A stretch of DNA of 47,296 bases, taken from NCBI GenBank assembly GCA_002070715.1, contig MWDV01000228.1:1-47296 (forward strand). Reading direction: 5' to 3'. The translations under genes were made by a program, and so were the position numbers. Of this stretch, positions 1-47,296 are shown one piece after another. Within the stretch, counting starts at the first letter, position 1, and each line of letters begins with the position of its first letter. Below the pieces are notes generated by a model that saw only the letters and a program-made list of their open reading frames with translations, had not been told where the DNA came from and ran no database searches. The DNA comes from Verrucomicrobia bacterium ADurb.Bin118 (lineage in GTDB: Bacteria > Verrucomicrobiota > Verrucomicrobiia > Limisphaerales > MWDV01).

Positions 1-1
1 C

Positions 2-502
2 GACTTGCAAGGGCACCCGGTGCTGCTTTACATCGTCAGCCCCGGGTACCAGGCGGGGCCGGCCAACAACCCGCGTGAGTGGACGCTCACCAAATGGACC
101 GGTCAGCAATGGGAAACGCATGTCGTCTGCCGCTCGGATCACAACTATGACCTGGGCAGCCTTTTCATCTCCGACCGGGAATGGAAAATCATCGGCCCGA
201 CGGAAGTGGGGCCGCAACCGTTTGGAACGGGGGGCGAAGTGGCCGGGTGGGTCAGCCGGGACACGGGCCGGACGTGGACGAAGCAACGCCAGGTCACGCG
301 CAACAGCGAATTCAACCATACCTTTGTCCGCCGACCCCTCCACGCGAAAGATCCGTTCTATGTTTTTTGGGCGGATGGTCATCCCCACCAACCCAGTATT
401 TCGCGTCTTTATTTTTGCAACGCCGAAGGGTCGCGCGTCTGGCGATTGCCCTTTGACATGCTCGAGGACTTTGCCTCCCCGGAGGAAATCACGCCCCGGT
501 AA
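2..502 (+). CDS. C-terminal part of a BNR-repeat (sialidase-fold) secreted protein, 5' truncated
   Basis: The reading frame is open from the window edge to a TAA, so about 166 C-terminal residues are visible and the start lies outside. The sequence has the look of BNR/Asp-box beta-propeller proteins of the putative neuraminidase type, seen in residue runs such as GWVSRDTGRTWTKQRQVT (an S-x-D-x-G-x-T-W Asp-box) and the FNHTFVRRP and DPFYVFWADGH stretches. Members of this family are usually exported and bind or cleave glycans. The catalytic residues cannot be judged because most of the propeller is missing. The family call is recognition by motif; the substrate is unknown. Confidence 0.6.
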   Translation, partial: DLQGHPVLLYIVSPGYQAGPANNPREWTLTKWTGQQWETHVVCRSDHNYDLGSLFISDREWKIIGPTEVGPQPFGTGGEVAGWVSRDTGRTWTKQRQVTRNSEFNHTFVRRPLHAKDPFYVFWADGHPHQPSISRLYFCNAEGSRVWRLPFDMLEDFASPEEITPR

Positions 503-613
503 AAGGTCGGTGGACGGTGATGGCGGACGCGGGTGGATTTGGTCTTGCCAGCCGGGCGCGGCTTGGCCTTGAATCTTTGGCGTTAATCGAAACGACCAAA
601 TCCAATCAAAATC

Positions 614-997
614 ATGGCTACAAAAACCATCGTCAAACCCGCGCAATCACCCGCCGCACTGGGCCCCTACAATCACGCCATCCGGGTGGGCGATCTTCTG
701 TTTTGCGCGGGACAAATTCCGGCGGATCCAGCCACCGGCAACCTTGTCGCCGGCGGCATCCAAGCCCAAACAGAACGCGCGCTCCTAAATGTGAAGGCGA
801 TTTTGGACGACCAGGGCCTCACCTTCGCCCATGTGGTGAAGAGCACGGTCTTCATGGTGAATCTCGCCGATTTCGCCGCCATGAACGAGGTGTACGCCAG
901 GTATTTCACGCACGATTTCCCCGCGCGTTCGACGATTCAAGTCGCCGCCCTGCCCAAAGGTGCCAGCGTGGAGATTGAAGTCGTGGCGCATTTTTGA
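614..997 (+). CDS. ridA: RidA/YjgF family reactive-intermediate deaminase
   Basis: This 127-residue protein has the usual length of the RidA/TdcF/YjgF family. These are cytosolic trimers that hydrolyse 2-aminoacrylate and other enamine/imine by-products of PLP enzymes to 2-ketoacids and ammonia. The family signature is near the C-terminus (AALPKGASVEIEVVA). The catalytic arginine is present at residue 105 in PARSTIQV, the same number as in the E. coli protein, and the N-terminal LGPYNHAI loop is present, so an active deaminase is likely. No strong ribosome binding site is visible before the ATG. It lies between the BNR gene and rmuC on the same strand, with an 111-base gap before it. Confidence 0.93.
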   Translation: MATKTIVKPAQSPAALGPYNHAIRVGDLLFCAGQIPADPATGNLVAGGIQAQTERALLNVKAILDDQGLTFAHVVKSTVFMVNLADFAAMNEVYARYFTHDFPARSTIQVAALPKGASVEIEVVAHF

Positions 998-1076
998 GCG
1001 CGGTGATCTTGGGCGCGGCACACCGGCAACAACGGGATGGGCGGGAGATCGGCCGCCGTTTCACGCGGAGTGAACA

Positions 1077-2444
1077 ATGAACCCCGGTGTTCCCTTATTG
1101 TTGGCCTTCCTCCTCGGTGGTTCGGTGGGCCTGCTGATCGGCTGGTTATGGTGGCGGGGCCGGGCAGATCCAACCGATGACCGGCTCGTCAACGAATTGC
1201 GTCAGCAACTCGGTCAGCGGGAGGCCGAGTTGAATCAGTTGCGCGCCGAGATGGGCCCGCTCAACACCGCGCTTGCCACCGCCGAGGCGCGCCAGGCGGC
1301 GGCGGAGAAACTTCTGGCCGAACAACGCGCCCTGCACGAACGCGTGCTGGCGGAGACGAAAACCGCGCAGGACAAGGCGCTGACGGATTTGCGCGATACT
1401 TTCAAAGCCTTGAGCGCCGATGCCCTCCGACAAACCGCGCCGGAGTTTCTCCGCCTGGCCAATGAAACTTTTGGCAAATTCCAGGAAACGGCGAAGGGCG
1501 ATCTGGCCCAACGCCAGGAGGCGATCAAAGGATTGGTCGAACCGCTCAAGCAACAGTTGGAAACCTATCAAAAACGGTTGCAACAAGCCGAAGGCGCGCA
1601 GGCCGCCACCATCGGCGCGGTGAGAAAACAACTCGAAACGCTCGCCCAACAAAGCCAGACCCTCGCGGCGGAGACGCAGCAGTTCCGCATGGTGCTGCGG
1701 TCAAATCAGGCGCGCGGCCAGTGGGGCGAAGCCACCCTGCGTCGCGTAGTCGAAGCCGCCGGCTTGAGCGCCCACTGCGATTTCAGCGAGCAAACCCAGG
1801 CGGGCGACGCGAAACCGGATCTGATCGTGCGGCTGCCCGGAGACCGGGTCATCATCGTGGACGCCAAAGTTCCCGACTTTGAATTCCTGCAGGCGCTGGA
1901 TGAAGCGGACCCGGGCAAACGCGCGGCAACTTTGGTGGCGCACGCCGCGAAGTTGAAGAACACCATCATTGACCTGGCCCGGCGCGATTATCCGCGCCAA
2001 TTTCCGAACGCCCTTGATCACGTGGTGTTGTTTCTGCCGGCGGAATCGTTGTTCAGCGCCGCGTTGGAAGGCGACCGCGACCTGTTGGTGTGGGCGGCAC
2101 AACGGCGGATTTTACTGGCCACGCCGGCGTCGTTGATTGCGCTGTTGCGCTCCGTGAGTGTGAGCTGGCAGCAACACGCGCAGACCGAGAACGCACAAAA
2201 GATCGCGGTTGCCGCGCGGGAGTTCTATGCGCGCGTGGTGAAATTCACTGAACATTTTGACAAGATCCGCGCCGGCTTGGAACGCGCCAACGATGCGTTC
2301 AATGACGCGGCGGCCAGTTTCCAGTCACGGGTGCGGCCGGCGGGCGAGCGCCTGGCGGAATTGGGCGGCGGCGCGCCCGGCAAGGAACTGGCGGAACTGC
2401 CGCCGGTGGAAAAGGCCTGGCGACTGCCGTTGCCGGAAGGCTGA
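1077..2444 (+). CDS. rmuC: RmuC-type DNA recombination/nuclease-like protein
   Basis: The 455-residue product is a typical RmuC. It has one N-terminal membrane segment (about residues 4-25, VPLLLAFLLGGSVGLLIGWL), a long Ala/Gln/Glu-rich coiled coil to about residue 210, and the conserved RmuC domain starting at GQWGEATLRRVVEAAGL near residue 215. The charged motif VIIVDAKVPDFEFL, expected for a PD-(D/E)XK-like nuclease fold, follows. RmuC limits DNA inversion at short inverted repeats in E. coli; its biochemistry is not well settled. The C-terminal region after about residue 400 is variable. The gene ends at a clear intrinsic terminator and converges on the sugar kinase gene. Confidence 0.93.
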   Translation: MNPGVPLLLAFLLGGSVGLLIGWLWWRGRADPTDDRLVNELRQQLGQREAELNQLRAEMGPLNTALATAEARQAAAEKLLAEQRALHERVLAETKTAQDKALTDLRDTFKALSADALRQTAPEFLRLANETFGKFQETAKGDLAQRQEAIKGLVEPLKQQLETYQKRLQQAEGAQAATIGAVRKQLETLAQQSQTLAAETQQFRMVLRSNQARGQWGEATLRRVVEAAGLSAHCDFSEQTQAGDAKPDLIVRLPGDRVIIVDAKVPDFEFLQALDEADPGKRAATLVAHAAKLKNTIIDLARRDYPRQFPNALDHVVLFLPAESLFSAALEGDRDLLVWAAQRRILLATPASLIALLRSVSVSWQQHAQTENAQKIAVAAREFYARVVKFTEHFDKIRAGLERANDAFNDAAASFQSRVRPAGERLAELGGGAPGKELAELPPVEKAWRLPLPEG

Positions 2445-2458
2445 CCAGGGATTGGTTT

Positions 2459-2494
2459 GCGCCCGTTTGGGGAGGCGGGCGCTACCGTTTTTTT
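2459..2494 (+). terminator. intrinsic terminator of rmuC, overlapping the 3' end of the convergent kinase gene
   Basis: A perfect 7-bp stem (GCGCCCG at 2459-2465 and CGGGCGC at 2476-2482) with a 10-base loop is followed by TACCG and a run of seven T (2488-2494). This has the form of a Rho-independent terminator for plus-strand transcription. The right arm and T-run overlap the stop codon and the last Lys codons of the kinase gene on the other strand. Confidence 0.8.
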
Positions 2495-3642
2495 GTTTTG
2501 CCGGTGGTGCGGCGTCTGCGCACCTCCACCCCGTTCAACTTGTTTACGATCTTTTGCATCGTTTCTTCCTGTTGCGCGATGGATTCCACGAGTTTGAACT
2601 GCGTGCGGCAGCGGTCCAAGTTGTGCCCGGGACGGTGGATGCGGAAGTAATTGTCGCCGTTCAGATAATCCGTGAGGAAACGGATGCCGATTTCGAAGGT
2701 GATGAGTTTGCCGGAAAACGCCATCAATTCCCGTTCGGCTTTGTTCAGGAATTTGCCGGCGGTCGCCAGGTAGCCCTCGGCCAACTTCTCAAAAATCGGC
2801 ATCTGCAGTTTGACCTTGGACAGATCCAGTTCGTCCTCCAGCGTCGGGCTGGTGGTGGTGCGGACCATGTCGCCAAAATCGTAAAGCGCACAGCCGGGCA
2901 TGACGGTGTCGAGGTCCACCACGCACATGGCCTCTCCCGAGACCACATCGAGCATGACATTATTAAATTTGGTGTCGTTGTGCGTGATGCGTTCGGGAAT
3001 TTTGCCTTTGGCCAGCGCCTTCAAAATGACGTCCACAATCTTCTCCTGTTTGAGCGCGAACGCGATTTCCGGGGCGGCTGATTGGGCGCGATTGAGATGA
3101 TCTTTTTGAATGGCTTCCTGCAGGGCGGTGAAGCGCTTGCGGGTATCGTGAAAGTCGGGGATGGTTTCGTGCAACCGGCCGCCGGGCAGGTCCACCAGCA
3201 GATTTTGAAATTCCCCGAAAGCATACCCGGCTTGGTAGGCTTGCCCGGGCGATTGCACTGTTTCGAGCGTATGCACGCCTTCAATGAATACAAACGTGCG
3301 CCAGAAATCCCCGGCCCGGTCCACGTAATATGACTTGCCGCTGCGGGTGGGAATGATCGCGAGACACCGCCGGGTGATGTGGGGCACCCGCATGGATTCG
3401 AGCTTGAACCGCAAATGCGTGCTGACGCGCTCCAAGTTGCGCATGACCGCCGTTGGATTCTTGAAGACGTATTTGTTGATCTTCTGGTGGATGTAACGGA
3501 TCCGCATGCCGCCTTGGTCGTAGGTGGCGGAATACGTTTCGTTGATGTGGCCGATCTTGCAAGTTTCGGCGTGCAGGATTTCGCCGTAAATCTGGAATTG
3601 CTTCGAGATTTCCTGTAGTTGTTTTTCTTGGTAAACGGGCAT
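2482..3642 (-). CDS. NahK/AmgK-type sugar anomeric kinase (aminoglycoside-phosphotransferase fold)
   Basis: The ATG at 3642 gives a 386-residue protein beginning MPVYQEKQLQEI. The longer frame upstream lacks family features. It has the kinase fold of the aminoglycoside phosphotransferase superfamily, with the catalytic loop THNDTKFNNVMLD near residues 217-230 and the metal motif VVDLDTVMPG followed by YDFGDMVR about 20 residues later. This wording closely matches N-acetylhexosamine 1-kinase (NahK) of bifidobacteria. NahK makes GlcNAc/GalNAc-1-phosphate, and the related AmgK acts on MurNAc. The C-terminus is very basic. It is divergent from an AraC regulator, which is followed by a NamZ-like muramidase, so MurNAc or GlcNAc is a reasonable substrate. 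The substrate is inference. Confidence 0.82.
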   Translation of the reverse strand: MPVYQEKQLQEISKQFQIYGEILHAETCKIGHINETYSATYDQGGMRIRYIHQKINKYVFKNPTAVMRNLERVSTHLRFKLESMRVPHITRRCLAIIPTRSGKSYYVDRAGDFWRTFVFIEGVHTLETVQSPGQAYQAGYAFGEFQNLLVDLPGGRLHETIPDFHDTRKRFTALQEAIQKDHLNRAQSAAPEIAFALKQEKIVDVILKALAKGKIPERITHNDTKFNNVMLDVVSGEAMCVVDLDTVMPGCALYDFGDMVRTTTSPTLEDELDLSKVKLQMPIFEKLAEGYLATAGKFLNKAERELMAFSGKLITFEIGIRFLTDYLNGDNYFRIHRPGHNLDRCRTQFKLVESIAQQEETMQKIVNKLNGVEVRRRRTTGKTKKR

Positions 3643-3908
3643 ATCTGCGCGGCATAGTGCAAAGAGACGGGGAGGCTGGCAATCGGAAATCTTGGTCCTG
3701 CCACCCTTTTGCCGCGACGGGCGGGAAGGTGGTATTGCACAAAAACCCCTTGAAAACCGGATAAACCAAAATTGCTGAAGGCAGTTCCTCCCTGCCCCCG
3801 CCGGATTCAATTCCTCCTGATATTTCTCCAAAGTCTGCTAATATACAGCATTAAATGATGGAGATGGCGGGCGTCTGATGCCGCGCTCCATCGGTGGCCT
3901 GACGAATC
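3643..3908. promoter_or_regulatory. divergent promoter region between the sugar kinase and the AraC regulator
   Basis: This 266-base region separates two divergent genes and should contain both promoters and any AraC binding sites. The most AT-rich part, about 3825-3856, holds the imperfect palindrome TGCTAATATACAGCA (about 3837-3851). It includes a TATACA that could serve as a -10 for the araC-type gene. No strong -35 was recognised and no Shine-Dalgarno sequence precedes either start codon. The promoter assignment is weak. Confidence 0.3.
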
Positions 3909-4961
3909 ATGCAAGTAAAAGACCAACACGCATCCGGTGTGGCGGCAAGAGTCCTGCCCGACTCCGGTGAGGCGGGGACATTCAGCGAAGTCCCGGCGTG
4001 GCGGGAGGTGGGCACTGGATGGCAACCGTTGCATGGCGGCTTCCGGGGGGCGGGTTACAGCATCGAATGGCACGATTTCATGGCGCGACGGGAACTGGAT
4101 TGGGCGCGGAGCTTCCATCCGGGCGGAATTGAGTTGTGTCTGAATCTCGAGGGCGAAGGCTTTGTGCAGGGGAACGGGGAACGCCTGACCTTTTCATCGA
4201 ACACGGCCGGCTTCTACCGCTGTGATGCCGAACCGCTCACGGCGCGCCGTATGGCGGGACAGCGCCACCGGTTTTTGACCGTGGAATTTACGGCGGCATT
4301 TCTGGAGCGGCAATTGGCCGGGGCCAAGGCCATCTTGCACCCGCTGGTGCGCGCCGCGTTGGACGGGAACGCGGGGCCGGTGGTGGCGCTGCCGCCCGCG
4401 CGTCTGACCACCGCGCAGCAACAACTGGTGGCGAGCCTGCGGCAGCCGCCGGTGTATGCCGCCGCCCAACCGGTTTGGTCGCAGTGCAAGGCCACCGAAA
4501 TGGCCGTGACCTTTCTCATCCAGCCACTCCCGGAGGCGGAATTGTTTTGCACGCGGCAGCATCGGCTGGCTCAGGAACGCGTGGCCGCAGTGCGGGCCCG
4601 GTTGCAGCGGGCGATAGCGAATCCGCCTTCCCTTGAGGAGCTTGGGCGCGAGATCGGGTGCAGCCACTTTTATCTCAGCCGCATTTTCTCGACGCACACC
4701 GGCCAGACCATCCCGCAATACCTGCGCCAGTTGCGGATGGATCGGGCGGCGGAATTATTGCGGGCGGGCCGGTTCAACGTCACCGAAGTGGCGTTGGAAG
4801 TGGGTTACTCCAGCCTGAGCCATTTCAGCCAGGTTTTTCAGGAAACCTTCGGGTGCTGTCCCGGACTGTATCCGCTGGCCACGTCCACGCAAAAACCCGT
4901 GGCCCGATTGCGGAAACTCGCCCGGCGTCAATCTGGTTCTGGTCCGGGAGACCGGGACTGA
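3909..4961 (+). CDS. AraC family transcriptional regulator
   Basis: The 350-residue protein has the AraC layout: a variable N-terminal sensing domain with a cupin-like SIEWHDFMARRELDW region, then a C-terminal double helix-turn-helix from about residue 228 to 320. The first helix pair shows SLEELGREIGCSHFYLSRIF. The second carries the family signature around VTEVALEVGYSSLSHFSQVF with the usual FQ-x-FG-x-P ending degenerated to ETFGCCPGLYP. The tail is Arg/Ser rich. It is divergent from the sugar kinase and followed by the hydrolase/NamZ fusion gene after 129 bases. A role in controlling amino-sugar or muropeptide use is inferred from this position only. Confidence 0.9.
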   Translation: MQVKDQHASGVAARVLPDSGEAGTFSEVPAWREVGTGWQPLHGGFRGAGYSIEWHDFMARRELDWARSFHPGGIELCLNLEGEGFVQGNGERLTFSSNTAGFYRCDAEPLTARRMAGQRHRFLTVEFTAAFLERQLAGAKAILHPLVRAALDGNAGPVVALPPARLTTAQQQLVASLRQPPVYAAAQPVWSQCKATEMAVTFLIQPLPEAELFCTRQHRLAQERVAAVRARLQRAIANPPSLEELGREIGCSHFYLSRIFSTHTGQTIPQYLRQLRMDRAAELLRAGRFNVTEVALEVGYSSLSHFSQVFQETFGCCPGLYPLATSTQKPVARLRKLARRQSGSGPGDRD

Positions 4962-5090
4962 TTACGCACGGCGGAAGGTTCGGGGAAGGAGGACGTTCGC
5001 TCTCCCAATCGGCGGCGGGTGGGTTGACGCGCGCTCACGCATCCACGATTCAAGTTGTCCGCAGGCCGTCGGGCCGGTTTAATCCTGCGT

Positions 5091-7490
5091 ATGATGACAA
5101 CCATTTCATCTTCGCGCTTTGTTGTCCGTCCCCGTGCGGTCGGCATCTCCACCGGAGTCGGCCTTGTCTGTTTGATTCTCCGGCTGGTGGGGCCGGTGGA
5201 TCTGGCTGCCGCGGTTTTTCGCGCTGATAAACTGGTTGAGATGGACGCGGCCATCACCGCAGCCGTCGCGGAGAAACGCTGTCCGGGCGGCGTGTTGTGG
5301 GTGGAACGCCACAGCGAGTCATACCACAAAGCTCTGGGCAACCGCGCCGTCGCGCCGGTCGTCGAACCAATGACCGAAGATACGATTTTCGACGCCGCCT
5401 CGCTGACCAAAGTCGTGGCCACCACCCCGGCCATCATGCTGTTGGTGGAGCGCGGTCAGGTGGACCTCGATGCGCCGGTGGCCGCTTTCCTGCCGGAGTT
5501 CAGGGCCAATGGTAAGGATGCGGTGACCGTGCGGCAGTTGATGACGCACACGTCCGGGCTTCGGCCCGGCATTGGGCGAAACCCGGATTGGCACGGCTAC
5601 GACAAGGGCATTGAACTGGCCTGCGCCGAAAAATTGGTGACCCCGCCGGGCACGGTGTTTCGTTACAGCGACATCAACTTCATCGTGCTGGGGGAGATCG
5701 TGCATCGTGTATCGGGCCAGCCGCTCGATGCCTTCACGGCCCGGGAAATTTTCACCCCGTTACGGATGGTGGACACCGGTTTCCGACCGTCCCGGGAAAA
5801 ACTGGCGCGTATTGCGCCCACCGAAACCCTGGCCAGCGGCGAGGTGTTGCGCGGCGTGGTGCATGACCCTACCGCGCGTCGCATGGACGGCGTCGCGGGA
5901 CACGCGGGTTTGTTCTTCACGGCGGCGGACGTGGCGCGCTACGCCCGGATGATGCTCAATCTCGGCGAACTCGAAGGAGTGCGCCTCTTCAAGCCGGAAA
6001 CGGTGCAATTGATGACCCGTGTGCAAACCGCCGACCGGGTTGGCGCGTGGCGCGGGTTGGGATGGGACATTGATTCCAGTTACAGCGGCCCCCGGGGAAA
6101 AGTGTTCCCCTTGGGATCCTACGGGCACACCGGCTGGACGGGCACGTCGCTGTGGATTGATCCCTTATCGCAAACCTTCGTGATCTTTCTGTCGAATCGA
6201 AATCATCCCACGGAGCAGGGCAATGTGCTGCCGTTGCGGGCCCGGCTCGGCACGCTGGCGGGCGAAGCCGTGATCGGATTCAACTTCGCCTCCCCGGCGG
6301 GGGCGCTTCCGCCCCGCGTCGTTGAAACCAACGCGCCCGCCGCGGCGCCGCGTCCGCTTAAATCCGCGCGCGTGCTCAACGGCATTGACGTGCTGGTGCA
6401 ACAAAATTTCGCTCCGCTCCGCGGCAAACGCATTGGCCTCATCACCAACCACACCGGTCAGGACCGCCAGCGGCGCGCAACCATTGACCTGCTTCATCAA
6501 GCCCCGGGGGTTACGCTGGTCAAACTGTTCGCTCCGGAACACGGCATTCGCGGCACGCAGGACGCCCGGATCAGTGACAGCACGGATGAACAAACGGGGC
6601 TGCCCATTCTGAGTTTGTACGGTGCGACGCGCAAACCCCAGCCCGAGCAGTTGCAAGACCTCGACGCGCTGGTTTATGACATCCAGGACATCGGCTGCCG
6701 GTTTTACACCTATCCCTCCACCCTGGGGCTGGCCATCGAAGCGGCGGCGGAAAACCACAAGGAGATTTTTGTGCTCGACCGGGTGAATCCCATCACCGGC
6801 ACGATGATGGATGGTCCCGTGCTGGCCGAGCCGCCCACCTTTGTCGGTTTTTATCCGGTGCCGTTGCGCCACGGTTTGACCGTGGGCGAACTCGCCCAAA
6901 TGCACAATGCGGACAAAAAATTGAACGCGCGGCTGACCGTGATTGCGTGCGAAAATTACACCCGCGATCTGTGGTATGACGAAACCGGGTTGCCGTGGAC
7001 GAATCCCTCGCCGAACATGCGCAACCTCAAGCAGGCCATCCTGTATCCGGGCGTCGGGCTGTTGGAATCCGCGCTCTCGGTGGGGCGGGGGACCGACACG
7101 CCGTTTGAAGTGGTCGGCGCGCCCTACATTGACGATGGGAAACTGGCGGCGGAACTCAATAGCGCCAAGCTGCCCGGTGTGAGTTTCATTCCCATCCGGT
7201 TCACCCCCACCACCAGCATCCATCGCGGCAAAGAATGCGGCGGCGTCTATATCATGTTGAACGACCGCGACGCCTGTCCGGTGGTGGACGTGGGACTGCT
7301 CATCGCCAAAACCGTGTTTCGCCTGTATCCGAACGATTTTGATCCCCAAAAAATGCGACGATTGCTGCTGCACTCGCGCACGCTGGACCAAGTGCGGGCG
7401 GACAAACCGCTGGGCGAAATTCGCGCGGGCTGGCGGATTGAAGGCGTCGAGTATGCGCAATGGCGCGAAAAGTTCCTGCTCTATCGTTGA
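5091..7490 (+). CDS. fusion of a beta-lactamase-fold serine hydrolase with a NamZ-type exo-beta-N-acetylmuramidase (DUF1343)
   Basis: The ATG at 5091 (a second ATG follows at 5094) gives 799 residues. Residues about 20-42 form a signal or anchor segment. Residues about 55-400 are a class C beta-lactamase/AmpH-like domain with S-x-x-K as SLTK at 104-107, Y-x-N as YSDIN near 191, and HTG as HTGWTG near 345. From about residue 425 a complete DUF1343/NamZ domain follows, with IGLITNHTG, LFAPEHGIRG, DIQDIGCRFYTY and VLDRVNPI. NamZ removes the non-reducing terminal MurNAc from peptidoglycan chains. In Bacillus subtilis the adjacent ybbE/amiE product is a beta-lactamase-like amidase, so this looks like one-polypeptide wall recycling. 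Amidase rather than peptidase activity for the first half is inference. Confidence 0.85.
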   Translation: MMTTISSSRFVVRPRAVGISTGVGLVCLILRLVGPVDLAAAVFRADKLVEMDAAITAAVAEKRCPGGVLWVERHSESYHKALGNRAVAPVVEPMTEDTIFDAASLTKVVATTPAIMLLVERGQVDLDAPVAAFLPEFRANGKDAVTVRQLMTHTSGLRPGIGRNPDWHGYDKGIELACAEKLVTPPGTVFRYSDINFIVLGEIVHRVSGQPLDAFTAREIFTPLRMVDTGFRPSREKLARIAPTETLASGEVLRGVVHDPTARRMDGVAGHAGLFFTAADVARYARMMLNLGELEGVRLFKPETVQLMTRVQTADRVGAWRGLGWDIDSSYSGPRGKVFPLGSYGHTGWTGTSLWIDPLSQTFVIFLSNRNHPTEQGNVLPLRARLGTLAGEAVIGFNFASPAGALPPRVVETNAPAAAPRPLKSARVLNGIDVLVQQNFAPLRGKRIGLITNHTGQDRQRRATIDLLHQAPGVTLVKLFAPEHGIRGTQDARISDSTDEQTGLPILSLYGATRKPQPEQLQDLDALVYDIQDIGCRFYTYPSTLGLAIEAAAENHKEIFVLDRVNPITGTMMDGPVLAEPPTFVGFYPVPLRHGLTVGELAQMHNADKKLNARLTVIACENYTRDLWYDETGLPWTNPSPNMRNLKQAILYPGVGLLESALSVGRGTDTPFEVVGAPYIDDGKLAAELNSAKLPGVSFIPIRFTPTTSIHRGKECGGVYIMLNDRDACPVVDVGLLIAKTVFRLYPNDFDPQKMRRLLLHSRTLDQVRADKPLGEIRAGWRIEGVEYAQWREKFLLYR

Positions 7491-7903
7491 GCCCCGGATA
7501 TAGGGGAGAATGATTGCGCAATCTCCGGGATCGGCGGATTTGTGGGCTGGCGGGGCTGGCGATGAGCCCGGCTTGCCCACCCCGGCGGGTCTCACCGGGA
7601 TCGTGGGAATGAAAGCGCTGCGGGGCCAGGCCGGTCCGGGGGCCAAATTCATTAAGAAATGATGCTTGACACAAGGGCGCGGCTGCGCCACTGTGCGCAC
7701 GAACTCACTGCAAGATATCGCTTGCCGTAATTTAATAAACCGAAGAATCGTCAACGCCTGCGATCAGCCAGCCACGGTGCATAAATTTTGAATTGTTCGC
7801 GCGCCGCAGCGTCCCAAAGAAGGATGTCCGGCCGGTAAAACGACCCGCTTGGTCACGGGTTCTGTCGCCATGACGATTCACAACCGAAACATTTTACATA
7901 ACT
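7491..7903. other. 413-base leader region before rho
   Basis: No protein-coding frame with family features was found here. The left half is GC-rich with overlapping GCCGG/CCCGG runs that could fold. The right half from about 7640 is more AT-rich and fits a long untranslated leader for rho. In other bacteria rho is autoregulated through its leader; nothing here proves that. Confidence 0.3.
7666..7694 (+). promoter_or_regulatory. candidate sigma-70-like promoter of rho
   Basis: A perfect -35 hexamer TTGACA is at 7666-7671. Seventeen bases downstream lies CACTGT (7689-7694), a poor match to TATAAT. The -35 and spacing are good and the -10 is weak. If correct, the rho leader would be roughly 200 bases long. 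Confidence 0.35.
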
Positions 7904-9523
7904 ATGCCCAGAGTCAGCACCAAACGCGCCGCCAAAACCAAGGCGGCCAAAGTCGTTTCCCCTGAAGCCAGCGCGCCCGCGCCCGCCGTCGCGGAACCGC
8001 CGGAGGTAGCCGAACCGCCGGAGCCGCCCGGAGTTGAATCGCCGCCGGAAACCGCCACCGTGCTGGCGGAGGACGAGCCGGCGCCCGAAGTGCCCGCCGA
8101 GGCCGCGCCCAGTCCCGCGGAACGACCGCGCCCGACCAAACCCGGACGACGCGGCCGGGGACGCGGCCGGGGCGCACGCGAACCCGAGGCGGAGACCGTC
8201 GAGGCCGAAGCGGAGAAGCCAGAAACGCCGCCGGCGACGGGTCGTCATCGGGACCGCGTGGTTGAGTCGCTGAACATCGCCAATCTGCAGGCGATGTCCA
8301 TGACCGACTTGAACAACATGGCGAAGAATTTGGGGGTGGAAAACTTCGGCACCATGCGGAAGCACGAGGTCATTTTCCACATCCTGCAGAAGAACGCGGA
8401 GCGCGAGGGAGTGCTGTTTTCCGAGGGGGTCCTCGAGGTGTTGCCCGAGGGATTCGGTTTCCTGCGCTCGCAGAGTTTCAATTATCTGCCGTGCCCGGAG
8501 GATATTTACGTTTCGCCCTCGCAGATCCGGCGGTTTGACCTGCAAACGGGCAACCGCATCGCCGGCCAGATCCGCCCGCCCAAGGAAAAGGAACGCTTTT
8601 TTGCGTTGCTCAAAGTGGAGGCCGTGGACGGCGAGGACCCGGACAAGGCAAAGGACAAAACGCATTTTGACAACCTCACGCCGTTGTTCCCCGATAAACG
8701 GTTCATTCTGGAGACGAGCCGGGACGAATTAAGCACGCGAGTGCTCGACTTGGTGTGTCCGGTCGGCAAAGGCACGCGCGGATTGATCGTGGCGCCGCCG
8801 CGCACCGGCAAGACGGTGCTGCTGCAGAAGCTGGCCAACGCCATCCTCAAGAACAATCCCGAGTCGTATCTATTCATCCTGTTGATTGACGAGCGCCCCG
8901 AGGAAGTCACGGACATGGAGCGGAGTTGCAAAGGCGCGGAGGTCATCAGTTCCACCTTCGACGAACCGCCGGAGCGGCACGTGCAGGTGGCGGAAATGGT
9001 CAGTGAGAAGGCCAAGCGCATGGTCGAGCAAAAGAAGGACGTGGTGATTCTGCTCGATTCCATCACCCGCCTGGCGCGCGCCTACAACACGGTGCAACCG
9101 CATTCGGGGAAAATCCTGTCCGGCGGCGTGGACGCCAACGCCCTGCACAAACCCAAACGATTCTTCGGCGCGGCGCGGAACATCGAGGAAGGCGGATCGC
9201 TCACCATCATGGCCACGGCATTGATTGACACCGGCAGCCGCATGGACGAAGTCATCTTCGAGGAATTCAAAGGCACCGGCAACATGGAGGTGCATCTCGA
9301 TCGCGCGCTGGTGGATCGTCGCATCTTTCCCTCGATCAACGTCGAGCGCTCCGGCACGCGGAAAGAGGAGTTGCTCTATCATCCGGACGAACACGACCGG
9401 GTGGTGTTGTTGCGACGCGCGCTCACGGGGGTGCCGCCGGTGGAAGCGATGGAACTCTTGTTGGGCAAACTCAAAAAGACCGCCAGCAACATCGAGTTTT
9501 TGTTGAGCGTGAACGCGAGTTGA
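7904..9523 (+). CDS. rho: transcription termination factor Rho with a long low-complexity N-terminal extension
   Basis: The 539-residue product is Rho, the hexameric RNA-dependent ATPase that terminates transcription. About 110 N-terminal residues are an Ala/Pro/Glu-rich segment ending in an Arg-Gly tract ([10 protein letters not shown]), followed by the Rho N-terminal helical domain ([19 protein letters not shown]) and the cold-shock-like RNA-binding domain ([13 protein letters not shown]). The ATPase core has Walker A APPRTGKT near residue 296, Walker [17 protein letters not shown] and the Q/R-loop region [20 protein letters not shown]. Long disordered, often RG-rich N-terminal inserts are known in Rho of several phyla and can aid RNA binding. 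Family identification is secure. Confidence 0.97.
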
Positions 9524-9610
9524 GTCGTCCCGCCGGGTTTTCCTACGTCCGCGGTGCGATTTCCGCGAGTCGCCCTTGCGGAAGCCGCAGACCCAAACTA
9601 ACTCTTACCG

Positions 9611-10711
9611 GTGAATTCCTTTGGTTTCAGGCACGAACCGCGCGCGCACGCGCGCGGTGCGGGCTGCTTTTTCGCCCTGGTTCTTCTGGCGCTGGCGCCC
9701 GGTTGCCAGCGTGAGGAGATTCAGGTTTACAACATCGAAAAAGAATCGCGTTCCTCGGAGACCCGGCCCAATCCCCACGCCGGACAAGGCCACGGGGTGT
9801 TGCCCAACCGTCCACGGCTGAACTATCGCACGCCGGCAGGATGGACGACGCGGCCGCCGTCCACCATGCGCGTGGCCAGTTTCGCCATCGCGGGCGACGG
9901 TGAAGAAAGCGCCGATGTGGCCGTGATCCCTCTGCCGGACATGGGCGGGCGGGACTTGGATATGGTCAACCTCTGGCGGGGACAGGTTCGATTGGCGCCG
10001 ATTGACGCGGCGGCCATGGAACAATCCCGGAGCCGGGTGCCGATCGGCGGCGCGGAAGGCAAGTTCTTCGATATGGCGGGGCCGACTTCCCCGGAAGGCG
10101 AGGCGCCCGCCTTGCGCGTGATGGTGGCCATTTTGGAACGCGACGGTTTGTCGTGGTTTTTCAAAATGACCGGACCGGATGCGTTGGTGCAGGCGCAGAA
10201 AACTGCGTTTCTCGATTTTCTCAAGTCGGTGGAATTCCCCGCGGACGAACCAGCGGCCCCGGCGCCGGCCGCCACGAATGCCGGCGAAGGCAAGCCGACG
10301 TGGACGGTGCCGGCCGGCTGGGAAGAAGTCCCGGGAGGCGCCTTCTTGGTGGCCAAGTTTAATCTCACCGGAGAATCGGGCGCCACGGCGGCGGTGAATG
10401 TCAGCACGTCACCGGGCGACGGCGGCGGCTGGCTGGACAATGTCAATCGCTGGCGGGGACAGGTCGGTTTGTCCTCGCAGTCCGCGGCGGAAATCAACGC
10501 CGCCACCCGCGCTTTGGCGGTGGCGGGCACCCAGGCCCAGATGATCGAGATGCTGGGGACGGACGCCCGCACCGAACAGCCGGCGCGGGTGCTGGGCGTG
10601 ATGGTGCCGCTGCCGGACCGGGCGTGGTTTTACAAATTGATGGGCGACCCGCAGTTGGTGGAGGCGCAACGGGCGCGCTTCACACAGTTCGTGCAATCCG
10701 TGAAATACTGA
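9611..10711 (+). CDS. lipoprotein with two tandem copies of one domain, encoded just before resB
   Basis: The start must be the GTG at 9611, because an in-frame TAA lies at 9599-9601. The 366-residue product has a lipoprotein signal ending in the lipobox ALAPGC near residue 32. Two related domains follow, about residues 69-209 and 228-366. Each starts with a P-A-G-W motif, contains N-L/R-WRGQV and ends with a D-F/Y-K-hydrophobic block and F-x-x-F-hydrophobic-KSVEF or QSVKY. The gene ends one base before resB, which implies co-transcription and perhaps a link to cytochrome c maturation. I recognise no named family, and the function is unknown. Confidence 0.8.
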   Translation: MNSFGFRHEPRAHARGAGCFFALVLLALAPGCQREEIQVYNIEKESRSSETRPNPHAGQGHGVLPNRPRLNYRTPAGWTTRPPSTMRVASFAIAGDGEESADVAVIPLPDMGGRDLDMVNLWRGQVRLAPIDAAAMEQSRSRVPIGGAEGKFFDMAGPTSPEGEAPALRVMVAILERDGLSWFFKMTGPDALVQAQKTAFLDFLKSVEFPADEPAAPAPAATNAGEGKPTWTVPAGWEEVPGGAFLVAKFNLTGESGATAAVNVSTSPGDGGGWLDNVNRWRGQVGLSSQSAAEINAATRALAVAGTQAQMIEMLGTDARTEQPARVLGVMVPLPDRAWFYKLMGDPQLVEAQRARFTQFVQSVKY

Positions 10712-10712
10712 C

Positions 10713-11861
10713 ATGTCCCTCGACCGTCTGATCGCCTTTTTCACTTCGCTCAAACTCTCGGTCGTCACCCTGGTGTTGGCGATGTTGCTGGTTTTTTTCG
10801 GCACGCTGGCCCAGGTGGAAAGGGGGTTGTATCAGGCGCAACACGAATTCTTCCGGAGTTTTTTGATTTATTGGGGCCCGCCGGGCGCGGCGTGGAAAGT
10901 GCCGGTTTTCCCCGGCGGCTATCTGATCGGCGGGGTGATGCTCATCAATCTGCTGGCGGCGCATCTGCGGTATTACCGGACGGGTTGGAAACATCTAGGG
11001 TTGGTGATGATTCACTTTGGGCTGGTGCTCCTGCTGCTGGGCCAGCTCGCGACCGATCTGTTGTCCGTGGAAAGTACCCTCCATTTACGCGAAGGGGAAA
11101 CCAAGAATTACACCGTGGTGGATCGCCGCGCCGAACTGGCGGTGGTGGACGTTACCGACGCCCAACATGACCGGGTGGTGGCCATCCCGCAACGCGTGCT
11201 GGAACATCAGACGGCCATCACCCATCCGGAACTGCCGTTTACCGTGCGCGTCCAACGGTTCATGGCCAACTCCACCGTCGCCAACCGACGCGGCAACAAC
11301 GCGGCGCCGCCGGCGTCGGATCAAGGGGCGGGCGCGCAACTCACGGTCCAGGAACTGCCGCGCGTCACGGCGATGGACCGCCGCGATGTGCCCAGCGCCT
11401 TGATTGAAATTGGGACGCCGGCGGGTTCGCAGGGCACCTGGCTGGTGTCTGAATTCATTGACCAGCCGCAACGTTTCACCTGGCAGGGCCGCCATTATGA
11501 GTTGTCGCTGCGCCAACGCCGCGATTACACGCCGCACAGCCTGACTTTACTCGAGTTCCGGCACGACAAATATCCCGGCACGGAAATCCCGAAAAACTTT
11601 TCCAGCCGCGTGCGTCTGCGGCATCCCCAAACGGGCGAGGACCGCGAGGTTCTCATTTACATGAACAACCCCTTGCGCTACGGCGGCGCGACCTATTACC
11701 AAGCCAGTTTTGACACCGACAACCAGGGCACCATTTTGCAGGTGGTGCGCAATCCCGGCTGGCTCACCCCGTATGTGGCCTGCGTGCTGGTGAGCCTGGG
11801 GTTGATCTGGCAATTCAGCCTGCATCTGTTCAACTTTTTGCGCCAACGGAGGGTCGGATGA
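10713..11861 (+). CDS. resB: ResB-like cytochrome c biogenesis membrane protein (system II)
   Basis: The 382-residue product has the ResB/Ccs1 layout: three N-terminal membrane helices (about residues 12-33, 65-88 and 95-115), a large periplasmic domain of some 220 residues, and a C-terminal helix (about 345-372). ResB forms the cytochrome c synthetase with CcsA and delivers reduced apocytochrome and haem at the outer face of the membrane. The start follows the preceding lipoprotein stop by one base. Its own stop overlaps the ccsA start as ATGA, so the two are translationally coupled. The family is clear from topology, the motifs in the first helices and the neighbour. Confidence 0.88.
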   Translation: MSLDRLIAFFTSLKLSVVTLVLAMLLVFFGTLAQVERGLYQAQHEFFRSFLIYWGPPGAAWKVPVFPGGYLIGGVMLINLLAAHLRYYRTGWKHLGLVMIHFGLVLLLLGQLATDLLSVESTLHLREGETKNYTVVDRRAELAVVDVTDAQHDRVVAIPQRVLEHQTAITHPELPFTVRVQRFMANSTVANRRGNNAAPPASDQGAGAQLTVQELPRVTAMDRRDVPSALIEIGTPAGSQGTWLVSEFIDQPQRFTWQGRHYELSLRQRRDYTPHSLTLLEFRHDKYPGTEIPKNFSSRVRLRHPQTGEDREVLIYMNNPLRYGGATYYQASFDTDNQGTILQVVRNPGWLTPYVACVLVSLGLIWQFSLHLFNFLRQRRVG

Positions 11862-13876
11862 AAAATCTGTTGTATAAATTGATTCCCTGGGGTCTGTTGG
11901 CGGTGTTTGTGGCGGAGGTGGTGGCGCTCCTTTTGCCCCGACCCGAAGGGGGATTCCACTGGCAGGCCTTTGGCCGGTTGCCCGTGCTGCTCAATGGCCG
12001 GGTGCAACCGTTCGATTCCGTGGGGCGGAACGCACTGCTCCAGATTCGCGGGACGGCCTCCGTGCCGTTGGTCGAGAAGAAATCCTACGAGTTCTGGAAA
12101 CATCCGCCCAAACTGCGCGCCACCGAATGGCTGGCTGAAGTGATGATGCAACCGGAACGCGCGGATACGCGGCCCATCTTCCTGATTCATCACCCGGACT
12201 TGATCAACGAACTGGATTTACGCGGGAAGGGTCTGGAGAAATCCGGCCTGTTTTACTTTGCCTACCGCGACTTGACCAACGCGCTGCCCACGATCGAACG
12301 CGAGGGCCGCCAAGCGTTGGGGGTGGAATCTTCGGCGCGCACGGCGTATCAACGCCAGGTGGTCAAGCTGCATCACGGCCTGACCCTTTATCACCGGCTC
12401 AAATACAGTTTGCAACCGGAGGAAACCCGCGATTTTGCGGCTGAACTGCACGCGTTTCAACAAGCCGTCCCGCCGGGGATGGCCGCCCTCCGGGCCCAGC
12501 AAGCGGGACAACCCTTCGATCAGGCGGCGTTCGATACGTTCGTGGGTTTTCTGCAAGCCTACGATCACCTGATGCGCCTGGCTTATCCATTGATCGTGCC
12601 GCCGACCGCCGCCACCGCGCCCCGCGATGACTGGCGCAACATGGGCCAGGCGTTGTTTGAAGCCGGAATGCATGGCGGGGAACTGGCCCCCGCGATCTCG
12701 TGGCTGGCCGCGGCTTCCAGCGCTTACGCCCAAAACCAACCCGCGGCGTTCAACGCGGCGGTGTCGGCGTACCGTGACTGGTTGGAGGTCCAAGCGTCCC
12801 GCGAAGTGCGCAAAGGCCGCGCGGAATTTTTCTTCAACAACCTGCAGCCGTTTCTGCACGCGCTGATCATGTACGTCTGCGCGTTTGTGCTGGCCGCCGG
12901 CGCGATGCTGACCTTGCGGTTATGGCCGCGCGGCTCGGAAACCCTGCGGCGCTCGGCGTTTTACATCGCGGTCCTAGCGTTGATCGTGCATACGGCGGGA
13001 TTGCTGCTCCGCATGTGGCTGGAACGACGACCACCGGTGACCAATTTATATTCCTCGGCCATTTTCATTGGCTGGGCGGTGGCGGTGCTGGGCGTGGTGC
13101 TGGAGCGGGTTTACCGCGTGGGCATTGGCGTGGCGGCGGCCGCGCTCATCGGCTTTATGACCCTCATCATCGCACACAACCTGGCGTTGGGCGGTGATAC
13201 CATGGAAATGATGCGCGCGGTGCTGGACTCGAATTTCTGGCTCACGTCGCATGTCATCACCATCACCCTAGGTTACGCGGGCATGTACGTGGCGGGCTTT
13301 CTCGGCATCGTTTATGTGCTGGTCGGGGTGAGCACTCCGTTGCTTGGTTTACGGCTGACGGCGGAGGGACAGGCTGAAACCGTGGCGGCGGAGCGGGACT
13401 CGCTTTCCGGCGGCGCCAGCCTGGCGACCACCAACACGATTCATAAGGCCCTGGGCCGGATGGTTTACGGCACCATTTGTTTCGCGGCGTTGTTCAGCTT
13501 CGTGGGGACGGTGTTGGGCGGCATCTGGGCGGACCAATCCTGGGGACGATTCTGGGGCTGGGACCCGAAGGAAAACGGCGCGTTGCTGATTGTGTTGTGG
13601 TGCGCGGCGATTTTGCACGCGCGCCGCGGCGGTTGGATCCGGGAACGGGGCCTGATGAACATGGCCATTTTTGGCAACATCGTGACCGCCTTTTCCTGGT
13701 TCGGCGTCAACATGCTCGGTGTGGGCTTGCATTCGTACGGATTCATGGAAGCCGGATTCAAATGGATTGTGATCTTCGCCGTCAGTCAGGTGGCGATCAT
13801 TGCGCTGGGTCTGCTGCCACTGAATTGGTGGCGCAGTTTCCGGCGGGACAATGCGGCCCTTCCCGCCGGCGGATAA
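11858..13876 (+). CDS. ccsA: CcsA-type haem-handling cytochrome c biogenesis protein with a long N-terminal periplasmic region
   Basis: This 672-residue product is the second half of the system II cytochrome c synthetase. The tryptophan-rich haem-binding WWD motif is WGRFWGWDPKENGALL near residues 560-575. It is followed by conserved helices with HARRGG and HSYGF histidines that would be haem ligands. One helix near the N-terminus (about residues 8-26) precedes some 300 periplasmic residues starting with LPVLLNGRVQPFDSVGR. The typical multi-helix CcsA core follows from about residue 325. Such extended CcsA proteins are known in Bacteroidetes and Planctomycetes-type bacteria. The ATG overlaps the resB stop by four bases. 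Confidence 0.93.
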   Translation: MKNLLYKLIPWGLLAVFVAEVVALLLPRPEGGFHWQAFGRLPVLLNGRVQPFDSVGRNALLQIRGTASVPLVEKKSYEFWKHPPKLRATEWLAEVMMQPERADTRPIFLIHHPDLINELDLRGKGLEKSGLFYFAYRDLTNALPTIEREGRQALGVESSARTAYQRQVVKLHHGLTLYHRLKYSLQPEETRDFAAELHAFQQAVPPGMAALRAQQAGQPFDQAAFDTFVGFLQAYDHLMRLAYPLIVPPTAATAPRDDWRNMGQALFEAGMHGGELAPAISWLAAASSAYAQNQPAAFNAAVSAYRDWLEVQASREVRKGRAEFFFNNLQPFLHALIMYVCAFVLAAGAMLTLRLWPRGSETLRRSAFYIAVLALIVHTAGLLLRMWLERRPPVTNLYSSAIFIGWAVAVLGVVLERVYRVGIGVAAAALIGFMTLIIAHNLALGGDTMEMMRAVLDSNFWLTSHVITITLGYAGMYVAGFLGIVYVLVGVSTPLLGLRLTAEGQAETVAAERDSLSGGASLATTNTIHKALGRMVYGTICFAALFSFVGTVLGGIWADQSWGRFWGWDPKENGALLIVLWCAAILHARRGGWIRERGLMNMAIFGNIVTAFSWFGVNMLGVGLHSYGFMEAGFKWIVIFAVSQVAIIALGLLPLNWWRSFRRDNAALPAGG

Positions 13877-13927
13877 CCCGTTGGGGGAGCGCCCACTATT
13901 TCGTTTTCAGGAAGAATGTCCCTTGGA

Positions 13928-14575
13928 TTATGGGGCGGACGGGCGTTTCCGGAACTTTTCCAGTTTTGGCCGGATCACCAGGGCGCAATAGGCTTGGTTC
14001 GGATTCCGGCGGAAGAAATCTTGGTGGGCCTGCTCGGCGGCGTAAAAACGGGTCAACGGCGCCAATTCCGTCACGATGGGGCGCGTAAACTTTTTCCCGG
14101 CCGCCTGCCGGGATTTTTCCGCGACGGCGCGTTGGGCATCATTGTGGTGCAGAATGATCGAGCGATATTGTGTCCCCACATCGGGGCCCTGCCGGTTGAG
14201 GGTGGTGGGATCGTGCGCGTCCCAGAAGGCGTCCAGCAATTGCGCAAACGAAATCTGCTCCGGATCGAACGCCACCTGCACCACCTCGGCGTGGCCGGTA
14301 TCGCCGCAGCATACCTGGGGATACGTGGGGTTCTCGGTGTGTCCGCCCGCGTAGCCCGACGTGACGGTTTTGACTCCGAGCAGCGTTTGTAATAGGGCTT
14401 CCAGACACCAGAAACAACCTCCGCCCAGGGTGGCGAGTTCGGTCCGGGTGGCCGCGGGTAAATTTGTGTCAGCGCTCATGAGCGGGAACAGCGGGCTGGC
14501 GAGCAATCCCAGCGCGAGCAGGCATCCGGCGGCTCGACGGCGGCGGGGCGACTGTATCGTTGGGAAACGCACCAT
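13928..14575 (-). CDS. msrA: exported peptide-methionine (S)-S-oxide reductase
   Basis: The ATG at 14575 gives 215 residues. A basic start (SPRRRRAAG) and hydrophobic stretch (CLLALGLLASPLFPL) form a signal peptide or anchor, so the enzyme probably works in the periplasm. The MsrA core follows with the catalytic cysteine in GGGCFWCLE (Cys54), then YAGGHTENPTY, a GDTGHAEVVQVAFD block, and DPTTLNRQGPDVGTQYRS. All are invariant family motifs. MsrA reduces methionine-S-sulfoxide in damaged proteins using thioredoxin-type donors. The open frame reaches further upstream to 14902 without family features. The gene converges on ccsA and is divergent from the DUF1080 gene. Confidence 0.95.
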   Translation of the reverse strand: MVRFPTIQSPRRRRAAGCLLALGLLASPLFPLMSADTNLPAATRTELATLGGGCFWCLEALLQTLLGVKTVTSGYAGGHTENPTYPQVCCGDTGHAEVVQVAFDPEQISFAQLLDAFWDAHDPTTLNRQGPDVGTQYRSIILHHNDAQRAVAEKSRQAAGKKFTRPIVTELAPLTRFYAAEQAHQDFFRRNPNQAYCALVIRPKLEKFRKRPSAP

Positions 14576-14720
14576 GACGATTTGATTTCCGCCAATAATT
14601 AACGCAACCAGCCGTGGTTGGCAAACGAGGCGGGTCAGTGCCGGCTTGACTCGTTTCGGTAAATCCCAAACTCTTTCCCGGCAACGAGGGTGTCGAATCT
14701 CGAACCGGTTCGGCCCGTCC

Positions 14721-16031
14721 ATGTTAAAGATGAAACGCATCAATCCATTCTTGGCCGCGTTGGGCGCGGTGTTTTTGCTCTCCGCCTGTGGTCTGGCGCA
14801 ACGTGAACCCGGTTTTGTCAGCTTGTTTGATGGCCAGACGCTGCAGGGCTGGAAACATGTGGGCGGCCCGCCGGATGGATACGGAGTGAAAGACGGAGTC
14901 ATCTACTGTTCCCCCAAAGGACGTTCGTTGTTTACCGAGCAGCAGTTCGCGGATTTTATCCTGCGCTTCGAGTTCAAGTTGGAGGACGGCTCCAACAACG
15001 GCATCGGCATCCGCGCGCCGTTGGAGGGGGATGCCGCGTATCTGGGCATGGAAATTCAGATTTTGGAGGATGCGGCGGCGGATCGGGGCAAATGGGGCAA
15101 GCTCCGCGCCGAGCAATATCACGGTTCGATTTACGATTTGGTGGCCGCGAAACGCGGGGCGTTGAAACCGGCGGGCGAATGGAACACCGAGGAGATCATT
15201 GCCCAGGGCCGGTCCATCAAGGTCATCGTCAACGGCCAAACCATCGTGGACGCGAATCTCAACGACGTGACGGACCCGGAGAAAATCCGAAAGCATCCCG
15301 GCATCTTTCGGGAGCGGGGCCACATCGGATTTCTTGGCCACGGCGACTACTTGGAATTCCGCAACATCCGCATCAAGGAACTGCCGCGGACGGAGCGCGA
15401 CAACACCGCGCCGACCGGCTTTACGGCCTTGTTCGATGGCCGGACACTCAACGGCTGGAAAGGGCTGGTTGAGAATCCCAAGAAACGCGCGGCCATGTCG
15501 AAGGAGGCGCTCGCGGCGGCCCAGACCCAGGCCGACGCCCTGATGCGCGAACATTGGCAGATTGAAGACGGCGCGCTGGTGTATCGGGGCAAGGGCTTCG
15601 ACAACCTGTGTACGGTGAAGGATTATGCAAATTTTGAGCTGGTCTGCGATTGGAAGATCGAACCCAAGAGCGACAGCGGGCTGTATTTGCGCGGCTCGCC
15701 GCAGGTGCAGATCTGGGATCCGTTCACCCCGCCGTTGTCCGGGGGGCGTGAAGTCGGCTCGGGCGGCCTCTACAACAATCAGAAACACCCGGCCAAACCG
15801 CTGCAGGTGGCGGACAAACCCATCGGCGAATGGAATCAGTTCCGCATCGTGATGGTGGGCGAGAAACTGCACATTTTCCTGAACGGCGAACTCGTCGTGC
15901 GGGATACCACCCTGGAAAACTATTGGGAGCGCGAAAAACCGGTGTATGCCCGCGAGCAGATTGAGTTGCAGGCGCACACCACACCGGTCTGGTTCAAAAA
16001 CATCTATCTCCGTGAAATCCCCGTTCCTTGA
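14721..16031 (+). CDS. lipoprotein with two DUF1080 (3-keto-disaccharide hydrolase type) domains
   Basis: The start is ATG at 14721 or 14730. The latter gives a clean lipoprotein signal, MKRINPFLAALGAVFLLSAC. About 436 residues hold two concanavalin-like DUF1080 domains. The first begins FVSLFDGQTLQGWKHVGG and the second FTALFDGRTLNGWKG, and both carry the D-G-x-x-L-x-G-W start and the later S/N-x-G-hydrophobic strands. Members of PF06439 have been shown in gut bacteria to hydrolyse 3-keto-glycosides made by partner oxidoreductases. Two Tat-exported Gfo/Idh/MocA genes follow at once, the first four bases later, so the three probably act together on glycosides outside the cytoplasm. Confidence 0.85.
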   Translation: MLKMKRINPFLAALGAVFLLSACGLAQREPGFVSLFDGQTLQGWKHVGGPPDGYGVKDGVIYCSPKGRSLFTEQQFADFILRFEFKLEDGSNNGIGIRAPLEGDAAYLGMEIQILEDAAADRGKWGKLRAEQYHGSIYDLVAAKRGALKPAGEWNTEEIIAQGRSIKVIVNGQTIVDANLNDVTDPEKIRKHPGIFRERGHIGFLGHGDYLEFRNIRIKELPRTERDNTAPTGFTALFDGRTLNGWKGLVENPKKRAAMSKEALAAAQTQADALMREHWQIEDGALVYRGKGFDNLCTVKDYANFELVCDWKIEPKSDSGLYLRGSPQVQIWDPFTPPLSGGREVGSGGLYNNQKHPAKPLQVADKPIGEWNQFRIVMVGEKLHIFLNGELVVRDTTLENYWEREKPVYAREQIELQAHTTPVWFKNIYLREIPVP

Positions 16032-16035
16032 TCGT

Positions 16036-17373
16036 ATGAACAAAATGTTTTCCCGTCGTGAATTTCTTCGTCGCGGGGTCCTGGCCGCGGTGGCGGCCGG
16101 CACCGCCCCGGCGTTCATCCCCGCCCTCCGCGCGGTGCCGCCTTCCGGAACGCTGTTGCACGCGTCCATCGGCGCCAGCGGCATGGCCGCCAGCGACCTG
16201 CAACAGATTGCCCGGCATCCCTTCGTCAAGGTGGTGGCCATCGCCGACGTGGAGATCGCCAAGGCGGAACAATGGAAGGAACGGTTCCCCGAGGCGCGCT
16301 TTTACCAGGATTGGCGCCAGTTGCTGGCCAAGGAAAAGGCGCTCGACACGCTGAATGTCTCCACGCCCGACCACATGCACGCGCCCATCGCCATGTCGGC
16401 CATGCAGTTGAGCAAATCGGTTTATGTGCAGAAACCGCTGGCGCATGACATCTACGAAACCCGCAAGCTGACCGAGTTTGCGCGGGCGCGGAAGCTCGTC
16501 ACCCAGATGGGCATTCAAATTCATTCGCTGGAGGAGTATCAACTCGCAGTGCGGCTGGTACGCGATGGCGTCATCGGCAAGATCAAAGCCGTTCACACCT
16601 GGAGCAACAAGGATTGGGGGGATCCCAAACCCAAACCCGACCGTCAGGATCCGGTGCCCCCCGGCTTGGACTGGGATGGCTGGCTGGGGGTGGCGGCCGC
16701 CCGGCCGTTCATTGGCGAGGGTTACTATCACCCGGGCAACTGGCGGCGGAGCCTGGATTTTGGCACCGGCACGTTCGGTGACATGGGCTGCCACATCTAC
16801 GACCCGGTGTTCAACGCGCTGGCGTTGACGGCGCCATTGACGGTGCGGTCGGAAGGCGCCGCCCCCAACCCGTGGCACTGGGCCTCCAACGCCGTGATCC
16901 ATTACACCTTCCCCGGCACGCCCTATACGGACGGGGACACGGTGAAGGTCACCTGGTACGACGGCAATCAAAAGCCGCCGCCGGAGGTTGGCGCGTTGTT
17001 GGGCGAGGTCAAACGACCCGGCCAGGGCTCGGTGTTCATCGGCACGAAAGGCATTATGCTCCTGCCGCACGTCGGCAAACCGCGATTGCTGCCGGAGGCG
17101 CAATTCGCGGACTTCAAGATGCCGACGGTCGCGAACGGCAATCATTACACGCTGTTCCTGGAAGGCGTGCGCGACAACGGCAAACCCACGGCGAATTTCG
17201 ATTACTCTGGTCCGCTCACCGAAACGGTCTTGTTGGGAGGCGTGGCCTCGCGGTTCCCGCAAACGACGCTCGCATGGAATTCCGCGCGGTTGCGGTTTAC
17301 CAACCTGTCGGCCGCCGACAAATTCCTGCGGCGAAAATATCGTCGTGGCTGGGAGGTCAAGGGGTTGTCGTAA
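16036..17373 (+). CDS. Tat-exported Gfo/Idh/MocA family oxidoreductase
   Basis: The ATG at 16036 gives 445 residues that begin with a twin-arginine signal (SRREFLRRGVLAAVAAGTAP). The NAD(P)-binding Rossmann domain follows, but with GASGMAA where the family usually has G-x-G-x-x-G. The conserved lysine motif is QKPLAHDIYETRKL near residues 135-150. The C-terminal domain contains FGDMGCHIYDPVFNAL, typical of this clade. Such enzymes oxidise or reduce sugar hydroxyls with a tightly held nicotinamide cofactor. The gene is four bases downstream of the double DUF1080 gene, which fits a 3-keto-glycoside route. The exact substrate is not known. Confidence 0.88.
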   Translation: MNKMFSRREFLRRGVLAAVAAGTAPAFIPALRAVPPSGTLLHASIGASGMAASDLQQIARHPFVKVVAIADVEIAKAEQWKERFPEARFYQDWRQLLAKEKALDTLNVSTPDHMHAPIAMSAMQLSKSVYVQKPLAHDIYETRKLTEFARARKLVTQMGIQIHSLEEYQLAVRLVRDGVIGKIKAVHTWSNKDWGDPKPKPDRQDPVPPGLDWDGWLGVAAARPFIGEGYYHPGNWRRSLDFGTGTFGDMGCHIYDPVFNALALTAPLTVRSEGAAPNPWHWASNAVIHYTFPGTPYTDGDTVKVTWYDGNQKPPPEVGALLGEVKRPGQGSVFIGTKGIMLLPHVGKPRLLPEAQFADFKMPTVANGNHYTLFLEGVRDNGKPTANFDYSGPLTETVLLGGVASRFPQTTLAWNSARLRFTNLSAADKFLRRKYRRGWEVKGLS

Positions 17374-17556
17374 CCCCGCGGACGGTTTTTGTTGGCAGCC
17401 CTTCCACGCCAAAGCCATGGTCCGGCGGATGCATGGATAAGCGCGCCGTTGCGACGGGGTTGCCGGTTAGATCGGACGGGGAGAGCCGTTCAAGCGGCGT
17501 GCTTTGATGCGCCCTTTCCCGGGGAGTGATCTGGATGAATTGAATCTGCTTTTTCC

Positions 17557-18867
17557 ATGAGCATCAGACAAAATCGTCGAACGTTTCTACGGCAAACCGC
17601 GCTGGGCGTAGCGGGGTTCTGGGTCGCTGGTTGCCGGCCCGCCCGGCGGCGCCTGTCTCCCAACGAGCAACTCAACCTCGGCATCATCGGCGTGGCGCAC
17701 CAAGGGAACTACGATCTCACCGCCATGACCAGCGAGAACGTCGTTGCCTTGTGCGACGTGGATGAGCATTACCTGGCTGCGGCCAAGGAGAAATTTCCCG
17801 CCGCGCAGACGTACACCGATTTCCGTCGGTTGCTTGACCAGCGGGACATTGACGCCGTGGTCATCGCCACGCCGGATCACACGCACGCCGTGGCGGCGGT
17901 TGCGGCGTTGCGCAGCGGACGCCATGTCTATTGCGAGAAACCGCTCACCCGCACGGTTTCCGAATGCCGGGCGGTGACCAACGTCGCCCGCCAACAAAAA
18001 CTCATCACGCAAATCGGCACGCAAATTCATTCCGGCGAAAATTACCGGCGCGTGGCGCAGTTGGTGCAGGAAGGCGCGGTGGGAACGGTGTCCGAGGTAC
18101 ATGTCTGGGTCAACGCCTCGGCGGCGGGCAAGGCGTGGCCCACCGAATCCCCCCCCGTGCCGGCGCATCTGCATTACGATCTCTGGTTGGGCCCCGTGCC
18201 GGCGCGGCCGTACAGTCCCGAAATTGTGCCGCGATGGTGGCGGAACTGGTGGGCGTTTGGCGGCGGTGCGCTGGCGGATTTTGGCTGTCACTATATGGAT
18301 CTCCCGCACTGGGCGCTCGGCTTGCGCGCCCCGACCCGGGTACAGGTGGTGGACGGGCCCCCGGTGCATCCCAACGCCGCGCCGCCGTGGCTGGTGGTGC
18401 AATACGAATATCCCGGCGTCCCCACCGCCACCGCCGCGCGCACGACGTCGCCGCTCTCATTGACGTGGTATCACGGAGGACGCAAACCGGCTTGGTTGCC
18501 GGCAACAATCGCCCAGCAATGGTCGTCGGGCGTGCTTTTCATCGGCCAGACCGGGCGGTTGCTGGCGGATTACACGCGGCAGGTGATCCTGCGCGAACCG
18601 GACTTTGCGGATTACACCGCGCCCCAGCCCGTCGAGAGCGACTACACCGCACACCATCGCGAATGGATTCAGGCGGTCAAAAACAACCGGCCCGCGAGTT
18701 GCGATTTCGCTTATTCCGGTCCCCTGACCGAAGCGGCGTTGTTGGGCAATGTGGCTTTTCGCGCGGGCAGCCCGCTCCAATGGGACTCGGCTAGACTCCG
18801 CGCGCCCAACTGTCCGGCGGCGGATCTCTTCCTCCAGCACGAATACCGTCGGGGATGGTCCCTGTGA
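17557..18867 (+). CDS. second Tat-exported Gfo/Idh/MocA family oxidoreductase, possibly lipid-anchored
   Basis: The 436-residue product starts with a twin-arginine signal (QNRRTFLRQTALGVAGF) ending in a possible lipobox WVAGC, so it may be anchored. The Rossmann part reads LGIIGVAHQGNYDL, followed by ALCDVDE and the catalytic lysine motif CEKPLTRTVSE. The C-terminal part has ALADFGCHYMDLPHWALGL, matching the FGDMGCHI segment of the neighbour at 16036. It is a paralogue of that gene, with a 183-base gap between them in which I see no gene. A shared role in periplasmic sugar oxidation with the DUF1080 protein is inferred. Confidence 0.88.
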   Translation: MSIRQNRRTFLRQTALGVAGFWVAGCRPARRRLSPNEQLNLGIIGVAHQGNYDLTAMTSENVVALCDVDEHYLAAAKEKFPAAQTYTDFRRLLDQRDIDAVVIATPDHTHAVAAVAALRSGRHVYCEKPLTRTVSECRAVTNVARQQKLITQIGTQIHSGENYRRVAQLVQEGAVGTVSEVHVWVNASAAGKAWPTESPPVPAHLHYDLWLGPVPARPYSPEIVPRWWRNWWAFGGGALADFGCHYMDLPHWALGLRAPTRVQVVDGPPVHPNAAPPWLVVQYEYPGVPTATAARTTSPLSLTWYHGGRKPAWLPATIAQQWSSGVLFIGQTGRLLADYTRQVILREPDFADYTAPQPVESDYTAHHREWIQAVKNNRPASCDFAYSGPLTEAALLGNVAFRAGSPLQWDSARLRAPNCPAADLFLQHEYRRGWSL

Positions 18868-18943
18868 TTCGTCACGGGCCGTCCGATCGAGAAGACAGTG
18901 CGCCCGGCTTGCGGGGGCGCGCGGCCGTCTCTACATTGCCCGC

Positions 18944-21082
18944 ATGTCTGCAAGAATCCTGTTTATCGTGGCGCTCGCCTCGCTTATGACTGCCTGCTCG
19001 ACTTCGCACAAGGCCCCCGTCGCGGGTCCTATTAAATCGTTCAAAGACGCCCAGCAACGCGCGGAAAAATTCCGCGCTGTAATCAGTGTGCCGTCTTTCG
19101 AAACCACTCCGGACCAGGTTAGACAGGTGGTGCAGCAGACCATCGCCACCGGGAACGCCACCTTGGATGAAATTGGCCGGGGCGCGCCGGGCCGGGTGAC
19201 ATTCGATGACACAGTGCGGGCGTTGGACGACTTGAATCATCTCATCGGCACCACGGCGGGGCGGCTGGCGTTCATCAAGGAAACCAGCCCAAACGCCGCG
19301 CTGCGGGACGCGACCACCGAGGCCGTCAAGACTTTGCAGGAATGGGCGGTAGGCACGGAATACCGCGAGGATGTTTATCGCGCGGTCAAGGCTTTTGCCG
19401 ACACCCAGCCGGCGTTGGTCGGGGAGGATGCGAAGTTGCTGGAGGAAACGCTGCGCGATTACCGGCGCGCCGGACTGGCCCTGCCCAAGGCCGAGCGGGA
19501 CGAGGTCGAGCAACTCCGCAAGGACCTGGCGCGATTGACCACGGATTTTGACAGCAACATCACCAAGGCCCAAAAAGCGTTGACGTTCACCAAGGCCGAA
19601 CTGGAGGGCGTGCCGGACAGTTTTCTCGGACAGAAAGGCATCCAGACCGGCGTGGACGCGTACACCATTCTCGTCAACGTGACCTGGCAATACCTGATGA
19701 TCATGGAGAACGCCCGGAGTGAAGCGGTGCGCCGCCAGGTGGAAACCGAGCGTTGCCTCCTGGCCCGCGAGGCCAACGCGGCGTTGCTCGATCAGATCCT
19801 GAACCTGCGCGCCACCATCGCGCGCAAGCTCGGATACGCGCACTGGGCCGATTACCAGATTGAAACCAAGATGGCGCGCACGGGGGCTGCGGCGCTGGCG
19901 TTCCTGCGGGAAACCGCGGCGGGGTTGCAGCCCAAATTCGAGGCCGAACAGGCGACGTTGCGCGCACTCAAGGCGCGGGACACCGGCCAGTCCAATCCCC
20001 CATGGCACATCTGGGACTGGCGGTATTACGCCAACCAGTTGAAGAAGGAAAAATACAATGTGGACGCCGAACAGTTGCGCGTGTTTTTCCCGTACGACAA
20101 GGCGCTCGACGGCATGTTCCGCGTGTATCAACGCATCTTCGAATTGCGGTTTGACCCGATTGATCCGCCGTACCAATGGGTGGAGGGTATTCGCCTGTAC
20201 GCGGTCAGCGATTCAGTCACGGGCGAGCCGCTCGGCTTGTTTTATTTGGACATGTTCCCGCGGGAGGGGAAATTCAATCACTTCGCCCAGTTCGGCCTCA
20301 TTGAAGGCAAGCTATTGCCCGATGGTCGTTACCAACGTCCGACCGTGGCCTTGGTGTGCAATTTTCCCCCGCCCGCGCCCGACCGGCCTTCGCTGCTGTC
20401 GCATCACGAGGTGGAAACGCTCTTCCACGAGTTTGGCCACGCCATGCATTCCATCTTGACCCGCGCCAAATACAGCCGCTTTGCCGGCACCAGTGTGCCG
20501 CGCGATTTCGTTGAGGCACCGTCCCAGATGCTCGAAAACTGGGTGTGGGACAAGCGGGTGTTGGACAGTTTCGCCGCCGATTATCGCGATCCGCAGCGAA
20601 AGATTCCGGTGGAAATCCTGGCCCAGCTCAAGGCCGCCAAAAAGGCGACCATCGGCCATTTTTATCGGCGGCAATTTTCGTTCGGCATCCTGGATCTCAC
20701 CCTGCATACGCGCACCCATTCGTCCGGGACGGAGGATACGCTCCAGCTCGCCAACCAGGTGCTCGGCGAGGTGTTTTATCCCATGCCAGAGAACACCACG
20801 TTCGTGACCTATTTCGGTCATTTGATGGGCTACGACGCGGGTTACTACGGTTACGCGTGGGCGGATGTGATTGCGGCGGACATGGCCACGGTATTTGAAA
20901 GCGCGCCCGACGGCTATTTCGACATTCCGGCGGGCCGCCGTTTGCGGCGGGAGATTTACGAGCCGGGCGATTCCCGCGATGTGAATATTTCCATTCGCGA
21001 GTTTCTCGGTCGCCCGCCGCAGAATGGACCGTTCCTCAAGGAACTGGGGATTGAAGCAGCCCCGGCAGCGGGTGGCGCGTAA
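18944..21082 (+). CDS. M3 family metallopeptidase (oligopeptidase F/thimet type), predicted lipoprotein
   Basis: The ATG at 18944 gives 712 residues with a lipoprotein signal (ARILFIVALASLMTAC). The longer upstream frame overlaps the previous gene and is ignored. The M3 zinc site HEFGH is at residues 495-499 within LFHEFGHAMHS, with the third ligand region EAPSQMLENWVWD about 25 residues on. Other family blocks are seen at YFVTYFGHL-like and GYYGYAWADVIAADM positions near the C-terminus. M3 enzymes cut short peptides inside a closed cavity. Most well-known bacterial members are cytosolic, so the lipoprotein signal suggests periplasmic peptide turnover here. It converges on the chaperone cluster. 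Confidence 0.92.
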   Translation: MSARILFIVALASLMTACSTSHKAPVAGPIKSFKDAQQRAEKFRAVISVPSFETTPDQVRQVVQQTIATGNATLDEIGRGAPGRVTFDDTVRALDDLNHLIGTTAGRLAFIKETSPNAALRDATTEAVKTLQEWAVGTEYREDVYRAVKAFADTQPALVGEDAKLLEETLRDYRRAGLALPKAERDEVEQLRKDLARLTTDFDSNITKAQKALTFTKAELEGVPDSFLGQKGIQTGVDAYTILVNVTWQYLMIMENARSEAVRRQVETERCLLAREANAALLDQILNLRATIARKLGYAHWADYQIETKMARTGAAALAFLRETAAGLQPKFEAEQATLRALKARDTGQSNPPWHIWDWRYYANQLKKEKYNVDAEQLRVFFPYDKALDGMFRVYQRIFELRFDPIDPPYQWVEGIRLYAVSDSVTGEPLGLFYLDMFPREGKFNHFAQFGLIEGKLLPDGRYQRPTVALVCNFPPPAPDRPSLLSHHEVETLFHEFGHAMHSILTRAKYSRFAGTSVPRDFVEAPSQMLENWVWDKRVLDSFAADYRDPQRKIPVEILAQLKAAKKATIGHFYRRQFSFGILDLTLHTRTHSSGTEDTLQLANQVLGEVFYPMPENTTFVTYFGHLMGYDAGYYGYAWADVIAADMATVFESAPDGYFDIPAGRRLRREIYEPGDSRDVNISIREFLGRPPQNGPFLKELGIEAAPAAGGA

Positions 21083-21126
21083 CGCCTCCGTTTCCGTTCG
21101 CGCCACGCATTCTTCCGGCAAACACC

Positions 21127-21165
21127 ATAAAAAAACGGCGGACTGGTGGTCCAGTCCGCCGTTGT
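21127..21165 (-). terminator. strong intrinsic terminator of the dnaK-groES-groEL cluster
   Basis: A perfect 13-bp stem (21134-21146 pairing with 21151-21163) closes a TGGT/ACCA tetraloop. On the minus strand it is followed by a run of T (opposite the A-run ending at 21135). This lies 30 bases after the groEL stop and should end that transcript. It may also protect the M3 peptidase transcript coming from the other side. Confidence 0.92.
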
Positions 21166-21193
21166 TGATATTTCGGAATCGGTCGCGCAGGGA

Positions 21194-22831
<1,638 letters not shown>

Positions 22832-22872
22832 ATATTTTGTGTCTAGGTTCGATTGTCAGTGTTCAAAGGGAA

Positions 22873-23166
22873 TCAGTTGAGGATGGCGAGAATGTCGTCC
22901 GAGCTGAGCAGCTTGTATTCCTTGCCGTCGAGCTTGATTTCCGTGCCGCCGTATTTGCTGCACAGGACGCGGTCGCCCACCTTGACTTCAAAAGCGATTT
23001 TCTTGCCGTCGTCATCGGTCTTGCCGGTGCCGAGCACGCGGACGATGCCTTCCTGCGGTTTTTCCTTGGCGGTATCGGGAATGATAATGCCGCCCTTTTT
23101 GGTTTCCTTCTCTTCGACCGGTTCCACAAGAATGCGGTCGCCGAGGGGTTTGATGTTCAATGCCAT
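22873..23166 (-). CDS. groES: 10 kDa co-chaperonin GroES
   Basis: The 97-residue protein is a standard GroES. It has the N-terminal [20 protein letters not shown], the mobile-loop region following it ([19 protein letters not shown]), and the dome and C-terminal part with [20 protein letters not shown]. It caps GroEL during folding. It sits 68 bases downstream of dnaK and 41 bases upstream of groEL in the same direction, so the three genes probably share at least one transcript. Confidence 0.98.
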
Positions 23167-23234
23167 ATTTTCTTTTCGGTTTGTTTTGGTGTTTGTTCGG
23201 AATCAAATCCCGCCGCCCGAGCAAGCGGGAAAAA

Positions 23235-25175
23235 CTATTTCTTCTCGTCCACGACTTCGGCGTCAATGATGGGGCCGTCGTCCGACTTGCCCGCGTCCGC
23301 CGGGCCGCTGTCGGTGGGGGGCGCCTCGCCGCCGGCCTGGGCCTGGCTGGCCCGGGCCTTTTCGGTGGCGGCCTTGTACAGTTCGGCGCTCACCGCCTGC
23401 CAAACCTCGTTGAGCTTTTCGCTCGCGGATTTGATCGCGGCCGTGTCGTTGCCTTTGAGCGCGGCCTTCACTTCCTCGATCGCCTTCTCGATCTTGCTCT
23501 TGTCATCGCCGGAAATTTTGTCGGCGTTGTCCTTGAGCATCTTCTCGGACCGATAAACGCTGGTATCGGCCTCGTTGCGGGTCTCGACTTCCTCCCGGCG
23601 CTTCTTGTCGTCCTCAGCGTGGGCCTCGGCGTCTTTGCGCATCTTCTCGATTTCTTCCTTCGAGAGGCCGCTGCTGGCGGTGATGGTGATCTTTTGTTCC
23701 TTGCCGGTGCCAAGGTCCTTGGCGCTGACGTTCAAAATGCCATTGGCATCAATGTCGAAGGTGACTTCGATTTGCGGCACGCCCCGCGGGGCGGGCGGGA
23801 TGTCCGCCAACTGGAACTTGCCGATGGTTTTGTTGTCGCGCGCGAACTGGCGCTCCCCCTGCAACACATGGATTTCCACGCCCGGTTGATTGTCGGAGGC
23901 CGTGGAGAAAATCTCGGATTTGCGCGTGGGAATCGTGGTGTTGCGCTCAATGAGGCGCGTGAACACGCCGCCCAAGGTTTCGATGCCGAGGGAGAGCGGA
24001 GTCACGTCCAACAGGAGCACATCTTTGACGTCGCCCTTGAGCACGCCGCCCTGAATGGCCACGCCCACCGCGACGACTTCGTCGGGGTTCACACCTTGGT
24101 GCGGCGGTTTGTTCACAAGTTTATGGGCGGTTTCAACGACCTTCGGCATGCGGGTCATGCCGCCGACGAGCACCAATTCGTCAATCTTCCCCGCGTCCAA
24201 CTCCGCGTCCTTGAGGCAGGCGGCGACCGGGCCAACCGTGCGTTCGAAAAGCTCGTCGCACAGTTGCTCCATCTTCGCGCGGGTCAACTTCATGCTGATG
24301 TGTTTGGGCCCGCTGGCGTCCGCCGTGATGAACGGCAGGTTGATGTCATAGGTCTGCGAACTGGAAAGGGCGATTTTGGCCTTCTCGGCTTCTTCCTTGA
24401 TGCGCTGGAGCGCGTCCGGCTGCTTGCGTAGATCCATGCCCTGGTCCTTTTTGAATTCGTCGAGGATCCAGTCCATGATCCGGTTGTCCCAGTCATCGCC
24501 TCCGAGGTGCGTATCGCCGTTGGTGGCTTTGACCTCGAACACGCCGTCGCCGATCTCGAGCACGGAAATATCGAAGGTCCCTCCGCCGAGGTCATAGACC
24601 GCGATTTTTTCGTCCTTCTTCTTGTCGAGACCGTAGGCCAGCGAGGCGGCCGTCGGTTCATTGATGATGCGCAGCACTTCCAGCCCCGCAATGCGCCCGG
24701 CGTCCTTCGTGGCTTGCCGTTGCGAATCGTTGAAATAAGCCGGTACCGTAATGACCGCCTGGGTGATCTTTTCCCCCAAACGCATTTCGGCGTCGGCCTT
24801 CAATTTCTGCAAAATCATGGCGGAGATTTCCGGCGGGCTGAATCGCTTCTTCTCGCCGTTCACCTCGACTTCAACGTGGGCGTCGCCGTTCGCGGCTTCG
24901 ACCACTTTGTAGGGCATGCGTTTGGCTTCCTCTTCGACTTCACGGAACTTGCGTCCCATGAAGCGCTTAATCGAGTAAATGGTATTGCGGGCGTTGGTGA
25001 CCGCCTGGCGTTTGGCGGCGTCGCCCACCACGCGTTCCCCGTTCTTGGTGAAAGCCACGACGGACGGTGTGACCCGCCGGCCTTCGGAGTTTTCCAAGAC
25101 CATCGGTTCCCCGCCTTCCATGACCGCCGTGCACGAATTGGTCGTGCCCAAATCTATTCCAATGACTTTTGCCAT
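23235..25175 (-). CDS. dnaK: Hsp70 chaperone DnaK
   Basis: The 646-residue protein is a full DnaK. The nucleotide-binding domain starts [18 protein letters not shown] and has [34 protein letters not shown] and [12 protein letters not shown]. The substrate-binding domain has [17 protein letters not shown] and RNTTIPT. The helical lid ends in an acidic tail EVVDEKK. DnaK binds exposed hydrophobic peptides with DnaJ and GrpE. Neither partner gene is in this window. It leads a minus-strand cluster with groES and groEL. The 222-base upstream region has paired repeats and a GC-rich hairpin that may govern expression. Confidence 0.99.
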
Positions 25176-25191
25176 AATAAAAAATCGTAAC

Positions 25192-25212
25192 GCGGCGCGA
25201 CCCGTGCGCCGC
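25192..25212 (-). promoter_or_regulatory. GC-rich hairpin in the dnaK 5' leader
   Basis: A perfect 7-bp stem, GCGGCGC (25192-25198) with GCGCCGC (25206-25212), encloses a 7-base loop. It ends 16 bases upstream of the dnaK ATG. The 16 bases between are AT-rich with no Shine-Dalgarno match. It could affect mRNA stability or start-site access. It has no T-run and is not a terminator. Confidence 0.4.
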
Positions 25213-25255
25213 TGGCTCTTTCTCTAGCGCCCACTGTGCCATCTCTGAAAAAATC

Positions 25256-25287
25256 GGGAAAATCGCTGAATTCATTGGGAAAATCGC
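25256..25287 (-). promoter_or_regulatory. two phased direct repeats upstream of dnaK, possible operator
   Basis: GGGAAAATCGC occurs at 25256-25266 and again at 25277-25287, exactly 21 bases apart or two helical turns. It lies about 80-110 bases upstream of the dnaK start. No CIRCE element (TTAGCACTC with its inverted copy) was seen in 25176-25398. The repeats are therefore a candidate binding site for another heat-shock regulator. This is inference from position and phasing. Confidence 0.4.
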
Positions 25288-25347
25288 GATCTCTCTGGCC
25301 TCCCGCAAAACACGGAACTGCGTCAGTCGCGCCAAGATGTCCCACTT

Positions 25348-25364
25348 CGGCTAGGAATTAGCCG
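25348..25364 (-). other. small hairpin between pyrE and the dnaK promoter region
   Basis: CGGCTA and TAGCCG form a perfect 6-bp stem with a 5-base loop, 34 bases after the pyrE stop. There is no T-run on the minus strand after it. It may be an RNA 3'-end stabiliser or a weak, Rho-assisted end for pyrE. Confidence 0.3.
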
Positions 25365-25398
25365 TGAGACGGCACAATGAAATGGATCGATCGGATGT

Positions 25399-25965
25399 CT
25401 ATTTCCCACCGGGTTTTACGGGCGGGATGGCGCTTAGATCGGGTGGCAATTGATCGGGCGGAAAGTTTTCGACCTTCAGAGTAAGCAGGCTGAATAGTGG
25501 AACGCCCAGTTGAACCCCGCCGTCCGAGCGATCCACCAAAATGGCGACGCCCCGGACTTGGCCTCCGGTGGCTTGCACCAGCGCCATGGTTTCCTGCACG
25601 CGGCCGCCTTTGGTAATGACATCTTCCACCACCAACATCGGTTCGCCGGCGGCAATGGTGAATCCGCGACGCAACACCAGCCGGCCATCCTCCTTTTCCG
25701 TGAAAATGAAGCGGAGCCCCAATTGCCGGGCAACTTCCTGGCCGATGACCAGACCGCCCATGGCTGGCGCAATCACGGTGGCGGCCCCGAGGGAGCGCAC
25801 CTTCGCGGCCAACGCGGCGCCCAGGCGTTCCACCACAGGCATCTGCTGCAGGGCCAGGGCGCATTGCACATATTGGCGGCTGCGCAAACCGCTGCGCAGG
25901 ATGAAATGGCCCTCGAGCAACGCGCCGGTTTCCCGAAAAATTTGACGAACTTGATCTTCGGTCAT
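25399..25965 (-). CDS. pyrE: orotate phosphoribosyltransferase
   Basis: The ATG at 25965 gives 188 residues beginning MTEDQVRQIFRETGALLEGHF, the usual PyrE start. The frame extends upstream to 26148 without family features. The type I phosphoribosyltransferase PRPP loop is MLVVEDVITKGGRVQETM, with a Lys where TTG is more common, and the hood region has SGLRSRQYVQCALALQQMP. The N-terminal GHFILRSGLRS and IAPAMGGLVIGQEVARQL match PyrE. It makes orotidine monophosphate from orotate and PRPP in pyrimidine synthesis. It is transcribed toward dnaK, 223 bases away. Confidence 0.92.
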   Translation of the reverse strand: MTEDQVRQIFRETGALLEGHFILRSGLRSRQYVQCALALQQMPVVERLGAALAAKVRSLGAATVIAPAMGGLVIGQEVARQLGLRFIFTEKEDGRLVLRRGFTIAAGEPMLVVEDVITKGGRVQETMALVQATGGQVRGVAILVDRSDGGVQLGVPLFSLLTLKVENFPPDQLPPDLSAIPPVKPGGK

Positions 25966-26284
25966 GCGCGGCAGTTTCAAGGGTCGGGCCGGCGGATTCA
26001 AGCGGGAACGCGGTGTGCGGTGGGGAAGACGGGAGACATCGTGACCTCCGGTGATGAAGAAGAGATGTTGAACCCCGCCAGGAGAACGCGCGCCTGCACC
26101 TCTCCGGAAGCGGCGCCGCCCCGGCGTGTCACGGAGGAACACTGCCATCTCCGGAGCGATGCTTGGATTGTCCCCTCGCCAAAGGATGCATTCCTCCCAC
26201 CAACCCAGCGGAACAGCCTCAGTGCGGGGGCGTCGTTACTGCAACTTTGCAAGTCGAAGATTGCCCATATCTGCCCCAAAGACA

Positions 26285-26397
26285 GCCTCGTCAGAGGCGG
26301 CGTCGTTGTTGCCACAGACCTAACAATCTCCAAGCCCCGTTCGGGGCGACATCTCTGGAGAACCAGTCACCAATAATTCTTCAGCTCCGTCAGGAGC
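26285..26397. repeat. array of three covarying hairpin repeats, period 49-50 bases
   Basis: Three short palindromes begin at 26285, 26334 and 26384: GCCTC-GTCA-GAGGC, GCCCCG-TT-CGGGGC and GCTCC-GTCA-GGAGC. Each is followed by a similar GACAT or GGCGT tail. The stems differ in sequence but every change is compensated, so pairing is kept. Spacers of about 35 bases differ. This resembles extragenic palindromic repeats and not CRISPR, whose repeats would be identical. Function is unknown. Confidence 0.6.
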
Positions 26398-26582
26398 GAC
26401 ATAATCGGGAGGCACAACCCAATTGCCGTTCCCTCCAATTTTCCCTTCAGCACAAAAGAAGAGATGATCCCGCTCTTGGCGAGGCTCAAAAGGTTATGGC
26501 CTGCCATCCCCACAAAGATGTCGTGCCTCCGGCGTTCACCGAGCAGGGAGCGCGGCCTGGAGGTTATCTCCCCAATCCTTTC

Positions 26583-26654
26583 ATCCGCAGATGACGCCAC
26601 TTCATGCCGATGGAGCCCCGGAAAAAATCGGAGCCAGCTGCGTCATCTGCGGAT
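26583..26654. repeat. 72-base element with perfect 15-bp terminal inverted repeats
   Basis: ATCCGCAGATGACGC at 26583-26597 is exactly complementary to GCGTCATCTGCGGAT at 26640-26654, with 42 bases between. The middle contains a further short CGAT/ATCG pairing and two GGAGCC copies. It may be a small non-autonomous mobile element or a palindromic intergenic repeat. The pyrE side and the membrane protein gene side are both free of genes. Confidence 0.6.
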
Positions 26655-26700
26655 TCGCTTTTTCGGGCTGGTGACGGCGTCCTCATTGACGGGACGGCTT

Positions 26701-28164
26701 CTACCGCTCAATGGTAAAAGTGACGTCAAAATTTGTTTGCCGTGTTCCTGGCCGCGGCTCCAATCCGCCGTCATCAGTCCGGTCCGGGCCGATGGAATAG
26801 ACCATGAATCCAGCGGGAAGACGCTTGTAACGCAGCGGATTGTCGTCGAACGGATCAGGTGGCAAGGTGGGCAGCAAATCGGGGACAAGTTGTTCAAGGC
26901 GGTCGGGTAATTGTCCGTTGTGGCGCCAACGGTAGCGCTCAACTGCTAACGCAACCAACATGGTCCGTCGGTGCCCTTCCAACCGAACAAATTTAGCGGC
27001 CGCTTTCTCCTCTGCGGGTAACAGCATCGCCGAAAAGATTTTGGGTGGCATCCGCCGGGCTCTCGTCGCGACTTCCGTAAAGAGCGCTTCACATTCTTGC
27101 AGCGCCCTGGCATCGCTTCGCTCGGCCAAAGCAATAGCTTGCTCCATGGTTTCCAAAATGAGGCGTCGGTCCGCGTCCTTGAGACCGATAAACCCCAGCA
27201 GACGCATGCCAGCCTGGAAGCCTGCATAGTTGTCTGTCTCCTCGGCTTCGTTCGATGAATCAGTGATTTTGGCGAACTCCATCGGTGAAAGGTTGAACAC
27301 GTTTAAAAACACCGTGCGTTCCGCGAGAAATGAAAGTCGTAACGCTCCCGGCATCGCGATTTGATCAGCCACCCGGCCGAGCCTTTCGAGTTGCGGTGGG
27401 GAAAGTGCGTGGCGCGACAGCAGCCGTTCAGCGGCATTGATGGTCAGGTCGTAACACACAATGCGGACGAGCTGGCTGATTAACGTCGGTTCGATGGACA
27501 GGGTTTGTCCAGTGCGGGCCATGTCCTCGATGGCGGCTAATGCTACGTCAGGCTCGTGGTTCTGGATCGCCAGCAAAGCCAGGATATTGAAACTTTGCGC
27601 CTCACGTTTGAGTTGGGGCAGATGGGGCAGAAGCATGCTGAAACCCTCCGTGAGCGTCAGCGGAAATCGGAACCTGGGTTTGCGTAAGGCAAGGCGAAGT
27701 TTTTCAAGATGCTCCGCTTGTTCCGTCGCAAATGTCGTTGCGGCCGCCAAATTCTCCGGGGTTAACTCAGTGGTCCGCGAAATCCGTTTGGCCTTGTTGC
27801 CCAAGAGAGGCAGGGCATCGTCCCAGTGTGGTGTGCGCCGTTCTGGCAATGGGCGCTTGCCTTCCAGATAAGCCAACCAAAACTCCGGGTCTTCCTGTTG
27901 CCACAGCTCCAGCAACAGAATCGCTCCATTTTCCTCGTCGGGTATCGGTGGGTAGGTCGCCGCCAAGTCAGTCAGAGTCAACGGCTCGCCTTTCTGTTTG
28001 ATTTTTGCCTCCAGTCGGCTGACCGCGATGGCGTTGGACACGCGATAACCCACGAACACGCCCGAGAGAATGACCAGCGGCGCCAACAGGCAGATCGGAA
28101 TGATGACTAACGGCCAGCGGCGCGGTTTGCGGAGTAACGGCGGCGGTTGGATCGGAGCGCTCAT
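26701..28164 (-). CDS. single-pass membrane protein with a GspG-like C-terminal segment, function unknown
   Basis: The 487-residue product has a Pro-rich start and one membrane helix (about residues 17-39, WPLVIIPICLLAPLVILSGVFVG reduced to its core), followed by a long soluble helical region. Its C-terminal 70 residues contain YRWRHNGQLPDRLEQLVPD, PPDPFDDNPLRYKR and YSIGPDRTDDGG. These are the D-P-F/W-x-x-x-L-x-Y and Y-S-x-G-P-D patterns of type II secretion pseudopilin (GspG) tails. The same ending is common in planctomycete and verrucomicrobial membrane proteins of unknown role. No N-terminal methylation (pilin) signal is present. I do not assign a function. Confidence 0.75.
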   Translation of the reverse strand: MSAPIQPPPLLRKPRRWPLVIIPICLLAPLVILSGVFVGYRVSNAIAVSRLEAKIKQKGEPLTLTDLAATYPPIPDEENGAILLLELWQQEDPEFWLAYLEGKRPLPERRTPHWDDALPLLGNKAKRISRTTELTPENLAAATTFATEQAEHLEKLRLALRKPRFRFPLTLTEGFSMLLPHLPQLKREAQSFNILALLAIQNHEPDVALAAIEDMARTGQTLSIEPTLISQLVRIVCYDLTINAAERLLSRHALSPPQLERLGRVADQIAMPGALRLSFLAERTVFLNVFNLSPMEFAKITDSSNEAEETDNYAGFQAGMRLLGFIGLKDADRRLILETMEQAIALAERSDARALQECEALFTEVATRARRMPPKIFSAMLLPAEEKAAAKFVRLEGHRRTMLVALAVERYRWRHNGQLPDRLEQLVPDLLPTLPPDPFDDNPLRYKRLPAGFMVYSIGPDRTDDGGLEPRPGTRQTNFDVTFTIER

Positions 28165-28631
28165 GGTATAGCCGAATGCTTTATTGCAGCCTCAAAAGAG
28201 AAGCACCAGCAAAAAGTGCGTGGCCACACCATGGGTCATCCGTGGTCAGCCATCGAGACGCATTATCCAACTGGGCGGCAAATTGCTATTCAGCGCACCC
28301 AAGTTGGCCGTTCCACCCATGCCTCAAGAAACCAAAGCTCAAGCGCCGCAGGTCGGTGGACAACCACCCTCCGTCAGGGGCGGTTGCGGAAACAAACGCA
28401 AACAATTTCCCAACCCTGTCAGCGCGGCACAGCTCCCTTTCAAATCCTTGAGGCCCAAACCCCAGTTCTCGTCGGCGGCATGTCAACTTGCTGCCTGCTC
28501 GCCTTGGCCCGGCGTCACCGTTTTTACTTACCGAAACCCTTTTCCGAGGCGCACGACCTCTCCGGCCTTTCCTGAATGCGGCGGCCGGCTTTGCTCTGGA
28601 TTTTTCGGATGGATTGCCAAATGCTGCGCGC
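28165..28631. other. 467-base region between two divergent membrane protein genes
   Basis: No convincing gene is seen. It must contain promoters for both flanking genes, but no clear -35/-10 pair was recognised. Around 28365-28387 the sequence CCCTCCGTCAGGGGCGG resembles a decayed member of the hairpin family at 26285-26397, with the same GTCA-type loop and a GGCG tail. The long frame through this region loses to the frame that carries the HELTH motif downstream. Confidence 0.35.
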
Positions 28632-29285
28632 GTGCCGAAGTGGGTGAAAATGCTGCTGGCCATTGTCTTGCTTCCCGCGTGTGTCGGCGCGGGCCGGGCC
28701 TTGTGGTTGGTCATACGCGCCAGCGGAGGCGCGGATACCACCTGGGTGCCGTTCCTGGCAGGCGCCGCGTGCTGGCTCGTGGTGTTTGTGTTGTTACCCA
28801 AGCCGATGTGGATCTATGTCTTTGGCCACGAATTGACGCACGCGCTATGGACCTGGCTGTTCGGCGGACGCGTAAAACGGTTCAAGGCGACCGCCAATGG
28901 CGGTCATGTGGTGGTTTCCAAGACCAATTTTCTCATCGCGCTGGCCCCCTATTTTTTCCCGGTGTATGCGGTGTTGGTCCTCCTGGGATTCGGGATCGGG
29001 CATTGGCTTTGGGATTGGTCGGCTTTTCGCGGGTGGTTTCACTTGCTGTTGGGCGTGGCGTACGCCTTTCATCTGACGCTGACCTGGCACATCCTGCAGA
29101 CGCGCCAGACCGACATTACCAGCCAGGGTTGGTTGTTTTCGGCGGTGATCATTTTTCTCGGCAACGTGGGGGTTTTGTTGGTGGGGATTCCGTTGTTGAC
29201 GGACCGAGGAAGCCTCCTCACCTCCCTGGGTTGGTGGTTAAAATATACCGGGGAAGCCTTCCATAGTTTGGCCCGGATTTTTTGA
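28632..29285 (+). CDS. M50-like (site-2 protease type) integral membrane protein
   Basis: The start is uncertain: GTG at 28632 (VPKWVKMLLAIVLLP) or ATG at 28650. About 217 residues contain five or six membrane segments. A metalloprotease motif HELTHALWTWLFGGRVKRF lies near residues 60-78, matching the H-E-x-x-H plus GGR-V pattern of the M50B group. Site-2 proteases cut transmembrane substrates within the membrane. The second zinc-ligand motif (usually N/D-x-x-P-G/D) is not obvious, so activity is uncertain. It is divergent from the GspG-tailed membrane protein. Confidence 0.65.
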   Translation: MPKWVKMLLAIVLLPACVGAGRALWLVIRASGGADTTWVPFLAGAACWLVVFVLLPKPMWIYVFGHELTHALWTWLFGGRVKRFKATANGGHVVVSKTNFLIALAPYFFPVYAVLVLLGFGIGHWLWDWSAFRGWFHLLLGVAYAFHLTLTWHILQTRQTDITSQGWLFSAVIIFLGNVGVLLVGIPLLTDRGSLLTSLGWWLKYTGEAFHSLARIF

Positions 29286-29853
29286 TTCCTCCGACAGATC
29301 TCCCCGTACGAGCCGTGCGTCATGTACTCAACACCTTGATCTTCCCCACCGAGGATCACGAGGTGTCCCCAGTCTTTCCCCCCAAGTTGCGATCTGCGCC
29401 GGGCGCGACGGGCTGGCCTCCCGACAGCGGAGACCGGTACGTTCGAGTCGCGGCAGTGGCGTTGGTGGGCAGCAGATTTGCGGACGTCCCGCAATTCATT
29501 GCGAAGAAAGAATCCCAGACCCCACCGACAGTGCCGGAGCGCGCAGAAGAGAACAGACAAAGGCAATCAAATTCCAGCCTGCCAATTCGCCCATCTTCTT
29601 GCCTCCGCAGTGTCAACTCGCCCCTCAGACCCTTGTTGGAGAAACCCCCGCGCCAAGGTTGGCCCAAGCCAATCTGGGCTGGATTAATCCGGGCTCAAAA
29701 AACGATGCCTTTTTGAGGTTCGATTGTCTGCCATCTCGTTGATCAGCCGGCCTATCACGTCGCTCACCGGATCGAACGCGTCATTATTCTTGTATTTCAT
29801 CGTCGCAATCCCCGGGATGTTCGTCAGCCGATACGCCGCGTTGACGGCTTGGT
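29286..29853. other. 568-base low-information region, possible remnants
   Basis: No intact gene is supported. On the minus strand, 29690-29845 reads as an open stretch with YRLTNIPGIATMKYK and VSDVIGRLINEMADN, which could be decayed Rhs/YD-repeat sequence. The part near 29300-29340 contains CGTACGAGCCGTGCG, which looks a little like a group II intron domain V end, but no reverse transcriptase is nearby. Both readings are tentative. Confidence 0.25.
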
Positions 29854-30246
29854 TCACTGGCCAGAAACAAAACCCTCAACTGCCCTGTCTTGTTCATCCA
29901 AATACACAACAATATAAAGCCAATGCGTCTCGTAAAAGAGGGCGCGCGGATAGTTCGATGCCTGTCGCAAGTAGCGCTCTTGGGACTCCTGAGGGTAAGT
30001 GCGGATCAATCGCTCAACATCGCGGCTGGTGAGCACACCGGCCGGTTTGCCCCAGTCCGCAACGACTTCGTCCCGCGTTGGCTTCGAGGCTAGCAGCGCA
30101 TGAAGGCGATCTTCGGCCTTGGCGATTTCTCTGGAGGGATAATTCCACAGCCAGTTTAGCGCGAAGAATATTACCGCAAGAGTCACGCAAGCGGCCCCAC
30201 AAAGGAGGACATTTCGCCACGTTTTGCTCTGACTAATTAGGCTCAT
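29854..30246 (-). CDS. small membrane-anchored protein of unknown function
   Basis: The 130-residue product has a single N-terminal membrane helix (about residues 13-33, NVLLCGAACVTLAVIFFALNW), then a soluble region with SKPTRDEVVADWGKPAG. That pattern resembles the T-x-x-E-V-hydrophobic-x-x-x-G-x-P start of SmpA/OmlA-like domains, though the match is short. It starts 13 bases after an apparent Rhs-like tail ends, on the same strand. A toxin-immunity relationship is possible but unproven. I do not recognise the family. Confidence 0.55.
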   Translation of the reverse strand: MSLISQSKTWRNVLLCGAACVTLAVIFFALNWLWNYPSREIAKAEDRLHALLASKPTRDEVVADWGKPAGVLTSRDVERLIRTYPQESQERYLRQASNYPRALFYETHWLYIVVYLDEQDRAVEGFVSGQ

Positions 30247-30259
30247 AGGATACCATTCC

Positions 30260-30511
30260 TCAGCTCACCAAAATGTCGCCCCGGTGGTTGTGCTGCGTGT
30301 AGAGTGACCCGTTCACGGCGCTGCCGTTGTGATACATCACCGCCACCAGTGTCCCAATGTCGCCCGCTCGGATCTGCCTCCCCAACTCCGCATCCGACAG
30401 TTTTTTCCGCCGGGAAATCATCGGGCGGGGCGGACGCCAGCGCGAGCCCGATTTGCCCTTATCGCCATCTGACGACCGGGGCACGGTAAAAATTGTACCG
30501 GCGGACTTCAT
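30260..30511 (-). pseudogene. probable fragment of an Rhs/YD-repeat protein
   Basis: The 83-residue frame ends with GDIGTLVAVMYHNGSAVNG followed by LYTQHNHRGDILVS. The H-N-H-R-G-D-hydrophobic step resembles the core of Rhs/YD-repeat proteins just before the C-terminal toxin. The first half does not fit this family in this frame. A neighbouring frame upstream (about 30459-30540) reads GRIIVADEVRRYNFYRAP, so a frameshift is likely. The rest of an Rhs protein, normally over 1000 residues, is absent. The call rests on a short motif. Confidence 0.4.
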
Positions 30512-30810
30512 CTGCGACGATTATCCTACCACTTGACAATTCAAGCAAGTGTTTTTGATGTGCATATGCCCCTCGGATGCGTCCACCCGCCTCGGTCTGC
30601 ATCCCTCCCCAAGTCGCGCAATTTTTTGGCCCGCGCGCCGGAGGCGGCTCAGATTTCGCGCTGTAAGTTTTTTCCGAACTGCCGCTTGGCCAACTGGGAT
30701 TGCCATAATGCAATGCGGGAAAAAGCGCACCGAAATGATGGGAAAGAGAGGCCGGTTGAGGGATAAACCGGGGCAAAATGAAGGTGCGACGAGTAAATCC
30801 TGGCGGTTAA
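30512..30810. other. 299-base region without a supported gene
   Basis: Several short frames overlap here and none shows family motifs. The minus-strand frame that continues the Rhs-like fragment covers part of it. Nothing else was recognised between the Rhs remnant and the tRNA gene. Confidence 0.3.
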
Positions 30811-30884
30811 TGGAGCGGGCGAAGGGAATCGAACCCTCGTGTGAAGCTTGGAAGGCTTCCGTTCTACCATTGAACTACGCCCGC
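30811..30884 (-). tRNA. tRNA-Gly (anticodon TCC)
   Basis: The 74-base minus-strand sequence folds as a cloverleaf. The acceptor stem GCGGGCG/CGCCCGC is followed by discriminator T and an encoded CCA. The anticodon stem GAAGC/GCTTC closes the loop CTTCCAA with anticodon TCC. The T-arm carries GGTTCGATTCC. It reads GGA and, through wobble, GGG glycine codons. Confidence 0.96.
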
Positions 30885-31022
30885 CACCAATGCCCGCATC
30901 TTATCGCACCCGGCCGGTTTGTCAACGCATCCGTCCGCCCCAAGGCACTTCCCGCCGGGGTTCGCGGGGAGGTTCCGATTCGACGCCGCCCTTTTCTTGC
31001 CCTATCGTTCGGGCTCAGAGAC

Positions 31023-33359
31023 ATGAGTGTGAATGCCTGTTGTGAACGCCCGGCGCCGCCAGCGGCGGGCGGGGAGGCGACCCAGCTTGCGGTCGCCGGG
31101 ATGAATTGTAACAACTGTGTCCGCAAGGTCACGGAGACGCTCCAAGCAGTGGCCGGGGTGCATAGTGTGACGGTGGATATGACCGCCGGACGCGCCGCGG
31201 TGCGATGGCACGGAGACGCGGCCCGGGACGCGAACCAGTTGCTGGCCGCGCTGAAGCGGGTCGGGTACGACGCGCAACCGCTGGCCTCCGGGACGGCGGA
31301 TTTTGCGGCGGCCCGCCAACGCAACTGGCATTTGAATCTTTGGCTGGGCGTGGCGGTGACCGTTCCGCTGATGCTCGGGGAGTGGGTTTTCCGTGTCGGC
31401 GACGCCCGCTGGTTTCAGTGGCTCGCCTTTGCGTTGGCGAGCGTGGTACAAAGTGTCGCCGGCGCCCCGTTTTACCGCGGGGCGTGGCGTCAACTCAAAG
31501 CCGGCAGTTCCAACATGGACACGTTGGTGGCCCTGGGCTCCACCACGGCCTATGGTTACAGCGCCTGGGCCTTGCTCAGCGGTCATGGCGGCCACGTTTA
31601 TTTCATGGAGGCGGCGGCCATCATTACGGTCATCAGCGTCGGCCACTGGTTGGAAGCCCGCGTGGGTGCGCGCGCCTCGACCGCGCTGAAATCCCTGCTT
31701 CAACTTGCGCCGCCCACCGCCCGCAAGCTCGAGGCCAATGGCCGTGAACAATCGGTCGCGGTGGCTGCGCTGCGCACCGGCGACCACGTCGCGCTGCGGC
31801 CCGGAGACCGCATCCCCACTGACGGCGTGGTGACGGAAGGGGACTCCGCGGTGGATGAAGCCATGCTCACCGGCGAATCCGTACCGGTGGATAAACATCC
31901 CGGCGCCGTGTTGTATGCCGGCACGGGAGTTGTCAATGGGCGGTTGGTGATGCGCGTGACGGCCACAGGCGAAGCCACCGCGCTCGCGCATATCATCGCG
32001 GCGGTGCAACGCGCCCAAACCAGCCGGGCCAACATCCAGCGTCTGGGCGACCGCGTCAGCAACATCTTTGTCCCGCTGGTGGTGGCCCTGGCGCTGGCGG
32101 CGGGATTGTGGTGGGGATTGTTTCCTGAATCCGCCCGGCAGGTGCATGGCGGGTTGGCGCCGTGGTTGTGGACGACGCACCTTCCCAATGCTGGGCTGGC
32201 CGCCGCCTTTATCATTGCCGCCGCCGTGCTCATCATTGCCTGTCCGTGCGCCATGGGCTTGGCGACGCCCGCCGCCATCATGGCCAGCGCCAACGCCGCA
32301 GCCGCACGCGGCATTCTGATCCGTGACGGGGTGGCGCTGGAAAAAGCGGGGCAGGTGACGGCGGTGATCTTCGACAAAACGGGCACGTTAACCGCCGGCA
32401 AACCAGAGGTGGCCAGCGTGTGGCGGGCCGAAGCCGGTGGGGGGTATGTGACCGCGTTGTCCGCCCGACTGGCGGCACATTCGACGCATCCCCTCAGCCG
32501 GGCAGTGGCAGCGGCCGGGTCGGGCGCAAATCCGGGCGGCGCTGAGCCGGTTGCGGAAAACACTGTGACGGTGGAGAAGTGGCGAGAAATCCGCGGCTTC
32601 GGTATCGAGGCCACGGTGAAGATTGCGCGCGGGGAATCCGAAAAATGCAACGGCGTGGCCCGCTTGGGTTCGCCGCGTTGGTTGCGCGAGTCCGGGGTGG
32701 ATATGTCAGCGGGCGAACCGTTCGCCGCAGAGTGGTCGGCGCAAGGCAGCACACTCGTGGGGCTGGCGTTGGATCAATCGCTGATCGGTTGGTTTGCCGT
32801 GCGTGACGCAGTGAAACCCGGCGCGATGAAAGTGGTACAACAACTGACCGCGCGTGGACTGCGCGTGCATCTGCTGACCGGCGACAATCCGCGAACCGCC
32901 GCGCACATCGCGCAACACGTCGGAATTGCGCCGGCCAATGTGTTTGCGGAGGTCCGCCCCGAACAAAAAGCGGCGTTTGTGCAACAACTGCAGGCAACCG
33001 GGGCGCGTGTTGCGTTTGTGGGCGACGGCATCAACGACGCGCCGGCCTTGGAACAAGCAGATCTCGGCATTGCGGTCAGCCGGGCCAGCGATGTCGCGCG
33101 CGAAGCGGCGGACATCATTTTGTTGAAATCGGAGATTGAAGCCGTACCTGAAGCCCTGGGTCTGGCGCGGGCGACATTGCGCACCATCAAACAAAATCTG
33201 TTCTGGGCCTTTTTTTACAACATCCTCGGGGTGCCGCTGGCCGCGCTTGGCTTCATGAGTCCCGTGCTGTGCGCCGCTGCCATGGGGTTCTCCGACCTTG
33301 TGGTCGTTGGCAACGCCCTCCGGTTGCGACGCTGGCGCCTGCCGGTAGAGACGCGGTAG
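31023..33359 (+). CDS. copA: Cu+-exporting P1B-type ATPase
   Basis: The ATG at 31023 gives 778 residues. A longer frame would run across the tRNA gene and is rejected. One N-terminal heavy-metal-associated domain has the copper motif GMNCNNCVRKV (Cys near residues 29 and 32). Eight membrane helices follow. The metal-site motif CPC is at 407-409 in IIACPCAMGLATPAA, the phosphorylated aspartate is D451 in FDKTGTLTAGKP, and the HP motif (STHPLSRAV) and the hinge GDGINDAPALEQADLGIAV are present. This is the P1B-1 class, which expels Cu+ from the cytoplasm. No copper regulator gene is adjacent. Confidence 0.95.
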   Translation: MSVNACCERPAPPAAGGEATQLAVAGMNCNNCVRKVTETLQAVAGVHSVTVDMTAGRAAVRWHGDAARDANQLLAALKRVGYDAQPLASGTADFAAARQRNWHLNLWLGVAVTVPLMLGEWVFRVGDARWFQWLAFALASVVQSVAGAPFYRGAWRQLKAGSSNMDTLVALGSTTAYGYSAWALLSGHGGHVYFMEAAAIITVISVGHWLEARVGARASTALKSLLQLAPPTARKLEANGREQSVAVAALRTGDHVALRPGDRIPTDGVVTEGDSAVDEAMLTGESVPVDKHPGAVLYAGTGVVNGRLVMRVTATGEATALAHIIAAVQRAQTSRANIQRLGDRVSNIFVPLVVALALAAGLWWGLFPESARQVHGGLAPWLWTTHLPNAGLAAAFIIAAAVLIIACPCAMGLATPAAIMASANAAAARGILIRDGVALEKAGQVTAVIFDKTGTLTAGKPEVASVWRAEAGGGYVTALSARLAAHSTHPLSRAVAAAGSGANPGGAEPVAENTVTVEKWREIRGFGIEATVKIARGESEKCNGVARLGSPRWLRESGVDMSAGEPFAAEWSAQGSTLVGLALDQSLIGWFAVRDAVKPGAMKVVQQLTARGLRVHLLTGDNPRTAAHIAQHVGIAPANVFAEVRPEQKAAFVQQLQATGARVAFVGDGINDAPALEQADLGIAVSRASDVAREAADIILLKSEIEAVPEALGLARATLRTIKQNLFWAFFYNILGVPLAALGFMSPVLCAAAMGFSDLVVVGNALRLRRWRLPVETR

Positions 33360-33411
33360 GCCAACGCCACACGCTGGCGATCCGGGCCGACCGCGCCCGG
33401 CGCGAGGGGCA

Positions 33412-34638
33412 TCAACGTTGTTTCGCCGGTACGCGGCAGGTTTGGACGGGGCTGCCGTCCGAACCGATCGCGACCGCTTCCAAGGCCGTGTCGCTCACGT
33501 TTACCCGGATGATGGTGCGATCCCCGACGCGCGATCCGCCTCCTTGGATGATGGGATAACTGTGCCGTCCGGCGTCGGGCGGCACCAAGGTGGCGCGGTG
33601 CATGTGCCCCGCGATCATGAGATCCACGCCGGCTTGTTCCAAGGGAGGCCCGAAATGTTCGTAGGCGTGCGCCATGCCGACGAACGTATCGGGTTCCTTG
33701 TAACTGGCCGGGTCCGCCGCAACGCGGTTGGCGAAGGGCATGTGGCAGATCACCACCCGGAATTTCGCGCGCCGAAAGGCGTCCGTTTGCACCGCCCTTC
33801 GGAGCCATTCGCCCTGTTCACGCCGATAGGGGAAAAAATCCACCAGCCCGCTGTATTCACGTTGGGTGTCCCGTTTGTCCTCACCGGTGTCGAGCACGAT
33901 GAAATGCACCGGGCCGTGATCAAAGGTGTAATAGTAGCGGCCTTCGGGCAGGGCGAGATACTGGGGCAACTGCCGGGCTAGCCGGCCACGGGTTTCATGG
34001 TTGCCCCGTCCCCAGATCAACGGGATCGTCGTGGCAAAATGCGCGGTGGCCTGATCCAGCAGGGCCGTGATCTGGCCCTCGTTCTCCACGTGGTTCACCA
34101 TGTCGCCATTCCACACCACGAAATCATAGGGTGCCGCGCCGGCCACTTTTAGCAGATCGGGAATGAACGCCGGTTGATCGTGAACATCATTGTAAACGAG
34201 AAATGAGAATTCCCGCCGCCCCCGGTCCAGCGTCCGGAATTCCTGGAACTCGCTGGTGATGGTTTCGCCAAAGGTCACCCGGTAGGGATGGAATTTGCTG
34301 ATCTCGCGCGCCACGACGCGATACCGGTAGCGCGTGCCGGGGGTAAGCCCGCGAAGCTCGACCTTGTGCAGGCGCTGGTTGGCATCAATCAACCCGTGCT
34401 GGCTGGCAAACGCGGTTTTCAATTCGCCGCCCGGCGGACCGTATTCGACAACGCCGGTGCTGTCGCGATCGGTCATCCACATCACGGTCAGCGATGTTTC
34501 CATGGGCATTTGCAGGAGCGGGCCCGTGGTGATGTGGAAGTGATTGGTTGGTGATGTCTCGGCTGCAGCGACAGGGTGACGAGCCGCCACGAATCCGAGG
34601 CCGGCCAAGAGGATGAGAGCGACAAGGCGTTGCATCAT
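33412..34638 (-). CDS. exported metallophosphoesterase with a purple-acid-phosphatase-like N-terminal domain
   Basis: The ATG at 34638 overlaps the mazG stop as ATGA, giving 408 residues. A signal peptide (residues about 2-25, MQRLVALILLAGLGFVAARHP core) precedes a fibronectin-like domain with TSLTVMWMTDRDS and LRGLTPGTRYRYRVV. The calcineurin-type phosphoesterase domain has the metal-binding blocks NDVHD, WNGDMVNH, WGRGNHE, VICHMPF and AGHMHRA. Such proteins hydrolyse phosphate esters outside the cytoplasm; the substrate is unknown. Translational coupling to mazG is clear from the overlap. It converges on copA. Confidence 0.9.
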   Translation of the reverse strand: MMQRLVALILLAGLGFVAARHPVAAAETSPTNHFHITTGPLLQMPMETSLTVMWMTDRDSTGVVEYGPPGGELKTAFASQHGLIDANQRLHKVELRGLTPGTRYRYRVVAREISKFHPYRVTFGETITSEFQEFRTLDRGRREFSFLVYNDVHDQPAFIPDLLKVAGAAPYDFVVWNGDMVNHVENEGQITALLDQATAHFATTIPLIWGRGNHETRGRLARQLPQYLALPEGRYYYTFDHGPVHFIVLDTGEDKRDTQREYSGLVDFFPYRREQGEWLRRAVQTDAFRRAKFRVVICHMPFANRVAADPASYKEPDTFVGMAHAYEHFGPPLEQAGVDLMIAGHMHRATLVPPDAGRHSYPIIQGGGSRVGDRTIIRVNVSDTALEAVAIGSDGSPVQTCRVPAKQR

Positions 34639-35339
34639 GAGGATGAGTGCTTTCGTTTTTTGGGTTTTGAGGTTGAGTTCATCGCCCGGGTCCGGGCGCC
34701 TTCCGCGCGGCGCAGCGTCCGCTCCACGCGTTTCGTTTCCATCCGCAACAGCTCCTCGGCGGACCAACGCTGTTGTTGCGCCAGCCGGACCAGTTGGAAA
34801 AGTTCCCTGGCCAAGCCCGCCCGGGACGGCTTGCGTCGCGACGGGGTGTCCGTCAACAGTTGCGCTTTACGCGCTTTCTTGATCAATTTCTCCGCGCGCA
34901 GCAAGGCGGGCAGATGTTTGGGGATGCCGTCGAAGGCGGAAGTCCGCTGATGGCGCGTTCCTTTTTTTTCGGCCCGTTTCAGTTCCTCCCATTGCGCCAG
35001 CACGGCGTTGGCATCCTGGATTTTTGCGGCGCCGAACACGTGCGGATGACGGTGAATCAGCTTGTTGGTGAGACGCCGGGCCACTTGATCAAAATCGAAC
35101 GCGCCGCGTTCCCGGGCCATTTGCGCGTGAAAAACGATTTGCAGCAACAGATCGCCGAGTTCCTCCTCCATCGCCTGGTCATCGTCGGCTTCGATGGCGT
35201 CCAGCAACTCATACACTTCCTCCACCGCATGAAACCGCAACGAACGATGGTTCTGTTGATGATCCCAAGGGCATCCGCCCGGTCCGCGCAACCGCGCCAT
35301 GACCCGCAACAAATCGTGGATCGCCGGCCGTTTGCTCAT
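34635..35339 (-). CDS. mazG: MazG nucleoside triphosphate pyrophosphohydrolase with a degenerate second domain
   Basis: The 234-residue product starts with the MazG N-terminal domain: LRGPGGCPWDHQQNHRSL, then the metal-binding acidic helices EEVYELLDAI and EEELGDLLLQIVFHAQ. In E. coli MazG (263 residues) the second domain repeats these acidic motifs and is the main catalytic one. Here the matching region (RAEKLIKKARKAQLL to ARELFQLVRLAQQQRW) is shorter and lacks the acidic E-x-x-E and E-x-x-D pairs. The tail is very basic (KPKKRKHSSS). It is translationally coupled to the phosphoesterase gene. MazG clears unusual NTPs and lowers ppGpp in E. coli. Confidence 0.9.
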   Translation of the reverse strand: MSKRPAIHDLLRVMARLRGPGGCPWDHQQNHRSLRFHAVEEVYELLDAIEADDDQAMEEELGDLLLQIVFHAQMARERGAFDFDQVARRLTNKLIHRHPHVFGAAKIQDANAVLAQWEELKRAEKKGTRHQRTSAFDGIPKHLPALLRAEKLIKKARKAQLLTDTPSRRKPSRAGLARELFQLVRLAQQQRWSAEELLRMETKRVERTLRRAEGARTRAMNSTSKPKKRKHSSS

Positions 35340-35466
35340 GCCAATCCCGGCCCCTCATTCCCGCCTGGGGAACGCGGGATTCGCCCGCCGCCTATCATCC
35401 ATCTACGATCCGTTGCCATGTCCGGCACAGTTTTCGATGCTGCCGCCGAACGGGTCAAGGTTTTAA

Positions 35467-36691
35467 GGAAACGCTGATTTAATCCGTCATTAAATTCTTT
35501 TGAACGAGGAGGCGGGTAGGCTTGTCTGTGAGGCATGCCCCATCAAACCACGTTTGCCCCCGCCGAGTTTGCGGCCAAAAAGAAAATCACCCGCCGCGAA
35601 AAGTTTCTGGCCCGCATGGAGGAAGTCATCCCGTGGGCCAGGCTGCGCGCCGTCATCGCGCCGTTCTATCCGAAAGGCAAACGCGGTCGTCCTCCCATCG
35701 GTCTGGAGCGGATGCTGCGGGTTTACTTTCTCCAGCAATGGTATGGGCTGGCCGACGAGGCGCTTGAAGACGCGCGCTATGACCGCCAGGCGTTGCCACG
35801 CTTCGCGCGCATGGATCTCAGTGCCGAAGGCGTGCCCGACGCCACCACGCTCCTGAACTTCCGCCACCTGCTGGAGACGCACGATCTGTGCAAAGGCCTC
35901 TTCACCGCGATCAACGCCGATCTCGCCGCGCGGGGGCTGTTGCTGCGCGCCGGCACGCGGGTCGACGCCACGCGGATCGCCGCGCCGTCCTCCACCAAGA
36001 ATGCGAAGAAAGAGCGCGACCCGGAAATGCACCAGACCCAGAAAGGCAACCCATGGTATTTCGGGCTAAAGGCGCACATCGGCGCGGATCGGGACAGCAA
36101 GTTGGTGCATACGGTGGTCGTCACAGCCGCGAACGTGGCGGACGTGACGCAGGCGGCGGAACGGTGGCACGGCCAAGAGACGCAAGTCCATGCGGACGCC
36201 GGTTACACCGGGGTGGAGCAACGACCGGAGATCGTGGCGTTGAAGCGGAAGATTGATTGGCCGATCGCGGGCAAGCGTGGCGTGATCAAAGCCCTGGCGG
36301 AAGGAGCGGAGAAGGAAGCACTCAAAGCGGTGGAGAAGGCGAACGCCTCAGTGCGCGCGTTCGTGGAGCACCCGTTCCACATCGTGAAGCATATCTTCCG
36401 GCATCGGAAAATGCGGGATCGCGGGTTGGCCAAGAACGGGCATCCACTCTACGGGCTCTTTGGCCTGGCCAACATAGTGATCGGCGCGCGAACGCGAGCT
36501 GCGGCGTGAAAAAACATGAATCAAACTGGTTAAAGCGATAAAAAGCGATGCGGAAAAGCGGATCAACGCCGCTGCCGACGCCGCACCGACCCGCCAACCC
36601 GAGGCGACCAAGACGAATCACCGCTGCGGGCGGATCATTTTTTTGTCAGTACCAACACCAATTTGAAATTCAGGCTTTATTCAGCGTCTCC
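35467..36691 (+). mobile_element. complete IS5-family insertion sequence, 1225 bp, flanked by a TTAA target duplication
   Basis: Imperfect terminal inverted repeats match at 13 of 16 positions: GGAAACGCTGATTTAA at 35467-35482 and GGAGACGCTGAATAAA read inward from 36691. TTAA flanks both ends (35463-35466 and 36692-36695), fitting the 4-bp duplication and AT-rich target of the IS5 family. One intact transposase gene lies inside, followed by 182 bases of non-coding DNA up to the right end. Confidence 0.92.
35535..36509 (+). CDS. IS5-family DDE transposase
   Basis: The 324-residue transposase has no internal stop or frameshift. Motifs of the IS5 group are visible: the N-terminal helix-turn-helix region RLRAVIAPFYPKGKRGRPP, LERMLRVYFLQQWYGLAD, the first catalytic aspartate in GTRVDATRIAAPSS, the second in VHADAGYTGVEQRPE, and the acidic third position in the following helical segment. 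The KHIFRHRKMRDRGLAKN block near the end is typical. It catalyses cut-and-paste movement of its own element. The intact frame and target duplication suggest a recent insertion. Confidence 0.95.
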   Translation: MPHQTTFAPAEFAAKKKITRREKFLARMEEVIPWARLRAVIAPFYPKGKRGRPPIGLERMLRVYFLQQWYGLADEALEDARYDRQALPRFARMDLSAEGVPDATTLLNFRHLLETHDLCKGLFTAINADLAARGLLLRAGTRVDATRIAAPSSTKNAKKERDPEMHQTQKGNPWYFGLKAHIGADRDSKLVHTVVVTAANVADVTQAAERWHGQETQVHADAGYTGVEQRPEIVALKRKIDWPIAGKRGVIKALAEGAEKEALKAVEKANASVRAFVEHPFHIVKHIFRHRKMRDRGLAKNGHPLYGLFGLANIVIGARTRAAA

Positions 36692-36741
36692 TTAACCCGT
36701 TACCCGAATCGTCGTCCAGCGCCGACGATTCAATTGTCATT

Positions 36742-37458
36742 TTATTCGACGGGCCCGGCGGGATGAGTCGGCCCGGTGTTCAAATTGCGGAACGCCAGTA
36801 CCGATACGATGGCAACCGGAGCCGCCAGCACCGCCACAACGGCATCGCTGCCGCAGCCAAGGACTCCGGCCAGCAAGCCCAACGTCAAACCGGCCCACAC
36901 GCCGATGGACTGCAGTCCGCGAGGGCGCGGATGCGGATGTTTGTTAATCAAAGCCGGCATCGCACACAAAAGCGCGATCAAGTTGATAACCAACAGCCCG
37001 AGAAGCTTTCCCAACGCCACACCTTCCCAAGCCGGCGAAGCGGGTGGCTCCATCCACCAATGTAAGCGCTGAGTCGCCAGCAAATCCCAGGCGAGCTGCG
37101 GACAAAGCGCCAAAACCGCGCTCGCCCCCCACAGAAAATAGCCATAACCGGGCACCGTCCGGCGCGGCCAGAGCCAGAGCTGGGCCACCCCACGGGCACT
37201 CAACAAGGCAAGCACAGCGATCAACGACTGGGACAGCAGGGACAGCCAAATCCCACCGTCAGCTTTGCTCTTGGCGCCGATGTAATCGCCAAAGGGAAAC
37301 AGGGCGGCGCGTACGTTGAGGAATTGAACCGCAATGTTTACGGCGGCAATCACCAACGCGCCAAGCAGGAGGTTTTGCAACGGCAGCCGTCCGTCGCCGC
37401 GAGTAAGGCGGCGGGACTGGACGTCTTCAATCGGACGGTTGGGCGGAGGCGGCATCAT
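36742..37458 (-). CDS. multi-pass membrane protein of unknown function
   Basis: The 238-residue product has five or six predicted membrane segments (for example LLLGALVIAAVNIAVQFL, LSLLSQSLIAVLALLSA, GKLLGLLVINLIALLCAMP, GLTLGLLAGVLGC and AVVAVLAAPVAIVSVLAF). Polar loops between them contain WLWPRRTVPGYGYFLWG and HWWMEPPASPAWEG. No catalytic motif is recognised. The ATG is only about ten bases from the end of an IS3-family remnant, so its native promoter may be lost or supplied by that element. It sits between the intact IS5 copy and the remnant. Confidence 0.65.
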   Translation of the reverse strand: MMPPPPNRPIEDVQSRRLTRGDGRLPLQNLLLGALVIAAVNIAVQFLNVRAALFPFGDYIGAKSKADGGIWLSLLSQSLIAVLALLSARGVAQLWLWPRRTVPGYGYFLWGASAVLALCPQLAWDLLATQRLHWWMEPPASPAWEGVALGKLLGLLVINLIALLCAMPALINKHPHPRPRGLQSIGVWAGLTLGLLAGVLGCGSDAVVAVLAAPVAIVSVLAFRNLNTGPTHPAGPVE

Positions 37459-37468
37459 GTTTTGAGAC

Positions 37469-38150
37469 TGACCTGATCCCGGATGGTGGACACTTTATAA
37501 GGAGAGTCCTGCCATTGGTTTGATGTTTGGTGCGGCAGTTCGGGACGGAGGGAGGGCGTAGCCCGACCGGAGTCCCGAACGGCTGATGCCGCGCCTGCAA
37601 AACTCGCTGGCCGTCTGATAGCCCAACGCGCTTTGCGGTCGCGCCGCGTTCTAGTAGAGGCCCACGGTCCGATGACAACTCGCGCCGCCCACAGGCGGCC
37701 AAAATCTCCCGGTTCAAACATTCGCCATGCAGTTGGTCGTGGAAGCTTTCGATGTAAGCGTTCTCCCACGACGCACTCCGCGTGATGTAAATCGTCTTCA
37801 CGTTCTTGCCTCGCAGCCAATCCTGAATCGCATCCGCGATGAACTCCGGCCCATTGTTGCTGCGTAAATGCTCCGGCACATTGTAGCGTTCCATCGCCGC
37901 TGTCATCCCCGTGATCACGTTCACCGACCGGATGGACCAGTTCACGTGCATGGCTAAGCATTCCCGCGTGGGCTCGTCCAACAACGTCAGCACCCGAAAG
38001 CGCGTCCCGTTCTCCGTCTGGTCCGCCACGAAGTCCCAACTCTAGACGTGATTGGCCTGCGTCGCCCGCTGCCGCACCGCCGTCGAAAGCCCCAGTCGCC
38101 GCCGCCGCACCGTCACCCGCCGATAACCAAAGCGTGGATGATCCTATTGA
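37469..38150 (-). mobile_element. IS3-family insertion sequence remnant
   Basis: The left end at about 37469-37500 shows TGACCTGATCCCGGATGG, then TGGACACTTTATAA, typical of an IS3-type terminus. It precedes a decayed orfB on the minus strand. The other end is not found; the element stops at about 38150, where a second IS remnant begins. The orfA part and right terminus are missing, probably lost when the IS630 copy arrived or by deletion. Confidence 0.75.
37495..38150 (-). pseudogene. decayed IS3-family transposase orfB (integrase core)
   Basis: The integrase core is recognisable from HPRFGYRRVTVRRRR through SWDFVADQTENGTRFRVL, LLDEPTRECLAM, RSNNGPEFIADAIQDWL and ASWENAYIESFHDQLHGE. Then, in another frame, NAARPQSALGYQTASEF follows. 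It carries a TAG at 38042-38044 in place of the expected Trp before SWDFV, a frameshift after the ESFHDQL block, and a second TAG at 37651-37653. The original stop would be TAA at 37495-37497. Both TAGs look like TGG to TAG changes. The gene cannot make an active transposase. Confidence 0.88.
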
Positions 38151-38195
38151 TTCTCGCATAAATAAGTAACATTATTTGTCGCATAAACGACAAAA

Positions 38196-38865
38196 CCAAA
38201 CGGGGGCTTGACGGCGTGGAAGCACGGCGACGTCAAGGCATGGCCCTGCTCGCGCGAGGCATGGCGTAGATGGAAGCGGCCCGGCAGTGTGGCGTCAGCC
38301 GCGTCAGCGCCCTGCGCTGGGAACGGCAACGCCAGGCGGCCAAGACCCAGGCCAGGCAACGGCGACCTTTGGGCCGTCGGCCCAAACTCACCCCGGCCCA
38401 CCAGCAAGCCTTGGCTAAAGCCCTGGAACAAAGGGCTCAAGCCCATGGGTTTCTACACGACCTCTGGATGCCTACCCCGGGTTGCGGCACTGATCGAACG
38501 CTAGGGCCAAGTGCAGTTGCATCCCGACCATGCTTGGCGGCCCTTGGGGCAGATGGGTTGGCGTCTTCAGCGCCCCAGCCGCCGCGCGATCCCGCTGGAT
38601 AAAGCCGCGATTGCCCGGTGGAAGAAACACACCTGGCCTGCGCTGAAAAAAAGTCTTGAAAGAAGGTCGGACCGTAATTTTTGCGAACGAAAGTGGGTTG
38701 CCGGAGTACTCGAGTGTCGTGCGCACCTAGATCTGCGAAGGCCAGACGCCCCAACTGGTCTTCAGCCACGCTTGGGACCAACGCTCAGTCATCGCCGGCA
38801 TCGTGGCGCATCAGTCCGCGCTCAAGGACGGTGAACTGCTGAAAATTCCGCAGTTCAAATGGTAG
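38196..38865 (+). pseudogene. decayed IS630-family transposase
   Basis: The N-terminal winged helix reads MEAARQCGVSRVSALRWERQ and GRRPKLTPAHQQALAKAL after an in-frame TAG. Other frames carry GCLPRVAALIER, QLHPDHAWRPLGQMGWRLQ, DKAAIARWKKHTWPALKK and then, frameshifted again, VIFANESGLPEYSSVVRT and CEGQTPQLVFSHAWDQRS to a stop at 38863-38865. At least two frameshifts and three stop codons interrupt it. IS630-family elements use TA targets, but the ends are not clear here. It abuts the IS3 remnant. Confidence 0.85.
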
Positions 38866-39376
38866 GCATTCCGCGGTCACATCGGAACGCGACGGTTCTG
38901 AAAGCTGGTCACCGCGTATTCGAAGTGTAAACATGTTTCGGCTGGACTGCGAAGCAGCCGCGTTCCGATTTATAACATGAGGAGAATATACGGTGGTCAA
39001 TCTCTGAGCCTACCGTTGGAGGCGCGTCCTTTTTCCTGGACACGAACGTCCGGATTTCATTCGCCACCAGCTCCGCTGCGGACGCTACTCGTTGCCGATG
39101 TTGCCCGCCGTCATCGTGCGATCAAAATGTTAGAGCGTGCAAGGCCCCCGCCAGGGTGGGCGGGCTATTGAGACGCGGCCGCATCGCTGAAACAGAGGGA
39201 AAATGCCAATTATCCTATCTCGCTGAATGACCCGCAAGGTTGCTGGCGCCGAAATTCGCCCTCTTTGCCTCACCCGAAACTCTGCCGCAACGGTGGGTAA
39301 ATCACCTGATCGGACCTCTGGGCTTGCCAACACCTGGGTTGCCCGAGAAACTTACGCTGCGTCAGCACCGCCGAAC
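38866..39376. other. 511-base gene-free region downstream of the IS remnants
   Basis: No reading frame with family features was found. It contains an 89-base inverted-repeat element (38881-38969) and then unremarkable sequence up to the next gene. It should hold the promoter of the PqaA-like gene, but no convincing hexamers were recognised. Confidence 0.4.
38881..38969. repeat. inverted-repeat element with 11-bp perfect arms
   Basis: ATCGGAACGCG at 38881-38891 is exactly complementary to CGCGTTCCGAT at 38959-38969. It lies 15 bases after the IS630-family pseudogene stop. It could be a leftover of that element or a separate palindromic intergenic repeat. Confidence 0.45.
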
Positions 39377-41008
39377 ATGAAGATTAAAACCCTAAAAACC
39401 GCCCAATCGGAAATCCACCAACTCAGCTTTTATCTGAAGCTGTACACTGCACTGCTCTTTCTCGGCCTGGCAGTCACCCCGTTAGATTCGCCCGCCGCCT
39501 CGCAGTTAGCGGCACAGTGGCGTTCCAGCGACCACCAACTCGAACTGTCCCTGACCGGCACGACCGGCAAGTGGTATCGCATCGAGGTCTCCACCGATTT
39601 ACAGCATTGGCAGGCGCTCACCAACCTTTGGCAAACCAATCCGGTGACCACGTGGGTAGACGCGGATTCCACCAACGCACCCACACGTTTCTATCGTTCC
39701 CTGCAGTTGTCCGCGCTGGATCTTTACGTCGCCGCGCCCGATACGAATTATACTTGGACGCTCGCCAGAACCATTCCTGGCACGGGGCAAACAACCTACG
39801 TGCTCGATCTGACTTCACAATCCTGGCTGACGCCTGCCGAGGTAAATCGCACTATTTGGAAGCACTGGTTGATTGTGGTGAAACCTGATAACACCACCAA
39901 CTCGCATGCCCTGCTCTTTATCTCCGGCGGCAGCAATCCCGGTTCCCTGCCCTCCAGTGCGGACGCCAATCTGCGCCAGATTGCACTCGATACCGGTACG
40001 GTGGTGGCTGAACTCAAGATGGTGCCAAATCAGCCGCTGACCTTTGCCCCAGAAACCAAAGGGCGCACTGAAGATTCGCTCATTGCGTTTAATTGGGACA
40101 AATTCATGCGTACCGGCGATGAACGCTGGCCCACGCGTCTGCCGATGACGAAAGCCGCGGTGCGCGCAATGGATACGATCACCGCGTTTTGCGCCACCGC
40201 ACCCGGCGGCGGTTGGACGGTGGATAAATTCGTTGTTGCGGGCGCCTCGAAGCGCGGTTGGACTACTTGGACGACGGCCGCCGTGGATCCGCGGGTGGTG
40301 GGCATCGTGCCGACGGTGATTGACGTGTTGAACGTGGAAGTTTCCATGGCGCACCATTATTCCGCTCACGGCTTCTGGTCGCCGGCCATTGACGACTACG
40401 TGGAGATGGATATTCCATCCCGCTTCGGCACACCGGAGTTTCACGCGCTGATGGAGATTTCCGATCCGTACTCTTACATTGGCCGCTACACGATGCCGAA
40501 GTTCATCGTAAATTCCTCCGGCGATCAGTTCTTTCTGCCGGATTCTTCGCAATTCTATTTCGATACATTGCCCGGCGTGAAGTATCTGCGTTACATCCCC
40601 AACAGCTCGCACTCCATGAGTGGAACGGATTATCCCACCTCGTTGCGCGCTTATTATGAATCCGTCATTTTCCAAACGCCGTTGCCGCAATTTTCCTGGA
40701 CGCTGCAATCATCCAACACCGTCCGGATCGTCGCCACTGATCCGCCCACGGAAGTCAAGCTCTGGCAGGCCAGCAATGCCAATGCGCGCGACTTTCGGCT
40801 CGGTACCATCGGTCCGGCCTGGCAGAGCACCAATTTGTCTGATCAAGGCGGCGGCGTTTATCTCGGTGCAGTAACCACCCCCACGCAAGGCTGGCGCGCG
40901 TCCTTCGTGGAATTGACTTACACCCGCTCCGGCAATCTCGCGCCGCTGAAATTCACAACGCAAGTGTATGTCGTGCCGGACATCCTGCCGTTCCAATATC
41001 CGCCCTGA
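39377..41008 (+). CDS. secreted PqaA-like (PhoPQ-activated pathogenicity-related) alpha/beta-hydrolase-fold protein
   Basis: The ATG at 39377 gives 543 residues with a signal peptide (about residues 18-40, KLYTALLFLGLAVTPLDSPAA). Residues about 45-110 form a small beta-rich module (KWYRIEVSTDLQHWQALTN to RFYRS) that is frequent in verrucomicrobial exported proteins. The remainder matches the PqaA family (PF10142), with SHALLFISGGSN, the likely nucleophile in VAGASKRGWTTWTTAA, DPYSYIGRY, KFIVNSSGDQFFLPDS and the likely catalytic histidine in NSSHSMSG. In Salmonella PqaA affects resistance to antimicrobial peptides; the biochemical role is unknown. Dictyostelium AprA is another member. Confidence 0.85.
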   Translation: MKIKTLKTAQSEIHQLSFYLKLYTALLFLGLAVTPLDSPAASQLAAQWRSSDHQLELSLTGTTGKWYRIEVSTDLQHWQALTNLWQTNPVTTWVDADSTNAPTRFYRSLQLSALDLYVAAPDTNYTWTLARTIPGTGQTTYVLDLTSQSWLTPAEVNRTIWKHWLIVVKPDNTTNSHALLFISGGSNPGSLPSSADANLRQIALDTGTVVAELKMVPNQPLTFAPETKGRTEDSLIAFNWDKFMRTGDERWPTRLPMTKAAVRAMDTITAFCATAPGGGWTVDKFVVAGASKRGWTTWTTAAVDPRVVGIVPTVIDVLNVEVSMAHHYSAHGFWSPAIDDYVEMDIPSRFGTPEFHALMEISDPYSYIGRYTMPKFIVNSSGDQFFLPDSSQFYFDTLPGVKYLRYIPNSSHSMSGTDYPTSLRAYYESVIFQTPLPQFSWTLQSSNTVRIVATDPPTEVKLWQASNANARDFRLGTIGPAWQSTNLSDQGGGVYLGAVTTPTQGWRASFVELTYTRSGNLAPLKFTTQVYVVPDILPFQYPP

Positions 41009-41221
41009 TCCAGCACTCGCCCCCCTGCCCTGTGGCCGTTGGATGTGAAATTCTACGACGAAGTCCTGCCGGGCTTCGCCGCGAAGGTCGAGCCCTTCAT
41101 TGGCCACGTGCAAAACGTGCCTACCGCCACGGCCCGGCTATCCCACCCCGCCATCGCTGCCTTTTTATACGACAACGCCAAGGCGCAGGTTGCCGAAGTT
41201 ACGGCACGGGCCAAGCCGTGA
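41009..41221 (+). pseudogene. unrecognised C-terminal gene fragment
   Basis: A frame open from just after the stop at 41006 encodes about 70 residues including LDVKFYDEVLPGFAAKVEP and SHPAIAAFLYDNAKAQVAE. It looks like protein-coding sequence but has no ATG start and no family match I recognise. It may be the 3' end of a gene lost by deletion or rearrangement. Codon use is similar to its neighbours. Confidence 0.3.
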
Positions 41222-41691
41222 ACAATCACGTAAGGCCTTTGAATCGCCGGGCCGTATAACGCTATAAACGCCGCGCTCCGTCGTGCGGATTCCCTGTTTT
41301 TCCGGTATAGCGGGCGTTGCCTTTCCGCCGCGGCCAAATTCCGGCCAGCAGCGAGCGCAGCCCGTTCTTGTGTATTACCGAGGGAGAAGCGCAAACTATC
41401 CTTCGTCGGTTTGAACGTGCCGGTACGCCACAGCGCATTGCCCTGCAGGGTGAGCAGCTTCGTCTGGCGGTCGCGGGAGCCCCACAGACACAGATCCCGA
41501 CCATCGTAATTCATGACGTCGAATGCGTGAAATGCCGCCCCGATGCTCTCCTCGTTCAGTACCCAGTCACCAAGATCAGGCGGAATGCTGGGTGCACCGG
41601 TTCTGGCAGTCCGCTGAGCCGCCCCTTGCGGTTGATGCTGTCAATGGCCGCCCCTTCCTTGTCGAGCAGCAGGCGACGGTGGGTTCTGTTG
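41222..41691 (-). other. 470-base region with an unrecognised minus-strand open frame
   Basis: On the minus strand about 41285-41600 reads SIPPDLGDWVLNEESIGAA, then FDVMNYDGRDLCLWGSRDR and LTLQGNALWRTGTFKPTKD. The composition resembles coding sequence. I recognise no family, and there is no clear start, so this could be a gene remnant. The PqaA-like gene and the alpha/beta hydrolase flank it. Confidence 0.25.
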
Positions 41692-42693
41692 TCAGGGGGT
41701 TTTCAGATGTCGGTCAAAGAAGCGGATTACGGCGCTGCGAACGTCGCGGGGCAGGGGATTGCGTTTCCAGGAATCCAAATCAAAGGTGTGGCCGATGCCT
41801 TCGAGCAATAACAACTCGTGCGGCACGCCGGCTTGGGTCAGGGCGCGGTCGAGGGTGATCGCTTGGAGGCGGTCCACGGTGGTGTCCGCCAAGCCGTGCA
41901 CGCTCAGGGTGGGCGGCGTGGAGGAGTTGACGTAGTAAACAGGGGAAGCCTTTTCCCATTCCTTCGCGCCGGATGCCCGCGGCGCCTTGATCAAGGCGGT
42001 GTCCCGCAGCTGGCCGTTCGGCGTGCCGTCGGGGTCGGTGCTTTGGCGCGTGAGGAGGTCGGTGATGCCGTAGAAATTGACGCAAGCGTAAACCTGATCT
42101 GAGCAGCCGGGATAAACGTCGTCCGGCGGTGTGAGTTCCGGCACGCCATAGGTGTAGGCAACCATGAGCGCGAGATGGCCTCCCGCGGAACCGCCGATCA
42201 CTCCGATGCGATCGCTGATCCCGTATCGGGCGGCGTTGGCGCGCAGGAAACGGACCGCGTTCTTGCAATCGTAGAGGTTGGTGGGCCAACGTCCGTGATC
42301 TTCCTTCAGATACTCCACGCTCGCACCAACGTAACCTTCCCGGGCCAGCACCGTCCCGATGTTGAACTCGCGCGCGGAGGATTTATCGCCGCCGCTCCAT
42401 CCGCCCCCGTGAATAATCACGACCGCAGGCGACCGGGTGTTTGCCGGTCGGTGCGCCGGCAGATAAAGGTCCAGTTTCTCCCGGCGATGAGCGGGGAGAT
42501 AACTGACATCCCGCAGAATGATGACCCCTTCCGGCGCCGGAGGAAATTTCCAAGTGGATTTCTTTGGGATGGGACTTCGGGGAGTGGTCGTCTGCTGATT
42601 GGTGACGGCGCTCGACGCTCCCGCGAAGAGTGTCGCTCCCCACATCAAAAACGATGCGACCAAACTCTGCGTCAAGCTGCTCATGGTCCGCAT
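41692..42693 (-). CDS. secreted alpha/beta hydrolase (BD-FAE/esterase-lipase type)
   Basis: The ATG at 42693 (alternative 42684) gives 333 residues with a signal peptide (TQSLVASFLMWGATLFAGAS). The fold markers are the oxyanion motif VVIIHGGGWSGGDKSS, the nucleophile elbow GVIGGSAGGHLAL (G-x-S-x-G), the acid in SVHGLADTTVDRLQ and the histidine in LEGIGHTFDLDSW. This is the carboxylesterase/acetyl-xylan-esterase-like group that removes acyl groups from carbohydrates or small esters. Export suggests action on polysaccharides. It follows the SIS gene on the same strand after a 258-base gap with no gene. Confidence 0.88.
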   Translation of the reverse strand: MRTMSSLTQSLVASFLMWGATLFAGASSAVTNQQTTTPRSPIPKKSTWKFPPAPEGVIILRDVSYLPAHRREKLDLYLPAHRPANTRSPAVVIIHGGGWSGGDKSSAREFNIGTVLAREGYVGASVEYLKEDHGRWPTNLYDCKNAVRFLRANAARYGISDRIGVIGGSAGGHLALMVAYTYGVPELTPPDDVYPGCSDQVYACVNFYGITDLLTRQSTDPDGTPNGQLRDTALIKAPRASGAKEWEKASPVYYVNSSTPPTLSVHGLADTTVDRLQAITLDRALTQAGVPHELLLLEGIGHTFDLDSWKRNPLPRDVRSAVIRFFDRHLKTP

Positions 42694-42951
42694 GGTAGCA
42701 CGCCGGGTGGGGATGACAATAAAACCGGACAAGGACAATGGGAATGGTGGCGGACTGGCGGGTTCGAAGGCATTTCTTCAGCGACACTTGGCGCTGCCGA
42801 TTTTCCGAGACGGAACAATTTTGTTCTCAAGCCTGATCCGTTTTCGTGAATCAGCCAAACGGTTATGGAGATGCATTCCATGACTACGCCAGTGCCATCT
42901 CCCGGTGCCAACCGATTGGCAACTTCACGGTCGCAGTGGGTTCTCGCTGAT

Positions 42952-43689
42952 TCACAAATGCGGGATGCGCCCGCGGTATTTCGCCAGCAACGCGGCGTTG
43001 GCGTCGCCGGCGCCGGTATTGGCGCTGATCCACACTTCGGGCGTGTTGCCGGCGGCGCTGGCTCGGGCCGCGGCTTCGGCCAGCACCGCGTTCAAGATGG
43101 CGGCGCTGGTGACGGTTGACGTCGGGGCGACTTTTTGCGGCAGACCGGGGATGGTCACGCAGGCGTCGCCGGGTTCGCCGCCGTTGTCAATGACGAGGTC
43201 CACCACTTCCGTCAATTTCCGGCCTGACGAATGCCGCGGCGCCGCGCTGGCGCAATGGCGGGCGCTGACGATGGCCACCACCTTCGCTCCACGCTGCCGG
43301 CCGCCCAGCGCCATTTCAATCGGCACCGCGTTGCGACCGGAATTGGAAACGACAAACAGGACGTCGCCGGCGGTCATGGGATAACGGGCCAGGACCGTTT
43401 CCGCATAGCCTTCGCGGCGCTCCCAATCCGTGCTGGCCACCGCGCTCTCATGCACCATGAGCTTGGGATCCAAGATGGGCACGGTGCGTGCGAGCCCTCC
43501 GGCGCGATAGAAGACTTCTTCCGCCAGCGTGTGCGAATGGCCCGAACCAAAAGCGTAAATGAACCGCCCGGCGTCCAAGGCCTGGCAAACCCAGTCCGCC
43601 GCTTGTTCCAAGGCCGGTCGTTGGGTGGTATGGATTTCTTTTAATAGCCGGAGCGAGGTTTCGAAATAGCTGTCGAGTGCCGATGTCAT
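42952..43689 (-). CDS. SIS-domain (UPF0309-type) phosphosugar-binding protein
   Basis: The 245-residue protein has the sugar isomerase fold: [23 protein letters not shown] near residues 43-66, and the phosphosugar-binding block [20 protein letters not shown] near 109-128, with [11 protein letters not shown] after it. It resembles the YckB/UPF0309 group. Related SIS proteins isomerise or cleave amino-sugar phosphates; MurQ, for example, opens MurNAc-6-phosphate. Whether it is an enzyme or a regulator is unknown. It is divergent from the YbjQ-family gene. Confidence 0.85.
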
Positions 43690-43824
43690 GGCCGCAGTCT
43701 ACGGCAACCTCGCGCGAAAAGGGAGCCCGGAACGCGGGTCCGCGCCAAAACTTGTCGAATCCTCCCATCCCCGCCGAAGAATTCGCTTCATCCCCCTCCG
43801 GGTCTGGTGTTGAATGAAGACGGT

Positions 43825-44163
43825 ATGAGCCAAACCCATCCCTTGACGACAACGGCGTTTGAACTCCCCGGATTCCGGGTGGTCCAAGGCTTTGGCGTGG
43901 TGCGCGGCATTGTGGTGCGGTCGCGCTCGGTGATCGGGAATCTCGGCGCGAATCTGCAGACGTTGTTCGGGGGGAACATCACGATTTACACTTCCATGTG
44001 CGAACGGGCGCGCGAAGATGCGTTCAACCAGATGCTGGCGCACGCGGGTCAGCTCGGCGCCAACGCCGTCGTTGGCGTGCGCTATGACGCCACGGAAATC
44101 GGGGCGGGCATAACGGAAGTGCTTTGTTACGGCACTGCGGTGAAGGTGGAGCCCGTCGGATGA
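43825..44163 (+). CDS. YbjQ/UPF0145 heavy-metal-binding-fold protein
   Basis: The ATG at 43825 gives 112 residues beginning [17 protein letters not shown]. The family block is [19 protein letters not shown], followed by a central R-E-D-A-hydrophobic helix ([13 protein letters not shown]) and [17 protein letters not shown]. YbjQ proteins form pentameric rings and were named for a heavy-metal-binding fold, but metal binding is not well shown. The cellular role is unknown. It is 45 bases upstream of yebC and probably transcribed with it. Confidence 0.9.
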
Positions 44164-44208
44164 ACCGGCCCGGGGCAACGGATGATTGATTGAACGGTAG
44201 AACAGATT

Positions 44209-44937
44209 ATGGCAGGCCACAGTAAATGGTCGAAAGTCAAGCATTTCAAAGGTGCGATTGACGCGAAGCGCGGAAAAATTTTCTCGAAACTGGCCCGGGA
44301 AATAACCATCGCGGCCCGGGCGGGCGGGGGCGATCCCAATATGAACGCCCGGCTGCGGATGGTTTTGTTCAAATGCCGGAGCGCCAACATGCCCAAGGAA
44401 AATATCGAGCGCGCCATTGCCAAAGCGACCGGCGGCGGCGAAGGAAGCAACTTTGAAGAAATCACGTACGAAATTTTTGCGCCCCACGGGGTGGCATTGT
44501 TGGTGCCGGTGAACACCGACAACCGGAACCGCACGGCGGCGGAGATTCGCAGCTTGGTCACGAAAGCGGGCGGGTCCCTGGCCACTACCGGTGCGGTGAG
44601 CCGTCTGTTTCAGCGCAAAGGGCAGATTATCATCACACGCGATGCCGCGGACGAGGATACGCTCATGGAACTCGCACTCGAGGCGGGGGCGGAGGATTTT
44701 GTGGCGGACGCCAACGGCTACGAAATCCTGACCACCCCGGCTCAATTTGAGACGGTGCATAAAGCGCTCGAAGCCAAGGACATCAAGTGTGAGGTGGCAG
44801 AGGTCACGGAACTGCCGCTCACCACCGTGCCCTTGCCGGACGCCCAGGCCGCGGCTGCTGTGAACAAACTGATCGAGGCGTTGGAAGAACACGACGATGT
44901 CAAAGAAGTCCATTCCAACGCCGCGTCGTCCGACTGA
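44209..44937 (+). CDS. yebC: YebC/PmpR family translation/transcription factor
   Basis: The 242-residue protein starts MAGHSKWSKVKHFKGAIDAKRGKIFSKL in family form (shown here only to K20 for the signature) and has the PKENIERAIAKATGGGEG block. It also has VNTDNRNRTAAEIRSLVTKAGG and the C-terminal EALEEHDDVKEVHSNA. YebC/TACO1 proteins bind ribosomes and help translation of poly-proline and similar motifs; earlier work described promoter binding (PmpR). It is a common single-copy gene. The MMPL transporter starts 15 bases after its stop. Confidence 0.97.
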   Translation: MAGHSKWSKVKHFKGAIDAKRGKIFSKLAREITIAARAGGGDPNMNARLRMVLFKCRSANMPKENIERAIAKATGGGEGSNFEEITYEIFAPHGVALLVPVNTDNRNRTAAEIRSLVTKAGGSLATTGAVSRLFQRKGQIIITRDAADEDTLMELALEAGAEDFVADANGYEILTTPAQFETVHKALEAKDIKCEVAEVTELPLTTVPLPDAQAAAAVNKLIEALEEHDDVKEVHSNAASSD

Positions 44938-44951
44938 AGGCCGCAGGCCGT

Positions 44952-47296
44952 ATGAGAAAACTGGCGGCTGATTCGCTGGTGGCGCGTTGGTTAAGTACGC
45001 TGGCCCGCCTCCTGAGCCGTCATCCGCGCTGGTTTTTCTATCCCCAAGTGGGCTTGTTTTGCGTCTGCGTCGCTTACACGGTGGCGTTCTTGGAGTTCGA
45101 CACCAACCGGAACCACCTGGTCGGCGCCAACAAAAAATACCATCAGAACTTCCTCCGTTTTCAGCAGGAATTTCCCAAACAGGACGACTTGGTCGTCGTG
45201 GTGGAAAGCGATCAAGCGGAGAAGAACCGCCAGTTTGTCGAGCGATTGGGAGCGAAGCTGGAGGCCGAAACCGGACTATTTCAGGACGTGTTCTACAAGG
45301 GCGATTTGAAAATGATGGGGCCCAAAGCGCTGCAATTGGTGCCGGAAGACGACTTGCATGCGTTGTTAGAAACCCTGACCGAGACTCGCCCGTTCATCGA
45401 GCAATTCACGCAGGCGACCAATCTGGCGTCGCTGTTCCAACTCATCAACGCCCAGTTCCGCGCGGCCCGCCGGGACGCCACGCCGGAAACCGACGCGTTG
45501 GTGAAAGCGTTGCCGGCGTTGAACCGCATTGTGACGCAGGCCACCGCCAGCCTGCAACGTCCCGGAACGCCACCGTCTCCGGGCATCGCGGCGTTGTTCG
45601 ATGCCAGTGACCGGGCGGAACAGGAGAGTTATCTCACCTTTGCCAAGGGACAGATTTACCTGGTGACCGCCTACGCCCGGTCGGAGGCGCTCAATCCGGC
45701 GGCCGTGCAGCGGTTGCGCGAACTTGTGGAGGAAACCCGCGCGGAAGTGCCCGGTCTGAATGTGGGGGTGACTGGTGAACCCGTGCTGGAATTGGACGAG
45801 ATGCGGCAATCACAAAAAGACACCACCGTGGCGAGTTTGGTGGCGCTGGGATTGTGCGCGCTCATTTTTATTTACGGCTACCAGGAAACCGGACGACCGA
45901 TAAAAGCGGTGCTTTGTCTGGTGGTGGGTTTGGCCTACACACTGGCGTTTGCCACGCTGGTAGTGGGACATTTGAACATTCTCACCATCACCTTTGTTCC
46001 CATTCTCATCGGGCTGGCCATTGATTTCGGCGTTCATCTGGTCACGCGTTACGAAGAGGAATTGCGCCAGGGGCGGGCGCCCGAGGAAGCTTTGACCTGC
46101 GCGTTGGTGTTCACGGGACGGGGCATTTTCACCGGAGCCTTCACCACGGCGGGCGGCTTTTTGGCGATGGGGTTCACGCAGTTCAAGGGCATCCAGGAAA
46201 TGGGCATCATTTGTGGCGGCGGGCTGTTGGTTTGCCTGGTGCCGATGCTGACCTTGCTGCCCGTGTTGCTGTTGCGGGGACGGCAGAACGTGCAGGATCA
46301 CGACCGGGCCCGTCCACCGGATACTCGCGCCCAACTGGAACAGGTGTGGTTGCGGCGGCCCCGCCGGGTCACAGCGTTGGCGCTGGGGTTGTGTGTGCTG
46401 GCCGCGTTCCAAGCGCGGAAGATTTACTTCGATTACAATTTGCTGAACATGCAAAGCGCGGGACTGCCCGCCGTGGTGTTCGAGAAAAAATTGATTGGGT
46501 CCGCCGATAAATCCGTCTTGTTCGGCGCCGTAATCGCGGATTCTTTGGAACAAGCGGTGGCATGGGGGGAACGCATCCGCCAACTGCCGGCGGTGGCCGG
46601 AGTCGAATCGCTGAGTCACTTTCTCCAAGAAGACTATCGCGGCAAACTGGCGGTGATCAGCCGGATCAAGGACCAGATTCGATCCTTGGCCTTTGCGCCG
46701 CCGGATGCCGCCCCAGTGGATCTTCCCCAGTTGAGCCGCGCGCTGTGGACCTTGTCCGGCTATCTAGGCTTGGCTCTGGATGAATTGCCCGCAAACGACG
46801 CGCCGGAATTGCGGGGGCAATTGCTGTCCTTGCGGGAGGCCATCTCTGAACTGCGCCGGCAAATGTTGCATGGCCCGCCGGAAATTGTCGCTGGACACGC
46901 GGCGCAGTTGGCGGCGTTCCAGCAGGCTTTGTTTGTGGATCTACGTGAAACCTTCGCGGCCCTGCAGACGCAGGACGATCGCACTCCGCTCCAGGTCGCG
47001 GATCTGCCCTCCGCCTGGCGCGACCGGTTTGTGGGGGTGACGCATAAGTATCTGCTGCAAGTGTTCCCCCGGCAGGACGTTTGGCAGCGCGGGTATCAGA
47101 AAGAATTCATTGATCAGTTGCGCATCGTGGATCCCAACGTCACCGGCACCCCGGTCCAACTGTACGAATACACGTCGTTACTGAAGGATAGTTACGAGGA
47201 GGCCGCCTGGTATTCCCTGGGCGCCATTGCCGTGCTGGTCTTTCTGCATTTCCGCAGTCTGGTTGCCGTGGTGCTGGCCTTGTTGCCCGTAGCCGT
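44952..47296 (+). CDS. MMPL/HpnN-like RND transporter, 3' end outside the window
   Basis: The ATG at 44952 opens a frame of about 782 codons that continues past the window end. After an amphipathic start there is one membrane helix (about residues 29-46), then a large periplasmic domain with FDTNRNHLVGANKKYHQNF and a Val/Glu-rich region near 80. The first membrane bundle holds the charged motif IGLAIDFGVHLVTRYEEE and AFTTAGGFLAMGF. A second periplasmic half and the start of the last bundle are visible. The layout and RYEEEL motif match HpnN, which moves hopanoids to the outer membrane, but no hopanoid gene is seen here. Substrate unknown. Confidence 0.85.
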   Translation, partial: MRKLAADSLVARWLSTLARLLSRHPRWFFYPQVGLFCVCVAYTVAFLEFDTNRNHLVGANKKYHQNFLRFQQEFPKQDDLVVVVESDQAEKNRQFVERLGAKLEAETGLFQDVFYKGDLKMMGPKALQLVPEDDLHALLETLTETRPFIEQFTQATNLASLFQLINAQFRAARRDATPETDALVKALPALNRIVTQATASLQRPGTPPSPGIAALFDASDRAEQESYLTFAKGQIYLVTAYARSEALNPAAVQRLRELVEETRAEVPGLNVGVTGEPVLELDEMRQSQKDTTVASLVALGLCALIFIYGYQETGRPIKAVLCLVVGLAYTLAFATLVVGHLNILTITFVPILIGLAIDFGVHLVTRYEEELRQGRAPEEALTCALVFTGRGIFTGAFTTAGGFLAMGFTQFKGIQEMGIICGGGLLVCLVPMLTLLPVLLLRGRQNVQDHDRARPPDTRAQLEQVWLRRPRRVTALALGLCVLAAFQARKIYFDYNLLNMQSAGLPAVVFEKKLIGSADKSVLFGAVIADSLEQAVAWGERIRQLPAVAGVESLSHFLQEDYRGKLAVISRIKDQIRSLAFAPPDAAPVDLPQLSRALWTLSGYLGLALDELPANDAPELRGQLLSLREAISELRRQMLHGPPEIVAGHAAQLAAFQQALFVDLRETFAALQTQDDRTPLQVADLPSAWRDRFVGVTHKYLLQVFPRQDVWQRGYQKEFIDQLRIVDPNVTGTPVQLYEYTSLLKDSYEEAAWYSLGAIAVLVFLHFRSLVAVVLALLPVA

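Follow-up and report, generated by a model that had tools for sequence, protein, structure and literature searches.

The window, a stretch of 47,296 nucleotides from Verrucomicrobia bacterium ADurb.Bin118, carries, side by side, the genes for a kinase of the NahK family, an AraC-family regulator and a protein in which an S12 hydrolase domain is fused to a NamZ domain (Table 1). The question raised by this arrangement is whether the three genes form a self-contained group for the salvage of cell wall sugars, as an earlier note on this DNA had proposed, or are adjacent by chance. Judging by sequence comparison, the fusion is a well-conserved bifunctional enzyme of a known kind that stands beside probably unrelated genes. 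The reading we favor, with somewhat better than even confidence, is that the exported fusion strips and frees MurNAc, which would then be used via MurNAc-6-P and MurQ, that the kinase belongs to a RidA-RmuC neighbourhood, and that the AraC gene is a newcomer.

Table 1. Genes and protein domains at the left end of the window
Feature	Position	Strand	Details and basis
RidA, conserved neighbour of RmuC and kinase	614..997	+	TIGR00004 over cut-off
RmuC, conserved kinase neighbour	1077..2444	+	PF02646; convergent order kept in 8 of 20 relatives
NahK-family sugar 1-kinase	2482..3642	-	386 aa; 41% identity to B. longum NahK; synteny
AraC-family regulator	3909..4961	+	PF12833, 80 bits; adjoins neither neighbour in relatives
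S12 hydrolase-NamZ fusion	5091..7490	+	799 aa from ATG 5091; Pfam, orthologues, two-part model
S12 beta-lactamase-fold domain	5210..6290	+	approximately residues 40-400; PF00144, invariant motifs
Linker	6291..6365	+	residues 401-425, pLDDT <50
NamZ domain (N and C parts)	6366..7487	+	PF07075 and PF20732 end to end; PEHG motif, E483

The S12-NamZ fusion protein

The presence of a beta-lactamase-fold domain and a complete NamZ domain in one protein, originally noticed from the sequence alone, was confirmed by Pfam profile searches, in which PF00144 (235 bits), NamZ_N PF07075 (266 bits, profile positions 1-202 of 203) and NamZ_C PF20732 (133 bits, positions 1-152 of 152) all scored over their cut-offs; the domain matches of the fusion, the kinase and the AraC protein are all far above chance. 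Among 30 full-length orthologues, with 53-72% identity, the S12 motifs S104xxK107, Y192-S-D194 and H346-T-G348 are invariant, and so is P482-E483-H484-G485 of the NamZ domain, in which E483 is, presumably, the catalytic glutamate. The protein thus combines the PF00144 fold and the SxxK, Y-x-x and H/K-T-G motifs of S12 hydrolases with the complete N and C domains and the conserved PEHG glutamate of the NamZ exo-beta-N-acetylmuramidases (GH171). The N-terminus, judged by eye, resembles a signal peptide, and the protein is probably secreted.

The alignment-based structural model (pLDDT 79, pTM 0.55), which was used instead of a single-sequence model with pLDDT 30, shows two folded parts with a linker of low confidence between them, and the mutual placement of the two domains in it is not to be read. 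The NamZ part matches a Bacteroides DUF1343 structure (4k05; 39% identity, TM 0.88 by target length). The structures nearest to the S12 part are EstG and family VIII esterases, and its best NCBIfam match is PBP4B, at 148 bits, below the cut-off of 385; neither of these best named relatives, PBP4B and EstG, is a proven amidase.

That an S12 hydrolase and NamZ are coupled, another point of the earlier note, is borne out by the retention of the fusion across phyla and by four genomes from one family of the order in which the two genes are separate but directly adjacent. The lone S12 proteins of these genomes are 68-69% identical to the S12 domain from the window and nest among fused S12 domains in a tree; their NamZ partners are ~41% identical to that of the window, lie outside the clade of fused NamZ, and join NamZ from the window's own genome on long branches, so that this join may be false. 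That S12 and NamZ are kept together in two different ways argues that they act together. In one of the loci (L117:3411-8232(+)), genes for a PBP4-type S13 peptidase, NamZ and S12 are arranged head to tail, and the first two overlap by 4 bases. A gene of the mandelate-racemase/epimerase family lies downstream of this set. The window's genome itself encodes two more NamZ proteins without an S12 fusion, on separate contigs (C209:2070-2678 and C363:588-1202).

NamZ, an exo-enzyme, probably requires MurNAc ends that carry no peptide, so a joined peptide-removing domain would explain how the protein copes with natural muropeptides. We propose that the fusion is exported and hydrolyses peptidoglycan fragments as a bifunctional enzyme: the S12 domain would, most likely, strip the peptide off MurNAc, a role resembling that of AmiE, and the NamZ domain would then free the bared MurNAc at the non-reducing end. 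It is possible, but considerably less probable, that the fusion acts in this manner with an S12 half that, instead of being a MurNAc-L-Ala amidase, works as a D-amino-acid carboxypeptidase or endopeptidase, or as an esterase. The S12 fold serves all these reactions, and the match to PBP4B, although below the cut-off, and the proximity of EstG and the family VIII esterases are consistent with such activities, but S12 is repeatedly paired with NamZ, a partner that probably needs peptide-free MurNAc. In Bacillus subtilis, namZ corresponds to ybbC. Furthermore, AmiE, itself a PF00144 protein, neighbours NamZ in B. subtilis (PMC5061867, PMC10653849), within the muropeptide rescue cluster murQ-murR-murP-amiE-nagZ-ybbC (PMC5061867), and, by analogy with AmiE, amidase activity of the S12 domain appears most likely. 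As in that cluster, a PF00144 amidase and NamZ would share one pool of muropeptides, and MurQ would follow downstream (PMC5061867). In B. subtilis, however, these are separate genes combined with PTS uptake, whereas in the window the amidase-like domain and NamZ form one protein, and MurQ is fused to a kinase on another contig.

Distribution and neighbours of the fusion in other phyla

A scan over the genomes of 84,980 species recovered at least 578 relatives of the fusion. The best 80 of these come from Verrucomicrobiota, Acidobacteriota, Planctomycetota, Armatimonadetes, Candidatus Magnetominusculus, Steroidobacteraceae and Syntrophales, mostly from metagenome-assembled genomes, with complete genomes including those of Singulisphaera acidiphila and Adhaeretor mobilis; the nearest named records among the matches listed belong to Verrucomicrobia subdivision 3/Limisphaerales. 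Given its conservation in more than half of the sampled families of the order and in several phyla, the fusion architecture is old and common. It had been tabulated as DDPept-DUF1343 in a 2008 survey of serine proteases, and the two Pfam domains are arranged there as they are here (PMC2605481). That entry comprised one protein with no function given (PMC2605481), whereas the present survey found the architecture in far more than a hundred genomes. It is widespread among phyla of soil and freshwater, whose wall recycling has been little studied by experiment.

Outside Verrucomicrobiota, the neighbours of the fusion point to MurNAc use. A sodium symporter is encoded near the fusion in 12 of the 80 named loci, MurQ in seven (five from Acidobacteria, with shared ancestry, and two from Planctomycetes), a NagZ-like GH3 enzyme in three and a NagK-type kinase in two. 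By chance, ~0.1 MurQ gene would be expected in the ~0.62 Mb of flanking sequence searched, assuming one MurQ per 5 Mb. In Singulisphaera acidiphila (NC_019892; L209:3489-9227(+)), the genes for the symporter, the fusion, MurQ and the NagK-type kinase lie on one strand, and by its gene content this locus is a candidate for a complete cluster of MurNAc uptake and use. It resembles the operon of Tannerella forsythia, which consists of MurT (sodium symporter), MurK (MurNAc 6-kinase) and MurQ (etherase), in combining a transporter of the sodium symporter type, a kinase and MurQ (PMC5790795). The T. forsythia operon, however, lacks the hydrolase fusion, and in the window's genome the kinase and MurQ are one protein. 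The symporter, MurQ and the kinase beside the fusion outline a testable pathway for the uptake and use of a sugar that only bacteria are known to make.

Gene order around the kinase and the regulator

The window's family is represented by its own genome only and, therefore, we surveyed synteny across 293 genomes of the order. The full-length fusion is present in at least 133 of these genomes and the kinase in 140, and AraC orthologues are found in 151 genomes, where they are located elsewhere. With the window's genome excluded, none of the 72 genomes listed with both the fusion and the kinase has them on one contig, and the same holds for the fusion and the AraC gene (0 of 66); the kinase and AraC genes are adjacent in none of the 64 genomes that have both, and the single contig they share is a whole chromosome on which they lie 1.1 Mb apart. 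Because contigs are often short, the flanking sequences of the loci were read as well. Within the order, where the fusion has no conserved neighbour, 20 loci of the fusion, between 7.7 and 19 kb long, contain neither the kinase nor AraC, and neither gene is present in any of the 80 named fusion loci, for which as much as 5 kb was read on either side. Co-occurrence of the fusion and the kinase over genomes is weak (odds ratio 1.7, p 0.03, for the matches listed and ignoring kinship) and was not used as evidence. Thus, the three-gene order, which the earlier note had proposed to look for in related genomes, is never found in these relatives, an outcome that the note had named as refuting its claim, and a three-gene salvage unit was rejected on synteny; the kinase and AraC look like chance neighbours of the fusion rather than its partners. 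A trio that seems meaningful in a single genome can be a positional accident.

The kinase has a different conserved context. The arrangement of RidA, RmuC and the convergent kinase gene at 614-3642 of the window is kept in 8 of the 20 kinase loci of relatives, although, in two or three of these, a few kb separate RmuC from the kinase. This preserved order places the kinase in the RidA-RmuC neighbourhood, and we judge it to lie, probably, outside the system of the fusion. The identification of the gene as encoding a NahK-like kinase stands: the protein matches the B. longum NahK structures 4wh1/4ocj (263 bits, E 4e-77) over 355 columns, nearly the full length; HNDTKFNN and DLDTVMPG align with HNDTKLNN and DLDTIMPG of B. 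longum NahK, respectively; and PF01636 scores 55.6 bits against a cut-off of 23.2. With full-length similarity and the HNDTK and DLDT motifs, the protein is assigned to the NahK N-acetylhexosamine 1-kinases. The initial 449-residue frame, in contrast, starts too early; the open frame spans 2482-3831(-), but the NahK homology begins a few residues past the ATG at 3642 and the frame up to 3831 adds none. Given this similarity, the kinase likely accepts an amino sugar. NahK is known to act on GlcNAc and GalNAc (PMC8106489), one of which should be the substrate here as well; the kinase probably serves other purposes by supplying GlcNAc-1-P or GalNAc-1-P. The gene context differs from that of B. 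longum NahK, which belongs to a lacto-N-biose cluster. A search for lacto-N-biose phosphorylase in the window's genome, which is ~81% complete, gave no match, and control queries were equally silent.

The AraC regulator is present, as originally described, and is divergent from the kinase across 266 bp; it shares its strand with the fusion, at a distance of 129 bp. This layout would fit a young local regulon of this lineage, with the fusion, and perhaps also the kinase, brought under the control of the newly placed AraC protein; the relatives compared come from other families of the order. We consider such control unlikely, given that adjacency is its sole support and that the orthologues of the regulator lie elsewhere in the order. 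The AraC gene is more plausibly a local newcomer. In two relatives, the gene next to the AraC orthologue encodes a small protein that looks secreted and is similar in both (L113:2538-3353(+) and L110:121-939(-)); the L113 protein matches DUF6662.

A probable route of MurNAc in the window's genome

At ~81% completeness, absences from the window's genome are weak evidence, but the etherase route is clearly present. Another contig (C87; L232:1377-3266(+)) encodes a 629-residue protein in which a BadF/NagK-type kinase domain (PF01869, 80.7 bits) is followed by MurQ (344 bits, cut-off 168), so that both MurQ and a predicted NagK/MurK-type kinase of the 6-phosphate etherase route are found in this genome; AnmK is present as well (362 bits). 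Many MurQ matches in the order sit in frames of comparable length, roughly 600-700 residues, and in all five that were scanned, from the window's genome and four relatives, both domains are present. Most likely, the fusion is linked to MurQ, considering the gene context in other phyla and the presence of both in the window's genome. We propose that the freed MurNAc is imported and then phosphorylated at C6 by the NagK-like kinase domain, and that the MurQ domain of the same 629-residue protein would turn MurNAc-6-P into GlcNAc-6-phosphate. The ~81% of the genome available yielded no identifiable MurNAc transporter. More generally, and tentatively, with slightly less than even confidence, MurNAc use in these Verrucomicrobiota may rely on exported amidase-NamZ and cytoplasmic NagK-like-MurQ fusions that are encoded apart, with the S12 protein of one family of the order having shed its NamZ domain and paired with a different NamZ from a gene of its own.

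An anomeric route, with the kinase, AraC and the fusion acting as one unit and MurNAc-1-P or GlcNAc-1-P from the kinase passing straight to a nucleotide sugar in the manner of AmgK-MurU, appears very improbable. The three genes are adjacent in the window, members of the kinase's family work on the anomeric position, the first step, as with AmgK-MurU, would fall to an APH-fold kinase that targets C1, and there is a MurU-like protein of 255 residues on contig C325 that matches over its full length. This protein, however, scores 120 bits, less than half the cut-off of 250, and fares better with another model, so that an anomeric route as such is no more than possible; none of the seven sugar nucleotidyltransferases scanned in this ~81% complete genome exceeded the MurU cut-off, and most are RmlA-, GlgC-, cytidylyl-, mannose-1-P- or GlmU-like. 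The trio is never adjacent in relatives, the kinase is tied to RidA-RmuC, and the known substrates of NahK are GlcNAc and GalNAc (PMC8106489). Moreover, this genome, in contrast to AmgK-MurU systems, has MurQ, and with the etherase route present the NahK-family kinase is not needed for MurNAc use; the match of the kinase is to NahK, with which it was compared directly. The claim of a self-contained group coupling the fusion to the kinase and the regulator was, accordingly, abandoned in favor of the etherase reading.

As a candidate for a second APH kinase that could serve as AmgK, the genome yielded only two weak matches. Contig C69 (L228:1034-3016(+)) encodes a protein with a galactokinase domain behind a GlmU-like nucleotidyltransferase domain, in a frame that exits the locus. 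Elsewhere in the window, at 39227-41008(+), a PhoPQ_related family protein is encoded (PF10142, 414 bits), and the genome is seemingly environmental.
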